A stretch of DNA of 64,000 nucleotides from Larkinella soli. Lineage in GTDB: Bacteria; Bacteroidota; Bacteroidia; Cytophagales; Spirosomataceae. The position numbers and the translations under genes are program-made. Below the pieces are notes generated by a model. The model searched no databases. It worked only from the letters and a program-made list of their open reading frames with translations, and was not told the origin of the DNA. Location: positions 124,001 through 188,000 of the forward strand of contig NZ_QTJY01000005.1 in assembly GCF_003703975.1 (NCBI RefSeq), written 5' to 3'. Positions 1-64,000 of the stretch are shown here, piece by piece (within the stretch, counting starts at the first letter, position 1; each line of letters begins with the position of its first letter).

Positions 1-567
1 CTGCCCCAGATGCGCCGGAACCGCTCCGGACGCATCATCAACGTCTCCTCATTCGGCGGCCGGGTGCCGTTTCCGCACCTGCTGCCTTACATCACGGGCA
101 AATTCGCCATCGTCGGCTATTCGGAGGGGCTGCGGGGCGAGTTGTTGAAGGACGGCATTTATGTGACGACGGCCTGCCCGGGGCTGATCCGGACGGGCAG
201 CCCCCGCAACGCCATCTTCAAGGGACAGAACGAGAAGGAATACGCCTGGTTCAAGATCGGCGATTCGCTGCCGGGCCTGTCGCTGAGTGCGGAGGAAACC
301 GCCCGCCAGATCATCGACGCCTGCCGATACGGGGAGGCCGTCCGGATCACGACGGTTCCGGCTAAAGTCATCACGGCCCTCCACGGCTTGTTTCCGAGCC
401 TGACCGGCGAGGTGCTGGCCGTCATCAACAACCTGCTGCCCGAACCTGGCGGCATCGGCGAGCAGCGGGCGCAGGGCAAAGACAGTGAGACGGACCTCTC
501 CTATTCGTTCCTGGCCGGCCCGACCGACGAAGCCGCCGACCGCAACAACCAGCTCGGCCCGAAATAA
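1..567 (+). CDS. Short-chain dehydrogenase/reductase, 3' part
   Basis: The reading frame is open from base 1, so the gene starts upstream of the window and only about 188 C-terminal residues are visible. The piece carries the classical SDR active site: the NVSS serine strand (bases 40-51), then YITGK with Tyr at 88-90 and Lys at 100-102, followed by the PG motif (TACPGLIRTG) that lines the cofactor site. SDRs use NAD(P)H to reduce carbonyls or oxidise alcohols; the substrate cannot be read from this fragment. The tail beyond the Rossmann core is long and polar. The N-terminal nucleotide-binding motif is missing because of the window edge. It converges with the next gene at a 3-base gap. Confidence 0.9.
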   Translation: MPQMRRNRSGRIINVSSFGGRVPFPHLLPYITGKFAIVGYSEGLRGELLKDGIYVTTACPGLIRTGSPRNAIFKGQNEKEYAWFKIGDSLPGLSLSAEETARQIIDACRYGEAVRITTVPAKVITALHGLFPSLTGEVLAVINNLLPEPGGIGEQRAQGKDSETDLSYSFLAGPTDEAADRNNQLGPK

Positions 568-570
568 ATC

Positions 571-996
571 TCAGTCGACGAAAAAGATGTAGTACTGAGT
601 CAGAAGAACGGCGATTCCTCCGAGCAGCATGCAGATGGCGTAGATGCGGTAAACCTGCGCGGTGGTGTCCCGGCCATTGGGCATGACGGCAATTTTCTCC
701 GGGTTATTTGGGTCGTACCGGATCTGTAAGGTCTGCCCCACCGCCACTTTTTTGGGTTGCAGCAGCAGGTCCGGCTTAGCTTCATAGGCTTTGCGGTTGA
801 CGGTGTACTGCATGATGGGTGCAACCATATAGCCGTTGTTGGTTTCGACGCTGGACAGGGCGATCACTTCGCCGTGCGTAATCTGGGCGGTTTCCATGAA
901 CCGGCGGTGCCGACGGAGTCTGGACCAGAAATACCAGGCCAGCCCGAAAGGGCAAATAATAACGACACAAAGCAGAACAATCAGAAAAATTTCCAT
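571..996 (-). CDS. DUF3592 family membrane protein
   Basis: This 141-residue protein has an N-terminal membrane helix (about residues 3-25), a soluble beta-rich middle part, and a second helix near residues 117-138. The middle part contains the features usual in DUF3592: a strand ending in Y.V..K.Y and then VGQTLQIRYDPNNPEK, where a VG..L.I.YDP.NP block is typical. The function of this family is unknown. Two further members lie at 37639-39108. The gene is convergent with the SDR gene and divergent from the esterase gene, so it is probably transcribed alone. Confidence 0.8.
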   Translation of the reverse strand: MEIFLIVLLCVVIICPFGLAWYFWSRLRRHRRFMETAQITHGEVIALSSVETNNGYMVAPIMQYTVNRKAYEAKPDLLLQPKKVAVGQTLQIRYDPNNPEKIAVMPNGRDTTAQVYRIYAICMLLGGIAVLLTQYYIFFVD

Positions 997-1150
997 GAGG
1001 TAGCAGGGCTGGTGAATGACGGAAGCAAAGTTCGGTCATTCACCGGCCCCTGTAAATCCGCAGGAACCTGTATTTCGCCTACGGGAAAACCTGTATTTTC
1101 AGCCGCAGAGTTGTTAACTTGCTGTTTCAAAATCGCTCCTGACCCAACCC

Positions 1151-2221
1151 ATGAAAAAAATAGCCCGGTGGCCGGCGCTGTCCCTGATCCTGATCTCTCT
1201 CGCCGTCGGTTCGGCCTTTAGCCAGACGGCCCCCGCCCGGCGCGGTACCGTCGAACGCATCAAAGTTCACGGGAAAGCCCTTGAAGGCAATCTGGAAGGG
1301 GATTCTCCCGACCGCGACGTGTCGGTTTATCTGCCGCCGAGCTACAAAACCGACTCGAAACGGCGGTATCCGGTGGTGTATTTCCTGCACGGTTTTACGG
1401 ACAGCGACGATAAATGGTACGGCTTCACCAAACACTGGATCAACCTGCCCGAAGTCGTCGATCAGGCTCTCGCCGACCCGAACCTGCGCGAGATGATCCT
1501 CGTGACGCCCAACGCCTTCACCCGGTATCAGGGCAGTATGTATTCGAACTCCGTGACGACGGGCAACTGGGAAGAATACGTGGCGAAGGAACTGGTGGGG
1601 TATATCGACAGCCACTACCGCACGCTGGCCCGGCCCGAAAGCCGCGGGCTGGCGGGCCACTCGATGGGCGGCTACGGCTCGATGCGCATCGGCCAGAAAT
1701 ACCCCGACATCTTTTCGAGCGTCTACCTGCTCAGCCCCTGCTGCCTGACGCCGAACATGAACGCCCCCCAGAACCCGGCTGCGATGGCCAAACTGGAGGC
1801 CGTCAAAACCCCGGAAGACATCGAGAAGGCCGATTTTATGACCAAGGCGGCTTTTGCCTCGGCCGCGGCCTGGTCGCCCAACCCCTCCAACGGGCCGTTT
1901 TTCCTGGACCTGCCGGTGAAGGACGGACAACCGCAACCGATGGTAACGGCCAAATGGGCCGCCAACGCCCCGCTGGCTGCCATCGACCAGAACATCGGCA
2001 ACCTCCGAAAACTGCACGCCATCGCCTTCGACGCCGGTGACAGGGACGCCGGCATTGCCGCCAGCATCAAAGTCCTGGACCGGGTGCTGAACGAATACCG
2101 GGTGCAGCACACCTACGAAGAATACGAGGGCGACCACATCAACCGGATTGCCGACCGCATCAGCCGGAAAATGCTCCAGTTCTTTACGCAGCACCTCGCG
2201 GCCGAGCCGAAACGAAAGTGA
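1151..2221 (+). CDS. Exported alpha/beta-hydrolase esterase
   Basis: This 356-residue protein begins with a signal peptide (residues 1-25, ending SAFSQ), so it acts outside the cytoplasm. The hydrolase fold shows the oxyanion block VVYFLHGF (residues 75-82) and the nucleophile elbow GHSMGG with Ser171. A later GDRD segment may hold the acid, and the EGDH segment near the C-terminus probably supplies the catalytic His. The layout is that of the esterase D / putative feruloyl or acetyl esterase family (PF00756). It would hydrolyse an ester of a sugar, phenolic or acyl compound; the exact substrate is not readable. The next gene, an exported peptidase, starts 37 bases downstream, so the two may be cotranscribed. 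Confidence 0.85.
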
Positions 2222-2258
2222 ATCCAGTGATCAGAAGAACGATTTCATCAACTAATCC

Positions 2259-4379
2259 ATGAGATTTTCCTTATTTTCCCTTGCGTCCTTTGCGCTTATG
2301 ACCGCCTTTACGCCGGCCGACGCTCCGACCGACTCCGAGAATCCCTTCTTCAAGCCCTATGACACGCCCTTCGGGGTTCCGGCTTTCGACAAAATCCGGC
2401 CCGCGCATTTCGAACCGGCTTTCGAGGAAGGCATGAAGCAGCAGACCGCCGAGATCAGGGCCATCACGAGCCTGAAACAGGCGCCGACCTTTGCCAATAC
2501 CATCGAGAGCCTCGAAGCCGGCGGGGACCTGCTCAGCCGGGTCAGCACGGTGTTCTTCAACCTCAATAACGCCCATACCAGCGAGGCCATCCAGAAAATT
2601 GCGCAGACCATCGCCCCGAAGCTCTCCCGGCAGGGCGACGACATTGCCCTGAACCCCGTGCTGTTCCAGCGGGTCAAGGCGGTTTATGATCAACGCAACA
2701 GCCTGAAGTTGAGCCCTGACCAGCAGCGGCTGCTTGAAAAGACCTACAAGGGCTTCGTGCGCGGAGGGGCCGCCCTCCCGGCCGAAAAGCAGGAACGGCT
2801 GCGGAAAATCAACGAGGAACTGTCGGTGCTGACGCTGAAATTCGGGCAGAACGTGCTGGCGGAAAACAACACCTACGCCCTCATCGTCGAGCGGCAGGAG
2901 GACCTAAGCGGCCTGCCGGCTTCGCTCGTGAATGCGGCCGCCGAAGAAGCTAAAAAACGCAACCAGCCCGGTAAATGGGCCTTCACGCTCCAGAATCCGA
3001 GCATCATGCCGTTCCTTCAGTATGCCGACAACCGGGCGCTGCGCGAACAGCTTCTGAAAGCCTATCTCGAACGGGGCAACCACAACGACGAGCGTGACAA
3101 CAAGGCCATCATGCAGAAGATGGTCGAACTGCGGGCGGAAAAAGCGCAGCTGCTGGGCTACGAAAACCACGCGGCCTACGTGCTGGAGGAAAGCATGGCC
3201 AAAACGCCCGCCAAAGTCAGTGAACTACTGAATCAGCTCTGGGCCGCCACCGTGCCCGTCACCAGGCAGGAAGCCGCCGAATTGCAGGCCCTGATGGATA
3301 AGGAAGGCAAAAATCAGAAGCTGGAAAGCTGGGACTGGCGCTATTACGCCGAAAAACTTCGGAAGCAGAAATTCGACCTCGACGAGCAGCAGCTTCGGCC
3401 TTACTTCTCGCTGGAAGGTGTGCGGGACGGTATTTTCATGCTGACCAACCGGCTTTACGGCCTCCGCTTCGAACGCCGGACCGACCTGCCGGTATACCAG
3501 GAGGACGTGGTGGCCTACGAGGTGAAGGAAGCCGACGGGAAACATCTGGGCATCATTTACATGGACTTTCATCCGAGGGCCAGCAAACGCGGGGGCGCCT
3601 GGATGACCAGCTACCGCCGGCAGGAGGTGAAAAACGGCCGGAAGATCACCCCGGTGGTGTCCATCGTCTGCAACTTCTCCCGGCCCTCCGGCGACACGCC
3701 CGCCCTGCTCACGCTGGACGAAACCCGCACCTTCTTCCACGAGTTCGGCCACGCGCTGCATGGGCTGCTGTCCAACGTGCATTACGCCAGCCAGTCGGGC
3801 ACGGCCGTCCCGAGGGATTTTGTCGAGCTGCCTTCGCAGATCATGGAGAACTGGGCCGTGGAGGGCCGGATGCTGAAACTGTTTGCGAAGCATTACCAGA
3901 CCGGTGAACCCATTCCCGACGCGCTCGTCGACAAAATCAACAAAAGCCAGCTGTTCAACCAGGGCTTTGAAACGACCGAATACCTGGCCGCGTCCCTCCT
4001 CGACCTCGACTACCATACGCTGAAACCCGGCCGGACCCCGACCGACGTGACGGCGTTCGAGAAACAGTCGATGGAGAAGATCGGCCTGATCCCGCAGATT
4101 CCGCCGAGATACCGGAGTACTTACTTCCAGCATATCTTCTCGGGCGGTTATTCGGCGGGCTATTACAGCTACATCTGGTCGGCGGTGCTGGACGCGGATG
4201 CGTTCGAGGTGTTCAAACAGAAAGGACTTTTCGATCCGGCGTCGGCCCAGTCGTTCCGGAAGAATATTCTGGAGCGGGGCGGCACCGAAGAGCCCATGAA
4301 ACTATATCTGAATTTTCGGGGCGCCGAACCCGACATCAAGCCGCTCCTGCGCCGTCGCGGGCTGCTGAAAGCCCTGTAA
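2259..4379 (+). CDS. dcp: M3 family zinc metallopeptidase (dipeptidyl carboxypeptidase-like)
   Basis: This 706-residue protein has the usual length for Dcp / oligopeptidase A enzymes. The zinc site is complete: HEFGH with His494, Glu495 and His498, and the third ligand Glu523 in FVELPSQ, spaced as in thimet oligopeptidases. The C-terminal Y..G.Y..Y (SGGYSAGYYSY) that positions substrate is also present. A signal peptide (MRFSLFSLASFALMTAFTPADA) indicates a periplasmic location, where it would trim short peptides from the C-terminus. Unlike many Bacteroidota exported peptidases it has no lipobox cysteine. The Dcp subtype is inferred from length and from the FFKPYDTPFGVPAFDKI start of the mature protein. 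Confidence 0.92.
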   Translation: MRFSLFSLASFALMTAFTPADAPTDSENPFFKPYDTPFGVPAFDKIRPAHFEPAFEEGMKQQTAEIRAITSLKQAPTFANTIESLEAGGDLLSRVSTVFFNLNNAHTSEAIQKIAQTIAPKLSRQGDDIALNPVLFQRVKAVYDQRNSLKLSPDQQRLLEKTYKGFVRGGAALPAEKQERLRKINEELSVLTLKFGQNVLAENNTYALIVERQEDLSGLPASLVNAAAEEAKKRNQPGKWAFTLQNPSIMPFLQYADNRALREQLLKAYLERGNHNDERDNKAIMQKMVELRAEKAQLLGYENHAAYVLEESMAKTPAKVSELLNQLWAATVPVTRQEAAELQALMDKEGKNQKLESWDWRYYAEKLRKQKFDLDEQQLRPYFSLEGVRDGIFMLTNRLYGLRFERRTDLPVYQEDVVAYEVKEADGKHLGIIYMDFHPRASKRGGAWMTSYRRQEVKNGRKITPVVSIVCNFSRPSGDTPALLTLDETRTFFHEFGHALHGLLSNVHYASQSGTAVPRDFVELPSQIMENWAVEGRMLKLFAKHYQTGEPIPDALVDKINKSQLFNQGFETTEYLAASLLDLDYHTLKPGRTPTDVTAFEKQSMEKIGLIPQIPPRYRSTYFQHIFSGGYSAGYYSYIWSAVLDADAFEVFKQKGLFDPASAQSFRKNILERGGTEEPMKLYLNFRGAEPDIKPLLRRRGLLKAL

Positions 4380-4437
4380 CCGGGGCCGGAAACCGGACGG
4401 CTTTTCCCTGTAATATCATAAACCCAAAACCTTAATC

Positions 4438-5400
4438 ATGACGAAATTCCTTCCGGGTTTTCTGCTGCTGTTCGGGCTTCTGGCCGGCCGGGCCGACGAC
4501 GTTCCGCAGGCCGACCTTTCCAACGGTTCCGTTAAGGCCAAACTCTATCTGCCCGACCCCAAAGCCGGTTATTACCGGGGCGTTCGCTTCGACTGGTCGG
4601 GCGTGATCGCCGGCCTCGAATACAAGGGGCACACCTATTTCGGCCCCTGGTTCGACCGCTACGACCCGTATCTGCACGACGCCATCAGCGGCCCCGTGGA
4701 GGAGTTTTCGGCCCTCGGCTTCGATACCGCCAAACCCGGCGAACCGTTCGTCAAGATCGGGGTCGGCAGCCTCCGGAAGACGGAGGACACCAAATACCAG
4801 TTCGTGACGCCTTACCAGCTGATCGACGGCGGAGCGTGGTCGGTGGACAAAAAGAAGGATCAGGTCCGGTTTACCCACAGGCTGAACGACGCGGCCGGGT
4901 ATTCCTATGAATACGAAAAAACGGTGAAACTGACGAAGGACAAGCCGGAAATGGTGCTGGAACACCGCCTGAAGAATACCGGGAAGCAGCGCATCGAAAC
5001 GGCCGTCTACAACCATAATTTCCTGGTGATCGACCAACAGCCCGCGGGCCCGGACTTCCGGGTGCAGTTTCCGTTTACGGTGAAGGCGATGGACGACCTG
5101 AAAGGCATGGCCGAGGTGCGCGGCAACGAACTGACCTATACCCGGCCGCTCCAGAACAAGGAGAGCTTTTACACCATTCTGCAGGGCTACGGCCCCGACG
5201 CGAAGGACTACGACATCCGGGTCGAAAACCGCAGGACCGGCGCGGGCGTCCGCATCCGGGGCGACCGGCCCTTCTCCAAGCTAGCCTTCTGGACCAACCC
5301 CCGCAACCTCTCACCCGAACCCTTCATCGGCATTCAGCTCGAACCGGGCCAGGAATTTACCTGGAAGCTCTCCTACGAATTTTATACGCTCAACCCCTGA
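4438..5400 (+). CDS. Exported mutarotase-like (galactose mutarotase fold) protein
   Basis: I do not recognise a named family with certainty. The 320-residue protein has a short hydrophobic N-terminus (residues 4-17) that should act as a signal peptide. The rest is beta-rich, with repeated aromatic and glycine strands such as YRGVRFDWSG, EHRLKNTG, VYNHNF and FIGIQLEPGQEFTWKLSYEF. The ending PEPFIGIQLEPGQ resembles aldose 1-epimerase-type sandwiches, where a late Glu in that region is catalytic. A role in binding or anomerising a sugar in the periplasm is therefore possible. It follows the M3 peptidase by 58 bases. A 9-bp hairpin lies just downstream. Confidence 0.55.
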   Translation: MTKFLPGFLLLFGLLAGRADDVPQADLSNGSVKAKLYLPDPKAGYYRGVRFDWSGVIAGLEYKGHTYFGPWFDRYDPYLHDAISGPVEEFSALGFDTAKPGEPFVKIGVGSLRKTEDTKYQFVTPYQLIDGGAWSVDKKKDQVRFTHRLNDAAGYSYEYEKTVKLTKDKPEMVLEHRLKNTGKQRIETAVYNHNFLVIDQQPAGPDFRVQFPFTVKAMDDLKGMAEVRGNELTYTRPLQNKESFYTILQGYGPDAKDYDIRVENRRTGAGVRIRGDRPFSKLAFWTNPRNLSPEPFIGIQLEPGQEFTWKLSYEFYTLNP

Positions 5401-5427
5401 GCGGGTGGACCAATGCGCCGAGTGTGG

Positions 5428-5456
5428 CCTCCGTGATCAGCCGATTTTCACGGAGG
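5428..5456 (+). terminator. Hairpin after the mutarotase-like gene
   Basis: CCTCCGTGA (5428-5436) pairs perfectly with TCACGGAGG (5448-5456) across an 11-base loop, 28 bases after the stop codon. There is no following T-tract, so it may stabilise the 3' end rather than terminate transcription. The rest of 5401-5787 shows no convincing gene. Confidence 0.4.
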
Positions 5457-5731
5457 TCATCGTCAGCGAACCACCGACGGCCCCGTCGTAACCTCCCCTC
5501 CTGTCATGTCCCGGACCCGTTCAGGGCTGCCCGGGCCGAATATTTCACCGCGAACAACGCCCCGCACACCCACCGAAATCAGGAATGGCCGGCGGCTGCT
5601 CCGTGGCCGCGATGCGTATTCAACGCGTGAACCCGTGTGCCGGAACCTTCCGGACTGCCTTCGGCACCGGATCTCCTCTACAAGTTCCCTCATCTTTTTC
5701 CGAAAAAAGTTTTATATATAATATTCTTATA

Positions 5732-5739
5732 TATATTTG
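5732..5739 (+). promoter_or_regulatory. Bacteroidota-type -7 box
   Basis: TATATTTG matches the TAnnTTTG consensus of the Bacteroidota housekeeping sigma factor. It sits at the end of an AT-rich patch (5709-5739) inside otherwise GC-rich DNA, 48 bases before the permease start codon. No clear -33 TTTG is seen. Confidence 0.5.
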
Positions 5740-5787
5740 CCGGTATTGGTTTCATAGTGATCCACCTTTCCGGCCCGTCCACATCCT

Positions 5788-8187
5788 ATGCTTATTCATT
5801 ACCTAACTCTTGCTCTGCGGAACCTCCGGCAAAACCGGGCGACCAGCGCCATCAGCATCCTGGGCCTGGCCGTGGGTCTGGCCGGCGGGCTGACCATCTT
5901 CCTGGTGGTTCATTATTTTTTCAGCTTCGACCGCTACCATCCCCACATGGACCGCTCGTTCTGGATCGTCACCGACATCCGGCAGGAGCGGGTGATGCCG
6001 ACCGACGCAGCTCCCCGTCCGCTGGCCGACGTCCTGCGCCGGGAGTATCCGTTCGTCGAATCGGCCGTCCGGCTGGAAACCTTTTTCGGGCGCACGATCA
6101 GCGTCCCGGACGGTCGGGGCGGCTGGTCCGGCAAATTCGGCGAAGCCCGCAACCTCTGCTTCACCGAGCCGCAGTATTTCGACCTGTTCGGCGTGGAATG
6201 GGTGCGGGGAGACCCGAAAACCGCCCTGGCCGCGCCGAATACCATTGTCCTCAGCGAACGGTACGCGCTGAAATATTTCAATACCGCCGAGGCCCTCGGC
6301 CGGAGGCTCCGGCTCGACAACCGGACGGACCTGACCGTGACGGGCATCATGAGAAACCCGCCCGCCAACACCCAGCTTCGCTACGACGCTCTAATTTCCT
6401 ACGCTACCATCCCGGTTCTGGAAGGAAAAGAGGCCCTTCAGGACTGGACCGGCCTGCAGGCGATGTGCTTCGTGCTGCTCCGGGAAGGGGCCGGCCGGCA
6501 GGAACTGAACCGGGTGCTGCCCGCCATCCGCCGGAAATACTATGCGCCGAAGGATATCGCCCATTTCGGTTTCGAGGTGCTGCCGCTGGAAGACCTGATG
6601 CATGAACGCAGCGGTACCGCCCCGCGCCCGATCCTGTACGCGCTGATCGGAGTGGGCATCCTGCTGGTGATGGCCGCCTGCATCAACTTCGTCAACCTCG
6701 CCACCGCCCGGGCGCTGAAACGGTTTCGGGAAATCGGGGTCCGGAAGGTCGTCGGCAGCACCCGCGGGCAGCTGATCGGCCAGTTTCTGCTGGAAACCGC
6801 CCTGCTGACCCTCCTGGCGGTCCTGGTCGCTCTGGCGCTGACGCAGTCGGTTCTGCCGGCGGTGAACCGGATTCTGGCGTCTCAGATCGAAATGCTCGAC
6901 CCCCGGATTTCGATACTCGATCTTTTTCAGTCCAGGGCTCTGTTCTGGTTTTTGGGCCTGATCGTCGGAGTCGTCCTGCTGGCGGGGCTGTATCCGGCCC
7001 TGGTGCAGTCCGGCTTCAACCCGACGACGGCCCTGAAGGGCAAACCGACCAGCCGGCCGGGCGCCGGGCTGCTGGTCCGCAAGGGGCTGATTATCGGGCA
7101 GTTCTTTCTGGCTCAGCTATTTGTAATGGGCGTGCTGGTCATCACCGTTCAGCTTCGGCACATGCAATCGGTTGAGTGGGGGTTTCGACAGGACGCCAGG
7201 CTGGTCGTCTGGCTGCCCCGTGAAGGAGGAGTCGATCCGGACCGGCTCCGGGCCCGCTGGCTGGCGGTGAAGGGCGTGGAGCAGGTCACCTTCGGCAGCG
7301 ACCTGCCGGCGACGCCCTACAACCGGCCGAGTCCGTTCAGCTTCCACACCGCCACCGAGCCGGAATCGTTCGATACGCGGGTGCGGGCGGCCGACGAGCA
7401 GTATCTTCCGGCGTTCGGCCTGCCGCTGGTGGCCGGGCGCAACTTCAGCACGGGCGACACGACGGCGCAGGAAGTGATCGTCAATGAAGCCCTTGTCAGA
7501 CAACTGGGACTATCGTCGCCCGGCGCGGTGCTGGGCCGGCGGATGCGGGTGAAAGAGGCCGACCGAATCATCGTCGGTGTGGTGAAGGACTTCCGGAGCG
7601 GGGATCTCCACCAGCCCGTCCTGCCGGTAACGCTCATCCACGACCTGGCGCATTGTCAGGTGGCCGTCCTGAGCCTGCGCTCCACGGACTCCGCCACACT
7701 GAAAGCCGTCGAGCACGTCTGGGACCGGCTGCTGCCGGAGCAGGTCTACCGGGCCAAACCGGTCGATGAACTGCTTCGGAGCTTCACCGACATCGAGCGC
7801 CTGCTGGCCGGGTTCGTCCAGGTTTTCGCCCTGCTGGCCGTCGGGATGAGCTGTCTTGGGCTGTATGGGCTGGTGACGTTCCTGGCGGAAACGCGTTCGA
7901 AAGAAATCGGCGTCCGGCGGGTGCTGGGCGCGCGGACCTCGCAGCTGCTCTGGCTGTTCGGGCGGGAGTTCGGTCTGCTGCTGGGGCTGGGATTCCTGGC
8001 GGCCGTGCCGCCCGGCTGGTGGCTCATGTCGATCTGGCTGGCGCAATACGCCCACCGCATCCCGATCAGCGGCTGGATGTTTGCCGGCACCCTCGGCCTG
8101 ACCCTGCTTCTGACCGGCCTGACCGTATTCCGGCAGGCCCTGAAAGCCGTCCTGACCAATCCGATTCATTATCTGAAAAACGAATAA
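5788..8187 (+). CDS. FtsX/MacB-type ABC transporter permease, orphan
   Basis: This 799-residue protein has two FtsX-like permease halves, each preceded by a large periplasmic MacB-type domain. The first helix is near residues 20-43 (ISILGLAVGLAGG), and a helix block near 280-400 contains the FtsX signature REIGVRKVVGSTRGQLIGQF. A second block near 670-790 repeats it as KEIGVRRVLGARTSQLLWLF. Proteins of this type use cytoplasmic ATP hydrolysis to move lipids or peptides, or act mechanically on the envelope. No ATPase gene is adjacent, so it must borrow one or act as a signalling partner. The acylase gene starts 9 bases downstream. The frame is intact. Confidence 0.9.
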   Translation: MLIHYLTLALRNLRQNRATSAISILGLAVGLAGGLTIFLVVHYFFSFDRYHPHMDRSFWIVTDIRQERVMPTDAAPRPLADVLRREYPFVESAVRLETFFGRTISVPDGRGGWSGKFGEARNLCFTEPQYFDLFGVEWVRGDPKTALAAPNTIVLSERYALKYFNTAEALGRRLRLDNRTDLTVTGIMRNPPANTQLRYDALISYATIPVLEGKEALQDWTGLQAMCFVLLREGAGRQELNRVLPAIRRKYYAPKDIAHFGFEVLPLEDLMHERSGTAPRPILYALIGVGILLVMAACINFVNLATARALKRFREIGVRKVVGSTRGQLIGQFLLETALLTLLAVLVALALTQSVLPAVNRILASQIEMLDPRISILDLFQSRALFWFLGLIVGVVLLAGLYPALVQSGFNPTTALKGKPTSRPGAGLLVRKGLIIGQFFLAQLFVMGVLVITVQLRHMQSVEWGFRQDARLVVWLPREGGVDPDRLRARWLAVKGVEQVTFGSDLPATPYNRPSPFSFHTATEPESFDTRVRAADEQYLPAFGLPLVAGRNFSTGDTTAQEVIVNEALVRQLGLSSPGAVLGRRMRVKEADRIIVGVVKDFRSGDLHQPVLPVTLIHDLAHCQVAVLSLRSTDSATLKAVEHVWDRLLPEQVYRAKPVDELLRSFTDIERLLAGFVQVFALLAVGMSCLGLYGLVTFLAETRSKEIGVRRVLGARTSQLLWLFGREFGLLLGLGFLAAVPPGWWLMSIWLAQYAHRIPISGWMFAGTLGLTLLLTGLTVFRQALKAVLTNPIHYLKNE

Positions 8188-8196
8188 CCCTCCTCC

Positions 8197-10275
8197 ATGA
8201 AATCGATCATCGCGCTCCTTTTGCTGCTGAGCCTCACCGCCTTTTGCAAGCCGGGCCCAAACCGTTCGGCTACGGCTCCCCCGGCCGGAAAAACGCAGAT
8301 TCTCTGGGACACCCACGGCGTCCCGCACGTCTACGGCTCCAGCACCGAGGCCATGTACTACGGTTTCGGCTACGCCCAGATGAACAATCACGCCAACCTG
8401 CTGCTGCGACTGTACGGTCAGGCCCGGGGCCGGGCCGCCGAATACTGGGGGGCCGAATACCTGTTTTCGGATAAGCTCGTGGCTCTTTTCAACCTGCCTG
8501 AACGCGCCCGGAACCAATACCGGGCGCAGGACCCCGACTACCGGCCGTATCTGGACGGCTTCGTGCAGGGGCTGAACGCCTGGGCACAGGTCCACCCCGA
8601 CGCCATCGGGCCGGAATTCCGGCCGGTGCTGCCCATCACCGCCGAGGACGTGCTGGCCCACGTTACCCGGGTGATTTGCCTCGAGTTTATCGGCGGAGCG
8701 GAAGCCGGGGCCGCCCGGCTCATGCCGCCGGGGTCCAACGCCTACGCCATCGCCCCTTCGAAATCGGCTTCCCGGAAAGCGATGCTGATGGCGAACCCGC
8801 ACCTGCCGTGGGAGAACTTCTTCCTGTTCTTCGAAGCGCACCTCAACGCCCCCGGCTTCATGGCCTACGGGGCCTCGCTGGTGGGGCAGCCGGTGCTGAA
8901 CATCGCCTTCAATAATCACCTCGGCTGGACGCACACGGTCAATACCATCGACGCGGCCGACCGCTACGTGCTGACGCTTCAGGACGACGGCTATGTGCTG
9001 GACGGCGCCAAACAGCCCTTTGAAAAGAAGCCCGTCACGCTGAAGGTGCGACAGCCCGACGGACGGCTTCAGGAGCTGACCATCACCTGCCGGTACAGCC
9101 AACACGGGCCGGTGATGGAGAGCCAGGACGGCAAAACCTACGCATTGCGGTTTGCCGGGCTGGACAATGCCTCGATGCCCGCCCAGCACCACGCGATGGC
9201 GAAAGCCGGCAGCTGGCCGGAGTTTGAAGCGGCCCTGAAACGGCTTCAGCTGCCGATGTTCAACGTAATCTATGCCGACCGGACCGGCAACATCCTTTAC
9301 CTGTTCAACGGCAACGTTCCAAAACGCAGTGAAGGCGACTGGCGGTTCTGGATGGGGGCCGTCGACGGTACCTCCTCCAAATACATCTGGACCGAAACCC
9401 TGCCTTACAAAGACTTGCCGGCGGTGTTCAACCCGCCTACCGGTTTCGTGCAGAACGCCAACGACGCCCCCTGGAGCAGTACTTATCCGGCCGTGCTGGA
9501 CCCGAAGGCGTATGCGCCCTACGTGTCGCCGGTCGGGATGCCGCTGCGGCTGCGGCCCCAGCGCGCCATCCATCTTGTCAAAGACGATGCGTCGATTACC
9601 TTCGAGGAGTTGGCCGGCTACAAGCTGAATACCGGCATGGAAGCCGCCGACCGCCTGCTCGACGATCTGCTGGCCGCCGTCGAACAACACCCGGACAGCA
9701 CCGCCCGGCAGGCGGCCGCGATTCTGAAAAACTGGGATAAGGCCACCAACGCCGACAGCCGGGGCGCCGTGCTGTTCGCCCACTGGCTGGACCAGTTCCA
9801 CCCCGGCATGGCCGCGGTTCCGTGGGACCCACAGCGGCCCGTCGATACGCCCGACGGCATCCGGAACCCGAAACAGGCGGTGGAACTGCTGGTGAAAGCC
9901 GCCGGACAGGTGCGGCAGAAATACGGTAGGCTGGACGTGGCCTGGGGCGAAGTGAACCGGTTCGGGCCGGAAGGGAAGGATTTTCCGGCCAACGGCGGCT
10001 CGGAGCAGTACGGTATTTTCCGCACCATCTATTTTGCCCCGGACCCCCGCAACCCGAAGGTGAACCGGGCCGTGGCCGGCGATACCTACGTGGCCGTGAC
10101 GGAATTCGGCGACAAGGTACGGGCGATGGTGGCGCTCAGCTACGGCAACGCATCACAGCCCGGCCACAAACACGCCGGGGACCAGTGGAAGCTGCTGTCG
10201 GAGAAGAAACTCCGCCCCGCCCTCCTGGAAAAACCCGACATCCTGAAACACCTCGAAAAGCAGGAAGACCTATAA
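8197..10275 (+). CDS. Penicillin acylase family Ntn-hydrolase
   Basis: This 692-residue protein belongs to the penicillin amidase / acyl-homoserine-lactone acylase superfamily. After a signal peptide (residues 1-16, with Cys17 in a weak lipobox) come IL.D.HGVPHVYG and the alpha-subunit helices with G.AQM..H. The motif PPGSNAY follows, with Ser180 expected to become the N-terminal nucleophile after autocleavage, then FNNHLGWTHTVN. The maturing enzyme would have an alpha chain up to residue 179 and a beta chain from 180. It probably hydrolyses an amide-linked acyl group in the periplasm; whether the substrate is a quorum-sensing lactone, a lipopeptide or a beta-lactam cannot be told. It lies 9 bases after the permease gene, suggesting cotranscription. 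Confidence 0.9.
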   Translation: MKSIIALLLLLSLTAFCKPGPNRSATAPPAGKTQILWDTHGVPHVYGSSTEAMYYGFGYAQMNNHANLLLRLYGQARGRAAEYWGAEYLFSDKLVALFNLPERARNQYRAQDPDYRPYLDGFVQGLNAWAQVHPDAIGPEFRPVLPITAEDVLAHVTRVICLEFIGGAEAGAARLMPPGSNAYAIAPSKSASRKAMLMANPHLPWENFFLFFEAHLNAPGFMAYGASLVGQPVLNIAFNNHLGWTHTVNTIDAADRYVLTLQDDGYVLDGAKQPFEKKPVTLKVRQPDGRLQELTITCRYSQHGPVMESQDGKTYALRFAGLDNASMPAQHHAMAKAGSWPEFEAALKRLQLPMFNVIYADRTGNILYLFNGNVPKRSEGDWRFWMGAVDGTSSKYIWTETLPYKDLPAVFNPPTGFVQNANDAPWSSTYPAVLDPKAYAPYVSPVGMPLRLRPQRAIHLVKDDASITFEELAGYKLNTGMEAADRLLDDLLAAVEQHPDSTARQAAAILKNWDKATNADSRGAVLFAHWLDQFHPGMAAVPWDPQRPVDTPDGIRNPKQAVELLVKAAGQVRQKYGRLDVAWGEVNRFGPEGKDFPANGGSEQYGIFRTIYFAPDPRNPKVNRAVAGDTYVAVTEFGDKVRAMVALSYGNASQPGHKHAGDQWKLLSEKKLRPALLEKPDILKHLEKQEDL

Positions 10276-10282
10276 AAATTTC

Positions 10283-10290
10283 TATATTTG
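10283..10290 (+). promoter_or_regulatory. -7 box before the Uma2 gene
   Basis: TATATTTG is a full TAnnTTTG match, 12 bases before the ATG at 10303. It supports the ATG rather than the in-frame TTG at 10288, which would lie inside the promoter. Confidence 0.55.
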
Positions 10291-10302
10291 CCAAAAAGAC
10301 CT

Positions 10303-10902
10303 ATGCATCCTGCTCAACGGATAACGGCACTTCGAAATCCAGGGTCGATTTCTTTCGAGCAATACCTGGCTCGTGAAGAAAGGGCGTTGGAGAAACACGA
10401 GTTTTACAACGGAAGAACGAAAAGAATGCCCGGAGGTACGTTAGAGCATAACCTGATTGCCAGTAATTTCACATCCTTGCTAAAATCGGCCGTCCGGCCC
10501 CTATCGACGAAATATTTCGTCCTGAACAGCGACCAGAAAATTTATATCGAGACGGCCCGGACCGCCGTTTATCCGGACGCCCTGGTGATCTGCGAAAAAC
10601 CAATTTTCTGGAACGACCGACGTGACCTGATCGTCAATCCGCTCGTGGTCGTCGAAATCCTTTCCCGCACCACGAGCCGCTATGACCGGGGCGACAAGTT
10701 CCTGCTTTACCAGCAACTTCCGAGTTTCCGGGAATATGTTCTGGTCGAGCAGGACCGGCCGGAAATCGAAATCTGGTTCCGCGAAGAGGAAAATCTCTGG
10801 CGAAAAACCGTTTATAACGGTTTGGAAGTCAGGGCTTATCTCCGCTCGCTGGAGATTCCGGTCCTCCTGTCCGAAGTGTATGAAAATGTATCCTGGTCGT
10901 AG
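10303..10902 (+). CDS. Uma2 family (DUF820) putative endonuclease
   Basis: This 199-residue protein has the PD-(D/E)xK-like layout of the Uma2 family. It shows YPDALV with Asp92, VVVEILS with Glu118, and DRGDKFLLY with Lys132, then the usual YVLVEQ.RP.IE strand. The N-terminus, F..YL..E..A..KHEFYNG, is also typical. The fold suggests a nuclease, but biological roles for these proteins are mostly unproven; they are abundant in Cyanobacteria and Bacteroidota. I chose the ATG at 10303 because a -7 box lies just upstream. The gene is convergent with the CvfB-like gene and stands alone. Confidence 0.85.
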   Translation: MHPAQRITALRNPGSISFEQYLAREERALEKHEFYNGRTKRMPGGTLEHNLIASNFTSLLKSAVRPLSTKYFVLNSDQKIYIETARTAVYPDALVICEKPIFWNDRRDLIVNPLVVVEILSRTTSRYDRGDKFLLYQQLPSFREYVLVEQDRPEIEIWFREEENLWRKTVYNGLEVRAYLRSLEIPVLLSEVYENVSWS

Positions 10903-10914
10903 TGAAACCGCGTC

Positions 10915-11745
10915 TCACGTCAGGTAAATACCATCTTCCTTAATGATGATCCGGCGTTCGCGGTAGAGGGCGCCGACGGCTTTTTTGAACGTCTTCTTGC
11001 TCATTTCCAACAGGTCGTAGATCTCCTCCGGATCGCTGTGGTCGGTCAGGGGGAGAAAGCCCCGGCGTTCTTTCAGGGCGGCCAGAATCCGGTCGGTACC
11101 GGCCTCCACGTTCTGATAACCCGGTTTTTGCAGGCTTACGTCCACCCGCTCGTCTTCGCGCACCTGTTTGATGTAGCCCGTCAGCCGGTCGCCGGGATAA
11201 ATCTTCCGGAAAATCTCGTTGGCGTAGACCAGCCCCCGGTAGCGGTTGTTGATGATGACGTTGACGCCGAGGTCGGTGGCTTCATAGGCCAGCAAAGCAA
11301 CCTCCTGGCCTTCTTCCAGGTCCGGGCGGCCGGTATCCAGAAACCGGTTGATGCGGGCCGACGCCACCAGCCGCTCGGTATCGTAATCCAGATACAGATA
11401 GACGATGTACCAGCGCCCGACCTCCATCGGCCGGGCCTGCTCGCGGTACGGCACCAGCAGGTCCTTCTCCAGCCCCCAGTCCAGAAAAGCGCCGACGCCG
11501 GTGACCGACACCACCTGCAAGCGGGCAAACTCGTTGCGCTGAATTTTGGGAATCAGCGTGGTCGCAATGAGCCGGTCCTCAGAGTCGGTATAGATGAACA
11601 CGTCGATCGTGTCGTCGACGCGCAGATCGAGCGGTACGTACTTGTTCGGCAGCAGGACGTCGTTGCCTTCGTCGTCGCCGAGGAAAAACCCGACGCTGGT
11701 TTCGCGCAGGGCGGTCAGGGTGTTGATTCGTCCGATAATGATCAT
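10915..11745 (-). CDS. cvfB: CvfB-like S1-domain RNA-binding protein
   Basis: This 276-residue protein matches the CvfB/YitL family in length and order: S1-like beta-barrel domains (residues 1-60, 65-130, 145-215) followed by a winged-helix C-terminus (residues 225-276). Recognisable stretches are VTGVGAFLDWGLEKDLLVP, INNRYRGLVYANEIF and GDRLTGYIKQVREDERVDVS. CvfB proteins bind RNA and influence virulence or stress genes in Firmicutes; the target here is unknown. Its start codon overlaps the stop codon of the DUF885 gene by one base, so the two are translationally coupled on the minus strand. Confidence 0.85.
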   Translation of the reverse strand: MIIIGRINTLTALRETSVGFFLGDDEGNDVLLPNKYVPLDLRVDDTIDVFIYTDSEDRLIATTLIPKIQRNEFARLQVVSVTGVGAFLDWGLEKDLLVPYREQARPMEVGRWYIVYLYLDYDTERLVASARINRFLDTGRPDLEEGQEVALLAYEATDLGVNVIINNRYRGLVYANEIFRKIYPGDRLTGYIKQVREDERVDVSLQKPGYQNVEAGTDRILAALKERRGFLPLTDHSDPEEIYDLLEMSKKTFKKAVGALYRERRIIIKEDGIYLT

Positions 11746-13529
11746 TACTTCTGCTTTTCCACCCAGGCGTCCATCTTCCGTTCCAGCACGTCGAGCGGCA
11801 TACAGCCGTCTTTCAGGAATTCGTCGTGGAAGGCCGCCAGGCTGAATTTTTCGCCCAGCTGCTGTTCGTATTTCCGGCGCAGCTCCCGGATTTTGATGGA
11901 CCCGATCTTATACGACAGCGCCTGTCCCGGGATAGCCATGTAGCGTTCGATCTCGGCCACGGCACCCTGTTCGGCAATCGGCTCGTTGTCCATCATGTAT
12001 TTAATGGCCTGCTCGCGGGACATCTGTTTGGTATGCAGCCCTACGTCCACCACCAGCCGGATGGCCCGGTGGATCTCGTCGCTCAGGGCGCCCATGTACT
12101 GATAGGGGTCGGTATACAGCCCCAGTTCCCTGCCCAGCGACTCGCAGTAGAGCGCCCAGCCCTCGCCGTAGGCCCCGTACCACGCAAACCGCCGGAATTT
12201 CGGCAAACCGGTGTTTTCCTGCTGAAGCGAAATCTGGTAATGGTGGCCCGGAATAGCCTCATGCAAAAACAGCGACTCCATACCCGAGGTGATGTTGAAT
12301 TTCGACGCGTCGGGAATCGGGACGTAAAAAATACCGGGCCGGCTGCCGTCCGCCGAGGGCTGGTTGTACTCCGCGCTCGCCGAAGCCTCCCGGAACTTCT
12401 CCGTCTGCCGCACCTCGAATTTCGACTTCGGCGTCTGGGTGAACATCTTCTGGAGGTTCGGCTCGATCTTCGTCAGGATGGCGTTGAATGCCGCCAGCAC
12501 CTCCTTCGGCTGCTGGTAGGGATAGAATTTCCGGTCGGTTTTCAGGTAGTTGAAAAACGCGTCCAGCGAGCCCTGAAAGCCCACCTGCTGCTTCACTTTT
12601 TCCATCTCCCCGCGAATCCGGGCCACTTCCTCCAGGCCGGTCCGGTAGATTTCTTCCGGCGATTTGTCGGTCGTCGTCCAGGTCCGGACGAGGTAGTTAT
12701 ACAGTTCCGGCCCCTGCGGAACGGCGTCGATGCCGGAGGTCGCCCGGGCTTTCGGCAGGTATTCGGTCTTCAGGAAATCGCCCAGCTTTTTGTAGGTCGG
12801 CACGATCTCTTCCTGAATGGCCTTGCGGTACGCGGCCGTCAGGCGGTTCTTTTCCTCCGGGCTGAAGTCGTTCGGCAGGCGGCTGATCGGGCCGTAGAAG
12901 AGGCTCTGAGCCGGGTCCGTCACCACCAGCTCTTCCATCTGCGGGATCATCTTCACCACCAGACTTTTCGGCAGCACCATGCCGGCGGCCAGGCCCTTGC
13001 GGAAGTTGGCGACGGCCGTGTCGCCCCACACCCGGAAGGCCGATACCCGTTTCAGCCAGTCGTCGTAATCCTTCACGGTTTTAAACGGCTGCGCGCCCAC
13101 CCCGCTCCCCAGCTGCCCGAATTGCAGCGGCAGCCCTTCGAACTGGTTGAACGGGATGTATTCCGAGTGGAATTTATATTGCTCCAGCTGAAGCTCCAGC
13201 TCCTGTTTGAGAATATCGTAGGAGATTTTGTCCTCATCCGACAGCCCGTTGCGGTCAAAGGCGTTCAGTTTCCGGAGATATTCGGTATAAAACGTTTTCG
13301 TCCGGTTCAGAAATTCCTGGGAAATGCTGTTCGGAAGCTGGTCGTTGTAGCGGGGATCGCCCTGGGTGGTGGCTTCAAGCGGGAACAGCTTCAGACGGTC
13401 TTCGAAATAGGCGTCCAGTACCTTTCCGAAATCTCTGCCGGAGCCGGCGCCGGTTTCGCCGTTCTGATTGGAATTACAGGCCATGACGACAGCGGCCAGG
13501 GCGGCCGACAAAAGCAGGTTTTTCATCAT
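11745..13529 (-). CDS. DUF885 family lipoprotein, putative metallopeptidase-like
   Basis: The protein starts MMKNLLLSAA and has a lipobox ending VMAC, so it should be a lipidated envelope protein of 594 residues. The central motif HEAIPGHHYQ (His423, Glu424, His429, His430) is the hallmark of DUF885 and resembles a zinc-binding HExxxGH site. Family members are thought to be peptidases, but few have been tested. Longer in-frame starts up to 13580 would place charged residues before the signal peptide, so I use 13529. The gene ends in a one-base overlap with the CvfB-like gene, forming a two-gene operon. Confidence 0.85.
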   Translation of the reverse strand: MMKNLLLSAALAAVVMACNSNQNGETGAGSGRDFGKVLDAYFEDRLKLFPLEATTQGDPRYNDQLPNSISQEFLNRTKTFYTEYLRKLNAFDRNGLSDEDKISYDILKQELELQLEQYKFHSEYIPFNQFEGLPLQFGQLGSGVGAQPFKTVKDYDDWLKRVSAFRVWGDTAVANFRKGLAAGMVLPKSLVVKMIPQMEELVVTDPAQSLFYGPISRLPNDFSPEEKNRLTAAYRKAIQEEIVPTYKKLGDFLKTEYLPKARATSGIDAVPQGPELYNYLVRTWTTTDKSPEEIYRTGLEEVARIRGEMEKVKQQVGFQGSLDAFFNYLKTDRKFYPYQQPKEVLAAFNAILTKIEPNLQKMFTQTPKSKFEVRQTEKFREASASAEYNQPSADGSRPGIFYVPIPDASKFNITSGMESLFLHEAIPGHHYQISLQQENTGLPKFRRFAWYGAYGEGWALYCESLGRELGLYTDPYQYMGALSDEIHRAIRLVVDVGLHTKQMSREQAIKYMMDNEPIAEQGAVAEIERYMAIPGQALSYKIGSIKIRELRRKYEQQLGEKFSLAAFHDEFLKDGCMPLDVLERKMDAWVEKQK

Positions 13530-13625
13530 TCTCTCACAGGTAACAGGGTAAAGAAAGTGCCGGAAAACGGTATTCGGCACAAGTTTACGATAATTCGGTC
13601 AAAAACCGCAGGGCGGCTTTCGGGC

Positions 13626-16313
13626 TTACAATCCGGGGGCCAGCCGCTTCACGATCTGCACCACCACGACCGGCAGCAGCCCCGCCAGGGCAATCAGTTC
13701 CAGCTCGACGGTCGTCATGGGCCGGATCGCCAGCACGTCGCGCAGGAACGGCACGTAATAGGTCAGCACCAGAATGACCACGCACACCAGCAGGGCGTAC
13801 CAGATGAACCGGTTGCGGGTGATCTCATTGGCAAAAAACCGCCGGACCGACGGCCGCCCCTGGGTCGAATACAGGTTGAACACGTGCAGCAACTGCGCAA
13901 AGGAAAGCGCATAAAACGTCAGGTTGTTGCCCTCGTCCTGCGTCAGGCCCAGCCGCCGGGTCCCGATGAAGTAGACGCCCAGCACCGCGGCCGTGATAAC
14001 CAGGGCGTAGAATACCACCCTCCGCCAGTCGCGGGTGTCGAGCAGGGGCGTTTTGGGGTCGCGGGGCGGGTCCTTCATTAGCCCCCGGTTTTCGCGCCCG
14101 ACGCCGAGCGCCAGGGCCGGAAAGACGTCCGTGACGATGTTGATGAACAGAATCTGCAGGGGCAGCAGCGGGTTGCCCACATTCAGAAAGCCGGCAAACG
14201 TCACCACAAAAATTTCGCTGAGGTTACAGGACAGCAGGAACAGCACGAATTTGCGGATGTTCTCGAAAATGACCCGCCCCTGGGCGATGGCCACCACGAT
14301 GGACGCAAACGAATCGTCTTTCAGGACCATGTCGGCGGTTTCGGCGGCCACCTGCGTCCCGCGCAGCCCCATTGCAATGCCGATGTCCGACTTCTTGAGC
14401 GCGGGCGCATCGTTGACGCCGTCGCCGGTCATGCCGACGATGTCGCCGTTCTGCTGGTAGAGGTCGATCATGTCGAGCTTCTGGGCCGGGCTGACCCGGG
14501 CGAACACCCGGCAGGCCCGCAGCCGCTCCCGTTCAGCTTCCGATAGCTGGTCGATGGGTTTCAGGTCTTTGCCGGTCAGGACGATCTCCTCGCCGGGCTC
14601 GATGAGCTTCACCTTGGAGGCAATGGTCAGGGCGGTGGCGGGGTGGTCGCCGGTCACCATAATGACCTTGATGCCGGCTTCGCGGCAGGATTGCAGCGCC
14701 GGGGTCACCTCGGTGCGGGGCGGGTCCAGGAAGCCGATGAGGCCGAGGTAGGTCAGGTCGCCGTCGGCGAAGTTATCGCCCGGCCGGGTATCGGCTTCGC
14801 GGTAGGCAAAGGCCAGCGTCCGCAGCCCGTCCGTCGCCATTTTTTCGGAAATATCGGAATAGGTTTTCCGTTCGGCTTCGTCCACCGACGTACAGCGGTC
14901 CAGCACCTCCTCGGCGGCCCCTTTGACGGCCACCAGATACCGGCCGTCGCGTTCGTGGAGCGTCGCCATGATGCGCGTGTCGGAGCTGAACGCCTTCTCG
15001 GCCCGACGAGGAAACTGCCGGATGATCTCCTCCGGGTTACGGCCCGCGCCGAGGGCAAATTTCAGCAGCGACACCTCCACCGGGTCACCTACCTCTCTGG
15101 CTTCGCCGTCCGCCAGATCGTAGTCGGCATTGTTGCAGAGAATCCCGACCTGCACCAGTTTGTCAAAGGTTTCGGATTCCAGCAGACCGGCTTCCCCGTC
15201 GACCAGCGTGAGCTTCCCGGCCGGGGCATCCACCGTGATCCCGACTTTCCCGCCGGGCAGTTGGAGCGTATCGACCTCGATGCGGTTCTGGGTCAGCGTG
15301 CCGGTTTTGTCGGTAAAGATGACGTTGGTGCCGCCGAGCGTCTCGACGGCCGACAGGCGTTTGACGATCACCTTGTTTTCGGCCAGCCGCAGCATTCCGT
15401 AAGCCAGCGCGATCGTCGCCACCACCGACATCCCTTCCGGAATGGCGGCAATGGACAGGGCCAGGGCGGTTTCGATCAGCTGCACCGGCTCCTCCTTCCG
15501 GATCAGCCCGACCACCAGAAAGAGCGCGGCCAGCCCGACCGTCACCCAGATCAGCACCTTCGCCAGGGCGTCCAGTTTGGCTTCCAGCGGAGTGGCCGAG
15601 CGTTCGGCCTCCTCGACCATCGTCGCAATTTTGCCCAGTTCGGTTTTCTGACCGATGCCCGTCACCAGGGCCCGGCCGTTGCCGGCCGTCACGGCGGTGC
15701 CTTTGAACAGCCGGTTGAGCTGGTCGCCCAGCGGGGCGTCGGGCGGGGGTATCTGCGTGTCTTTGGCAACCGGCAGGGATTCGCCCGTCAGCGCCGACTC
15801 GTCGACCTCCAGCTGGTTGACGTCGAACAGGCTGGCATCGGCCGCCACGACGTCGCCGGCTTCGACCACCAGCACGTCGCCGAGGGTGATGTCCTCCGAC
15901 GAAACCTCCCGAACCCGGCCGTCGCGCAGGACGCGGGCGGGCGTGGTGTCGAGCTTCCGCAGGGCATCCATCGACTGACTGGCGTTCCATTCGAGAATGA
16001 AACCGGTGATGGCGTTGATGAGCAGCACGGCGATGATGGCAAAGCCCTCGACGGTGTCGCCCAGAAAGAAGGAAAGGACGGCCGCGGCCGCCAGAATGTA
16101 CACGATGATCCCCGTAAACTGCCGCAGCAGGATGGTCGGCCAGCCTTCCCGTCTGGTTTCCTGGAGAGCGTTGGGGCCGAGCTGCTCATACCGGCGCCGG
16201 GCTTCGTCGGCGGAAAGGCCGCTGCGGGGGTCGGTTTGCAGGTCCTGCACCAGTTGTTCAATGGAAAGGCGGTGCGGGGTGTCGGGCGTGTTGAGGATGG
16301 TTGGATGCGGCAT
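13626..16313 (-). CDS. Cation-translocating P-type ATPase (Ca2+ type, P2)
   Basis: This 895-residue protein has every P-type ATPase landmark in order. These are an N-terminal cation-ATPase domain, LTGES in the actuator, IPEGM in membrane helix 4, phosphorylated Asp335 in DKTGTLTQ, MVTGDHPATA, and GDGVNDAPALKKSDIG at the hinge. NIVTDVFPALALG in helix 6 carries the Asn and Asp cation ligands. The PEGM and N..TD pattern is that of SERCA/PMCA-like calcium pumps rather than heavy-metal CPx pumps, so Ca2+ export is the likely role; Mn2+ or Na+ remain possible. The protein has the usual length. It is divergent from the His-motif membrane protein gene. Confidence 0.92.
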   Translation of the reverse strand: MPHPTILNTPDTPHRLSIEQLVQDLQTDPRSGLSADEARRRYEQLGPNALQETRREGWPTILLRQFTGIIVYILAAAAVLSFFLGDTVEGFAIIAVLLINAITGFILEWNASQSMDALRKLDTTPARVLRDGRVREVSSEDITLGDVLVVEAGDVVAADASLFDVNQLEVDESALTGESLPVAKDTQIPPPDAPLGDQLNRLFKGTAVTAGNGRALVTGIGQKTELGKIATMVEEAERSATPLEAKLDALAKVLIWVTVGLAALFLVVGLIRKEEPVQLIETALALSIAAIPEGMSVVATIALAYGMLRLAENKVIVKRLSAVETLGGTNVIFTDKTGTLTQNRIEVDTLQLPGGKVGITVDAPAGKLTLVDGEAGLLESETFDKLVQVGILCNNADYDLADGEAREVGDPVEVSLLKFALGAGRNPEEIIRQFPRRAEKAFSSDTRIMATLHERDGRYLVAVKGAAEEVLDRCTSVDEAERKTYSDISEKMATDGLRTLAFAYREADTRPGDNFADGDLTYLGLIGFLDPPRTEVTPALQSCREAGIKVIMVTGDHPATALTIASKVKLIEPGEEIVLTGKDLKPIDQLSEAERERLRACRVFARVSPAQKLDMIDLYQQNGDIVGMTGDGVNDAPALKKSDIGIAMGLRGTQVAAETADMVLKDDSFASIVVAIAQGRVIFENIRKFVLFLLSCNLSEIFVVTFAGFLNVGNPLLPLQILFINIVTDVFPALALGVGRENRGLMKDPPRDPKTPLLDTRDWRRVVFYALVITAAVLGVYFIGTRRLGLTQDEGNNLTFYALSFAQLLHVFNLYSTQGRPSVRRFFANEITRNRFIWYALLVCVVILVLTYYVPFLRDVLAIRPMTTVELELIALAGLLPVVVVQIVKRLAPGL

Positions 16314-16410
16314 GGCAGGCCGGTTGACGGTTGAGAAAAATTAACAAAACGTTTATAGGGGTAGAGAAAGCAAAGCGTGTCTTTCCGTTAAAAAAGTCAT
16401 TCTCTGTACG

Positions 16411-16444
16411 TTGTCGAAACGAAAGGCGACTTTTTCTATATTTA
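16411..16444 (+). promoter_or_regulatory. Promoter of the His-motif membrane protein gene
   Basis: TTG at 16411-16413 and TATATTTA at 16437-16444 lie 23 bases apart and resemble a Bacteroidota -33/-7 pair. The ATG at 16469 follows the -7 box by 24 bases, which argues against the earlier in-frame ATG at 16331. Confidence 0.45.
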
Positions 16445-16468
16445 CCGGATTACATTTCATTTTCCCGT

Positions 16469-17728
16469 ATGCAACCCGCAATCCCCTCGTCCTACTCCTC
16501 CGACCTGACCCGCCCCGCCGACCGGGCCACCGACTGGCGGCTGGGAATCCCCACTTATATCTACGCGGTCGTGTTTTCGTCGCTCTGCATCGTCTGGGGA
16601 CTGCTCTGGGACATTATGTGGCACATGAGCATCGGCCGCGACGGCCTGTTTGCTCCACCCCACCTGCTGATGTACGTGGGGGCCGTGGTGGCAGGGCTGT
16701 TCTCCGGCTTCAAGATTCTGCAGCTCACCTTCCGGAAAAACGACCCCGGCCGCCGGGAGTCCGTACGGTTCTGGGGCGTTTTTTACAGCTCACTGGGTGC
16801 AATGTACTGCGTTTGGGGCGCATTGGCAATGCTGACCTCCGCTCCGTTCGACGACTGGTGGCACAATACCTACGGTCTGGACGTCCAGATTCTGACCCCT
16901 CCGCACACGGTTCTGCTGCTCGGGATGATGACCGTCCAGTTCGGGGCCATGATCGGGGTACTGGCCCTCCAGAACCGGAATGCCGATGCCTCGGTGAAGG
17001 CCACCGGCGAAAACCGGCTTTTCTTCGATCGTCAGGCGCTCCGGCTGCGCGTTCTGTTCGGCATCTCGGCGGGGCTGCTGCTGGCGGTTCTCTTCACCCT
17101 GCTGGCCGAGAAGCTGGGTAACTGGCGGTCGCACCATTCGTCGTATTACATCACGGCGGCCATCGCCTTTCCGGTGTATCTGCTCGCCGTCGGACGGGCG
17201 TCGATGCTGCGGTATCCCATCACCATCATCTGCTTCATTTACCTGTTCACCATGCTGATTCCCAGCTGGATATTACCACTCTTTCCCGCAACGCCCCGGC
17301 TGGGGCCGGTCCTGAACCCGATCACCCACTACCAGGCATTCGTGTTTCCGCTGCTGCTGTTCGTGCCCGGTTTTCTGCTCGACCGGTTGCTGGAGCGCGT
17401 CAACCCGCCGGACGGAACCCGCCGGATGAACGACTGGGCACTGGCCGGCGTAGCCGCAGTGCTTTTCGTAGGCGCCCTGCTGGCGGTCCAATGGTATTTC
17501 GGGGCGTTTACGCTTCAGTCGCCCCTGGCCCGAAACTGGTTTTTTCTGGCCAATTCGTGGTCGTACAGCGACGATCCGAACTGGGCCTACCGGTATGATT
17601 TCCACCCGTCGCTGCTGGAGGCTCCGGCCGGCTTCGTCAAAGGCATCGGCATCGCGCTGGCGTGTGCCTTCGTTTCGGCCCGCATCGGCCTGCTCTGGGG
17701 CAACTGGATGAAACGCGTACAACGGTAA
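16469..17728 (+). CDS. Polytopic membrane protein with duplicated WH...PPH motif
   Basis: I do not recognise the family. The 419-residue protein has about ten hydrophobic segments. Two of its loops carry the same motif, DxxWHxxxGxDx(4-5)PPH: first with His52 and His65 (WHMSIGRD...PPHLL), then with His132 and His146 (WHNTYGLD...PPHTV). Each is followed by a hydrophobic helix that begins right after PPH. The repeat suggests an internal duplication and a paired metal or haem site at the membrane face; this is inference. The start at 16469 is preferred because a promoter-like -7 box lies between it and the earlier ATG. The next gene begins 26 bases later and is also histidine-rich. Confidence 0.6.
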   Translation: MQPAIPSSYSSDLTRPADRATDWRLGIPTYIYAVVFSSLCIVWGLLWDIMWHMSIGRDGLFAPPHLLMYVGAVVAGLFSGFKILQLTFRKNDPGRRESVRFWGVFYSSLGAMYCVWGALAMLTSAPFDDWWHNTYGLDVQILTPPHTVLLLGMMTVQFGAMIGVLALQNRNADASVKATGENRLFFDRQALRLRVLFGISAGLLLAVLFTLLAEKLGNWRSHHSSYYITAAIAFPVYLLAVGRASMLRYPITIICFIYLFTMLIPSWILPLFPATPRLGPVLNPITHYQAFVFPLLLFVPGFLLDRLLERVNPPDGTRRMNDWALAGVAAVLFVGALLAVQWYFGAFTLQSPLARNWFFLANSWSYSDDPNWAYRYDFHPSLLEAPAGFVKGIGIALACAFVSARIGLLWGNWMKRVQR

Positions 17729-17754
17729 CCCACCGAGCCTGATTATTTAAAAAC

Positions 17755-19404
17755 ATGAAACGATTCTTCCGATTTCTGCTGTGGGCGCTGCTGCTCACCG
17801 GCGGCACATTCTCTTTCGCCCACGTCGGCAGCCCCGGTGTGCTGGTGCAGAAGCAGTCCGGCAAATACCGGGTGCTGGTTAATGTAATACCGCCCGACGT
17901 CGTACCGGGCACCGCCAAAGTGACGGTGTTCGTCGAGCAGGGCAACCCGACTTCCATTCTGGCCCGGCCGGTCTTTTTCGGCTCCGGCGACGAAGGGGCG
18001 CCCACCCACGACGAACTGAAAGCCGTGGCCGACCATCGCTTCGAGGGCATCGTCTGGCTGATGGATACCGGTTCGTCGAGCATCGAACTCGAACTGAACG
18101 GCCCTGACGGAAGAACGCCTGTCGTGGTGCCGGTGGTGTCCGTGGCGACGGCCCAGCGAACCATGCCCGCCGAAACCGGCGTGGTGCTTTCCATCGTCGG
18201 GCTGCTGCTGGTCATCCTGATGGTGACCATCATCGGGTCCAGTCTGGCCGACAGTACCCTCAAACCGGGCGAGGCCGTGCCGCCCCGGTTTCGGCGCAAG
18301 CGGCTGGTCGGCATGGGCATCGGGGCCGTCCTGCTGGTGCTGCTGCTGGCCGGCGGTCGCACCTGGTGGAACAGCTGGGCCGACGATTACCGCACCCATC
18401 AGCTCTATACCCCGCTGCCGATCCGGACGGAGGTAAAAACCGAGGGGGCGCAGTCGCTGCTGAGCATTCACTTCGATACGACCGGGTTTCATGAAAACCG
18501 GCAGAAACGCCGGATGCTGAGTTTCGTCGTGCCCGACCACGGCAAGCTGATGCACGTCTTTCTGGTGCGGGCGCCGGGCCTCGACGCCTTCGCCCACCTG
18601 CACCCCGACCGGCGCGATACGACCACGTATCAGGCCCAATTACCCCCTCTGCCCGCCGGAAAATACCTGCTGTATGCCGACATCGTTTACCGCAGCGGTT
18701 TTGCCGAAACCCTGACGGACACCATCGCCCTGCCCGCTCGCCCGGCGGCCTCCGCCCCCCCGACCGACCCCGACGACAGCTGGATGGTGGCCGAGCCGAT
18801 GGGCGTCAAAGCCAACGCCGTGGGCGTGCCGCACCTCGATGACGACATGGTGCTGTGCGGTATTCCGGGCGCTTCCTCGAAGCTGGCCGACGGTTCCAGT
18901 ATGCTCTGGATGGATAAACCGGGGCAGGTGCTGGAAGCCGGAAAACCGTATACCCTCAAATTTGCGCTGGCCGACGCCGGGGGCAAACCGGCCCCGATCG
19001 AGCCGTATCTGGGCATGAGCGGCCACGCGGCCATCGTCCGGTCGGACGGGTCGGTGTATATCCACCTGCACCCCGTCGGGACGTATTCGATGGCGGCCGA
19101 GTCGTTCATGGTCGACCGGATCGCCGACACCACCCGGCGCTTTACGTTTCCGAACCCGGCGGCCTTCCGCGACAGCGTCGACCGCTTCGTGGCCCGGCTG
19201 AAACAGGCACCGGAAGCGGAGAAAAACCGACTGCTGGCGGCTTCAATGCCGGGCATGTCGCACGATATGAAGGTGAACAACATGGTGGAGTTCCCCTATG
19301 CCTTTCCGCGCTCCGGCCATTACCGGATCTGGGTGCAGGTCAAACGCAACGGCCGGGTGCTGACCGGGGTGTTCGATACGCAGGTGAAGGAAAGCATCCT
19401 GTGA
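17755..19404 (+). CDS. Membrane-anchored His/Met-rich protein, putative metal handling
   Basis: This 549-residue protein has a signal peptide, then an Ig-like periplasmic domain (about residues 25-135), and two helices (about 140-165 and 182-200). A long domain follows with two related blocks: MHVFLVR...FAHLHP (His267, His281, His283) and SGHAAIVR...YIHLHP (His424, His437, His439). Near the C-terminus lies SMPGMSHDMKVNNM, a Met/His cluster of the kind found in copper proteins. LHP-type domains are known from exported proteins near copper and heavy-metal genes, so metal handling is my inference. It follows the duplicated-WH protein by 26 bases, which suggests a joint function. Confidence 0.55.
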   Translation: MKRFFRFLLWALLLTGGTFSFAHVGSPGVLVQKQSGKYRVLVNVIPPDVVPGTAKVTVFVEQGNPTSILARPVFFGSGDEGAPTHDELKAVADHRFEGIVWLMDTGSSSIELELNGPDGRTPVVVPVVSVATAQRTMPAETGVVLSIVGLLLVILMVTIIGSSLADSTLKPGEAVPPRFRRKRLVGMGIGAVLLVLLLAGGRTWWNSWADDYRTHQLYTPLPIRTEVKTEGAQSLLSIHFDTTGFHENRQKRRMLSFVVPDHGKLMHVFLVRAPGLDAFAHLHPDRRDTTTYQAQLPPLPAGKYLLYADIVYRSGFAETLTDTIALPARPAASAPPTDPDDSWMVAEPMGVKANAVGVPHLDDDMVLCGIPGASSKLADGSSMLWMDKPGQVLEAGKPYTLKFALADAGGKPAPIEPYLGMSGHAAIVRSDGSVYIHLHPVGTYSMAAESFMVDRIADTTRRFTFPNPAAFRDSVDRFVARLKQAPEAEKNRLLAASMPGMSHDMKVNNMVEFPYAFPRSGHYRIWVQVKRNGRVLTGVFDTQVKESIL

Positions 19405-19405
19405 G

Positions 19406-20209
19406 CTACGACTTCATTTTCTCCCGGATGGGAAGGTACTGCCGTTTCAGCCAGCGGCTGAGGCCGTCGAGGCCGGGGAAGAGCACGCGCTCGTTGACGT
19501 TGGCCTGATCGAGCTTGTCGCGAATTTCCCACTTCAGTTCGTAGGGAATGATGATTTTTCGGTAGACGTCGGGATGGTTGCGCAGCCATCCGTCCATGCC
19601 GGTGAGCGGGTTGGAGATGACCGAAAACAGAGCGAACTGGTTCACGATCCGGTCGTCGATGGAGGGCGGCTCGAAAAACAGGGCGAAGTCCTCCGCCCCG
19701 GCCAGCCCGTCGAACTCCGACAGCGAGGGAATATCCTTCAGCATTTCGACCGTAAAGACGTCGGCTCCTTCTTTTGCCAGCAGCGACCGGAGCGCTTCGG
19801 GAACCTGCTCGTGGACTTTTTTATAGTCGACGCACCAAACCGCCCCGTCGCAGTCGTATAGCAGAGGATTGTCGGTAACGAAATGCAGGGCGACGTAGGG
19901 CGAGAAGGTCCAGTCGAGCAGGCGGGTCGGCAGGCCATGGTGCTGGGCCACGGAGAGCCAGTACCAGAACGAGCCCTGGTCGACCACGTCGCGGTGGGCG
20001 TACTTCTTGAAGTTCCGAACCAGGTGCCCCTCCAGCTGGGCATGGTTGTCGGTCAGCCGCATGAGCGAAGTGGCGAGGGTAAAGTCGGCGCAGGAAAGCC
20101 CCCGGAACGCAAAGGGCGGTCGAAACCGCTGAATCTCGTCGATCCAGGCGTTCTCGTACAGACTATCCTGCAATTCATTCCAGCTACTGATTCGCGTTTC
20201 CATTCCCAT
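19406..20209 (-). CDS. FRG domain protein
   Basis: This protein of 267 residues carries an FRG domain, named for its Phe-Arg-Gly motif, here in PFAFRGLSCADFTLATSLMR near the N-terminus. Further family marks are FWYWLSVAQHHGLPTRLLDWT and PYVALHFVT. The domain is widespread in Bacteria and often occurs in defence or mobile contexts, but its activity is not established. Nothing around it here looks like a defence island. In-frame starts are ATG 20209, ATG 20203 and GTG 20233; I chose the upstream ATG (MGMETRISS). The gene is convergent with the gene that ends at 19404. Confidence 0.85.
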   Translation of the reverse strand: MGMETRISSWNELQDSLYENAWIDEIQRFRPPFAFRGLSCADFTLATSLMRLTDNHAQLEGHLVRNFKKYAHRDVVDQGSFWYWLSVAQHHGLPTRLLDWTFSPYVALHFVTDNPLLYDCDGAVWCVDYKKVHEQVPEALRSLLAKEGADVFTVEMLKDIPSLSEFDGLAGAEDFALFFEPPSIDDRIVNQFALFSVISNPLTGMDGWLRNHPDVYRKIIIPYELKWEIRDKLDQANVNERVLFPGLDGLSRWLKRQYLPIREKMKS

Positions 20210-20310
20210 GCGCCACTTTACCGTTGTTGACACAAACCCGCCTTCGGGACCGTTTGTTAGGAGGGCCGGGCTAAAATTGAAGGAACGGTCGAACCTATCG
20301 GCAATCCGAT

Positions 20311-20318
20311 TAACTTTA
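20311..20318 (+). promoter_or_regulatory. -7-like box before the cytochrome c gene
   Basis: TAACTTTA differs from TAnnTTTG by the last base. Transcription from it would begin near 20325, after the ATG at 20323, which favours the ATG at 20338. Confidence 0.4.
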
Positions 20319-20337
20319 CGGAATGTTGACTGTATTT

Positions 20338-20748
20338 ATGAGATTAGCGTTCATACTCGGTTTCTGCTTCCTGTCCACAGCCGTTTTTGCCCAATCCCGT
20401 AAGCCCGTACCCAAACCGGCCGCCGCCGGCGCGGGCCAGAAGGTGTATGAACAATACTGCCTGACGTGCCACCAGGCCGACGGTTCGGGCGTACCGAACC
20501 TGAACCCGCCCCTGCGCCAGACCGACTGGGTGCAGGGCGAGAAAGCCCGGCTGATCAACGTGGTGCTGAAGGGGCTGCAGGAACCGATCGAGATCAACGG
20601 AGAAACGTATGACAACGTCATGCCCGCCCACGACTTCCTGTCCGACAAGGAGATCGCCGACGTGCTGACCTATGTGCGCAGTAATTTCGGCAACAAGGCC
20701 GAGGCCGTAACGGCCGACGAGGTGAAGAAGGTACGGGCGGCCAAATAA
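20338..20748 (+). CDS. Periplasmic class I cytochrome c
   Basis: This small protein of 136 residues has a signal peptide (MRLAFILGFCFLSTAVFAQ) and one haem-binding motif, CLTCH (Cys41, Cys44, His45). DNVMPAHDFLSDKEIADVLTYVR carries the expected Met axial ligand; this is the normal ending of a cytochrome c domain. It should carry single electrons in the periplasm, for example to a terminal oxidase or from a dehydrogenase. An in-frame ATG at 20323 would add five residues. The sugar isomerase-like gene starts 42 bases after it, and such pairs of a c-type cytochrome with a periplasmic TIM-barrel protein are common in Bacteroidota sugar loci. Confidence 0.88.
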   Translation: MRLAFILGFCFLSTAVFAQSRKPVPKPAAAGAGQKVYEQYCLTCHQADGSGVPNLNPPLRQTDWVQGEKARLINVVLKGLQEPIEINGETYDNVMPAHDFLSDKEIADVLTYVRSNFGNKAEAVTADEVKKVRAAK

Positions 20749-20790
20749 TACCGGGATCGCCGTGGCGGGCCGGCAACCAAACCCTTGCTG

Positions 20791-21630
20791 ATGATGAAGA
20801 AGGTAATTCTCTCTGCCCTGCTGGCCCTCGGGCCGGTCGCTGCCGCAACGGCCCAGAAGACGTCGCCGGTCGGCCTTCAGTTGTACAGTTTCCGTCAGGA
20901 ATTCCCGAAGGACGTGGCCGGAACGATGGCCCGGGTGAAGGAGATGGGCTTCCGGGAAGTGGAACTGGCCGGAACCTACGGCCTGTCCCTGACCGACTTC
21001 CGCAAACTGCTGGATAAAAACGGCCTGAAAGCCGTCAGCACCGGGGCTTCCTTCGAGGACCTGGAAAAAAACGTACCGAAAATTCTGGAGGAAGCCCGGG
21101 CCTTCGGCGTGAAATACGTCATGTGCGCCTGGATACCGCACCAGGGGGACCGGTTTACCATCAACGACGCCCAGCGGGCCGTCGACGCTTTCAATACCGC
21201 CGGCAAATTACTGAGAGACAACGGCTTTTCGTTCTGTTACCACATCCACGGCTATGAATTCCAACCGTACCGGAACGGGACTTTCTTCGACTACATGATC
21301 GAGAACCTCGACCCGAAATATGTCAACTTCGAGATGGACGTGTTCTGGGTCAGACACCCCGGCCAGGACCCGGTCGCCCTGCTGAAGAAATATCCGAACC
21401 GGTTTCCGCTGATGCACCTGAAAGACCGCAGGCCCGGCACCCCGGGCAACGATACCGGCCATGTGGACGTGGAGTCGAACGTGACGCTGGGCCAGGGTGA
21501 TCTCGGCATTGCCGAAATCATGAAACAGGCCCGAAAATCGGGGGTGAAGCACTATTTCATCGAAGACGAATCCTCGCGGGCGATGCAGCAGGTGCCGGAG
21601 AGCGTCGCCTTTCTCCGGACCGCCCTGTAG
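20791..21630 (+). CDS. Exported sugar phosphate isomerase/epimerase-like TIM barrel
   Basis: This protein of 279 residues belongs to the xylose-isomerase-like TIM-barrel family (AP endonuclease 2 family). It has a signal peptide (MMKKVILSALLALGPVAAATAQ), then VGLQLYSFRQEFPKDV, FREVELAG, a central HIHGYEF, VNFEMDVFW and LMHLKDR, and ends with an SGVKHYFIEDE strand. The His, Glu and Asp residues at these strand ends would bind a divalent metal. The family interconverts or dehydrates sugars; being exported, this one should act on free periplasmic sugars, not phosphates. I chose the ATG pair at 20791 instead of the TTG at 20785. It is probably cotranscribed with the cytochrome c gene. Confidence 0.87.
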   Translation: MMKKVILSALLALGPVAAATAQKTSPVGLQLYSFRQEFPKDVAGTMARVKEMGFREVELAGTYGLSLTDFRKLLDKNGLKAVSTGASFEDLEKNVPKILEEARAFGVKYVMCAWIPHQGDRFTINDAQRAVDAFNTAGKLLRDNGFSFCYHIHGYEFQPYRNGTFFDYMIENLDPKYVNFEMDVFWVRHPGQDPVALLKKYPNRFPLMHLKDRRPGTPGNDTGHVDVESNVTLGQGDLGIAEIMKQARKSGVKHYFIEDESSRAMQQVPESVAFLRTAL

Positions 21631-21646
21631 CGGTTGGCCGGGTTCG

Positions 21647-21931
21647 CTATTTCCAGTCGGGCCGGACCAGGAGCAGCATCCCCACGAACAGACCGTAGGT
21701 CAGCAGCGGCAGGGCCAGCATCCAGAGCACCATGACGCCCAGTTCGGGCTGCCCGTTGTTTTTCAGAAACATTGCCAGCCCGACGTCGCCGGTGCTGAGC
21801 AGCGTGGCCGACAGCAGGCTGCCGATGGAATCCGTCTTCCGCCGGAACCTCCGGTCGGACAGCATCTCGTAGACTGCATATAGAATGGCTGCTCCGTTGA
21901 TGGCCGCCCCTGTCAGAAAAAACCAGTTCAT
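21647..21931 (-). CDS. Small three-helix membrane protein
   Basis: I do not recognise this 94-residue protein. It has three hydrophobic segments: residues 2-22 (FFLTGAAINGAAILYAVYEM), about 40-58, and about 66-90. A short basic stretch, DRRFRRKTD, lies after the first, so the inside-positive rule puts that loop in the cytoplasm. There are no conserved catalytic residues. The gene is convergent with the sugar isomerase-like gene (16-base gap), and no partner is evident. It looks like a real gene because the frame is full of hydrophobic codons typical of a membrane protein and ends cleanly. Confidence 0.6.
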   Translation of the reverse strand: MNWFFLTGAAINGAAILYAVYEMLSDRRFRRKTDSIGSLLSATLLSTGDVGLAMFLKNNGQPELGVMVLWMLALPLLTYGLFVGMLLLVRPDWK

Positions 21932-22045
21932 CTCCCTTCGTAGTTGTGTTTACCGGAACGGTACAAAACTAAACCGGGCTGGGGCCGCAAGCCAGCCGGA
22001 ATCAATACCGGGTTCGGATGGCTTGACAACAGGTCGGAAATGGCG

Positions 22046-22072
22046 GCCGTTCGACGGCGGCCGTCGAACGGC
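22046..22072. terminator. GC-rich perfect hairpin behind the AraC gene
   Basis: GCCGTTCGACGG (22046-22057) pairs perfectly with CCGTCGAACGGC (22061-22072) over a 3-base loop. It lies 18 bases beyond the stop codon of the minus-strand AraC gene. There is no T-run on either side, so it may block exonucleases instead of acting as a classical terminator. Confidence 0.45.
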
Positions 22073-22089
22073 GAACGACGCCCGGCGGT

Positions 22090-23109
22090 TCAGAAACGGC
22101 TCATTTCCTTTTTGATCTGAGTCGGGGTGGCATTGGTCCAGGTTTTCAGGGCTTTGCGGAACGAGCTGGACTCAGTATAGCCCAGCACGTCGGCGATGGC
22201 CTGCACCTTGGCGTCGGTGTTCCGGATCATCCGGACGGCCAGTTCCTTTTTCAGTTGGCTGCACACCGCCCGGTAGCTACTGCCTTCTCCGGCCAGCCGG
22301 CGCTGGAACGACCGCAGGCTCAGGTTCATGTGCAGGGCGATCACCTCCACGGGCGGCACCTGCCCTTTAAAGTCCTGCATCAGCACGGACTGCACCTGGT
22401 CGGAGAACCGCATCGAACGCAGCACCTCCTTTTTCTTCTCGGCCAGCAGGTGGTTCAGCAGCGCATAAACCGAACGGTCGTAGTTGAGCAGGGGCGCTTC
22501 AAAGTCTTCCCGCCGGAACAGAAGCCGGTCGGTCGGGCAATTGAAGTGGAGCGGGCACTTAAAAATGCGTCGGTATTCGTCGGGGGAGCCGTTTTCGGGG
22601 TAGCTGAACTCGGCCCGCAGGGGTACGAGCTTCCGGCCGGTCAGCAGCCGGGCGATGCTGACGGAACTGGACATGGCCATTTCGACGGCGTGCCGGGCCG
22701 TCACCGGCGAGACGTTTTGCCACAACGGATCGACGCCGTAACTGTAGGCATACCCATCCCCCACCCGCTCCAGGTCGTAGGAAACCCATCCCGACAGCAT
22801 CCGCTGGTGTTCACGCATCGCCAGAACCGCTTCCTTCATGGTCGGGCAGCTCTGGATCAGGTGACCGACCATGCCCAGCACGCCGGGCGTGTTCTGCTCG
22901 CCCAGATGCAGGCCGGCCACCTCGTCGCCGGTGGTCCGCAGGATTTCCTCCCACAACCGGGTAATCGGCTCGACGCCCGGAATCCGGCGCTCGGTGTCCG
23001 ACAGGTCTTCGGGCCGCAGGCCCACGCCGTCACAGAGCCGCTGGAGGTCGGCGCCCCGGGCCGCAGCGTTGTAGATGATGTTGCGTATAATGTAAACCGT
23101 GGTGTACAT
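22090..23109 (-). CDS. AraC family regulator (OruR-type, arabinose-binding-like N-terminus)
   Basis: This 339-residue regulator begins MYTTVYIIRN and has an N-terminal ligand domain of the Arabinose_bd type (PF12625), with LWEEILRTTGDEVAGLHLGE. The C-terminal AraC helix-turn-helix lies at about 240-339: LHMNLSLRSFQRRLAGEGSS, then VQAIADVLGYTESSSFRKAL, FxKWxG-like TWTNATPTQ. Relatives such as OruR and MmsR control amino-acid or fatty-acid catabolism in Pseudomonas. A longer frame to 23238 would overlap the divergent promoter region, so I use 23109. It is divergent from a diheme cytochrome gene, the likeliest target. Confidence 0.85.
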   Translation of the reverse strand: MYTTVYIIRNIIYNAAARGADLQRLCDGVGLRPEDLSDTERRIPGVEPITRLWEEILRTTGDEVAGLHLGEQNTPGVLGMVGHLIQSCPTMKEAVLAMREHQRMLSGWVSYDLERVGDGYAYSYGVDPLWQNVSPVTARHAVEMAMSSSVSIARLLTGRKLVPLRAEFSYPENGSPDEYRRIFKCPLHFNCPTDRLLFRREDFEAPLLNYDRSVYALLNHLLAEKKKEVLRSMRFSDQVQSVLMQDFKGQVPPVEVIALHMNLSLRSFQRRLAGEGSSYRAVCSQLKKELAVRMIRNTDAKVQAIADVLGYTESSSFRKALKTWTNATPTQIKKEMSRF

Positions 23110-23203
23110 CCGCTGGCTAAAATGGCATGAATTACCCCCTCTTTGGCGCAAATTACGACATCCGCGGCCGAATGGAAGGGCTTTCTTTGTGCTGATTATT
23201 AAC

Positions 23204-23222
23204 CGGTAAGGGGGTCTTACCG
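23204..23222. promoter_or_regulatory. Short inverted repeat in the AraC/cytochrome divergent region
   Basis: CGGTAAG (23204-23210) and CTTACCG (23216-23222) form a perfect 7-bp inverted repeat with a 5-base spacer, 17 bases before the cytochrome start codon. It could be an operator or a hairpin that masks translation initiation; the sequence alone cannot decide. Confidence 0.3.
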
Positions 23223-23239
23223 TAAACAACAAATGCAAG

Positions 23240-24109
23240 ATGAAAAAACGACTGAAAACGGCAGGCGTCCTGGTGGGGGCGGTCCTGCTTCTGGCGCTCG
23301 CCTACTACGCAAAAGCCTACCTCAGCACCGAAGCCCGGCGCCAGAAAGTGTATGCGGTCACCGCCGAACCGCTCCGGATCGAAGCCGACTCCGCCCTGCT
23401 GGCGACCGGAAAACGGCTCGTGACCGTGAAAGCCTGCGCCGATTGCCACGGCAGGGACCTCAGCGGCAAAGTGCTGCTGGACGACCCCCTCATGGGGCGG
23501 CTCGTGGCCCGCAACCTGACGAAGGGCAAAGGCGGCCTCCCGGCCGATTTCGACACGGAAGACTGGGTGATGGCCCTGCGGCACGGCCTGGGAAAAGACC
23601 GCAAGTCCCTGCTTTACATGCCCGCCCAGAACTTCAGCCGGCTCAGCGAAGCCGATCTGAAAGCCATCATCGCCTACTGCGCGCAGGTGCCGGCCGTCGA
23701 CCGGGAACTGCCCGAAAGCCGCCTGGGACCGATTGGCCGGATCATGACCGACCTCGACAAAGTGCCGCTGTTTCCGGCCGAACTGGTGGATCATCACCTG
23801 CCCCTGAACCGGAACCTAAAACCGGCGGTGACGGTTCAGTACGGCCAGTACGTCGCGATGGTCTGTAGCGGCTGTCATCAACCCGACCTGAAAGGTGTCG
23901 GGCCGGCCAAAGACGGCAAGCCGACTCCGCCCGACATCACCTCGACCGGCCGGGCGGGCCGCTGGACCGAGCAGCAGTTTATCCGCACCCTGCGCACCGG
24001 TATCCGGCCCGACGGCCGCAAACTGGCCCCCGGTATGCCCTGGGCCATGACGAAGGAAATGACCGATACCGAACTGAGGGCGCTGCACCTTTATCTGAAA
24101 TCGGTCTGA
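23240..24109 (+). CDS. Membrane-anchored diheme cytochrome c
   Basis: This 289-residue protein has one N-terminal membrane helix (about residues 8-24) that probably stays as an anchor. Two cytochrome c domains follow. The first haem motif is CADCHG (Cys66-His70) with a later SLLYMPAQNF Met ligand. The second is CSGCH (Cys209-His213) with APGMPWAMTKEMT. This layout is that of membrane-anchored electron-transfer subunits of periplasmic dehydrogenases. No dehydrogenase gene is adjacent, so the partner is unknown. It is divergent from the AraC regulator across 130 bases. Confidence 0.88.
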   Translation: MKKRLKTAGVLVGAVLLLALAYYAKAYLSTEARRQKVYAVTAEPLRIEADSALLATGKRLVTVKACADCHGRDLSGKVLLDDPLMGRLVARNLTKGKGGLPADFDTEDWVMALRHGLGKDRKSLLYMPAQNFSRLSEADLKAIIAYCAQVPAVDRELPESRLGPIGRIMTDLDKVPLFPAELVDHHLPLNRNLKPAVTVQYGQYVAMVCSGCHQPDLKGVGPAKDGKPTPPDITSTGRAGRWTEQQFIRTLRTGIRPDGRKLAPGMPWAMTKEMTDTELRALHLYLKSV

Positions 24110-24203
24110 AGGGCCTGATCCGGAGGCCCCGGGCACGGCAAAATCTTGAGCAAGCGGTCGTCGGTTGTCATGTTTTACTACCTCCCGGGTCAGCGGCAGT
24201 CTA

Positions 24204-24211
24204 TAGTTTTG
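24204..24211 (+). promoter_or_regulatory. -7 box before the glycosyltransferase gene
   Basis: TAGTTTTG is a full TAnnTTTG match, 42 bases before the ATG at 24254. No well-placed -33 element is evident. Confidence 0.45.
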
Positions 24212-24253
24212 CACCGTTGATGACCAACCGAAAAGTACCACACGACAAATACG

Positions 24254-25579
24254 ATGAAAAAGCAGAAATTCCTCTTTGCCTGTATGCCCTTCGAAGGGCA
24301 TTTCAACCCGCTGACGGCCCTGGCCGTTCATCTTAAAAGCCTCGGACACGACGTCCGCTGGTATGCCGGGGCCGGCTTTGCCGACGGCCTGAACCGCCTG
24401 GGTATCCGGCACTACCCGTTCCTGAAAGCCGTGGAACTGAACCAGAAGAACCTGGAGAAGCTCCTGCCCGAACGCAGCAAACACAAGGGCAAACTGGCGA
24501 AACTGAAATTCGACATCAAACACGCCTTTCTGGCCCGGGTGCCGGAATTTGTAGCGGATCTGGACGAAATCCGGGAAGATTTTCCGTTCGATATACTCGT
24601 CAGCGACTGCGCCTTCGGGGCTTCGCCCATCGCCCGCAAACGGTATGGGGTGCTGAGCGTCGTGATCGGCGTCATGCCGCTGATGCAGACCTCCTGCGAC
24701 CTCGCCCCGACCGGCCTCGGCCTGACGCCCTCCCGTCATTTTCCGGGCCGCGTAATGCAGGCCGTCCTCCGGTGGGTCAACAAAAACATCATCTTCAGGG
24801 AATCGACGGAATACGCCAACCGGATCATGGAGTCGTTCGGCCTGCCGCCCTTCGAGGTGAGCATTTTCGACGCCCTCGTGCAGGACGCCGACCTGTATCT
24901 CCAGAGCGGTACGCCCGGCTTTGAGTACCAACGCAGCGATCTGGGCCGGAACATCCGGTTCGTGGGGCCGATGCTGCCCCATCAAAACGGCGCAAAGCAT
25001 CCGTTCAGACATATCGAAAAGCTGAAAAAGCACTGCAAGGTCATCCTGGCGACGCAGGGCACCGTCGAGCGCGACCCCGGCAAGATTCTGGTACCGACGC
25101 TGGAAGCCTTCCGCAACACCGAATACCTGGTGGTGGCGACGACGGGCGGTTCGCAGACGGCCGAGCTGCGGGCGCGGTTTCCGGAGCCGAACGTCATCAT
25201 CGAGGATTTCATCGACTTCAATTCCATCATGCCCCATGCCGACGTCTACGTGACCAACGCGGGCTACGGCGGGGTGATGCTCAGCATCTTGAACGAACTG
25301 CCGATGGTGACGGCCGGCGTTCATGAAGGGAAGAATGAGATTGCCGCCCGGGTCGGTTATTTCAAGCTGGGCGTCAACCTGAACACCGAACGCCCGACGG
25401 CCGCCCAGATCCGCCGGAGCGTCGAGCAGGTGCTGGCCGACAAGCAATACCGGAAAAACATGGTGGCCATGAGCGAAGAATTCCGGAAATACAACGCTGG
25501 CCTGCTCTGTGAGCAATACATCGCCGAACTGGTGGAAAGCCGCCGGATGCCGCAGCCGGAGGCAGAAATCACATTCTGA
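24254..25579 (+). CDS. UGT/macrolide-type glycosyltransferase (GT1)
   Basis: This 441-residue protein has the two Rossmann domains of GT-B glycosyltransferases of family GT1. The N-terminal acceptor domain starts KQKFLFACMPFEGHFNPLTA, with the usual G-HFNP loop and His as the possible catalytic base. The C-terminal donor domain carries VILATQGTVERD, an NVIIEDFIDFNSIMPHADVY strand and TNAGYGGVMLSI. In plant and bacterial UGTs this region is usually HGG; here it is NAGYGG, so the His of HGG is replaced by Asn. It would transfer a sugar from a nucleotide donor to a lipid, sterol or small molecule. A terminator follows 28 bases after the stop. Confidence 0.85.
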   Translation: MKKQKFLFACMPFEGHFNPLTALAVHLKSLGHDVRWYAGAGFADGLNRLGIRHYPFLKAVELNQKNLEKLLPERSKHKGKLAKLKFDIKHAFLARVPEFVADLDEIREDFPFDILVSDCAFGASPIARKRYGVLSVVIGVMPLMQTSCDLAPTGLGLTPSRHFPGRVMQAVLRWVNKNIIFRESTEYANRIMESFGLPPFEVSIFDALVQDADLYLQSGTPGFEYQRSDLGRNIRFVGPMLPHQNGAKHPFRHIEKLKKHCKVILATQGTVERDPGKILVPTLEAFRNTEYLVVATTGGSQTAELRARFPEPNVIIEDFIDFNSIMPHADVYVTNAGYGGVMLSILNELPMVTAGVHEGKNEIAARVGYFKLGVNLNTERPTAAQIRRSVEQVLADKQYRKNMVAMSEEFRKYNAGLLCEQYIAELVESRRMPQPEAEITF

Positions 25580-25607
25580 TTTTCAATTAACTACATACCA
25601 AAAAAAG

Positions 25608-25637
25608 AAACCAGATACCGTGTGGTATCTGGTTTTC
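25608..25637. terminator. Bidirectional Rho-independent terminator
   Basis: AAACCAGATACC (25608-25619) pairs perfectly with GGTATCTGGTTT (25624-25635) around a GTGT loop, with A-rich sequence before and T-rich after. It sits between two convergent genes and should serve both strands. Confidence 0.85.
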
Positions 25638-25675
25638 TGAATTTCCCAATAACCTAACCAATTATTCCTGTTTAC

Positions 25676-26131
25676 TTATTTTTTAGCCGTGAAGGCCAGC
25701 GAAAGCTTGTCGCCCGTGTCGGGGTCGGTGCCGGAAATGTTGAAGATGATGTTGCTGCCGTCGGCGTCCCCGATGCGGTCACCACCGGCATACAGGCCGA
25801 ATACCTTACCGGATTCGCGTACTTCGATGTCCATGTCTTCGATCAGGGCGATGGTGCCTTCGCCGTCCAGTTTCAGCGTCACGTCCATGGTAGCACCGGT
25901 CGAGGTTTTCTTGATGACGGCGGTTCCGGAAGCGACGGTTTTGCCGGCTTCCACCAGCGGCAGTTTCGGCAGTTCGAGTTCATCGGCGCCCTGCACGAAA
26001 TGGAATGAGCTCATTTTGTAGCTGCCGGCGACGGATGAAATAGGATCTTTCGGTTCGGGCTGCGGATCGTTTTCTTTTTTGCAGGCTGCGAACGTCAGGA
26101 GTGCGAAGAGGAAGATAAGTACCTTTTTCAT
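25676..26131 (-). CDS. Small lipoprotein, lipocalin-like
   Basis: This 151-residue protein has a clear lipoprotein signal (MKKVLIFLFALLTFAAC, Cys17), then a polar KKENDPQPEPKDP linker and a beta-rich domain. That domain has the pattern VAGSYKMSSF...GTAVIKKT...MDVTLKLDGEG, similar to the lipocalin-like domains (DUF4377/DUF5004 type) found in Bacteroidota lipoproteins. No catalytic residues are seen, so ligand binding or a structural role in the envelope is possible. It has its own promoter (26157-26188) and a terminator after it, so it is monocistronic. Confidence 0.65.
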   Translation of the reverse strand: MKKVLIFLFALLTFAACKKENDPQPEPKDPISSVAGSYKMSSFHFVQGADELELPKLPLVEAGKTVASGTAVIKKTSTGATMDVTLKLDGEGTIALIEDMDIEVRESGKVFGLYAGGDRIGDADGSNIIFNISGTDPDTGDKLSLAFTAKK

Positions 26132-26156
26132 TAGTGTGTTGTTTGTGTGTTCGCTG

Positions 26157-26188
26157 CAAACTTAGCGCATGCACCGCCCCTGAAACAA
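26157..26188 (-). promoter_or_regulatory. Promoter of the small lipoprotein gene
   Basis: On the minus strand TTG (26186-26188) and TAAGTTTG (26157-26164) are separated by 21 bases, matching the Bacteroidota -33/-7 arrangement. The start codon lies 26 bases downstream. Confidence 0.6.
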
Positions 26189-26265
26189 CCACCGTTTACA
26201 TGAATCGGCAAATTGCCGGTTTGAATCGTTATCAATAGCGTTTGAAAGTGTAAATCATTCCTCCG

Positions 26266-27564
26266 CTATGGATCGTACCGAACGCGAAACCGGCTCAGAT
26301 CGGGCGTTACCGGTCGCTTTCGTTTGACCTCATAGTCGAAAATGATCCGGCCGAGATTGGCCAGAAACGGAAACCCGACGGTCTGGTAGTCGTATTTGTC
26401 GTCGTTGAAAATGCCGTCCTCATTGCAGTAGATCACCGCCGAAAGCAGAAACTCCACGTTCCGGTCGAAATCGACGATGTAGGCATTGTCGATCAGGTAG
26501 CCGTAGGCATCACCGACCTTGTTGAAGATCCGGATTGAAGCCGGCATCCGGCTTTTCGTATCCCCGAACATCAGAAATTTGCAGTAGCTGTCGTAATAGG
26601 AGGTATCGTAACCGGGGTGCCTGGATTCGCGCGGCAGCTGCGAAAGGTACTGATACAGAAAACCGTAGTCGTCGGGCGTAAGGTCGAACTGCTTCCGGGC
26701 GGAAACGGCCTCCGGAAACAGTACCGCCCGCAGCATCTCCTGCTGATCTTCCAGCGACAGGAAATTCTTTTCCGTAAAATCGAAAGGCCGTCGGATCAGC
26801 GAATCGCCCCGCATGAACCCGGTTCCGCGCCGGATGGGCTGCTCCGGCCGGTAACTTCTGTCACAGATCTGCATGGGTTGCTCATACAGCACCTCCTGCG
26901 TGCCGTCCGGACGACGGTTGACGAACCGGACGGGGTTGGTGCGCCGGTTCTGTTCGGCCGTGAGCGGGATGCTGAGCCGGTGGACGATCCGCAGATCGCG
27001 GTAGCCTTTTTCATACAGGCCGTCGTTGAGTTCGCACGGCCCGATAAATTCATATAGCCGGTTGAAAGCGTCGTTGTCGCTCACCATCAGGATTTTCTTG
27101 GCATACTGTGCCACCGAGGGCATCCGGTCGACGTCGCTGGTGTCGGTCCGGACGGCGGTCTGGCCCGCATAGGCCGAGTCGGTCAGCATGGGCGAGTAGC
27201 GGGTCAGGGCCTGAAGCCGGTCGTCTTTCTTCTTCAGCCGGTTGATCTTTTCGAGCGCCATCAGAACGGCGGGCAGCTTGACGGTGCTGGCGGGGTAGAA
27301 ATACCGGTCTTTATCGACCCGATAGCGGAAGGTCCTGAACGAAGGGTGGTTCTGGTCGTCACGGTTGATCTGGGTATACAGGATCTGCACGTCGTACTTC
27401 GCCGGATCGGCCAGTACCCGCCCGAACAGCTCGGGGCTTTTTTTCAGCAGGTCTTCCAGCAGCCGGTCGGTATGCTGCGCGCGGACCCGGCCGGCCGCCA
27501 GGACGAGCGCCAGGAGGCACAGCCACCCGATGGTGATCTTTTCCTTACAGAAAACGCTTCTCAT
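26266..27564 (-). CDS. Class A beta-lactamase-like serine hydrolase
   Basis: This 432-residue exported protein has the active-site set of penicillin-recognising enzymes: STVK (Ser93, Lys96), SDN (Ser162 to Asn164) and, late in the chain, NKVGDAYG in place of KTG. The signal peptide ends at RVRAQ. It is longer than class A beta-lactamases (about 290 residues), with additional segments between SDN and KVG. I see no confident Omega-loop ExxxN. It may be a D-Ala-D-Ala carboxypeptidase or another peptidase, not a resistance enzyme. Its first 20 bases overlap the 3' end of the PLP-enzyme gene, so it is the third gene of an operon starting at 29630. Confidence 0.75.
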   Translation of the reverse strand: MRSVFCKEKITIGWLCLLALVLAAGRVRAQHTDRLLEDLLKKSPELFGRVLADPAKYDVQILYTQINRDDQNHPSFRTFRYRVDKDRYFYPASTVKLPAVLMALEKINRLKKKDDRLQALTRYSPMLTDSAYAGQTAVRTDTSDVDRMPSVAQYAKKILMVSDNDAFNRLYEFIGPCELNDGLYEKGYRDLRIVHRLSIPLTAEQNRRTNPVRFVNRRPDGTQEVLYEQPMQICDRSYRPEQPIRRGTGFMRGDSLIRRPFDFTEKNFLSLEDQQEMLRAVLFPEAVSARKQFDLTPDDYGFLYQYLSQLPRESRHPGYDTSYYDSYCKFLMFGDTKSRMPASIRIFNKVGDAYGYLIDNAYIVDFDRNVEFLLSAVIYCNEDGIFNDDKYDYQTVGFPFLANLGRIIFDYEVKRKRPVTPDLSRFRVRYDP

Positions 27565-28612
27565 AGAGGCAATCGGCTAAGGTTTCGAGGTCTTCGGGTT
27601 GGTGGAGGGCACTGAGAACGATCCGTGTGTTGGGTTTGTCGGTCGGTGAAGGATAGGCGAACGAGTAAATCAGAATCCGTTTCGTTAACAGAAACGAATA
27701 TAACTCATCCTGCGGTGTATAAAAGACCGGATACTCGGGAATATGCTGAAACGGCCCACGATTCCCGACGATTTCCTCAAACCGCCGGACCGTCTGCCGC
27801 AATTTCCGGAAGGCGTGCGCATACAGATCACCGGACCGCCCGAAGGCGTCCAGATAAGCCGGGGCAATGGGTGAACAGGCTCCGAAGAAAGGCGTTTCGC
27901 GGATGGCTTTCAGCACGGACGGCTCCGCAAACACCACTCCGCCGGGCAGTCCCATCGCTTTCGCCAGCGAAGCCGTCACGATGAGCCGCACATCCGGCCG
28001 GTGCGGAATCAGCGAGCCGATGCCGCTCCCCTCGGGCCCGGCAACGCCCAGACCGTGGGAGTCATCCACCAGCAGCGTAATTTCCTGATCGGCCGGCAGG
28101 TCCCGGACCCACTCGAAGGAATACCCGACCGAGCGAACCGCATCCAGCGAGTTCAGGGCAATCACCAGCTTCTCCGAATGCGCGGAGGCCACCCGTTCCG
28201 GCAGCCGGGTGGCCCATTCGTCGAATGTCGCCGTCGGCAGGGCCTCCACCGGCTGCTGCCAGAGGGCCGGGTGGGTGTGCGGGGCATACAGAAAGCGGTA
28301 GCCCTGCCCCCGCAGCCAGTTGACGACCACCTGCCCGGCCATCATGCCGGAAGACAGCGTCAGGGCCGCCGGCGCCCCGGCGAACGCGGCCAGCCGGGCT
28401 TCGGCCTCCTCATACACCCCCAGCCGGAGGTTGCCGTTGCGTGACGAGCCGAACATGGTGCCGTAGCGGCCGAGCGATTCGGCCAGCAGGGCCTGAAAAG
28501 CCGGGTTCTGGGCGATGCCGAGGTAAGACGTCCCGCTGAAGAAAAGAAACTCCCGGCCGTCGAGCAGGATGGTCCGGCCAGGCAGATGGTCGATGGTATA
28601 GAAGTCGTTCAT
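27545..28612 (-). CDS. PLP-dependent AONS-like acyltransferase / aminotransferase fold I
   Basis: This 355-residue protein resembles 8-amino-7-oxononanoate synthase and 2-amino-3-ketobutyrate CoA ligase. It shows an N-terminal NYLG-like SGTSYLGIA, then GTMFGSSRNGN, DDSHGLGVAGPEGSG (Asp183 and His186 for the cofactor ring) and TASLAKAMGLPGG, where Lys218 should bind PLP. Enzymes of this group condense an amino acid with an acyl-CoA and release CO2. The expected N-terminal helix that closes the CoA site is shorter than in BioF, so the substrate may differ. It lies 1 base after the epimerase stop and overlaps the hydrolase start. Confidence 0.8.
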   Translation of the reverse strand: MNDFYTIDHLPGRTILLDGREFLFFSGTSYLGIAQNPAFQALLAESLGRYGTMFGSSRNGNLRLGVYEEAEARLAAFAGAPAALTLSSGMMAGQVVVNWLRGQGYRFLYAPHTHPALWQQPVEALPTATFDEWATRLPERVASAHSEKLVIALNSLDAVRSVGYSFEWVRDLPADQEITLLVDDSHGLGVAGPEGSGIGSLIPHRPDVRLIVTASLAKAMGLPGGVVFAEPSVLKAIRETPFFGACSPIAPAYLDAFGRSGDLYAHAFRKLRQTVRRFEEIVGNRGPFQHIPEYPVFYTPQDELYSFLLTKRILIYSFAYPSPTDKPNTRIVLSALHQPEDLETLADCLYEKRFL

Positions 28613-28613
28613 A

Positions 28614-29630
28614 TCAGATCAGCCGGGCTCCCGTTCCGTTCTCGTCGGCGTACAGCACTTTGCCATAATCGAAGGTCACCCCCGAAGCCGGGTCGTGAGT
28701 GATCAGCAGCGTGCCGTCCATGTCCACATAGTCGAGCAGGGGCAGCAGCTGGGCGATGGCCGAGATGCCGACGCTGCTTTCATTCATGCAGCCGACCATG
28801 ACCTTCAGGCCCAGCTCACGCGCCCGGGCGATCATGCGCCGGGCCGGGGTGAGTCCTCCGCATTTGGTCAGCTTGATATTGATGCCGTGAAACCGCCCTG
28901 CACACCGCTCGACGTCGCTCTCCACGATGCAGCTTTCGTCGGCGATCACCGGCAGCGCGCTTTCGGCGTAGACGCGCTCCTGGCCCGCCCGGTCGTCGGC
29001 CTTCAGGGGCTGTTCGATGAACTCCACGCCCAGATCTTTCAGGACCACGGCGTTTTTCAGGGTCGTTTCGGCATCCCAGGCGCAGTTGGCGTCCACCCGG
29101 AATACCGCATCGGTATGCCGCCGGAGTTCGCGCACGATGGCCAGGTCGTCGGCGGTGCCGAGTTTGATCTTGTAGAGCGGCCAGGGCAGTTCGCGCAGCT
29201 TGGCAACCATCGTTTCGACGCTATCGATACCGATGGTGTAGTTGGTGAGCGGGTTCCGCGAGGGGTCGAGACCCCAGAAGCGGTACAGGGGCAGGCCTGC
29301 CCGTTTGGCCGTCAGGTCGTGGGCGGCTTCATCGAGGGCGCACTGGGCAAACGGATGGTCGGCCAGAGCGGGGTGGGCCTGCTGCCAGAGGTCTTCGGCC
29401 GAAGCCCAGGCACCGGATTCGATCAGCGGCCGGATGCCTTCGAGGGCCGCCACCATCCGGTCGATCGTGTTGCCGTAATATTTGTTGGAGGTAGCCTCCC
29501 CGAAACCGCTCCAGCTGCCGTCGTTCAGTTCGACGATGAGGGTCGGCTGCACCGTCCGGGAGTCGTGGGCAATAGTGAAGGTATGTTTTAGCGGAAGATC
29601 GAATCGGTGAAAACGCAGCGAAACCGGCAT
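28614..29630 (-). CDS. Dipeptide epimerase (L-Ala-D/L-Glu epimerase-like, enolase superfamily)
   Basis: This 338-residue protein carries all enolase-superfamily landmarks of the muconate lactonising subgroup. These are KIK with Lys154 and Lys156, metal ligands Asp180 (VDAN), Glu206 (EQP) and Asp231 (DES), and the second catalytic Lys256 in KLTKCGG. The C-terminal DMD (Asp303, Asp305) is the DxD motif that dipeptide epimerases use to hold the substrate amino group. It probably epimerises L-Ala-D-Glu from murein to L-Ala-L-Glu, or another dipeptide. It is the first gene of an operon with the AONS-like enzyme and the serine hydrolase. Confidence 0.88.
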   Translation of the reverse strand: MPVSLRFHRFDLPLKHTFTIAHDSRTVQPTLIVELNDGSWSGFGEATSNKYYGNTIDRMVAALEGIRPLIESGAWASAEDLWQQAHPALADHPFAQCALDEAAHDLTAKRAGLPLYRFWGLDPSRNPLTNYTIGIDSVETMVAKLRELPWPLYKIKLGTADDLAIVRELRRHTDAVFRVDANCAWDAETTLKNAVVLKDLGVEFIEQPLKADDRAGQERVYAESALPVIADESCIVESDVERCAGRFHGINIKLTKCGGLTPARRMIARARELGLKVMVGCMNESSVGISAIAQLLPLLDYVDMDGTLLITHDPASGVTFDYGKVLYADENGTGARLI

Positions 29631-29695
29631 AAGGGCATGGGTCGATGAATGGGCAAGTTAAAAAACTTCCGTTTGCGCACCGGTTTCCCGCTCCT

Positions 29696-30799
29696 TTATT
29701 GCCGGTTGCCGATCACCACGGCGGTCAGTTCCTCGGCTTTCCGCAATTCCTCCTCGACCTTGCGGTTCCAGCGTTCCTGCTCCGGCTGAACGATACCGTG
29801 CTGCGTTTCGCGGTCGTACTGCTCCTGCCAGCGGTTCATGTCGCGGTAGGCGTCGAGATACAGATACTGGATGCGGCTGTTGTAGTCGTCGATGTCCATG
29901 TCGTCGTCGGTGGCGATGCGCTGCTTGAACCGCTCGACGATGAGTTTGACGATGTCGAAGTGTTTCTGTTCGTGGCGCAGGCTATAGTCGTTCTGGATGC
30001 CGGGCCGCACCCACGACATACTTTTCACCATGAACGTCCGGAAGGTCAGTTCGACCTGGAGGTATCCGTTCACCCAGCGGCTGCGGCCTTCGTAGGAGAA
30101 CGTCGGGTAGATGGCGGCCGCGTTCCGGCTTCCGCCCCGGGGTTCGCCCTGGAAGTCGGCCCAGGTCAGCGGGCGCAGGGGGCTGTAGAACACCGTATCG
30201 CTCGACGGCTTCTGGATGCTGTGGTCGATAAACACGAACCGGATGCCTTTCACCAGCGCCGGGCTTTTGTCGCGATTGACCCTGATCCAGTCGGACAGGT
30301 ACTGCATGGCGCTTTCGAGCGCCTTCCGGGCCACGAACTCCAGCCGGTCGGTCTGCCCGAACGAGCGGGTGTAATGGGTGCGGGCGGTGTAGGTGGTCAG
30401 CTGGATGGGTTTCTGGTCGCGCAGGACGTCGAAGGCCAGTTCCAGGCGGCAGTGGCCCTCGGCCTGCTGGTCGTCCTTATTTTTCTCGTTGAAGGCAAAG
30501 CCGGTGATCCGGACGATGATCGGGACCCGCATCGAGTCGGGCCGGAAGCCGGCCCTTAGCAGGTCTTCGAACGCCTGGCCTACGTTCCCGGCGGCCCGCA
30601 CCGGAATGGTCTCCTTCGGGCCGGCCAGAATCAGGCCGATGCTGGTGCCGACCCGGCGCTCGTCCACCACATTGAGCAGGGAAAAGGTCGCCGAGCGAAT
30701 CGTGACCGGGTCTTTCTTCAGTTGAAGCACAGCCACCCCCTGCCCGGCCGCCGTCAGACAGGGAAGGAGGAAAAGCACTAAAAATTGCCGCAGTTTCAC
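29696..30799 (-). CDS. DUF922-type putative secreted zinc protease
   Basis: The protein of 367 residues starts from a GTG and begins MKLRQFLVLFLLPCLTAAGQG, a good signal peptide. The C-terminal half contains PLTWADFQGEPRGGS followed by YSLRHEQKHFDIVKLI. HEQKH (His276, Glu277, His280) is an HExxH zinc-binding motif, and the context LTW.DF.G plus HEQ.HFD is typical of DUF922. The N-terminal half is a separate beta-rich domain of unknown role. A longer frame reaching 31030 runs back into moeA and lacks a signal peptide, so I reject it. A terminator between the two genes suggests it is transcribed alone or by readthrough. Confidence 0.72.
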   Translation of the reverse strand: MKLRQFLVLFLLPCLTAAGQGVAVLQLKKDPVTIRSATFSLLNVVDERRVGTSIGLILAGPKETIPVRAAGNVGQAFEDLLRAGFRPDSMRVPIIVRITGFAFNEKNKDDQQAEGHCRLELAFDVLRDQKPIQLTTYTARTHYTRSFGQTDRLEFVARKALESAMQYLSDWIRVNRDKSPALVKGIRFVFIDHSIQKPSSDTVFYSPLRPLTWADFQGEPRGGSRNAAAIYPTFSYEGRSRWVNGYLQVELTFRTFMVKSMSWVRPGIQNDYSLRHEQKHFDIVKLIVERFKQRIATDDDMDIDDYNSRIQYLYLDAYRDMNRWQEQYDRETQHGIVQPEQERWNRKVEEELRKAEELTAVVIGNRQ

Positions 30800-30810
30800 C
30801 TTGGGATAAC

Positions 30811-30838
30811 ACAAAAACCCGGTAGATGATTTACCGGG
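30811..30838 (-). terminator. Terminator after moeA
   Basis: Read on the minus strand, CCCGGTA (30832-30838) pairs with TACCGGG (30818-30824) over a 7-base loop and is followed by a five-T run. It lies 41 bases beyond the moeA stop codon. Confidence 0.65.
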
Positions 30839-30878
30839 AAAGCGGTTTCCCCGCCCTTTCAGTAGAAATTCGCCCGGC

Positions 30879-32075
30879 TTATCGGAACGTGAATACCGGA
30901 AAACTTTCTCCGGCCGAAAATTCGGAGCGGTTCCGGGGCAGTTCGAGAAAGCCGTGGCAGCGCAGCAGGTTGGCGTAGTCCGCCGAGCCGCTGCCCGGCA
31001 GCGGCTCGGCCACCCACACTCCGTCGGCATCGACGGACAGGCTGACGGGCACGAAATACGTCAGTTGGGGCGCAAAGGTAAACGACCGCGAAAGCCGGGC
31101 CACCGGCGTCTCGTCGGGCGGCAGGCCCAGCGACCCCTTCAGCCAGGGCAGCAGGTACCGAATGGCGCACAGAAAGGTGGAAACGGGGTTGCCGGGCAGC
31201 CCAAAGGCCACCTTGCCTTCTGCGGAGGCTCCGAACCAGAGCGGTTTTCCGGGGCGCTGCGCCACCTGGTGGAAAATCTGCCGGATGCCCAGCCGACGCA
31301 TCAGTTCAGGCACGAAGTCGGCCTTTCCGGCCGAGACGCCCCCGCTCAGCACCAGTGCATTGTAATCCCCGATGAACCGGGATACGGCGCTTTCCATGAT
31401 GTCGACATCGTCGGGCATGTGAAACTTCATCGTCTGCGCACCGGCCGCCTGCAACACGGCTTCCAGCAGGAGCGTATTCGAGGTACGAATCTGGTACGGC
31501 TCCGGAGTGTCGGACACGCTGACCAGTTCATCACCGGTGGAAATCAGGGCAATACGGGGTCTGGCGGTCACCCGCAGCGTTCCCTTGCCGACCGACGAGG
31601 CCACCGCCATTTCGACCGGCCCCAGGCGGGTTCCGGCCGGGACGAGCGTTTCGCCCCGGCTGCGGTCGGCGGCCTGCCGGTGGACGTTCTGGCCGGGCGG
31701 CACGTCATCGATCAGCACCTGGGCTTTCCCTTCGGTTATTTTCACGTCCTCGTAACGGATCACCGTATCGGCCCCGACCGGAAGCATGGCGCCGGTCATG
31801 ACTTCCAGACAACCGGTTTCGTCCTCCAGCGTCTGCTGCGGCTGCCCGGCCCGCTGCATCCCCGTCACGGTAAACACCCGCCGGCCGGAGTCGAACTGCC
31901 GGTGCTGAACGGCAATGCCGTCCATAGCGACCCGGTCGAAGGGCGGAAAGTCCCGGTCGGCCGTCAGCGGCTCACGCAGCACGCGGCCGGCGGCCTGATG
32001 GATGTAAATCTCTTCTTCCGGTAGAGTCAGCGCATGGCTCAGGATCAGGCTAAAGGCTTCGGGGACGGAAAGCAT
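30879..32075 (-). CDS. moeA: Molybdopterin molybdenumtransferase MoeA
   Basis: This protein of 398 residues has the domain order of MoeA: domain III with RVLREPLTADRDFPPFDRVAMDGIA, and domain II with EVMTGAMLPVGADTVIRYED. The MPT-binding domain follows, with LISTGDEL, YQIRTSN, LSGGVSAGKADFVPELM and FGLPGNPVST, then C-terminal domain IV. MoeA inserts molybdate into adenylylated molybdopterin in the cytoplasm. No other molybdenum cofactor gene or molybdoenzyme lies in the window. The ATG at 32075 is used; an in-frame TTG at 32093 is less likely. The pirin gene ends 38 bases upstream on the same strand, so the two may be cotranscribed. Confidence 0.93.
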   Translation of the reverse strand: MLSVPEAFSLILSHALTLPEEEIYIHQAAGRVLREPLTADRDFPPFDRVAMDGIAVQHRQFDSGRRVFTVTGMQRAGQPQQTLEDETGCLEVMTGAMLPVGADTVIRYEDVKITEGKAQVLIDDVPPGQNVHRQAADRSRGETLVPAGTRLGPVEMAVASSVGKGTLRVTARPRIALISTGDELVSVSDTPEPYQIRTSNTLLLEAVLQAAGAQTMKFHMPDDVDIMESAVSRFIGDYNALVLSGGVSAGKADFVPELMRRLGIRQIFHQVAQRPGKPLWFGASAEGKVAFGLPGNPVSTFLCAIRYLLPWLKGSLGLPPDETPVARLSRSFTFAPQLTYFVPVSLSVDADGVWVAEPLPGSGSADYANLLRCHGFLELPRNRSEFSAGESFPVFTFR

Positions 32076-32112
32076 AGGACGTTTTTTCTGCAAAAGAAGG
32101 GGTTTTGGGGCA

Positions 32113-32967
32113 TCAATCCTCGATCAGCACACCCATTTTGCCCATACGGAAATCGCGGTAGGCTTCCATGATCTGGATTTCGCTGTTCATCACGAACGGA
32201 CCCTGGGCCAGAATGTTCTCGCCGATGGGCTCTCCCGACATCAGCAGGGCGCGGGTGTCTTCCAGCGCTTCGAGTGTGAGGCCTTCACCGTCGTTGGCCG
32301 GAACGACCAGGTAACGGGGTCCCACCTCGCCGAAGTCACCGACCCGCAGTTTACCGTCGAGCAGGTAGACGAAGGCGTTGTGGTTCGGCGGAAGCGGAAG
32401 GTAAATTTTCCCGCCGGCTCTTAAATACAGCGTCGCCGAGTTGATGGGCGTGAAGGTCGGGATGGGCCCTTTCAGACCCAGCAGCTCGCCGGTGACGACG
32501 TTGACCGTCACTTTGCCGTCCTCACTGGTCACGGAAGGCGTTTCTTCCTTCGTCAGCGGGTAGTAGGTCGGCGGGTCCATTTTATGGGCGGCCGGCGTGT
32601 TGACCCACATCTGAATGATTTCCTGCTCGTCGCTCAGCGGGCGTTCGCTGTGGATGATGCCCATGCCGGCGTTCATCCATTGCGTACCTCCCTCCGACAC
32701 GCTTCTGTCGTTTCCCCGGCTGTCGCGGTGGCGTACCCCACCCTTGAAAACGAACGTCACGGGTGAAAAGCCGCGGTGCGGGTGCGGCCCGACCCCGGCA
32801 TGGTCGGGCCGTTCATGATCTTTCAGGAAGCTGTGGCCGTGGTGCAGCAGCACGAAGGGATCGTGGTACGACAGGCGACCGGAAGGCAGGGGTTGGCGAA
32901 CCCGGAGTTCGCCCATGCTCATGAGCGGAGCCGGGACGATCTGGTGGATGGTGCGTTCAGTTTTCAT
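32113..32967 (-). CDS. Pirin family protein
   Basis: This 284-residue bicupin has the complete pirin metal site in its N-terminal cupin: HPHRGF (His62, His64) and HSERP (His106, Glu108). The C-terminal cupin (about residues 155-270) lacks metal ligands, as is usual. Pirins bind Fe and some act as quercetin 2,3-dioxygenases, while others are regulatory; the role here cannot be decided from the sequence. The upstream region (32968-33114) is shared with the divergent starch-sensor gene and holds two perfect palindromes. Confidence 0.9.
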   Translation of the reverse strand: MKTERTIHQIVPAPLMSMGELRVRQPLPSGRLSYHDPFVLLHHGHSFLKDHERPDHAGVGPHPHRGFSPVTFVFKGGVRHRDSRGNDRSVSEGGTQWMNAGMGIIHSERPLSDEQEIIQMWVNTPAAHKMDPPTYYPLTKEETPSVTSEDGKVTVNVVTGELLGLKGPIPTFTPINSATLYLRAGGKIYLPLPPNHNAFVYLLDGKLRVGDFGEVGPRYLVVPANDGEGLTLEALEDTRALLMSGEPIGENILAQGPFVMNSEIQIMEAYRDFRMGKMGVLIED

Positions 32968-32992
32968 CGTTATTAAGATGTTATTACATTTT

Positions 32993-33019
32993 ATGTATAT
33001 ACATTAACTATTTCGAAAT
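32993..33019. promoter_or_regulatory. Two AT-rich palindromes in the pirin/sensor divergent region
   Basis: ATGTATATACAT (32993-33004) and ATTTCGAAAT (33010-33019) are perfect palindromes 5 bases apart, 26 and 43 bases before the pirin start codon. They may be operators; AT-rich palindromes also occur by chance in promoters. Confidence 0.35.
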
Positions 33020-33081
33020 AATTTCTGGTTTTCTTCTTTGGGCGGTATATCCGGGTATACCGTCACAACCAATAAAAATAC

Positions 33082-33089
33082 TATCTTTG
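33082..33089 (+). promoter_or_regulatory. -7 box of the starch-sensor gene
   Basis: TATCTTTG is a full TAnnTTTG match and lies 25 bases before the ATG at 33115. A -33 element at normal distance is not obvious, which might mean activator dependence. Confidence 0.55.
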
Positions 33090-33114
33090 AAAGAAGGGCG
33101 TTTGCCGACGGCGT

Positions 33115-35034
33115 ATGAAATTCATTCTCACTCTTCTTTCCGGAATCCTCCTGCTGGCTACGGCCGGCCGGGCGCAACTGGTCGTGGAGGTGGTCCGGCA
33201 TCCCCCGTTGAACCAGTCGGGGCCGGGCCTTTTCATTGCGGGCGAGTTCAACAACTGGAACCCCGGCGATCCGGCCTATCAGCTCACCCAACGGGATAAC
33301 GGCGTCTACTTCATCGAGTTACCCGATACGCTCCAGCATTTCGAATACAAGTATACGCAGGGAAGCTGGACGGCCGTCGAGGGCATGGCCGACGGGTCCC
33401 TGCGCCCCAACCGGGTTTATGACCGCCGGACGGCCCGCTCTCCGGCTCTGGTCCGGGACACCATCACGGCCTGGGAACGAAAACCGGGTTATCAGTTCGT
33501 CGTGACGGAACTGCCGGGAAATACGCCGGTAGATGCGCGGCTTTATATCTCGGGAAACTTCAATGAATGGGATGCGGGCGACGAACAATACCGGCTTCGG
33601 AAGCAGGTGGACGGCACCTACCGCGTCACGGTGCACACCGACCTGCCCCAACTCGAATACAAGTTTACGCGGGGAAGCTGGGAAATGGTCGAGGGCAGCG
33701 AAAACGGCAAAGCCCTGCCCAACCGGCTTCTCAACCGCTACGACGACATCGACAACAAGGCCATCGAAATCCGGATTCAGAGCTGGGAAGACCTGTCGGG
33801 GACGTTCAACTTCTTCTCGATCTACGATCTGCTGCTGCTTTTCTCGGCTTTTCAGGGCTTTCTTCTGCTCTTTTTCATCCCCTCCATCCAGAATTACAAC
33901 CGGGCGGCCAACCGCTGGCTGGTGATTCTGATGGGCGTTTCGTCGCTGCTGGTGCTCATCCGGGTAGTGAGCAGTTTTCGGGAGGTGGCGCAGATTTACA
34001 CCAAGATGCTGCTGCTGCCCGACTTCCTGTACTTCGTTTATGCCCCGCTGTTCTACATCTACGTTCAGAAGCTACTTTTCAAGCCCAGCCGGCTGAGTTC
34101 GCGCTGGCCCTACCACTTCATTCCGGCGGCCGTTCAGCTGCTGGCCTACATGCCGCTCTTTCTGATGGAGAGCAGGAAATTTCAGCACAAGATCGTCAAC
34201 CAGACGGCGGACGTCACGGCGCTGTTTCTGGTTACGGGTCTGGCCGGGCTGATCTTCAACGGTCTGTACTGGCTCCGCTGCCGCCGGATGATCGAAGAAT
34301 ACAAACGGCAGTACCAGAGCAGCCTTTCCTACGAACAGAACGTTCATTATTTCAATACGGTGCTGGTCATTCAGGCGGTCTGTCTGGTGCTGTGGCTGTT
34401 TACGTTCCTGCTGCTAGGCGTGGGTCAGGGCTTCCGGTTCGACGTGGCGACCATCGCCGGGCGCAGCGTCGACACGATCTGGCTGGCCTTCTCGACCATC
34501 GTGTATTTCCTCGGCTATTTCGCCATCCACCAGCCGGAGATTTTCAAGGTGCGGCAGTTTCCGGCCGACGAACCGCCCCGGCCCGGACCCGGCCCCGAAA
34601 CGGACCCGGCCGCCCCTGATACCGAAGCGGTCCCGACGGTTGTTTCCGCCCCGGCGGCCTATGCGGCTCCGCAGCCCGAACCGGAGGAGGACCTCGAACC
34701 GGTGATGCAGCAGGTGGAAGCCTACATGAAGCGGCACAAGCCTTATACCAACCCCAGCCTGACCATCAACGAACTCGCCGGCAAACTCAAGATGCAGCCG
34801 CATCAGCTGTCGCGGGTGATCAACGACGGGTTCGACAAGAACTTTTTCGACTTTATCAATTACTACCGCGTGGAGGAACTGAAGCAGTGCATGGACGACC
34901 CGCGGTTCCGGCATTATACGCTGCTGAGCCTGGCCTACGAGGTCGGCTTCAACTCCAAGACTTCCTTCAACCGGGCCTTCAAAAAGCTGACTCAACAGAC
35001 CCCCAGCGAATACTTCCAGGCCGTGAAAGAGTAA
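33115..35034 (+). CDS. Membrane-spanning AraC-type regulator with two starch-binding-like modules
   Basis: The 639-residue protein joins four parts. A signal peptide (1-20) precedes two related periplasmic modules: residues about 22-105 with FIAGEFNNWNPGD and YKYTQGSW, and about 118-210 with YISGNFNEWDAGD and YKFTRGSW. They look like the glycogen/starch-binding E-set domains of AMPK-beta or CBM48 type. Seven hydrophobic helices follow (about 236-470), then a Pro/Ala/Glu-rich linker (about 478-525), and a cytoplasmic AraC HTH (about 540-638, LAGKLKMQPHQLSRVIND and LAYEVGFNSKTSFNRAFKK). An odd number of helices puts modules outside and HTH inside. With the downstream amylase this suggests a one-component alpha-glucan sensor; the ligand is inferred. 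Confidence 0.8.
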   Translation: MKFILTLLSGILLLATAGRAQLVVEVVRHPPLNQSGPGLFIAGEFNNWNPGDPAYQLTQRDNGVYFIELPDTLQHFEYKYTQGSWTAVEGMADGSLRPNRVYDRRTARSPALVRDTITAWERKPGYQFVVTELPGNTPVDARLYISGNFNEWDAGDEQYRLRKQVDGTYRVTVHTDLPQLEYKFTRGSWEMVEGSENGKALPNRLLNRYDDIDNKAIEIRIQSWEDLSGTFNFFSIYDLLLLFSAFQGFLLLFFIPSIQNYNRAANRWLVILMGVSSLLVLIRVVSSFREVAQIYTKMLLLPDFLYFVYAPLFYIYVQKLLFKPSRLSSRWPYHFIPAAVQLLAYMPLFLMESRKFQHKIVNQTADVTALFLVTGLAGLIFNGLYWLRCRRMIEEYKRQYQSSLSYEQNVHYFNTVLVIQAVCLVLWLFTFLLLGVGQGFRFDVATIAGRSVDTIWLAFSTIVYFLGYFAIHQPEIFKVRQFPADEPPRPGPGPETDPAAPDTEAVPTVVSAPAAYAAPQPEPEEDLEPVMQQVEAYMKRHKPYTNPSLTINELAGKLKMQPHQLSRVINDGFDKNFFDFINYYRVEELKQCMDDPRFRHYTLLSLAYEVGFNSKTSFNRAFKKLTQQTPSEYFQAVKE

Positions 35035-35062
35035 AAAATCCGGGCTTCTTTTTTCCGGTTGT

Positions 35063-35087
35063 GGTGCCAACTTCAAAAAGTGGCACC
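35063..35087 (+). repeat. Hairpin behind the sensor gene
   Basis: GGTGCC (35063-35068) pairs with GGCACC (35082-35087), and the loop can add an ACTT/AAGT pairing. It begins 29 bases after the stop codon of the sensor gene and has no strong T-run, so it may protect the 3' end of the message. Confidence 0.35.
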
Positions 35088-35200
35088 TCAAATTTCCTAT
35101 ACAAACTGTTGACTACCAATAATGTATCCTGAGAACCGGTCCTAAAAACCGGGCGGAGCCGAGCCCGGCAAAGTGGGGCGACTCAAGCCGCATGGATCTC

Positions 35201-35208
35201 TACTTTTG
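35201..35208 (+). promoter_or_regulatory. Candidate -7 box of the amylase transcript
   Basis: TACTTTTG matches TAnnTTTG and lies 168 bases before the amylase start codon. If used, the message carries a leader of about 160 bases that includes the terminator hairpin at 35324-35359. Apart from this box and the two hairpins, the 342-base gap 35035-35376 shows no gene. Confidence 0.4.
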
Positions 35209-35323
35209 TCCCGTTCGTCTTACCGATCTATGATAAAGAAGTATCGCTAAAGGTGTCAATCGAAAGGCCGGACGACACTCCCATCAACAAACGCTTTCAT
35301 TCAGTGCTAATCCTATGAGAAAC

Positions 35324-35359
35324 GGGCATAGCGGGTCTTTCCCGCTATGCCCTTGTTTT
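35324..35359 (+). terminator. Rho-independent terminator just before the amylase gene
   Basis: GGGCATAGCGGG (35324-35335) pairs perfectly with CCCGCTATGCCC (35341-35352) over a 5-base loop and is followed by TTGTTTTA. It ends only 17 bases before the amylase ATG. It therefore either ends the sensor transcript or acts as an attenuator in the amylase leader. Confidence 0.75.
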
Positions 35360-35376
35360 ACGCGCGAACCAAACCT

Positions 35377-36972
35377 ATGCACCGGCCCGGAGGTTTACTG
35401 CTCAGTTTTGCATTCTTTTGGCTTATGATTCATCCCGCTCCGGCCCGGACGGCTTCCCGTACCTCCTCCCCTTCTCCCGGCAGTACCGGCGTTCATTACG
35501 AGATTTTCGTCCGCGCGTTCTGCGATTCCAACGGCGACGGCATCGGCGACCTGAACGGCGTCACCTCCCGGCTCGACTACCTTCAGGACCTGGGCGTTTC
35601 GGCCCTCTGGCTCATGCCCGTCAACCCGTCGCCGAGTTACCATAAATACGACGTAACCGACTATTACGGGATCGATCCGGAATACGGCACCCTCGATGAT
35701 TTCAAACGGCTGGTGGATGAAGCCCACCGGCGCGGGATCCGGGTGATCATGGACTTTGTGATCAACCATACCAGCAGCCGGCACCCCTGGTTTCAGGAAG
35801 CCTGCAAAAGCCGCGAGAACCCCTACCACGACTGGTATGTCTGGATGACCCGCCAACAGATTGACTCCCTCAACATCGCCACCCGGGAGATCACGGCCGA
35901 TTCGCAGGAACGCAGCCCCTGGCACGCGGTGCCGGGCGCGCCTTTCCCTGAACGCTATTACGCGCTGTTCTGGAGCGGAATGCCGGACCTGAACTACGAC
36001 CACCCGGCCGTCCGGAAGGAAATTTATAAAGCCGGGGCCTACTGGCTGAAAGAGATCGGCGTGGACGGGTTTCGGCTCGATGCCGCCCGCCATATCTACC
36101 CCGACTGGGAGGAGCCGAAGAACCATCAGTTCTGGGAAGAATTCGGCCGCGAGATGGAAGCCGTCAAACCGGGAGCCTACACGGTGGGCGAGGTCTGGAC
36201 GAGCGCCGAGCGCATCGCCCCCTACTTCCGCGGGCTAAAGGCAAACTTCAATTTCGACCTGAGCCTGGCCCTCCAGGAACTGATCCCGAAGGAACGCGAT
36301 TCGGTCGAGATCGTGCGGATGCTACTGCACAATCGCTCCGTCTTCGAGCAGGTGAACCCGAATTTCCTCGACGCCATCATGCTCACCAATCACGACCAGA
36401 ACCGCATCGGCAGCGTGCTGAAGGGCAACGCCGACCATCTCAAAGTGGCGGCCAACCTCCTGCTGACGCTCCCCGGCAACCCGTATCTGTATTACGGCGA
36501 GGAGATCGGCATGCTGGGCATGAAACCGGACGAAAACATTCGGGAGCCGTTTCTCTGGGACGAAAAAGGCCGCGATACCGGGCGCAGCCGCTGGCGCAGG
36601 CCCAAATTCTCGACCGACAGTACGGTGGTTCCGCTGGCCCGGCAGCAGGCCGACCCGCACTCCCTGTTCCACCATTACCGCCGGCTGATCCACTTCCGCA
36701 ACGGCCACCCCGTCCTGAACGACAACCGAAGCCGGCTGGAGGGCAGTGAGATCCGCCAGAAGGGCGTGATCGCGTTCCACCGCCGGTCCGGCGACCGTTC
36801 CGTGCTGGTGCTCCACAACCTGACCAAACGCGGCATGGACGTGCTGCTGTACCCGGCGGCCGAAGCCGAGGGCAAAAAGATCGTTCTGGATACGCAGGGA
36901 AAAGCCCGGCTGATCAAAGGCGGCAAACTGCGGCTGCCCGCCTACGGGTGCGTGGTGCTGGAGGATAAATAA
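35377..36972 (+). CDS. Exported GH13 alpha-amylase family glycosidase
   Basis: This protein of 531 residues has an N-terminal hydrophobic signal (LLLSFAFFWLMIHPAPA) and then the GH13 barrel. All four conserved regions are present: DFVINH, GFRLDAARH with nucleophile Asp235, VGEVW with acid Glu272, and LTNHDQNR with Asp340. SNGDGIGDLNGV near the N-terminus is the calcium-binding loop typical of GH13. A C-terminal beta domain ends the chain. It should cleave alpha-1,4-glucan in the periplasm or outside. The ATG at 35377 is preferred over 35347, which lies inside the terminator hairpin. The upstream starch-sensing regulator is the natural controller. Confidence 0.92.
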   Translation: MHRPGGLLLSFAFFWLMIHPAPARTASRTSSPSPGSTGVHYEIFVRAFCDSNGDGIGDLNGVTSRLDYLQDLGVSALWLMPVNPSPSYHKYDVTDYYGIDPEYGTLDDFKRLVDEAHRRGIRVIMDFVINHTSSRHPWFQEACKSRENPYHDWYVWMTRQQIDSLNIATREITADSQERSPWHAVPGAPFPERYYALFWSGMPDLNYDHPAVRKEIYKAGAYWLKEIGVDGFRLDAARHIYPDWEEPKNHQFWEEFGREMEAVKPGAYTVGEVWTSAERIAPYFRGLKANFNFDLSLALQELIPKERDSVEIVRMLLHNRSVFEQVNPNFLDAIMLTNHDQNRIGSVLKGNADHLKVAANLLLTLPGNPYLYYGEEIGMLGMKPDENIREPFLWDEKGRDTGRSRWRRPKFSTDSTVVPLARQQADPHSLFHHYRRLIHFRNGHPVLNDNRSRLEGSEIRQKGVIAFHRRSGDRSVLVLHNLTKRGMDVLLYPAAEAEGKKIVLDTQGKARLIKGGKLRLPAYGCVVLEDK

Positions 36973-36979
36973 TAGAGAG

Positions 36980-37363
36980 CTACTCGAGGTCAACCACTAC
37001 CAGTCCCTCTACTCTTGAGAAATGCTTTACATTTAAAGTGGCAAGCTGCATATCATACACTAGAGCAGTTGCCGCAATGGCCATATCGGCAAAACCGATC
37101 TGTTGATTTTTCCGTACCAAGTCTCGTTTAATTTTTGCGGTCGTCACGGCGACTTCGTCGCCAAAAGGCAACAAGACAACCGATTCGAACAAACTGGCCC
37201 AAAACTCATCCTGAAGTGATGAACTCCCAACGATAATTTCGTACTTGGTCAGCGCGGAAACGGCAATGTCCGGATACCGCTTTATCAACCTGAAGAACGC
37301 GGTTTTCGTTTTTTCCGATTTCCTGAAATAATCAATCAGAATGCTGGTATCAATCAGGATCAT
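36980..37363 (-). CDS. vapC: PIN-domain ribonuclease toxin, VapC-like
   Basis: This 127-residue protein has the PIN acidic residues in order: Asp5 (MILIDTSILID), Glu42 (TKYEII) and Asp93 (GFADMAIAATAL). This matches type II VapC toxins, which cut tRNA or rRNA when the antitoxin is lost. The length is typical. The reading frame overlaps the upstream antitoxin gene by 14 bases, as expected for a toxin-antitoxin pair. Base use is somewhat more AT-rich than in the neighbouring amylase gene, which would fit acquisition by transfer. Confidence 0.9.
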   Translation of the reverse strand: MILIDTSILIDYFRKSEKTKTAFFRLIKRYPDIAVSALTKYEIIVGSSSLQDEFWASLFESVVLLPFGDEVAVTTAKIKRDLVRKNQQIGFADMAIAATALVYDMQLATLNVKHFSRVEGLVVVDLE

Positions 37364-37577
37364 GCTCGCCGGTTTGGTCTAACTCAGCCCGATTCTGAAG
37401 GTACTGGTCGTAGTCGGAGGCCGTCCAGGTGGGGCCATTCAGCAACAAATGCTCTAGCTTACCGGCCCGGCTTTTTCCCTCCTTTTGTTCCGTCAATGCA
37501 ATCAGCTTTAAATCAGCCAGATCCTTTAACAGCCGGACTGCTTTCGGATTCAATATCTGCACAGAAAAAGTCTGCAT
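37350..37577 (-). CDS. Antitoxin partner of the VapC-like toxin
   Basis: This 75-residue protein lies directly upstream of the toxin and overlaps it by 14 bases. It starts with MQTFSVQILNPKAVRLLKDLADLKLIALTEQ, a beta-strand plus helices, and ends in a charged tail (QNRAELDQTGEHDPD) that may wrap the toxin. It does not show the usual AbrB or ribbon-helix-helix pattern clearly, so its class is uncertain; similar short proteins accompany PIN toxins in Bacteroidota. The identification rests mainly on position and overlap. Confidence 0.75.
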   Translation of the reverse strand: MQTFSVQILNPKAVRLLKDLADLKLIALTEQKEGKSRAGKLEHLLLNGPTWTASDYDQYLQNRAELDQTGEHDPD

Positions 37578-37638
37578 ATCCCAATCGTTTGGCGCAAATA
37601 AGTCATTTGACGGATAACAAACAATAAGCTCCAGGGGC

Positions 37639-38595
37639 TCACCTCCCCTTCGCTTCTTTCTTGAAAACCAGGTTCCAGCCGAAGATCAGGAACAGGGCCA
37701 GGAAGAACAGGGGCAGCAGCACCTTGAAGCGGTCGCCGGCATACCCCACGGGCATGAAATCGTCCAGTGCCGGGTCATACAGAACCTCAAGGCGGTCTTT
37801 GGGCTTCAGCCGGTCGTAATCCTGCTCCCCGATGGGGATGATCCGGGTCTGGTTCCGATACCGGAAGGAAGCCTCGTAGCGGTACTGGCGGAAGGAACTG
37901 GAACGGGTGCGGGACCGGCGGCTCAGGCTGTGCCGGTCGGTGCCTTCCACCGTAACGGTCATCGGGCGGCCGTTGTCACGCAGCCGGTTCCAGTAGTTGT
38001 AATACTGAATGGTGTCGTAGGTGAAGAACACGGCCAGCGCCCCCAGCACCAGTACCAGCAGGCCCCGGGCCAGGATCGTGATGAAGGTCCAGCCGGTCAG
38101 CAGCACCAGCAGGCTGCCCGCGAAAAAAAAGATGAAACAAACGGCCAGGATGACTCCGCCCAGCAGTTTGTGTTCCAGACTCAGCCCCTTCGTCGTGCTC
38201 CATTCGATGAGCGGTGAAACCACCCGGCTGGGGGGCCGTTCGACGTGAATCTGGCGAAACTGATCCAGCTGCGGGTGGTAAAGCAGCCGGACCCGGTCGC
38301 CGACGCTCACCCAGGCGGTATCGAACACATACCGGGTCGTATAGGTTTTGCCCTGATACGGGAAGTGGATGTAATGGCTGTTGCCGATGCGGTCCCGCCA
38401 GTCGTGCTGTTCGTAGGTGGTTTCCGACACCTTCACCTGAACCATCTTTCCTTCCCGGATGAAGCGGTTCTGGAGCTTTTCGTCCTCATAAAAATACCAG
38501 ATCAGCCAGGCCGCGCCCGCCGAGACGGCGATCATGACCAGCGCAAAGACGATCTGGTAGAGTTTGCCAAGGAAATGAAGGATTCGGCCAAACAT
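37639..38595 (-). CDS. DUF3592-like membrane protein with two domains
   Basis: The 318-residue protein has hydrophobic helices near residues 12-34, 145-170, 175-197 and 290-310. Between them are two soluble domains of the DUF3592 kind. The first has YIHFPYQGKTYTTRYVF and VGDRVRLLYHPQLDQFRQI. The second has YEASFRYRNQTRIIPI and LKPKDRLEVLYDPALDDFMP. The function is unknown. The second domain is clearly related to the small protein encoded just upstream (38650-39108), so a duplication has occurred. The two genes are 54 bases apart on the same strand. Confidence 0.75.
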   Translation of the reverse strand: MFGRILHFLGKLYQIVFALVMIAVSAGAAWLIWYFYEDEKLQNRFIREGKMVQVKVSETTYEQHDWRDRIGNSHYIHFPYQGKTYTTRYVFDTAWVSVGDRVRLLYHPQLDQFRQIHVERPPSRVVSPLIEWSTTKGLSLEHKLLGGVILAVCFIFFFAGSLLVLLTGWTFITILARGLLVLVLGALAVFFTYDTIQYYNYWNRLRDNGRPMTVTVEGTDRHSLSRRSRTRSSSFRQYRYEASFRYRNQTRIIPIGEQDYDRLKPKDRLEVLYDPALDDFMPVGYAGDRFKVLLPLFFLALFLIFGWNLVFKKEAKGR

Positions 38596-38649
38596 GAATG
38601 CTGTCGTCGGACGGTAACCCGGCTAAAAATAAGGAAGTTACCGAAGAAA

Positions 38650-39108
38650 TCAGCAATACCGGCAAAATCCAAGACGCAGCAGGCCGAACAACAGCAGCCA
38701 GCCGGCGACCGGCAGGAGCATCAGCCGGGGTTCCGGGCGGGCGTCGGTCGGCAGAAACGCTTCCTCCGCCGGATCGTAGAGGACCTTCACCCGGTCCGCG
38801 GGTTTCAGCCGCCGGAAGTCGTCTTCCGTGATCCGGACCGTTTGGGGGCGGTTCTTGTACAGAAAACGGGCCTGATACCGATACGTCTGCGTCCGGTTCC
38901 GGAAGGAGCCGCGCCCGGCCGGCTTCCGGCTGAGGCCGGTAACCGTTACTTCCAGCGTTTGTCCTTGCCGCCGGACCCTCCGGTGGCCGAGGGTTTCCCG
39001 CAGGGCCTCTTCCGTTAAAAACAGCGTACAGGCCCCCATCAGAAGGAGCAGGAAGCAGGAAAAGCGGCCGGAAGCAGACCGGCCTGCGGAGGACAGGAGC
39101 GGAAACAT
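38650..39108 (-). CDS. Small DUF3592-like membrane protein
   Basis: This 152-residue protein has a helix at about residues 15-33 and one at about 128-146. Between them lies a domain with YQARFLYKNRPQTVRITE and LKPADRVKVLYDPAEEAFLP. This aligns block by block with the second domain of the neighbouring 318-residue protein. No function is known for the family. The start at 39108 (MFPLLSSAGRSAS) gives a short arginine-containing tail before the first helix, placing it inside the cytoplasm. It is divergent from pyrB. Confidence 0.7.
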   Translation of the reverse strand: MFPLLSSAGRSASGRFSCFLLLLMGACTLFLTEEALRETLGHRRVRRQGQTLEVTVTGLSRKPAGRGSFRNRTQTYRYQARFLYKNRPQTVRITEDDFRRLKPADRVKVLYDPAEEAFLPTDARPEPRLMLLPVAGWLLLFGLLRLGFCRYC

Positions 39109-39230
39109 GGTCGGAGATAGTTAAAGTTGGTACCGAATCGGCTCCCTTCTATCTGCCTGTTTCTAAAAAGGTTAACAGGTCATGAACCGCTATTCCGAAA
39201 AAACCGGCCCGAAACCGGACGGACCGGGAT

Positions 39231-39260
39231 TTTGAAACCGTCCCTCAGACGCTATCTTTG
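39231..39260 (+). promoter_or_regulatory. Promoter of pyrB
   Basis: TTTG (39231-39234) and TATCTTTG (39253-39260), separated by 18 bases, are an almost ideal Bacteroidota -33/-7 pair. The start codon at 39285 follows the box by 24 bases, so the leader is short and holds no attenuator. Confidence 0.7.
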
Positions 39261-39284
39261 CCAAACTTTTCCCTGCGCTCCGCC

Positions 39285-40205
39285 ATGCAACAACTCAGCG
39301 TCCGACACCTGCTGGGCATTAAAAACCTGACCGAAAACGACATCCAACTGATTCTGGATACGGCCCGCGAGTTTAAAGACGTCATCAACCGACCCATCAA
39401 GAAAGTACCCTCGCTGCGGGACATTACGATTGCCAACGTTTTTTTTGAGAATTCGACCCGCACGCGGCTGTCGTTCGAACTGGCGGAGAAGCGGCTTTCG
39501 GCCGATGTGGTCAACTTTTCGGCCTCGGGCAGCTCGGTGAAAAAGGGGGAAACGCTGCTCGATACGGTCAATAACATTCTGGCGATGAAGGTGGACATGA
39601 TCGTCATGCGCCACAGCAGCCCCGGCACTCCGCACTACCTGTCGGGACGGATCAAAGCCAACGTGGTCAACGCGGGCGACGGCACGCACGAACACCCCAC
39701 CCAAGCCCTGCTCGACTCGTTTTCCATCCAAGACAAACTGGGCGACGTGGCCGGCAAACGCATCGCCATCATCGGCGACATTCTGCACTCCCGGGTGGCG
39801 CTTTCCAATATCTTCTGCCTTCAGAAACAGGGGGCCGAGGTGATGGTGTGCGGCCCCACGACGCTGATTCCCAAATACATCGGTCAGCTGGGCGTCAAGG
39901 TTTCGCACGACGTGCGGGAGGCCCTCAGCTGGTGCGACGTAGCCAACGTGCTCCGGATTCAGCTCGAACGGCAGCAGATCAAATACTTCCCTTCACTGCG
40001 GGAATATTCGCTTTATTTCGGCATCAACAAAAAAATGCTCGACGAGCTGGACCGGCCCATCGTACTGATGCACCCCGGCCCCATCAACCGGGGCGTCGAA
40101 CTGACGTCGGATGCCGCCGACTCCCACCATTCCATCATTCTCGATCAGGTCGAAAACGGCGTGGCCGTCCGGATGGCGGTGCTGTACCTGCTGGCCCAGC
40201 TCTGA
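39285..40205 (+). CDS. pyrB: Aspartate carbamoyltransferase catalytic subunit
   Basis: This protein of 306 residues has the length of PyrB and its signature sites: FENSTRTRLSFE with Ser57 to Arg61 for carbamoyl phosphate, SSVKKGE with Ser84 and Lys87, GDGTHEHPTQALLD with His137 to Gln140, and HPGPINRGVE near the end for aspartate. It catalyses the first committed step of pyrimidine synthesis, carbamoyl phosphate plus L-aspartate to N-carbamoyl-L-aspartate, in the cytoplasm. No pyrI is adjacent, and no pyrR or other pyr gene is nearby. An in-frame TTG at 39258 lies inside the promoter and is rejected. Confidence 0.97.
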   Translation: MQQLSVRHLLGIKNLTENDIQLILDTAREFKDVINRPIKKVPSLRDITIANVFFENSTRTRLSFELAEKRLSADVVNFSASGSSVKKGETLLDTVNNILAMKVDMIVMRHSSPGTPHYLSGRIKANVVNAGDGTHEHPTQALLDSFSIQDKLGDVAGKRIAIIGDILHSRVALSNIFCLQKQGAEVMVCGPTTLIPKYIGQLGVKVSHDVREALSWCDVANVLRIQLERQQIKYFPSLREYSLYFGINKKMLDELDRPIVLMHPGPINRGVELTSDAADSHHSIILDQVENGVAVRMAVLYLLAQL

Positions 40206-40217
40206 CCGACCCGACCG

Positions 40218-41411
40218 TTACATCGCATCCGCTTTATAGGCATACACCCAGGCGGCCGACTTTGCGCTCCGCTTCAGGAAAAACGGCAGGATCAGGTCCC
40301 GGAACCAGAGGGCTATGGGATGCGTGACGGCCTTGCGGCTGCCGATCCGACGGGCCTGCTGCACCAGCTTTTCGACCCGCTCCCGGCGACGGCTCTGAAA
40401 CAGTGCAAACGCCCCCTCGAAATCCGGTACCTCCCGCAGGCATCGGGCCAGCACGGCGGCATCCTCCAGCGCCAGCGAGGCTCCCTGCCCGGCATGGGGC
40501 GAGGTGGCATGAGCCGCATCCCCGATCAGGCAAACCGGCCCCTTATGCCATCGGGGCAGGGAAGGCAGGTCGTAAATTGGCCACCGCCCGATCCCGGACG
40601 ACATGGCCCGCAGAATGGCCGGAATCGGCTCCGGGTCCTCGCCGTGCCGTTCCAGAAGCAGGTCTTTCCATGGCCCGTCCGGAACCGCTCTGCGTTCCTC
40701 CTCCGCCGGTTCGTCAGACACCGCCACGTTGCTGAACCAGTATACTTCTCCGTCCGGTTTGGCCAGATAGCCGAAAAATGCCTTCTTTCCGAACGTCATG
40801 TGCATGTACCCCGACGACCACAGGGCCGGATGGCAGCGCACGAAACCGCCACAATCCACCAGCCCGGTATAAGACGGCTCGGGGGCGGCCGGAAAGGTAA
40901 GCCGGCGCGTGCGGGAGTGAATACCGTCGCAGCCGATCAGCATGTCTCCTTCGGCGGTGGTGCCGTCGGCGAAATGGGCCGTCACGCCCTGAAAGCCCGT
41001 GGGCCGGATGTCGGTAAGTTTTTTGCCGTAATGCACCGGAATATTCCGGCGGAGCACTTCCTCCCGCAGCACTTTCTGCAGCTGCCCCCGTTTGATGACC
41101 ACGCTGCGGCTGCCGAACCGGTCCGCTTCCCCCTCGTTTTCGACCACGCCCAGCCGACGGCCCTCTCCGTTGAAGAACATCATGCCTTTGACGGGAAAGC
41201 CCCCGGTTTCCACCGGCTGACCGATTCCCAGGGATTTCAGCACGTTCATGCCGTTGGGGGCCAGATTCAGAAAGGCACCGGCTTCGTCCTCCGGACCGGG
41301 CCGGGCTTCGTAGATTTCGGATTCGATACCGGCTTTTTGCAGAAACAGGGCCAGCGCCGGGCCGGCAATGCCGCTGCCGATGATGAGCGCTTTGCGGGGA
41401 GAGGTCTTCAT
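40218..41411 (-). CDS. FAD-dependent monooxygenase (PHBH/TetX type)
   Basis: This protein of 397 residues belongs to the group A flavin monooxygenases. It has the ADP-binding GSGIAGPALALFLQKAG near the N-terminus, a DMLIGCDGIHSRTR DG motif, and CLIGDAAHATSPHAGQGAS, the GD motif that holds FAD ribityl and pyrophosphate. Enzymes of this class hydroxylate aromatics or modify antibiotics such as tetracycline with NAD(P)H and O2. Whether this one is a TetX-like enzyme cannot be told. An earlier in-frame start at 41477 is rejected because a -7 box lies between the two. It is convergent with pyrB. Confidence 0.87.
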   Translation of the reverse strand: MKTSPRKALIIGSGIAGPALALFLQKAGIESEIYEARPGPEDEAGAFLNLAPNGMNVLKSLGIGQPVETGGFPVKGMMFFNGEGRRLGVVENEGEADRFGSRSVVIKRGQLQKVLREEVLRRNIPVHYGKKLTDIRPTGFQGVTAHFADGTTAEGDMLIGCDGIHSRTRRLTFPAAPEPSYTGLVDCGGFVRCHPALWSSGYMHMTFGKKAFFGYLAKPDGEVYWFSNVAVSDEPAEEERRAVPDGPWKDLLLERHGEDPEPIPAILRAMSSGIGRWPIYDLPSLPRWHKGPVCLIGDAAHATSPHAGQGASLALEDAAVLARCLREVPDFEGAFALFQSRRRERVEKLVQQARRIGSRKAVTHPIALWFRDLILPFFLKRSAKSAAWVYAYKADAM

Positions 41412-41431
41412 GGATCGTCGTTTGGAAGCAT

Positions 41432-41439
41432 CAAAAGTA
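41432..41439 (-). promoter_or_regulatory. -7 box of the monooxygenase gene
   Basis: On the minus strand TACTTTTG matches TAnnTTTG and lies 20 bases before the start codon at 41411. No clear -33 element is seen. Confidence 0.5.
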
Positions 41440-41529
41440 GACGTGCACCGGAGAGCAGTCACGCCCTTGTTCGCCAACGCCGGTTTTTAGCCGACGGGCC
41501 GACGATTTCGGCGGATTAATCGACGACCT

Positions 41530-41562
41530 TTTGCCGTTACCTGCCGATTTTTTTTAGCTTTA
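41530..41562 (+). promoter_or_regulatory. Promoter of the cysteine hydrolase gene
   Basis: TTTG (41530-41533) and TAGCTTTA (41555-41562) are separated by 21 bases. The -7 box differs from consensus only in the last base. The start codon is 29 bases downstream. Confidence 0.5.
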
Positions 41563-41591
41563 GCCCCTCACTTCAAACCATATCCAAAACC

Positions 41592-42232
<641 letters not shown>

Positions 42233-42233
<1 letters not shown>

Positions 42234-42339
42234 ACCACCCCCCGACCCCCTCCTTGGTAAGGAGGGGGAGTGCTCCGCCACTTCCACGTACCGCGAAGCC
42301 ACCCCCTCCTTGGTAAGGAGGGGGCCGGGGGGTGGTTTC
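42233..42339 (+). repeat. Two-hairpin palindromic repeat element, copy 1
   Basis: The element has two hairpins of the form CCCCCTCCTTGGTAAGGAGG, at about 42246-42268 and 42302-42324. They are joined by a core containing GTGCTCCGCCA (42270-42280) and GCGAAGCCACC (42293-42303). The outer ends, AACCACCCC and GGGGTGGTT, are also inverted. It abuts the stop codon of the hydrolase and probably acts at the 3' end of its transcript. The same core is found inverted at 60118-60156. Confidence 0.8.
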
Positions 42340-42397
42340 ATAGACTCCGTCTATAATCCATAAAAACAATTGATTTTTTCAATTACCGGCAACCATT

Positions 42398-42405
42398 TAC
42401 TTTTA
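42398..42405 (+). promoter_or_regulatory. -7-like box of the catalase gene
   Basis: TACTTTTA differs from TAnnTTTG in the last base and lies 25 bases before the ATG at 42431. A TTG at 42370-42372 is 25 bases upstream, longer than usual. Confidence 0.4.
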
Positions 42406-42430
42406 GCGCTCCATCTAACTACTCCCACTC

Positions 42431-43942
42431 ATGAGCGACGAAAGCAAAAAGTTAACCACTGCCTCCGGACGTCCCTACTTCGAGAACGAAAACACCCAGT
42501 CGGCCGGACCGCGCGGTCCGCTGTTGCTGCAGGACTACATTCTGCACGAGAAAATGGCGCACTTTAACCGGGAGCGGATTCCGGAACGCGTCGTTCACGC
42601 CAAGGGGTCAGGCGCTTTCGGTACCTTCACCGTCACCCACGACATCACCAGGTACACGCGGGCAAAGCTGTTCAGCCAGGTCGGGAACCAGTGCCGGGTG
42701 CTGCTGCGCTTCTCCACCGTCGGCGGGGAGAAAGGCTCGGCCGATACCGAGCGCGATCCGCGCGGCTTTGCGGTCAAGTTCTATACCGAAGACGGCAACT
42801 GGGACCTCGTGGGCAACAACACACCGGTCTTTTTCGTGAAAGACCCCAAGAAGTTCGGCGACTTCATCCATACCCAGAAACGCGACCCGCGCACCAACTG
42901 CAAGTCGCCGACGATGATGTGGGATTACTGGTCGCTGAACCCCGAATCGCTCCACCAGGTGCTGATTCTGATGAGCGACCGCGGAACGCCCTACAGCTAC
43001 CGCCACCTGAACGGCTACGGCAGCCACACGTTCAGCCTCATCAATGCCGGTAACCACCGGGTGTACGTCAAATTCCACTTCAAGACCCTCCAGGGCATCA
43101 AAAACTTCAGCAGCGAAGAAGCCACCGAGATGAAGGGCAAAGACCCGGACCATGCCCAGCGCGACCTGGTCGAAGCCATCGACCGGGGCGAATTCCCGCG
43201 CTGGAGCATGAAGATCCAGGTCATGACCGAGGAGCAGGCCCGCAGCTTCGCCTTCAACCCGTTCGACCTGACCAAAATCTGGCCGCACGCCGACTACCCG
43301 CTCATCGACGTCGGAACGCTGGAACTGAATGAGGTGCCGGCCAACTACTTCGCCGAGGTGGAGCAGTCGGCTTTTGCCCCGGCCCACATCGTCGACGGCA
43401 TCGGCTACTCGCCCGACAAGATGCTCCAGGGACGGCTGCTTTCCTACCCGGATGCCCACCGCTACCGCCTGGGGGCCAATTACGAGCAGATTCCGGTCAA
43501 CCGCTGCCCGTTCGCGGTCAACAACTATCAGCGTGACGGCGCCATGCGGGTCGACGGAAACGGCGGCAGCTCGCCCAACTACTGGCCCAACTCGTTCGAC
43601 AGCATCCGGGCCGACCCGTCGTACCGGGAGCCGGCCCAGACGCTCGAATCGACGCTGGCCGACTGGTTCGACCGCAATGCGCCGGGCGAAGACGACCACT
43701 ACACCCAGCCGGGCTGGCTCTACCGCAAGGTGATGAACGACGTCGACCGGCTGCACCTCGTCCAGAACATCGTGGGCAGCATGAAGGGCATCGAAGGGCC
43801 GAAGAAGTCGGACATCATCAACCGGCAGCTCTGCCACTTCTTCCGCGCCGACGTGCAGCTGGGGCTTTCCATCGCCCAGGGCCTCGGCGTCGACGTAGCG
43901 GACTTCATGCCGTCGCTCACCACGAACCGGGTTGGTGCGTAA
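42431..43942 (+). CDS. katA: Haem catalase (small-subunit type)
   Basis: This 503-residue protein is a monofunctional haem catalase. The distal site has His56 ([13 protein letters not shown]) and Asn129 ([11 protein letters not shown]), and the proximal haem ligand is Tyr339 in [14 protein letters not shown]. The length matches small-subunit catalases of about 480-510 residues without the C-terminal flavodoxin-like domain. It breaks hydrogen peroxide to water and oxygen in the cytoplasm; no signal peptide is seen. The start [10 protein letters not shown] is supported by the tight match of [22 protein letters not shown] to the family. It has its own -7-like box and a terminator, so it is monocistronic. 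Confidence 0.96.
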
Positions 43943-43970
43943 TTCACCCTAATCCATAGTAGTCACCCGA

Positions 43971-44002
43971 AAGCGCGGACAGATTTGTCCGTGCTTTTTT
44001 TT
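43971..44002 (+). terminator. Rho-independent terminator after the catalase gene
   Basis: AAGCGCGGACA (43971-43981) pairs with TGTCCGTGCTT (43986-43996), with one G-T pair and a GATT loop, followed by a T-run to 44002. Confidence 0.85.
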
Positions 44003-44036
44003 AACTTACTTCGTCAACATTTCACTTTGTGAGTCC

Positions 44037-46049
<2,013 letters not shown>

Positions 46050-46059
46050 AACCGGCGGC

Positions 46060-47514
46060 CTACCGGATATCGATCACCCGTTCGAATCGTTCGGTTTCGA
46101 GGGTTTGTCCGGTCCCGGCGTCCGTAACCGCAACCCGGAAACGATAGAGCCCCGGCGGTATCGTTTCCGGGAAACGGACCTGGGCGGTGTAGTCGGACAG
46201 AACCGCGTCGGTATAGACCGACACGGCGAACGTCATCTCGATTTCCGGCCCGCTCCGACCCACCGGCAGGAGCTTCAGGATCGTGCGGATGTCGCGCGTC
46301 CGGATGGGTTTCGTGTGCAGTGTTAGCTGAAAGACGCCCCCGTCGGCGGCATTGCGGACGATAAACATCGGGTTGTTCGGGTCGCAGAAACCGTCGGAGG
46401 CCGCAAAGGTCCGATCGTTGACGTTCCCGAAACCGATCACATACGGCTGGTCGGCTGTCCGGGTAACGGCCAGTCGGTAGCAGGTAGAGGCCGGAAGGCC
46501 GTTTTCAAGCACCCGAATGACGTAATGCCCCGGCGGGATGCCGGCTCCCGGCCTAAAGGTCAGTTGCCGCCCGTCGGGCGAAAAGCGGGTCGGCCGTCGC
46601 CGGAGGGTTGTGCCGTCGAAGTGCTTCAGTTCGATTTCCGTACCGGCGTTTTCAAACAGATTGATCCCACTTAAACCTACCTCTTCCCCCGCCACCGAGC
46701 GCGCCGGGAGTAGAGAATACGGCTCGGTGCCCAGACGAACAGTGCCCTTCCTTACTTGCAGCAGGTCGGGAGATACCGCCGACCGTCCGCCGGCTTTCTG
46801 AAGTTCGAGGGCATACCTTCCGGGCCGGAGGGCGAGGGCCTCCGGAACCCGGACCCGCAGCAGCACCGGATATTGGGTATGGCGGATACCGGCGTCCGTG
46901 ATGTACTGCGCTACGGCGCTGCTTTCGATCACCTGCGGCTCCGCCCCCGGCACGTCCTTCGGCGTCAGCACCAGCTTCATGTCCGGCACTCCATCATAGA
47001 TATTTTCGGCCGAAAGCAGAAACCCGTCCGGGTCGCCGATTTTCCAGGTGTCGAAACCGGGTTCGGGCACCAGCCGGATCGCCAGGCGGCCGGTGGAGCG
47101 CAGGGTAAGCCGGTATTCGGTGACGGTACCGGCCGGAACACTCTCTGCCTGACCGGACGGGGCTGCGCCGATAAAATACCGGTTTTCGGCCGTGGCGTTC
47201 AGGTCGATGGCATCAAAACCGGCTTCGTAGCCTGCCCCGACTCTGGACATAAGCCGGGCATTGGCCGTCAGGCGGAAGGACGGCCGCAGGAGCGCAGCTC
47301 CGAAGCGATCCGGTAAATCTACCGTAATCTCATTCAGCGTCCGGTCGATGCGGATGCGGTCGTCCGGGATGCCGTCGATGTGCATCTCCAGAATCTGCGG
47401 CTTTTCGTCCGGCACCGGATCGGCCTTTTCCCGATCCGGTCGGCAGGCCGAGAGCAGGACAAACAGAAGACCGGCCTGTAACAGACGGTTTGCGAAGACA
47501 AGCGGACGGTTCAT
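46060..47514 (-). CDS. Large beta-rich lipoprotein of unknown function
   Basis: I do not recognise a named family. The 484-residue protein has a lipoprotein signal with a lipobox ending LLSAC (Cys24), a polar spacer (RPDREKADPVPDEKP), and then repeated beta-sandwich-like segments. Several show the same phrasing, ...RPGRYALELQKAG, ...IPPGHYVIRVLENG and ...IPPGLYRFRVAVTDAG, which suggests a tandem array of Ig/FN3-like folds. It may be a surface or periplasmic binding protein. It is divergent from the efflux operon, so the 47515-47698 region serves both genes. The start MNRPLVFANR gives a normal lipoprotein leader. Confidence 0.6.
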   Translation of the reverse strand: MNRPLVFANRLLQAGLLFVLLSACRPDREKADPVPDEKPQILEMHIDGIPDDRIRIDRTLNEITVDLPDRFGAALLRPSFRLTANARLMSRVGAGYEAGFDAIDLNATAENRYFIGAAPSGQAESVPAGTVTEYRLTLRSTGRLAIRLVPEPGFDTWKIGDPDGFLLSAENIYDGVPDMKLVLTPKDVPGAEPQVIESSAVAQYITDAGIRHTQYPVLLRVRVPEALALRPGRYALELQKAGGRSAVSPDLLQVRKGTVRLGTEPYSLLPARSVAGEEVGLSGINLFENAGTEIELKHFDGTTLRRRPTRFSPDGRQLTFRPGAGIPPGHYVIRVLENGLPASTCYRLAVTRTADQPYVIGFGNVNDRTFAASDGFCDPNNPMFIVRNAADGGVFQLTLHTKPIRTRDIRTILKLLPVGRSGPEIEMTFAVSVYTDAVLSDYTAQVRFPETIPPGLYRFRVAVTDAGTGQTLETERFERVIDIR

Positions 47515-47599
47515 GGTTCAGGAAATTCGGATCAATGAAAATTCGGTAATTCGATTCACTTTTGCAAGCCCGTCAAAACCGCACGATCCCGCCGTTCCC

Positions 47600-47627
47600 T
47601 TTCGCACAGGCTGTGCGAAATCGCACA
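47600..47627. promoter_or_regulatory. Overlapping palindromic operator upstream of the efflux operon
   Basis: TTTCGCACA (47600-47608), GGC, then TGTGCGAAA (47612-47620) is a perfect 9-bp inverted repeat. TGTGCGA (47612-47618) pairs again with TCGCACA (47621-47627) over AA. Three alternating half-sites result. It lies about 54 bases upstream of a -24-like element, the usual place for a sigma-54 activator site, and the operon itself encodes such an activator. Confidence 0.65.
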
Positions 47628-47680
47628 CTTTTTCAAGCACCTTTCTCAGTTAACTCATTAATTACCAGCGCTATATCCTC

Positions 47681-47696
47681 TGGCATGCCTTTTGGC
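47681..47696 (+). promoter_or_regulatory. Sigma-54 (-24/-12)-like promoter
   Basis: TGGCATG (47681-47687), CCTT, TTGG (47692-47695) resembles the sigma-54 consensus TGGCACG-N4-TTGC, with mismatches at C of CACG and at the final C. Transcription would start near 47707, which fits the ATG at 47723 but not 47699. Confidence 0.4.
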
Positions 47697-47722
47697 TTAT
47701 GGATGTCAAAAGTAAACAACAA

Positions 47723-48973
47723 ATGGACAGAGAACTCGCCCCCGAGCTGGTCACCCGAAACCGCAACCGCACGTATGTCGTCGTCGCCCTGATCCTGGCG
47801 GCCGTGGTCGTCGTGCTGCTGTTTTTCCGGAACGTGCTGAAGACCTCCGTCGAGGCCGCCCGCATCCGGACGGCCGTGGCGGAAACCGGCCCGGTCGAAA
47901 ACAGCTTCAACGCCACCGGCGAGGTGATCCCGGCCTACGAACAGATCATTACCAGCCCCATCCGGGCCAGCATCCGCCGGGTCCTGCTCCCCCCGGGCAC
48001 CCAGGTCAAACCCGGACAGGCCATCCTCGACCTCGACAAATCTCTGTCGGAGATCGAGTATGAAAAGCTGAAAGACCAGCTCGCCCTCAAACGCAACGGC
48101 ATCGACCAGCTGCGCATGAAGCTGAACAAAAACCTCTTCGATGCCGAAGCCGACGACCAGATCAAATCCCTCAACATCAGCCGACTGAAGGCTGAAATTG
48201 AAGACACGAAACGGCTTCAGAAAGTGGGCGGGCGCACGCTGGAAGACGTCACCCAGGCCGAAGACAAGCTGCGGATCGCCGAACTGGAGAAGAAAAAACT
48301 CGAAAACGACCTGACCTACAACCGGCAGTCGATGGGCGCGAGCCTGAAGGAAACGACCCTCCAGGCCCAGATCGAAGAAAAGAACCTGCGGGAACTGGAA
48401 CACAAACTGCGGCAGGCCGATATCGTCGCCGACCGGGCGGGCGTGCTGACCTGGGTGAACGAAAACATCGGCTCGGCCGTCAACGAAGGCGAAATGCTGG
48501 TCCGGCTGGCCGATCTGGGCAGTTTCCGGATCGAGGGCTCCTGCTCTGACATCTACGCCGACCAGGTTAAAACCGGCCTGCCGGTGATCGTGAAGGTGAA
48601 CGAAACCAGCCTGCGCGGGCTGATCACGCAGGTAAAACCGTCGGTGCAGAATGGCACGATGCGGTTCGTGGTCCAGCTCGACAACAACCGGCACGCTTCG
48701 CTGCGGCCCGCCATGAAGGTAGAGGTGTTCGTCGTTACCAGCCGCACGGCGCGGGCCGTGCGGGTCGCCAACGGGCCGGCTTTCAAGGGCAAGAAGAAGC
48801 AGTTCGTCTACGTGCTGGACAAAGGGGGCGTCGCCCGGCGCCGGGAGGTGGAGGTCGGCCTGTCGAACTTCGACTTTGTGGAAATCCGGAACGGTATTCA
48901 GCCCGGCGAGAAGGTCATCATCACCGACCTCAGCCAATACGAACACCTCGAAGAAATAACCATCACGGATTAA
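47723..48973 (+). CDS. HlyD/MacA-type periplasmic adaptor of an ABC efflux system
   Basis: The protein of 416 residues begins MDRELAPELVTRNRNRTY, has one membrane helix (about residues 19-37), and then the adaptor core. This has a barrel-sandwich half (NATGEVIPAYEQIITSP and PPGTQVKPGQAIL), a long coiled-coil hairpin of about residues 95-225, and a second sandwich half. It ends in a beta-barrel and membrane-proximal domain. It should connect the inner-membrane permeases to the TolC-like protein encoded next. An ATG eight codons earlier (47699) lies before the predicted transcription start and makes a less typical leader, so I chose 47723. It is the first gene of a seven-gene operon. Confidence 0.88.
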   Translation: MDRELAPELVTRNRNRTYVVVALILAAVVVVLLFFRNVLKTSVEAARIRTAVAETGPVENSFNATGEVIPAYEQIITSPIRASIRRVLLPPGTQVKPGQAILDLDKSLSEIEYEKLKDQLALKRNGIDQLRMKLNKNLFDAEADDQIKSLNISRLKAEIEDTKRLQKVGGRTLEDVTQAEDKLRIAELEKKKLENDLTYNRQSMGASLKETTLQAQIEEKNLRELEHKLRQADIVADRAGVLTWVNENIGSAVNEGEMLVRLADLGSFRIEGSCSDIYADQVKTGLPVIVKVNETSLRGLITQVKPSVQNGTMRFVVQLDNNRHASLRPAMKVEVFVVTSRTARAVRVANGPAFKGKKKQFVYVLDKGGVARRREVEVGLSNFDFVEIRNGIQPGEKVIITDLSQYEHLEEITITD

Positions 48974-48986
48974 CGGAAACGGTCGG

Positions 48987-50429
48987 ATGAAAGCAATCTT
49001 TACAATCGGTTTCCTGCTGATCGGTCTGACGGTTTCGGCTCAGCCGCCGGTGCTGACGCTGGAAGACGTGGTGGCAATGGCGAAGCAGCAGTCGATTGCC
49101 TCCAAACAGGCGGCCACGCTGAAGCAGACCAACTACTGGAAATACCGCTCTTTTGTGGCGGGTTTCCGGCCGCAGCTGAGCCTCGACGGCTCCCTGCCCA
49201 ACTTCACCCGCTCCTACACGCCGGTGACGCAGCCCGACGGCACGCTCATCTTCCAGCGGGTTTCCAACAACAACTCGCTGGTGAACCTCTCACTGAGCCA
49301 GAACATCACCCTGACGGGCGGGTCGATCTTCGTGCAGAAGCAGCTCCAGCGGTTCGATGATTTTCAGCGCAGCAATACGCTTTATAACGGCATTCCGTTT
49401 GCCGTGGGCCTGACGCAGCCGCTGTTCCAGTTCAACCCGATGCGGTGGGACCGGAAGATCGAGCCGCTGAAATACGAGGAAGGCAACCAGCAGTTCATCG
49501 AAGGCATGGAGAAGGTGGCTCTCGACGCCACGGGTTATTATTTCGACCTGCTCGTCGCCCAGGTGAATCTCCAGATCGCCGAGAAAAACCTGAGCAACAA
49601 CGATACCCTGTTCAGGATTGCCCGGCACAAGCTGGAACTCGGGAAAATCTCGCAGAATGACCTGTTGCAGCTGCAACTGAGCGTGCTGACGGCGCAGAAG
49701 GATTACGCGTCGGCGCGGCAGAATGCCGAGGTGGCGTCGCTGAGCCTGCGCTCCTACATGGGCCTGCGTCAGGAACGGCTGCCGGAGCTGGCGGTGCCGG
49801 AACGAACCCTCGATCTGGAGGTGGACGTAAAGAAAGCCCTGAGCGAAGCGCTTTCCAACCGCTCCGACGCCATCGCCTTCCGCCGGCGGCTACTCGAAGC
49901 CCAGCGCGACGTCGACAAGGCCCGGAAGGATAACGGCCTGAATGCCACCCTCAACGCGGCTTTCGGTCTTTCCAACCGGGGCGCTCATTTCGGCGACGTG
50001 TACGTGCGTCCGCAGGACCGGGAATACGTCGAAATCCAGTTCGTACTGCCGATCATGACCTGGGGCCGCGCCCAGGCCCGCACCGAAACCGCCCGGGCCA
50101 ACCAGCAGTTTGCCAGACAGTCGGTCGAGCAGGATAAACTGACTTTCGAGCAGGCCATCTATACCCAGGTGACGCTGCTGAAAATGCTCTCCCAGCAGGT
50201 GAAGCTCACCGCCGAAGCCGACCGCATTGCGCAGGAACGGTATCGCATCGCCCAGAACCGCTTCATCCTGAGCGACCTGAGCGTGACGGACCTCGGCATC
50301 GCCACCCAGGAGAAAGACCGCGCCCGACGCGACGCCATCCTGGCTCTACGCGACTACTGGCAGTCGTTTTATAGCATCCGGCTGCTGACCCTGTATGATT
50401 TTGAACGCAACGAAAAAATAACATACTGA
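48987..50429 (+). CDS. TolC-family outer membrane efflux protein
   Basis: This 480-residue protein has a signal peptide (MKAIFTIGFLLIGLTVSAQ) and two repeats of long amphipathic helices separated by short beta segments, as in TolC. Markers are QTNYWKYRSF, YYFDLLVAQVNLQIAEKNL, LELGKISQNDLLQLQLSVL and FILSDLSVTDLGIATQEKD. Three monomers would form the outer membrane channel for the adaptor and permeases of the same operon. It starts 13 bases after the adaptor stop, and the ATPase gene begins one base after its own stop. Confidence 0.9.
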   Translation: MKAIFTIGFLLIGLTVSAQPPVLTLEDVVAMAKQQSIASKQAATLKQTNYWKYRSFVAGFRPQLSLDGSLPNFTRSYTPVTQPDGTLIFQRVSNNNSLVNLSLSQNITLTGGSIFVQKQLQRFDDFQRSNTLYNGIPFAVGLTQPLFQFNPMRWDRKIEPLKYEEGNQQFIEGMEKVALDATGYYFDLLVAQVNLQIAEKNLSNNDTLFRIARHKLELGKISQNDLLQLQLSVLTAQKDYASARQNAEVASLSLRSYMGLRQERLPELAVPERTLDLEVDVKKALSEALSNRSDAIAFRRRLLEAQRDVDKARKDNGLNATLNAAFGLSNRGAHFGDVYVRPQDREYVEIQFVLPIMTWGRAQARTETARANQQFARQSVEQDKLTFEQAIYTQVTLLKMLSQQVKLTAEADRIAQERYRIAQNRFILSDLSVTDLGIATQEKDRARRDAILALRDYWQSFYSIRLLTLYDFERNEKITY

Positions 50430-50430
50430 C

Positions 50431-51093
<663 letters not shown>

Positions 51094-51130
51094 ATGATTG
51101 AGTTGTTGAATGATTGAATTGTTGAATGAC
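51094..51130 (+). repeat. 16-base tandem repeat between ATPase and permease genes
   Basis: ATGATTGAGTTGTTGA (51094-51109) and ATGATTGAATTGTTGA (51110-51125) differ by one base and are followed by ATGAC. The repeat fills almost the whole gap between the two genes and is AT-rich against the local sequence. Confidence 0.8.
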
Positions 51131-51132
51131 AA

Positions 51133-52380
51133 ATGCTGACGAACTATATTAAAATCGCCTGGAAGGTGCTGCTGCGGCATCCGTTCTACACCTTCATCAC
51201 CCTTTTCGGCATCAGTCTGACCCTGACGGTGCTGATGGTGCTGACCTCGTTTCTCGACCACCTGTTCGGGACCCATTACCCCGAAACCCGGCGCGACCGC
51301 TCCCTGTACATCCAGTTCCTGACGCAGACCGATTCGAGCCGAACCTTTCAGAATAAGGGGCCGATGAGCTTCAAATTTCTGACGGATTACGCCAAATCGC
51401 TCAAAACCGCCGAGCGGGTAACGATCCTGACCTTCCTGAACAGCTCGAACGCCTACGTCGGCTCGCAGAAAATCAAGCTCAGCACCAAATACACCGACGC
51501 CGATTTCTGGCGGGTGATGGAGTTCGAGTTTCTGGAAGGCAAGCCCTACAACGAACAGAATATCGCCAACAGCGACCATGTGGCCGTGATCACCGACGAC
51601 CTGGAGCGGCAGTATTTCGGGTCCGAAACCGAACCCGTCGTGGGGAAAGACATCGAAATCGAAAACATCCATTACCGGGTCATCGGCGTCGTTCGGGGCA
51701 GTCCGGTGACGCGAATCTACAGCTACGCCGACGTCTATTTCCCGTATACCGCCCCCAAGAGCAACTACCAGAACGGCGGCATGCGGGGTGGATATGTGGC
51801 CGTGGTCCTGGCGAAAGACCGCTCCGATTTCCCGCAGATTCAGGAGGAGTTTCAGTCGAAGATCGACCGTATTCCGCTTCCGACCGTTGAGAACGGGTTC
51901 AAGTTCTCAGTGCTTGAAGTAAAAAGCGAACCGTATCTGGAAGGATTCGTCGGGACCATCCTGGACGGAAATAAGGGTCTGAAAACCATCTTCTTCGGCA
52001 TCATCGCCTTTATCATGCTTATGCTGATGGGCCTTCCCGCCATCAACCTCGTGAACGTCAACGTCAGCCGGATCATGGAGCGGGCGTCGGAGATCGGCAT
52101 CCGGAAGGCCTTCGGCGCGCCGGTGAAAACGCTGCTGTGGCAGTTCATCGTCGAGAACATCTTCATTACGTTCATCGGAGGGGCTATCGCCCTGCTGTTT
52201 ACGCTGATCATCATCCACTTCATCAACACCAGCGGCTGGATCGCCTACGCCGACCTGACCATCAACCTGACCGTCTTTGCCGTCAGCATTCTGGTCTGCC
52301 TGGTGTTCGGACTGCTGTCGGGCGTCGTGCCGGCTTTCCGGATGTCGAAACTGAACATTGCCGAAGCTCTCAAATCCTGA
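51133..52380 (+). CDS. FtsX/MacB-type ABC permease 1
   Basis: This 415-residue protein has the MacB layout: a helix at residues 17-40 (FYTFITLFGISLTLTVLMVL), a large periplasmic domain (about 45-285), and three C-terminal helices (about 289-312, 335-362 and 375-400). The FtsX-domain marker RASEIGIRKAFGAPVKTLLWQF lies between the second and third helices. It should pair with the next permease as a heterodimer using the ATPase encoded upstream. Its stop is 20 bases before the start of permease 2. Confidence 0.9.
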   Translation: MLTNYIKIAWKVLLRHPFYTFITLFGISLTLTVLMVLTSFLDHLFGTHYPETRRDRSLYIQFLTQTDSSRTFQNKGPMSFKFLTDYAKSLKTAERVTILTFLNSSNAYVGSQKIKLSTKYTDADFWRVMEFEFLEGKPYNEQNIANSDHVAVITDDLERQYFGSETEPVVGKDIEIENIHYRVIGVVRGSPVTRIYSYADVYFPYTAPKSNYQNGGMRGGYVAVVLAKDRSDFPQIQEEFQSKIDRIPLPTVENGFKFSVLEVKSEPYLEGFVGTILDGNKGLKTIFFGIIAFIMLMLMGLPAINLVNVNVSRIMERASEIGIRKAFGAPVKTLLWQFIVENIFITFIGGAIALLFTLIIIHFINTSGWIAYADLTINLTVFAVSILVCLVFGLLSGVVPAFRMSKLNIAEALKS

Positions 52381-52400
52381 CCCCAAACCATCCTGCGCAT

Positions 52401-53555
52401 ATGATTCGTCATCTTTTAAAACTGATCTGGAACAAGAAAAAAGCCCACGCCCTCCTGCTGGTCGAAATCTGGGCTGCGTTCATGGTGCTGTTCGGGCTGA
52501 CGTCGCTGATCGTCATCAACGTCCGGAACTACAACCAGCCCCTCGGCTTCGAATACGAAAACGCCTGGGCCGTTCTCCTGAACAACAACCAGGACACGAC
52601 GCAGGTCGCCGAAAAAATACAACGGATTCTCGACCGTGTGGAAGCGTTCCCGGAAGTTGAAGCGGCCACGCGCATGAGCGGCAACTTTCCCTTCTCGGCC
52701 AATACGTCGAACAACCGGATCGACTACGGGAAACGCAAGACGCTCGCCGACTTTTTCACCACCGACGAGAACTTCGCCAAAACGCTGAACATCCCGGTCG
52801 TCGCCGGCCGCTGGTTCCGCAATGCCGACAGTGTCGGGAAATACACGCCGATCGTCCTCAACCGGAAGGCGAAGGACGAGCTGTTCGGGGACGAAAATCC
52901 GCTGGGCAGGGTTCTCAGCGACCGGTATAAGGTATTCGGCGTGGTCAACACCTTCAAGTCGAAGGGTGAATACATGTCCGACAACCCGGCCGTGTTCGAG
53001 CTAATGGACGCGAAAAGTGCCTGGCATTCGACCCTGCTGATTCGGGTGAAACCGGGAACCGATGCGGCCTTCGAAGCCAAAATGGTGAAAGCCGTCACCA
53101 CAATGGTAGATGACTGGAGCGTGGAAGTCAACTACCTGACCGATTCCCGCAAAAACCGGCACAACCTCACGCTCGTGCCGGTCATCATCTTCGGCATCGT
53201 GTCCAGCTTCCTGCTGATCAACGTGGCCCTCGGCCTGTTCGGCGTCCTGAACCTGAGCATCGCCCGGCGACGGGGTGAGATCGGGTTGCGCCGGGCGCTC
53301 GGCGCCACCGGCAGCGGCATCTCGTCGCAGTTCATCGGTGAAATCTGGGTGCTGGCCACCTTCGGCCTGCTGATCGGGTTTCTGTTTGCCTTACAGTTTC
53401 CGCTCATGAACGTCTTCGATGTGGAAGCAGGCATCTATCTGACGGCCATCGCCCTTTCAACGGTGGTGATCTACGGCCTGGTCACCGCCTGCGCCCTGTT
53501 CCCCAGCCGCCAGGCCGCCCTGATTCAGCCGGCCGTGGCATTACATGAAGAATAA
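52401..53555 (+). CDS. FtsX/MacB-type ABC permease 2
   Basis: This protein of 384 residues begins MIRHLLKLIWNKKKAHALLL and has four helices: about 19-42, then near 260, 305-330 and 345-368. The marker RRRGEIGLRRALGATGSGIS in the last third is the FtsX permease signature. The periplasmic domain (about 45-250) is MacB-like. An open frame reaching back to 52137 overlaps permease 1 and is not coding upstream of 52401. Two different permease halves in one operon suggest a heterodimeric transporter. Confidence 0.9.
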   Translation: MIRHLLKLIWNKKKAHALLLVEIWAAFMVLFGLTSLIVINVRNYNQPLGFEYENAWAVLLNNNQDTTQVAEKIQRILDRVEAFPEVEAATRMSGNFPFSANTSNNRIDYGKRKTLADFFTTDENFAKTLNIPVVAGRWFRNADSVGKYTPIVLNRKAKDELFGDENPLGRVLSDRYKVFGVVNTFKSKGEYMSDNPAVFELMDAKSAWHSTLLIRVKPGTDAAFEAKMVKAVTTMVDDWSVEVNYLTDSRKNRHNLTLVPVIIFGIVSSFLLINVALGLFGVLNLSIARRRGEIGLRRALGATGSGISSQFIGEIWVLATFGLLIGFLFALQFPLMNVFDVEAGIYLTAIALSTVVIYGLVTACALFPSRQAALIQPAVALHEE

Positions 53556-53556
53556 T

Positions 53557-53668
53557 TGATTAATTAATCATGAATAGCGAATATTGAATAGCGAAGTGGC
53601 TCCGCAACGCCGGACCAGCGCGATTTCAGTATTCGTTATTTCGCGTTCAATAGTCGATATTCGTTATT
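53557..53668. repeat. AT-rich palindrome and inverted repeat between permease 2 and the regulator
   Basis: TGATTAATTAATCA (53557-53570) is a perfect 14-bp palindrome. GAATAGCGAATATTGAATAG (from 53572) is partly complementary to the stretch at about 53640-53668 (TTCGCGTTCAATAG, TATTCGTTATT). The gap separates the transport genes from the two-component genes and may hold a second promoter or an mRNA processing site. Confidence 0.5.
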
Positions 53669-53685
53669 TATTTCTCCTCCGGCTA

Positions 53686-55068
53686 ATGCTCCTGATCATC
53701 GACGACGATATTGCCGTTCAGACCTCGCTCTCGCTGCTGCTTCGCCGGGAAGGCTTTGCCGTCAGGACTGCCGGCTCGCCCACCGAAGCATTCGCGGCCC
53801 TCGAAGCCGAAGAGACGAAACTGATTCTGCTGGACCTGAACTTCTCCATCGAGACGTCGGGCGTGGAGGGCATGAAGCTGCTGACCGCCATCCGGGGCCG
53901 GCATCCGGCCATCCCGATCATTCTGATCACCGGCTGGGGCACCATCGACCTGGCCGTACAGGGCATGAAGGCCGGCGCAAAGGACTTCATCACCAAACCC
54001 TGGCAGAACGAATACCTGTTGCAATCGGTCCGGACGCTGCTGAACCTGACGCAGCAGCCTGCCGACACCGGCCGCTCGCCGGGCCGCCGGAAACTCGACC
54101 AGCAGTTCCAGTTCGAGCACATCGTCGGCGAAGATCCCAAACTGCTCGACATCCTGGAAACCATCGGCCGGGTGGCACCCACCGACGCGCCGGTACTGAT
54201 TACCGGGGAGAGCGGCACCGGCAAGGAACTGATCGCCGAGGCCGTCCACCAGAACAGCCGCCGGCGGAGCAAACCCTTCGTGAAGGTCAACCTCGGCGGT
54301 ATTTCCTCGACCCTGTTTGAAAGCGAACTGTTCGGCCACGTCAAGGGCGCCTTCACCGACGCCAAATCCGACCGCGCCGGGCGCTTCGAGCTGGCCAACA
54401 AGGGCAGTATTTTTCTGGACGAAATCGGGGACCTCGACCCCGCCAGCCAGGTCAAACTGCTGCGGGTGCTGCAGGACCGCACCTTTGAGCCGCTCGGCAG
54501 CAGCCGCAGCAAGACCGTCGATGTGCGGGTCATCTGCGCTACCAACCGCAACCTCGAAGACATGGTGGCCCGGGGCACGTTCCGGGAAGACCTGTTTTAC
54601 CGGATCAACCTGATCACCGTCCGGCTGCCCGCCCTGCGCGAACGGCCCGACGACATCCCGGCGCTGGTCAATTACTTCGTCGACAACCTGAAAACCATCT
54701 ATGAACGTCCGGATCTGCACGTCAGCCCGGCGGCCCGGAAATGGCTGCGGAACCTGGCCCTGCCCGGCAACATCCGGCAGTTGAAAAACATCGTGGAGCG
54801 GGCCGTGCTGCTGTCGATCCGGGACGAACTGGAAGTGAGCGATTTCCAGAAACACGTCACCCAGCGATCCGGGCCGGCGGGGGCGGGGTCGCTGCCCGAA
54901 GTCGGCACTATCACCCTGGAGGAACTGGAACACCAGATGATCCGGCGGGCGATGGAGTATTACAACAACCGGGTTTCCAAAGTCGCCCGGGCGCTGGGCA
55001 TCACCCGGTTCGCGCTTTACCGGCGGCTCGACAAATTCGGGATTCCCTACGATGGAACCGCGGATTGA
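53686..55068 (+). CDS. Sigma-54-dependent NtrC-family response regulator
   Basis: This protein of 460 residues has three domains in the usual order. The receiver domain (1-115) has Asp50 as the phosphorylation site in LILLDLN and Lys in FITKPW. The AAA+ domain (about 150-380) has GESGTGKE (residues 174-181), the sigma-54 contact loop GAFTDA and FLDEIGDL. The Fis-type HTH is at the C-terminus (ELEHQMIRRAMEYYNNRVSKVARALGI, split here by helix turns). It activates sigma-54 promoters by ATP hydrolysis. The start is the ATG at 53686 because earlier codons read through a repeat. Its likely target is the palindrome at 47600-47627. Confidence 0.95.
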   Translation: MLLIIDDDIAVQTSLSLLLRREGFAVRTAGSPTEAFAALEAEETKLILLDLNFSIETSGVEGMKLLTAIRGRHPAIPIILITGWGTIDLAVQGMKAGAKDFITKPWQNEYLLQSVRTLLNLTQQPADTGRSPGRRKLDQQFQFEHIVGEDPKLLDILETIGRVAPTDAPVLITGESGTGKELIAEAVHQNSRRRSKPFVKVNLGGISSTLFESELFGHVKGAFTDAKSDRAGRFELANKGSIFLDEIGDLDPASQVKLLRVLQDRTFEPLGSSRSKTVDVRVICATNRNLEDMVARGTFREDLFYRINLITVRLPALRERPDDIPALVNYFVDNLKTIYERPDLHVSPAARKWLRNLALPGNIRQLKNIVERAVLLSIRDELEVSDFQKHVTQRSGPAGAGSLPEVGTITLEELEHQMIRRAMEYYNNRVSKVARALGITRFALYRRLDKFGIPYDGTAD

Positions 55069-55099
55069 ACGATTGCGTCCGGGGGCCTATCTTTAGCCG

Positions 55100-56407
55100 A
55101 TGAAACTTTCCCTTCGTACCCGATACCTGCTGTACATCCTGATTATCCACGGAGCGCTGATCTTTCTGATTTTCAGATGGCTTAGGGAAAACCAGCTTCT
55201 TTTCATTACCAGCGAGGTGCTGGTGCTGCTGTCGGTGGCGGTCGCTTACCAGATCTATCAGGCCTTCGGCCGGCCGTCCCAGTTCATTTCCTCCGGTATC
55301 GAAGCCATTAAAGACAAGGACTTTACGATCAAATTCGTCCCAACCGGCCAGCGGGAGGTGGACGGCCTGATCGACGTTTATAACCTGATGATCGACCAAC
55401 TGCGTCAGGAACGCACCAAACAGATGGAACAGCAGTTTTTCCTGGAAAAGTTAATCGAGGCCTCCCCCATCGCCACCCTGATCTTCGACTTCGACGAGCG
55501 CATTGCGTCGGTCAATCCGAAGGCCGTCGAGCTGCTGCAACTGCCGCCCGACCAACTGCTGGGCAAAGCCCTCACCGACATCGACCACCCGCTGCTGCGG
55601 CAGCTGACCGACCCGACCGAGGAGGATACCAGAATCCTGAAAAGCACCGGGGTGGAGACCTATCGCGTGCTGCGTTCCCACTTCATGGACCGGGGGTTCC
55701 GGCGCTCCTTTCTGCTGCTCGAAGAACTAACCAGCGAAATTCTGGAAACCGAGAAAAAGGCTTACGGGAAAGTCATCCGGATGATGGCCCACGAGGTCAA
55801 CAACTCCATCGGGGCCATCAACTCCATCCTGGACGTGACGCGCTCCTATCTGGACGCCCCGGAAGAGCAGGACGTGAAGAACGCCCTGGAGGTGGCTATC
55901 GAGCGCAATGACCGGCTCAACCACTTCATGCGCCGGTTTGCCGACGTGGTCCGGCTGCCGCAGCCGCAGAAGCGACCGGCCGATCTGGACGAAGTGGTGC
56001 GGAACGTCTCCCGGCTGATGCAGCCGCTGGCCGAAAGCAAGGGCCTTGTGTTCCGGTTCCATTCGGCGGGCGAGCCGGTCCTGAAAGCCGTCGACGTCGA
56101 ACAGATCGAGCAGGTGCTGGTCAACATCATCAAGAATGCCGTCGAAGCCTGCACCGCCGGCCAGACGGTCGAGGTAGCGCTGTCCGCGAGCCGGCTGGTC
56201 GTTCGCGACAACGGCAAACCCATCCTGCCGGAGCTGGAAACCAGTATGTTCAACCCATTTTTCAGCACTAAACCCGACGGTCAGGGCATCGGGCTTACCC
56301 TCACCCGCGAGATTCTGCTCAACCACGGTTTCCCGTTCTCCCTGAAAACCGGGCCCGACGGCTGGACGGAGTTTACCATCGGCCTGAGCGTTCCGGCGGC
56401 CGGCTGA
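55100..56407 (+). CDS. Sensor histidine kinase with minimal periplasmic loop
   Basis: This 435-residue kinase has two membrane helices (about 9-28 and 33-53) separated by only about five residues. HAMP- and PAS-like regions follow (about 55-110 and 115-200), then the kinase core: phosphoacceptor His231 in MMAHEVNNS, N box NIIKNAVEA, G1 VRDNGKP, F box FNPFFSTK and G2 GQGIGLTL. With almost no external loop it cannot bind a soluble periplasmic ligand itself, which suggests it listens to the membrane or to the transporter. Its partner is the regulator encoded 31 bases upstream. Confidence 0.92.
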   Translation: MKLSLRTRYLLYILIIHGALIFLIFRWLRENQLLFITSEVLVLLSVAVAYQIYQAFGRPSQFISSGIEAIKDKDFTIKFVPTGQREVDGLIDVYNLMIDQLRQERTKQMEQQFFLEKLIEASPIATLIFDFDERIASVNPKAVELLQLPPDQLLGKALTDIDHPLLRQLTDPTEEDTRILKSTGVETYRVLRSHFMDRGFRRSFLLLEELTSEILETEKKAYGKVIRMMAHEVNNSIGAINSILDVTRSYLDAPEEQDVKNALEVAIERNDRLNHFMRRFADVVRLPQPQKRPADLDEVVRNVSRLMQPLAESKGLVFRFHSAGEPVLKAVDVEQIEQVLVNIIKNAVEACTAGQTVEVALSASRLVVRDNGKPILPELETSMFNPFFSTKPDGQGIGLTLTREILLNHGFPFSLKTGPDGWTEFTIGLSVPAAG

Positions 56408-56409
56408 TC

Positions 56410-57558
56410 TCAGCGGTTCTGCTCGGCCACCCAGTTTCGGCGAAAATCCTCGACATCCTGCGGGCTGAAGCCGTATACCGCCTGAATCCGCCCGATGGCC
56501 TGGGTCAGCTTCGGCAGGTCTTCGGAGGAGTGGGTGACGAACCGGTAGGCCGAAGCCGCCTGATCGTAGGGAATGTTCATCAGGGCCAGCACCTCGTCGA
56601 TCTGCGCGTCGGTGATCGTGCGGTTCTTCGCGTCGATCATTCGCCAGCCGTGCAGCAGCCCGGCGGCCTCGCTGAGCAGGTGCAGGGCTTCCGACCGGGC
56701 GGTGTCGCTGGTGGTCCCGTTCTCCAGGAATCCGATCACCCGATGCAGCTGATGAATGACCGTGGCGGCCGAGGCTTTCTCCCAGTTCTGTTTGATCGTC
56801 GTTACGGCCTCATCGCGTTGCTGGGCGTATTTTTCGCCCCGGTTCAGAGCCGTCTGAAGCGAAATGAAGGCTTCCCGGTTCTGAAAATAGAAGCCGGTGT
56901 TGTCCCCCTTGTCCCGCTGGGCCGCATACCCGGCCAGCCGGCGGTCGGGGCTGCGGTGCAGGGCGGGGTTATCGCTGTTGACAAATTCCGGATTGGCCCC
57001 GTAAAGGAACAGAAGCTGGTCGGCGTTCGGAGCGCGTAACGTGCCGTTAGTCAGCGAGGTGGCGTAGTTATACAAAGCCGCCGTATACAGTCCTTTTTCG
57101 ATGAGCTGCTCCATTTCCACGCCGTATTCGTCGAAGAGGTAATTGCCGTAGACGCCCCCCTCCCGGCTGCGGTCGAAGGGAAAAAAGTTGCCCCCGGCGG
57201 CTTTGGAAAGCTCGGCAAAATAGCCGTTGTCGGCCGTGAGCCGGCTGGTATAATACGGCGTCGTAACCGTCTCCAGACTCAGGCCACCTTCCGAAAAGAG
57301 GCTCCGGAGCGTCTCCTCCGAAACGAACTCGCCCCGGTTGCGGCCTCTCTGCATCTCGGCGGTCAGCCGGTCCAGCTGGTCCGCGAGGGGAGCCACTATG
57401 TCAGAATTGTAAACAAAGCCGCTGCTGTCGTACTGCTGGCCGATCAGCACCGGATTGGTGTATTCGCCGTCGATGGTTTCCTTTTCACAGGCGGACAGCC
57501 CGATGGTAGCGGTAATCAGCAGAAAGATCGGTTTCCAGGGTACAAACCTTTGGTTCAT
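56410..57558 (-). CDS. Lipoprotein, DUF4856-like
   Basis: This 382-residue protein has a lipoprotein signal ending IGLSAC. The mature part has a helix-rich sequence: VYNSDIVAPLADQLDRLTAEMQRG, LEMQRGRNRGEF, FDEYGVEMEQLIEKGLYTAAL, then ARSEALHLLSEAAGLLHGWR, split by Asp/Asn-rich loops. It resembles DUF4856 lipoproteins of Bacteroidota, whose function is unknown but which sometimes lie near iron or haem uptake genes; I hold this assignment loosely. The start at 57558 (MNQRFVPWKPIF) leaves a normal leader, whereas 57627 would add 23 unlikely residues. It is convergent with the kinase gene. Confidence 0.65.
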   Translation of the reverse strand: MNQRFVPWKPIFLLITATIGLSACEKETIDGEYTNPVLIGQQYDSSGFVYNSDIVAPLADQLDRLTAEMQRGRNRGEFVSEETLRSLFSEGGLSLETVTTPYYTSRLTADNGYFAELSKAAGGNFFPFDRSREGGVYGNYLFDEYGVEMEQLIEKGLYTAALYNYATSLTNGTLRAPNADQLLFLYGANPEFVNSDNPALHRSPDRRLAGYAAQRDKGDNTGFYFQNREAFISLQTALNRGEKYAQQRDEAVTTIKQNWEKASAATVIHQLHRVIGFLENGTTSDTARSEALHLLSEAAGLLHGWRMIDAKNRTITDAQIDEVLALMNIPYDQAASAYRFVTHSSEDLPKLTQAIGRIQAVYGFSPQDVEDFRRNWVAEQNR

Positions 57559-57690
57559 GTCAAAAGAGGTAGAAGGAGGCCCTTCCGGACCCGAATATAT
57601 CCTTGTATTAATTCTTATTACGACCAAAAGGTTTTAAGTATTGTGCAGGGCGGGCGGTAGGGTCTTTCGGAAAAGATGCCTTTAAAACAC

Positions 57691-57717
57691 GAAAGCCGCC
57701 CAGATTGGACGGCTTTC
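57691..57717. terminator. Hairpin between two lipoprotein genes
   Basis: GAAAGCCGCCC (57691-57701) pairs with GGACGGCTTTC (57707-57717) with one mismatch and a 5-base loop. On the minus strand it lies 23 bases after the small lipoprotein gene and is followed by a short T-rich stretch. Confidence 0.6.
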
Positions 57718-57739
57718 AGCGTTATAGCTTTACTACGAA

Positions 57740-57931
57740 TTAGCGAGCAGAGTCAGCAGCTGCGCTGTCGGTAGCCATCGTGGTGTCGGATGACATCATG
57801 GCTGAGTCAGAAGACATGGCAGTTGAATCAGTAGTGGTTGCTGCAGAATCCTCTGATTTTTTAGAGTTGCAGGCAGCAGCCAAAGAAACCATCGTCATAA
57901 CGAACAATGCAGATTTCAGAATACGTTTCAT
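57740..57931 (-). CDS. Small Ser/Thr/Asp-repeat lipoprotein
   Basis: The 63-residue protein has a lipoprotein signal (MKRILKSALFVMTMVSLAAAC, about 21 residues) and then a tail made almost only of S, T, D, A and M. It contains repeats of the form (T/S)(D)(S)(T/A): TTDSTAMSSDSAMMSSDTTM and TDSAAADSAR. There is no folded-domain pattern. Such tails are common in small Bacteroidota lipoproteins, which may serve as flexible surface linkers. The start at 57931 is preferred over 57967 because it gives a normal leader. Confidence 0.6.
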   Translation of the reverse strand: MKRILKSALFVMTMVSLAAACNSKKSEDSAATTTDSTAMSSDSAMMSSDTTMATDSAAADSAR

Positions 57932-58075
57932 GAATATAAGAAAGTTTAAGTGTTGAAAAATTCCCAACTTTAATACCGCAAAAGCCGATAGGTAACCCGC
58001 CGGAATGAAAGAATTTTTAAATTTTTTTTTGGGTTACATTTTCGCAGGATTCGTATTAAGCAATGAGAGAACCGA

Positions 58076-58699
58076 ATGAGAGGTCCGAAGCATCTGCATC
58101 CTTCTGACAATGAGCGTAACGACGCCCGGCGCAACGACGCCCGATCTGACGACGCCCGTTTGCTTGTTGGCTTGGCGGATGGTTCGGATGCCGTGCTGGC
58201 AGAACTGTACAAACGGTACTTTCCGATGGTGCTGCACCTGATCCTGAACAACAGCGGCTCGGAAGACGACGCCAAGGACATTTATCAGGAAGCCCTGATC
58301 GTGTTGTACGAAAAGGTTTCGGAAGGGTCGCTAGAACTGCACTGCCAGCTGAAAACGTACCTGTACTCGGTCAGCCGCCGGCTGTGGCTCAAGCAGTTGT
58401 CGAAGCGCAGCCGGAACGGCAGCGGCCTGATCGATCAGGAAAACCTGGCCGACGTGGACGATGATCTGACCGATCACCACGCCCGCGACCGACAATTCAG
58501 CCTGATGGCCGACTCGCTCGACCGCCTGGGCGAACCCTGCCGGACGCTGCTCGAAGACTTTTACATCCGGCATCTGTCGATGCAGGACATTACGGACAAA
58601 TTTGGTTACACGAACACCGATAACGCCAAAACGCAGAAATACAAATGCCTGATGCGGCTTAAACGGTTGTTCTTCTCGGTTTATAAGGAGGAGAGGTAA
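58076..58699 (+). CDS. ECF-type sigma-70 family RNA polymerase sigma factor
   Basis: This 207-residue protein has region 2 (about residues 40-110, YKRYFPMVLHLILNNSGSED, then DIYQEALIVLYEKV) and region 4 (about 145-200, LGEPCRTLLEDFYIRHLSMQ and DITDKFGYTN). Both are typical of ECF sigma factors. Before region 2 is an unusual Asp/Arg-rich extension with three in-frame copies of a 15-base repeat. The sigma factor redirects RNA polymerase in response to a signal. Its stop is one base before the start of a fused anti-sigma/protease gene, so the pair is translationally coupled and the downstream protein is its likely regulator. Confidence 0.9.
   Translation: MRGPKHLHPSDNERNDARRNDARSDDARLLVGLADGSDAVLAELYKRYFPMVLHLILNNSGSEDDAKDIYQEALIVLYEKVSEGSLELHCQLKTYLYSVSRRLWLKQLSKRSRNGSGLIDQENLADVDDDLTDHHARDRQFSLMADSLDRLGEPCRTLLEDFYIRHLSMQDITDKFGYTNTDNAKTQKYKCLMRLKRLFFSVYKEER
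58115..58159 (+). repeat. Three in-frame 15-base repeats in the sigma factor N-terminus
   Basis: Units at 58115-58129, 58130-58144 and 58145-58159 share the core ACGACGCCCG and encode (N/D)DAR steps. Being multiples of three, gain or loss of units keeps the frame. Confidence 0.8.
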
Positions 58700-58700
58700 C

Positions 58701-59840
58701 ATGGACGAACAGAAATTCACCGACTGGATTGACAAATGGCTCCGGGATGAACTGACCGAAACGGAACGGCTCGAATTCGAGACGCTGCGCCGGTCGGACC
58801 CGATTCTGGATCAGCGGGCGCGCGACCAGCAGCAGCTGGCCCGGGCCATGCGGTTGTATGGTCAGCGTACGGACTTCCGGAAACGCCTGAACCGGATACA
58901 CGCCGAGCTGGACATGGAAGCCGTTCGTCAGGAAGCACAGGAAGCGTCCGCGCCGGCGGAGGAACCCGCCCGGAAGGGACGCGTCCGGCAGCTCTGGCAG
59001 ACCTACCGTCCGATCCTGGCCGTGGCGGCCTCCGTTGCCGTCTTCACCACCTTCGGAACCCTGATGCTCATGCGGCAATATCAGTCGAGCCACAAGCAAC
59101 AGGAGCAATACAGCATGCTGCGCCGGGACCTGCAGGCGATCCGTCGCTCGCAGAACGCCATTCTTCAGGATCTGAACGCCCGCGAACGGGCGTTACAGAT
59201 GAACCCGGGGCAGGTAGCCGGATCGAGCTTCCTGCTGTCGCCGGACGGTTATCTGGTCACCAATACCCACATCGTGCAGGACGCCGACTCGGTGTACATC
59301 CAGAGCACGAAGGGCGATATTTACAAAGCCAAGGTGGTTTATACCAATAAAGCCTACGACCTGGCGATTCTTCAGGTGCGTGACGACAGTTCCTTCCGGG
59401 CCAGAACGGCCCTGCCTTACGGGTTCGAAGCCGGCCCGTCGGATCTGGGCGAACGGGTCTTTACGCTCGGCTTTCCCCGCGACGAAGTGGTGTACGGCGA
59501 AGGCTACCTGAGCTCCCAGACCGGCTATCGCGGAGACTCCACCGCCTACCAGGTGGCCATCAGTGTGAACCCGGGTAACTCGGGAGGCCCGCTGCTGGAT
59601 GAGAAAGGGAACGTTATCGGCATCATCAGCGGAAAACAGACCTCGACGGAAGGCGCGACCTTCGCCATTAAAACCGATGTTCTGTTCCGCACGATTTCCG
59701 GCATCCCGACCGACTCCCTCAAGGGCTCTCCGATCCGGATGAGCCGGAAAAACGGCCTGGCCAAACTCCCCCGAAAGGAACAGATCAAGAAAATTCAGGA
59801 GAGCGTGTTCATGGTGAAGGTATTCAAGCAGGAGAAATAA
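58701..59840 (+). CDS. Anti-sigma-like protein fused to a trypsin-like serine protease
   Basis: The 379-residue protein joins three parts. The cytoplasmic N-terminus (1-95) has FTDWIDKWLRDELTETERLE and FETLRRSDPILDQRA, helices like those at the start of anti-sigma factors. One membrane helix follows (about 96-122). The periplasmic part (about 130-379) starts with a coiled coil, then has a trypsin-like fold with His190 (TNTHIVQ), Asp220 (AYDLAIL) and Ser294 (NPGNSGGP). This is the HtrA/DegP type but without a PDZ domain. It follows an ECF sigma gene by one base. I infer that it holds the sigma factor and senses envelope stress through its own protease; proof would need experiments. Confidence 0.75.
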   Translation: MDEQKFTDWIDKWLRDELTETERLEFETLRRSDPILDQRARDQQQLARAMRLYGQRTDFRKRLNRIHAELDMEAVRQEAQEASAPAEEPARKGRVRQLWQTYRPILAVAASVAVFTTFGTLMLMRQYQSSHKQQEQYSMLRRDLQAIRRSQNAILQDLNARERALQMNPGQVAGSSFLLSPDGYLVTNTHIVQDADSVYIQSTKGDIYKAKVVYTNKAYDLAILQVRDDSSFRARTALPYGFEAGPSDLGERVFTLGFPRDEVVYGEGYLSSQTGYRGDSTAYQVAISVNPGNSGGPLLDEKGNVIGIISGKQTSTEGATFAIKTDVLFRTISGIPTDSLKGSPIRMSRKNGLAKLPRKEQIKKIQESVFMVKVFKQEK

Positions 59841-59863
59841 GGCCGGAAGAGGCCGTCAACTAC

Positions 59864-59921
59864 GGAGAGGCTGTGCGCTGCGGGGATTTCCATCCGGCAA
59901 AGCACAGCCTCTCCCCTTTTT
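59864..59921 (+). terminator. Terminator after the sigma/anti-sigma-protease pair
   Basis: GGAGAGGCTGTGC (59864-59876) pairs perfectly with GCACAGCCTCTCC (59902-59914) and is followed by CCTTTTT. The loop is 25 bases, longer than usual, but can form a small inner stem. Confidence 0.75.
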
Positions 59922-59978
59922 ACGCCCCCTGAATTGCCACGTTCTTCTGTCATCCGGGCCTTTTGTCCTCCCATCCGG

Positions 59979-60275
59979 TTTTGGCCTCCAGGTTCTTTTG
60001 TCATCCCGAGGAACGAGGGACCCTGTGGCACGGCACTCAGGTAGATGGGGCATGCGTAGCCACAAACTTCCTCCAGCGGCCGGAGACCACCCCCCGGCCC
60101 CCTCCTTGCTAAGGAGGGGGTGGCTTCGCAATCATTGGGAACTGGCGGAGCACTCCCCCTCCTAAAACAGGAGGGGGCGGGGGGTGGTCCTCCCTTCGGC
60201 ACCCCATCTACCTGAACGCCGTGCCACAAGATCCCTCGTTCCTCGGGATGACAAAAAAGAACCTGGAGGCCAAAA
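59979..60275. repeat. Nested inverted-repeat element (outer arms plus two-hairpin core, copy 2)
   Basis: Outer arms at about 59979-60050 and 60201-60275 are imperfectly inverted; both contain the sequence GTCATCCCGAGGAACGAGGG or its complement and a GGTAGATGGGG block. Inner arms (about 60082-60107 and 60167-60193) are also inverted. They hold hairpins of the CCCCCTCCTT type and a core (60118-60156) that is the reverse complement of the core at 42269-42304. No gene lies in the roughly 600-base gap 59841-60470. The size and nested arms suggest a MITE- or REP-like element; no transposase is present. Confidence 0.75.
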
Positions 60276-60416
60276 ATGGGCTGACGACAAAACCGGTAGG
60301 GTGCCAAATGGAGCGGATGGGGATTATGGTTGCACCGGCAACCCGGTCGGCACCGCCTTTTTCTGCCTTTCAACTGTTAACGACTCCGCTGACCTCCCCG
60401 TCCCCATTTCTGGGGA

Positions 60417-60446
60417 TTGACTTCCGCCGGAAGCTGATGTAACTTG
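60417..60446 (+). promoter_or_regulatory. Possible promoter of the cysteine synthase-like gene
   Basis: TTG (60417-60419) and TAACTTG (60440-60446) are 20 bases apart. The -7 box lacks one T of the TAnnTTTG consensus. The ATG at 60471 is 24 bases downstream. Confidence 0.3.
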
Positions 60447-60470
60447 CCGGCATACCCGGCCTTCTCCGCT

Positions 60471-61439
60471 ATGCTTTCAACTACCCGTTCCCCCTTTTCC
60501 GTTGCAGACGATGCCCTGCAGGCCATCGGTAACACGCCTGTCGTCCGTCTGAACAAGGTGGTCGGGCCGGACAGTGCCGAGGTCTTCGTCAAACTCGAAT
60601 ATTATAACCCGACCGGTTCCTACAAGGACCGCATGGCGATGGCGATGATCGGGGAGGCCGAACGAAGCGGTGCCCTGAAGCCGGGAATGACCGTCGTGGA
60701 ATGCACCGGCGGCAGCACCGGAACGTCTCTGGCCTTCGTTTGTGCCGTCAAAGGCTATCGTTTTCAGGTCGTTACCTCGGACGCCTTCGCGCCGGAAAAG
60801 CTCCGGACGATGCGGGCCTTCGGGGCCGATCTGGTCATCGTGCCGAGCCAGGGCAGGAAAATCACCCCGGACCTGATTCCGACCATGCGGGAACGCGCCC
60901 GTGAGCTGGCCCAGCGCCCGGACGCTTTTTTTACGGACCAGATCAACAACCCGAACTCCATCCGGGGGTACCGGCGCATCGGCGAAGAACTTCTGGCCCA
61001 GCTCAACCGCCCCATCGACGCTTTCTGTGCGGCCGTCGGCACCGCCGGGATGTTGATGGGCGTTTCGACGGCCCTGCGCGAAGCCGGGCAAACGACCCGC
61101 GTGGTGGCGCTGGAACCGGCTTCGGCGCCCCTTCTGTCGGAGGCCCGGCCCGGCCCGCACCGCGTTGAGGGAATCGCCATCGGCATCGTTCCGCCCCTGC
61201 TTTCCTCAACCGCTTACGATGAAGTCAGAACCGTCGAGGAGTCGGAGGCCCGGGACATGGCCCGCCGTCTGGCCCGCGAGGAAGGCATTTTTGCGGGCAT
61301 ATCGAGCGGCCTCAACATTCTGGCCGCCGTCCGGCTGGGGCAGGAACTCGGGCCGGGGCATACGGTCGTGGCCGTGGCCTGCGACTCCGGCATGAAATAC
61401 CTGGCCGGTGATTTATTCGATTCAACCGAAACCACCTGA
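60471..61439 (+). CDS. Cysteine synthase family PLP enzyme
   Basis: This protein of 322 residues has the fold II PLP enzyme pattern: IGNTPVVRLNK, LEYYNPTGSYKDRMA with Lys52 binding PLP, CTGGSTGTS (Gly80 to Ser86) for the phosphate, and ACDSGMKYL near the end. It resembles O-acetylserine sulfhydrylase / cystathionine beta-synthase, but the usual SGNTG is replaced by GGSTG, a change found in side branches with other substrates. So sulphide addition to O-acetylserine is likely but not certain. It has its own promoter-like region behind the repeat element. The ATG at 60471 is used; a TTG at 60444 overlaps the -7-like box. Confidence 0.85.
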   Translation: MLSTTRSPFSVADDALQAIGNTPVVRLNKVVGPDSAEVFVKLEYYNPTGSYKDRMAMAMIGEAERSGALKPGMTVVECTGGSTGTSLAFVCAVKGYRFQVVTSDAFAPEKLRTMRAFGADLVIVPSQGRKITPDLIPTMRERARELAQRPDAFFTDQINNPNSIRGYRRIGEELLAQLNRPIDAFCAAVGTAGMLMGVSTALREAGQTTRVVALEPASAPLLSEARPGPHRVEGIAIGIVPPLLSSTAYDEVRTVEESEARDMARRLAREEGIFAGISSGLNILAAVRLGQELGPGHTVVAVACDSGMKYLAGDLFDSTETT

Positions 61440-61561
61440 ATCCGGCAGACCTGACCGCCTGCTCAATAACCGTTGGATGCCATACCGGAACAGCTTATCT
61501 TCAATGAGCTGTAAGTCAAAGCTTTTGCCATGCGATAAGGTACTCTTAACCCCCTGACCCC

Positions 61562-62086
61562 ATGGGAAGGACCATGCTGCTCTGCCTTTTGCTTTCATTC
61601 ACATTTCGGGCAAGCGGGCAGAATTTCAACGAAAAATGGGTGATCCCGCTGGAATTCTCGCAGGGCTTCATCAAAGCCGGGGCCGCTCCGGAACTGTATG
61701 TGGCTCAGCTGAGCCTCTCTCCGCAATTCAGGATGGTGGACGGTCGGCTCCGGGCGGGCGTGACGGCGGGCGGCTTCTTTTCAGCCAAAACGCTCTACGG
61801 GCTGGCCGGCCCCAAACTGGCGCTGAAGGTGGCTTCGCTCGGCAAGGTGTTCACGGCCGATACGGGCAACCTGCATCTTTCCGCCGATTATCTCTTCGGA
61901 ACCGACCGACAGCAGCTGCTGGGTGCTGGTTTTCACGCCGATCTGGCCGAACTCCTCATCCTTTCCCTGAACTACCGACGCGACCTTCACTACCGGGCCA
62001 ACTGGTTCCAGATCGGACTGGCCTACCATCTGTTCCGCGAACCGATCCCGAAAGACATTCGCTCCAATCCTGTCGACGTACGTTAA
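61562..62086 (+). CDS. Exported beta-barrel-like protein of unknown function
   Basis: I do not recognise a named family. The 174-residue protein has a signal peptide (MGRTMLLCLLLSFTFRASGQ) and alternating hydrophobic and polar strands such as ELYVAQLSLSPQFRMVDG, RLRAGVTAGGFFSAKTLYG, LHLSADYLFG and NWFQIGLAYHLF. This is the pattern of a small outer membrane beta-barrel with about eight strands, where F/Y/W near strand ends mark the membrane edge. The C-terminus is not the usual aromatic one. The patatin-like gene starts 12 bases after its stop, so the two are likely cotranscribed and may both act at the outer membrane. Confidence 0.6.
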   Translation: MGRTMLLCLLLSFTFRASGQNFNEKWVIPLEFSQGFIKAGAAPELYVAQLSLSPQFRMVDGRLRAGVTAGGFFSAKTLYGLAGPKLALKVASLGKVFTADTGNLHLSADYLFGTDRQQLLGAGFHADLAELLILSLNYRRDLHYRANWFQIGLAYHLFREPIPKDIRSNPVDVR

Positions 62087-62098
62087 TCCGGTTTCATC

Positions 62099-63130
62099 AT
62101 GAAAGCCATCGTCATTAGTGGCGGAGGGTCCAAAGGCGCGTTTGCGGTCGGGGTCCTCAAATACATCCACGAAAATATTCGCCCGGTCGACAGCTTCGAC
62201 CTGTACAGCGGCACCAGCACGGGCGCACTCATCAGCCCGCTGGCGCTGCTCGGAGAAATCGACCTGCTCGAAAAAATCTATACGACCACCCGCGATCAGG
62301 ACGTGCTGAACAAGCACAGCTTCGGCCGTATTCTGACCGATATTTCCATCCACGACGCCACGCCCCTGCTGCGGCTCATCGAACGCAATCTGACGCCCAC
62401 TCTGGCGACGATGGTGCTCACTTCACCGAAACGGCTGTTTCTGTCGGGCGTATCGCTTCAGACCCAGGAACTGGTCCATTTCACCAACCAGCCGGCGGCT
62501 TCGTCGGAGTTTTACCGGATCGAAAGAATCTCCACCGCCACGGAACTCCAGCGGGCCATGCTGGCCTCCTCCTGTCAGCCCATTTATATGCAGCCGATCG
62601 ACGTTTTCCGGCGGGGAGAAGAACAGTTCTGCGACGGGGGCGTCCGGGAAAATACCCCCATTCAGGTGGTGGCCGACAACGGTGCCACGGAGGTCGTTGC
62701 CATTTCGATGGCTCCCAAAGCCGATCAGAATGTATTTGCCACGGATTTTCTGACCAAAGCGACCGAAATCCTCGGCTTCACGATCGACACTTTCGGCTCG
62801 GACGTCGGCCAGAACGATTACCGGCTGCCGAAGTTCATGGCGCAGGTCAACCTGTATCTCGACGCCGTTAAAAACAGTCTGGCCCTGAGCGGAGTAAGCC
62901 CGGCGGTCATTGCCGGGAGTTTCCTCAGCGCCCCGAACCCGCTGGCGGGTCGGCCGCTGGTGAAGCTGCACGAAATCCGCCCGGACGTCAATCTCTCCTC
63001 CGACGAGTTCGGGGGAGAGGGCGGTCTGACCTTCGACCCGGCCCGAATGCGGAGGATGCTGGAGATGGGATTCGATAAAGCCGAGAGTTATTTCACCTCC
63101 CTGCCGGCCTCTTCGCCCATTTTCGTATAG
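62099..63130 (+). CDS. Patatin-like phospholipase
   Basis: This 343-residue protein has the patatin active site: oxyanion motif SGGGSKGAF (residues 7-15), nucleophile Ser40 in YSGTSTGAL, and Asp179 of the Ser-Asp dyad in FCDGGVRENTPI. Patatin-like enzymes cut the ester of phospholipids or other acyl lipids; no signal peptide is present, so it probably acts in the cytoplasm or on the inner face of the membrane. The dyad is complete, so it should be active. The C-terminal third (about 230-343) has no known motif. It follows a small barrel-like protein gene by 12 bases. Confidence 0.88.
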   Translation: MKAIVISGGGSKGAFAVGVLKYIHENIRPVDSFDLYSGTSTGALISPLALLGEIDLLEKIYTTTRDQDVLNKHSFGRILTDISIHDATPLLRLIERNLTPTLATMVLTSPKRLFLSGVSLQTQELVHFTNQPAASSEFYRIERISTATELQRAMLASSCQPIYMQPIDVFRRGEEQFCDGGVRENTPIQVVADNGATEVVAISMAPKADQNVFATDFLTKATEILGFTIDTFGSDVGQNDYRLPKFMAQVNLYLDAVKNSLALSGVSPAVIAGSFLSAPNPLAGRPLVKLHEIRPDVNLSSDEFGGEGGLTFDPARMRRMLEMGFDKAESYFTSLPASSPIFV

Positions 63131-63196
63131 GCCCACCGTTCAACCTGATTCACTTTTCCTTTTTCCTATCGTCCTACCTCTAAACTACTTAATCAC

Positions 63197-64000
63197 ATGG
63201 ATCAGTCAGGTACGCTTCTTACCGGGTCGCCCTCCGGCGATACCGCTGCCGAATTGAAGGCCACCTTCAAAGGGGATCTCCTCGGCCCCGACGATGCCGA
63301 TTACGACCAGGCCCGCAGCGTCTGGAACCAGATGATCGACAAACGACCCGCCCTGATTGCCCGCTGCACCGACTCCAGCGACGTGGTCCAGGCGGTCCGG
63401 TTTGCCCGTAAACACGGTATGCTGGTTTCCGTCCGCGGGGGCGGGCACAACATCGCCGGGAATGCCGTCTGCGACAGCGGGCTGATGATCGACCTGTCGC
63501 CGATGAAGCTCATCCTCGTCAACCCGGACCGAAGGACCGCCCGCGCCGGAGCCGGCGTTCTCTGGAGCGAGCTGGACCGGGAAACCCAGCGCTACGGGCT
63601 GGCTACCACCGGCGGAACCGTTTCGCATACCGGCATTGCCGGCCTGACGCTGGGCGGTGGGCTGGGCTGGCTGATGGGCAAACACGGCCTGGCCTGCGAC
63701 AACCTGCTCTCGGTCGACATCGTAACGGCCGACGGGCAGCTCCAGACGGCTTCCGAAACCGAGAATCCGGACCTGTTCTGGGCCATTCGGGGCGGGGGCG
63801 GCAATTACGGCATCGTCACGTCCTTCGAATACCGGCTGCATCCCGTTGGCCCGACGATTCTGGGCGGCATGGTGCTCCACCCGCAAAGCGAGGCCCGGGA
63901 GGTGCTGCGGTTCTACCGCGAGTTTGCCCGCAACCAGCCCGACGAACTGATGGTCTTCTGCGGTCTGCTCAACACGCCCGACGGGATGCCGGTCATTGCC
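63197..64000 (+). CDS. FAD-linked oxidoreductase (PCMH/BBE type), 5' part
   Basis: The gene runs off the right edge; 268 codons are visible, starting at the ATG of MDQSGTLLTG. The PCMH-type FAD domain is clear: RGGGHNIAGNAV with His84, which in this family links covalently to the 8-alpha position of FAD, then GAGVLWSELDR, LTLGGGLGWLMGKHGLACDN and FWAIRGGGGNYGIVTSFEY. Where bicovalent relatives have a Cys (about the GGTVSHTG region), none is seen, so a single covalent link is expected. Enzymes of this class oxidise sugars, alkaloids or other alcohols. The C-terminal BBE motif is outside the window. Confidence 0.9.
   Translation, partial: MDQSGTLLTGSPSGDTAAELKATFKGDLLGPDDADYDQARSVWNQMIDKRPALIARCTDSSDVVQAVRFARKHGMLVSVRGGGHNIAGNAVCDSGLMIDLSPMKLILVNPDRRTARAGAGVLWSELDRETQRYGLATTGGTVSHTGIAGLTLGGGLGWLMGKHGLACDNLLSVDIVTADGQLQTASETENPDLFWAIRGGGGNYGIVTSFEYRLHPVGPTILGGMVLHPQSEAREVLRFYREFARNQPDELMVFCGLLNTPDGMPVIA

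Follow-up and report, generated by a model that had tools for sequence, protein, structure and literature searches.

A membrane-spanning AraC-type protein with tandem starch-binding-like modules in Larkinella soli and a conserved promoter element that may link it to alpha-glucan use

The window analysed here, a stretch of 64,000 nucleotides of Larkinella soli (contig NZ_QTJY01000005.1, positions 124,001 to 188,000), contains a gene for a membrane-spanning AraC-type regulator, followed on the same strand by a gene for a GH13 alpha-amylase (Table 1). The regulator frame holds no internal stop, and an inverted repeat, a predicted operator, a predicted promoter box and a terminator-like hairpin lie between both genes.

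Table 1. Features of the regulator and amylase locus, with positions in the window
Feature	Position	Strand	Basis
Membrane-spanning AraC-type regulator, 639 aa	33115..35034	+	Open frame, HTH_18, AlphaFold model, orthologues
Signal peptide, residues 1-20	33115..33174	+	N-terminal helix 2-16 in AlphaFold model
Module 1, starch-binding-like beta-sandwich, about residues 21-110	33175..33444	+	Weak X25/AMPK1_CBM, models, Foldseek, conservation
Module 2, starch-binding-like beta-sandwich, about residues 121-221	33475..33777	+	Models, Foldseek, invariant residues
Seven membrane helices, residues 236-472	33820..34530	+	Seven long helices in AlphaFold model
Disordered Pro/Glu-rich linker, residues 478-523	34546..34683	+	pLDDT <50, variable in alignment
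AraC-type DNA-binding domain, residues 528-638	34696..35028	+	HTH_18 and HTH_AraC (Pfam), Foldseek to AraC-type HTH domains
Inverted repeat GTGCCA...TGGCAC with AAAGTGG half-site, 93 bp before proximal site	35064..35086	.	Found by script
Predicted operator AAAGTGGGGCGAC	35170..35182	+	Conserved before susC in relatives; exact pattern once in own genome
Predicted -7 promoter box TACTTTTG	35201..35208	+	Position kept relative to operator
Terminator-like hairpin in amylase leader, 12 pairs	35324..35352	.	Single place in genome
GH13 alpha-amylase with signal peptide; longest ORF from 35347	35377..36972	+	PF00128, SusG_C, PDB relatives; start inferred

The full-length AlphaFold model of the regulator, built on 38 sequences (mean pLDDT 79.6, pTM 0.48), comprises a leader helix, beta-sandwich regions at about residues 22-110 and 121-221, seven long helices within residues 236-472, a low-confidence stretch at 478-523 and then the helix-turn-helix (HTH). 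Together with the open frame and the HTH_18 match, this model bears out the original prediction of a single-polypeptide fusion, and the order signal peptide, two beta-sandwich modules, seven membrane helices, disordered linker and AraC HTH is confirmed; the signal peptide would probably be cleaved after residue 20. Hydropathy of the closest relative also counts seven helices. HTH_18 covers residues 554-635 (E 2.2e-14; 53.9 bits against a curated cut-off of 33.6), so that the domain passes as AraC/XylS, and it is present in 38/38 members of the regulator family. HisKA, HATPase_c and Response_reg are not found among the Pfam matches of the window protein up to E 1, nor is the 7TM domain of 7TMR-DISM, which is likewise absent among the families listed for the 38 members at E 0.01. 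Homology of the seven-helix (7TM) domain with GPCRs has been set aside as too weak, with Foldseek E-values of 6e-3 or worse and target TM-scores of at most 0.51 among the matches listed. Ten or so paralogues in the same genome share the 7TM-AraC part, about residues 234-638, without the modules.

Residues 34-80 of the regulator match X25_BaPul_like (E 0.0011) and AMPK1_CBM (E 0.011), both under the Pfam cut-offs (for AMPK1_CBM, 16.4 bits against a curated 26.8), and in the family CBM_48 is matched by 3/38 and AMPK1_CBM by 4/38 members at E 0.01. Pfam alone was therefore dropped as proof of module identity, and folds and family conservation were used instead. Modelled alone, the two modules reached a pLDDT of 88.5 and a pTM of 0.63. 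The best Foldseek match of this model was the tandem CBM26 of Amy13K, with further starch-binding matches to BoGH13A-Sus, CGTases, the starch-binding domain of beta-amylase and the CBM20 of STBD1 with maltotetraose; generic Ig-like pilins and adhesins were also returned, and the TM-scores are modest. In an alignment of the window protein with 37 orthologues (38 sequences), W152, K183, W189 and W224 are invariant and W48, K79, W85 and W120 are conserved in at least 90%, module residues being the most constant of the family outside the HTH. The glucan-stacking residues of AMPK-beta1 are the tryptophans W100 and W133 and the lysine K126, and a weak match of module 1 to AMPK-beta2 (E 0.19) brings both of its tryptophans into alignment. 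The N-terminal modules, for which a carbohydrate-binding fold had been predicted, do resemble alpha-glucan-binding folds, weakly in sequence, and their fold and conserved aromatic residues suggest that they may bind maltodextrin-type sugars. Single-module relatives of 460-495 aa were discarded, the one scanned being an esterase. There are also module-only proteins of 592 aa, and the one scanned adjoins a His_kinase/LytTR pair.

The neighbouring gene had rightly been read as encoding an exported GH13 amylase: Pfam matches (PF00128, 1.7e-98; SusG_C, 8.5e-11) and PDB relatives (1wza and SusG) agree, and the motifs GFRLDAARH, GEVW and NHDQNR, which we take to hold the GH13 catalytic residues, are all present. 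The first ATG of its frame, at 35347, falls inside the leader hairpin; the in-frame ATG at 35377, to which the start has been moved here, is likelier, and would give a signal-peptide-like N-terminus without lipobox. The hairpin has a T-rich tail and a z of -5.0, and its location between promoter and amylase counts against the explanation preferred below.

Orthologues of the regulator are found in 73 of the 222 genomes of the family, and some of the records that contain them bear the names Runella, Dyadobacter and Spirosoma. The orthologues are, as had been expected, associated with alpha-glucan genes: SusC lies beside the regulator in 29 of 38 fetched loci, 28 of those 29 with GH13 genes, and SusC of the regulator-linked type is present in 68/73 genomes with the regulator versus 6/149 without. 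Among ten control stretches around the paralogues of the same genome, none contains SusD, SusE or GH13 of the regulator-locus kind. Moreover, in another family of the order a regulator copy about 48% identical is followed by SusC, SusD, SusE and GH13, and this locus, read by eye, carries AAAGTGGGGCGA.

The main evidence for the predicted target of the regulator is the element AAAGTGGRRCGAC, which in the target operon sits 18-19 bp ahead of the -7 box (the Bacteroidota -7 consensus being TAnnTTTG). A search of the 222 genomes of the family for site and box gave 69 matches in 62 genomes, against 20 matches in 19 genomes for the pattern read backwards as a control, and the pair was found in 50/73 genomes with the regulator versus 12/149 without. 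It precedes 40 of the 59 SusC copies near the regulator versus 3 of 22 elsewhere, two of these three being in genomes with the regulator on another contig. Where susC diverges from the regulator, the site stays with susC, and it marks unlinked alpha-glucan genes in two genomes (in G048 SusCDE together with a GH13 gene, in G087 a GH13-like gene). By our own arithmetic, chance would give the 13-base pattern alone about once in a genome of such size, and it was found once, so that position and descent carry the argument. Against it stand the 19 of 59 SusC copies near the regulator that lack the strict site and box (those read, in three genomes, are degenerate forms) and two genomes in which the regulator is present and SusC lies elsewhere without a strict-pattern site; 27 of the 69 matches are away from the regulator, 21 of them outside the inspected set.

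The inverted repeat further upstream is possibly a second operator, or else the terminator of the regulator gene. Of 42 well-matched rows from relatives, counting duplicates of one genome, 41 show an equivalent 76-95 bp ahead of the proximal site. A helical phasing between both sites was considered and rejected: the fit at 10.5 bp (P about 0.002 versus a uniform range, on 34 typed spacings with kinship not removed) is suggestive only, and periods of 11 to 12 fit these spacings equally well or better. Autoregulation was also rejected: a search of both orientations over the 400 bp ahead of the regulator gave AAAGTGG in 9/38 loci, in seven of which susC diverges or the contig ends.

Taken as a whole, these data point to the protein as a probable one-component regulator that sits in the inner membrane and governs alpha-glucan use, acting via AAAGTGGRRCGAC on a sus operon or amylase. 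The two periplasmic modules would bind maltodextrin-type sugars outside the inner membrane, and this binding would rearrange the seven-helix domain. The AraC domain, tethered by the disordered linker, would bind AAAGTGGRRCGAC just upstream of the -7 box, at the place expected for a -33 element, and would probably touch the DNA again about 80 or 92 bp upstream of it. The position of the site suggests that RNA polymerase would be recruited, and the effect would be activation rather than repression. The original prediction that the protein controls its own degradative enzyme is supported as to target by the conserved DNA element, but a lone amylase is not the usual target: for most relatives this would be the susC-susD-susE operon with GH13 enzymes. 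The window holds a reduced locus. SusC, SusD and SusE are absent there, and susCDE from the genome as well; the amylase stands behind an apparent susC promoter, and the site and promoter would now precede it alone.

Several other explanations have to be weighed against this one. It is distinctly unlikely that AAAGTGGRRCGAC belongs to another transcription factor, with the 7TM-AraC protein merely adjoining it and controlling something else. One genome (G168) does carry the site before SusCDE with no regulator found in it, and there are the 12 matching genomes among 149 without regulator, few of them inspected; yet they stand against 50/73 with regulator, and the backwards control (20 matches, 222 genomes) would predict roughly as many. 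Of the 22 SusC copies located away from the regulator, 19 are without the site, and several of these copies adjoin other regulators (hybrid two-component, FecR-type, AraC-cupin). We also think it unlikely that regulator and site are relics in this genome, the leader hairpin terminating transcription after the loss of susCDE and the amylase no longer being so controlled. Such decay would be consistent with the strength and single occurrence of the hairpin and with the finding that, among the 222 family genomes, the others of the genus are without the regulator, but the regulator frame is intact with its conserved residues, and the spacing of operator and -7 box and the amylase motifs are kept.

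The modules could, on the other hand, recognise another glycan or only act as a scaffold, the 7TM domain itself being the sensor. The paralogues without modules point this way, as do the orthologues of one genus, which match only from about residue 123 and lack module 1, and the GH53 genes, of another expected specificity, that follow the regulator in 7/38 loci; the constancy of the module residues, the GH13 genes in 28/29 SusC-bearing loci and the alpha-glucan binders among the fold matches make it improbable. Little credence is given to a mechanism in which proteolysis would free the AraC domain from the membrane, for which the long, variable, disordered linker between last helix and HTH might speak: the same linker suits a tether equally well, and no protease gene was noted in the family-scanned SusC-bearing loci, proteases not having been specifically sought.

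If the tethered one-component regulator is accepted, it would link external glucan to transcription by a short path free of phosphorylation; for Bacteroidota, descriptions of glycan sensing deal mainly with SusR, hybrid two-component and sigma/anti-sigma systems. The predicted operator, the built-in controls (SusC copies without the regulator are mostly without the site) and the orthologues in Runella, Dyadobacter and Spirosoma make ligand, target and signalling directly testable, and the question is raised of how a seven-helix domain transmits a signal to a tethered DNA-binding domain. We lean slightly towards a broader joint reading: a further class of Bacteroidota polysaccharide-locus sensor (7TM, tandem starch-binding modules outside, tethered AraC inside, free of phosphorylation), in which regulator and operator would be exchanged together at homologous sus operons, the amylase having captured the promoter after the loss of susCDE. 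The apparent joint exchange, with other copies under hybrid two-component, FecR-type or cytoplasmic AraC regulators, could then be followed from the promoters.

As regards known systems, the modules appear to have the beta-sandwich fold and the NNW ... GxW tryptophans in common with AMPK-beta, CBM48, CBM20 and CBM26 modules, from which they differ in sequence matches under the curated cut-offs and in a ligand that is predicted. The 7TM and HTH arrangement is that of the paralogues of the same genome, which lack the periplasmic modules. Hybrid two-component systems (HTCS), two of which were found beside SusC homologues lacking a window-type regulator, share the AraC-type output, the membrane sensor and the control of SusC/SusD loci; the window protein is without histidine kinase, receiver domain or propeller sensor, and the contrast originally drawn with them stands. 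Transmembrane transcription regulators (TTRs), described in PMC10269533 as transcription factors acting from the cytoplasmic membrane and enriched in Bacteroidota, join a DNA-binding domain to membrane helices in a single polypeptide, as the window protein appears to do; the word AraC is absent from the main text of that paper. In the literature searched, no description recognisable as this architecture was found among the matches listed.

The contrast originally drawn with SusR holds for domains and not for kind, since, according to PMC3878776, SusR (BT3705) of Bacteroides is itself a one-component regulator of the sus operon that spans the membrane, its sensor being periplasmic and its DNA-binding domain cytoplasmic. 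This layout fits the AlphaFold model of the window regulator, the loop charges of the 7TM domain, examined for orientation, not being decisive. The predicted SusR-like operators consist of two distant boxes with 67 or 77 bp between centres, according to the same paper (PMC3878776), compared with about 80 or 92 bp for the window-type regulator. The DNA-binding domain of SusR is there said not to resemble significantly that of any other known regulator, whereas the window protein has a clear AraC HTH (HTH_18, 2.2e-14), SusR being compared by description only. The regulator resembles SusR in kind, being one-component and membrane-spanning, and differs from it in its AraC HTH and, as far as such a description allows, in its sensor.

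The original prediction, a trans-membrane alpha-glucan sensor beside its own amylase, is upheld by sequence comparison, which also better defines the predicted target through a SusC neighbourhood and a conserved DNA site; ligand and DNA binding are putative. According to Pfam and AlphaFold, the 639-aa regulator starts with a signal peptide and two tandem modules, continues with seven long helices and a disordered linker, and ends in an AraC HTH. Pfam matches to the modules are below threshold in the window protein, and among 38 family members (E 0.01) they comprise X25 (8), AMPK1_CBM (4), CBM_48 (3) and CBM53 (3), together with a few unrelated families. A 19-sequence profile reached BoGH13A-Sus (E 0.0015), no single stretch being significant alone, and aligned both module 1 tryptophans with AMPK-beta2 in a weak match (E 0.19). 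The fold predicted for the module pair (pLDDT 88.5) has the tandem CBM26 of Amy13K as top Foldseek match; further matches, like it at modest TM-scores, are BoGH13A-Sus, CGTases, STBD1 CBM20 with maltotetraose and the starch-binding domain of a beta-amylase, as well as Ig-like pilins and adhesins. On these models, the modules are likely to be a beta-sandwich of the starch-binding kind, with a putative alpha-glucan ligand.

Features around the regulator and amylase genes (window positions)
Feature	Position	Strand	Remarks
-7-like box TATCTTTG	33082-33089		before regulator; AAAGTGG absent nearby (by eye)
Regulator ORF	33115-35034	+	complete
Predicted operator	35170-35182		holds AAAGTGG
Predicted -7 box	35201-35208		
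Hairpin	35324-35352		amylase leader
GH13 amylase gene	35377-36972	+	35377 likelier start than 35347
127-aa ORF	36980-37363	-	3' of amylase; PIN-domain (VapC-type) toxin look (by eye)

Orthologues (E 1e-130 or better) gave 74 matches in 73 of the 222 Spirosomataceae genomes, with none in the 8 other genomes of the window's genus in this search. Among the orthologue loci from genome_contigs, record names include Runella, Dyadobacter, Spirosoma, Flectobacillus, Emticicia, Aquirufa and Chitinophaga skermanii, besides MAGs bearing the names Cytophagaceae, Saprospiraceae and Chryseobacterium; a copy about 48% identical (locus L118) belongs to another family of the order. In five family orthologues of one genus (genomes G110-G114; e.g. 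L159) the match begins only at about residue 123, as though they lacked module 1; three show a two-piece match flanking the linker within a single open frame, and one match is confined to residues 255-635.

The 38 ortholog loci compared, from genome_contigs (L040-L077, L072 being cut by a contig end) exclude four weaker ones (L078-L081). SusC is found in 29 of them, on the regulator's strand in 24 and divergent in five (L066, L067, L068, L071, L076), and all of these 29 except L054 hold GH13 genes. Pfam confirmed SusC, SusD, SusE and GH13 in L040; eight more proteins were scanned, seven proving to be GH13 (three cyclomaltodextrinase-type) and one an esterase. Nine loci are SusC-less (L041, L056, L062-L065, L069, L072, L074): the contig stops close to the expected SusC place in L065, L069 and L072, and is short in L056, L062 and L064. 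Around paralogues of Larkinella soli (7TM-AraC proteins without the modules), SusD, SusE or GH13 of this kind occurred in none of 10 control stretches and distant SusC-like receptors in three; one of the 10 (L140) did not yield the paralogue itself. SusC proteins resembling the L040 one (E 1e-200 or better) are present in 68 of the 73 regulator-bearing genomes versus 6 of the 149 without it. Separately, a GH53 gene, Pfam-confirmed in L045 only, lies directly 3' of the regulator in seven of the 38 loci (L045, 12061-13176; L047, L065, L067, L068, L069, L071), which is odd beside alpha-glucan genes.

The predicted operator AAAGTGGRRCGAC, followed 18-19 bp on by the -7 box, stands ahead of susC in the relatives and of the amylase in the window. 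Site and box occur together in 62 of 222 genomes (50/73 with the regulator, 12/149 without), no more than 8 kb from the regulator in 42 and no more than 435 bp from it in 40 of these. Of SusC copies, they precede 40 of the 59 that lie close to the regulator versus 3 of the 22 elsewhere, namely in G048 and G128 (regulator on another contig) and G168 (no regulator found). As a control, the reversed pattern matched 20 times, in 19 genomes; tests on such counts overstate significance because the genomes are related. In Larkinella soli the exact site pattern has one copy, at the amylase, about one being expected by chance (our own arithmetic) and four being found by the backwards control; with at most one mismatch, the window has one match versus 0.45 expected. 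The weight of this evidence is in position and descent, not in pattern counts. The strict match is missing at 19 of the 59 near SusC copies, and the three read (G072, G205, G110) have degenerate forms; G221 (L011), also without it, keeps the 13-base element itself.

At divergent loci the site remains with susC. Six matches, on five contigs, were inspected among the 27 lying away from the regulator: they precede a GH13 gene (one match) and SusCDE (another) in G048 (whose regulator we infer from shared coordinates to be that of L041, Arsenicibacter rosenii), a GH13-like gene in G087 (PF00128 2.6e-9, partial), a SusC fragment in G127, GH53 and SusC in G128, and SusCDE in G168. A relaxed pattern was found upstream of none of 13 SusC copies away from the regulator (six in five regulator-less genomes, seven in regulator-bearing ones). 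Seven genes neighbouring such copies encode two hybrid two-component regulators (G119, G040), two FecR-type proteins (G040, G044), one AraC-cupin protein (G146) and two unrelated proteins (G199, G152); two further neighbours (G120, G117) are known by their 1369-aa size alone, one shared with scanned genes. G141 and G146 have the regulator, but their SusC lies away from it and lacks the site. An inverted repeat lies 76-95 bp upstream of the site in 41 of 42 well-matched rows, with duplicates counted. It may be a second contact for the regulator; it may also terminate the regulator's transcript, but it is retained at divergent and unlinked targets, where that transcript needs no end.

The amylase, with 1wza and SusG as closest PDB relatives, has its catalytic motifs. 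The later start is preferred because the ORF's first ATG sits within a hairpin of 12 perfect pairs followed by a T-rich tail, which occurs once in the genome and could be an attenuator, a terminator or a deletion scar. From its sequence, the window seems to contain a reduced sus locus, the amylase now standing behind an apparent susC promoter. Larkinella soli is among five genomes having the regulator but no L040-type SusC, its best SusC shares about 40% identity with the L040 protein, and SusE (PF14292) was not found in its genome. Here, uptake of the sugar must follow a different route; a second locus (L116; contig 8, 80001-100000) holds SusC, SusD and several GH13 genes, with neither a 7TM-AraC nor a site-plus-box match. 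Elsewhere, the gene of a 592-aa protein with AMPK-like modules (AMPK1_CBM 3e-7, above cut-off) directly follows those of a His_kinase and a LytTR response regulator (L120, 5756-9317). Proteins like it (582-593 aa) occur in L121, L127 and L129, and this is perhaps another glucan-sensing system.

In the proposed mechanism, periplasmic maltodextrins probably bind the modules, the helix bundle probably relays the resulting change, and the tethered HTH probably binds immediately ahead of the promoter, in the place of an activator that substitutes for the -33 element; a second HTH contact may occur at the inverted repeat. No description of this domain make-up and predicted operator was found in the literature searched. 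SusR of Bacteroides is a known membrane-spanning one-component glycan regulator, and the present regulator resembles it in its predicted layout; the predicted SusR operators, according to PMC3878776, have two boxes 67 or 77 bp apart, which resembles the possible second contact 76-95 bp away here.
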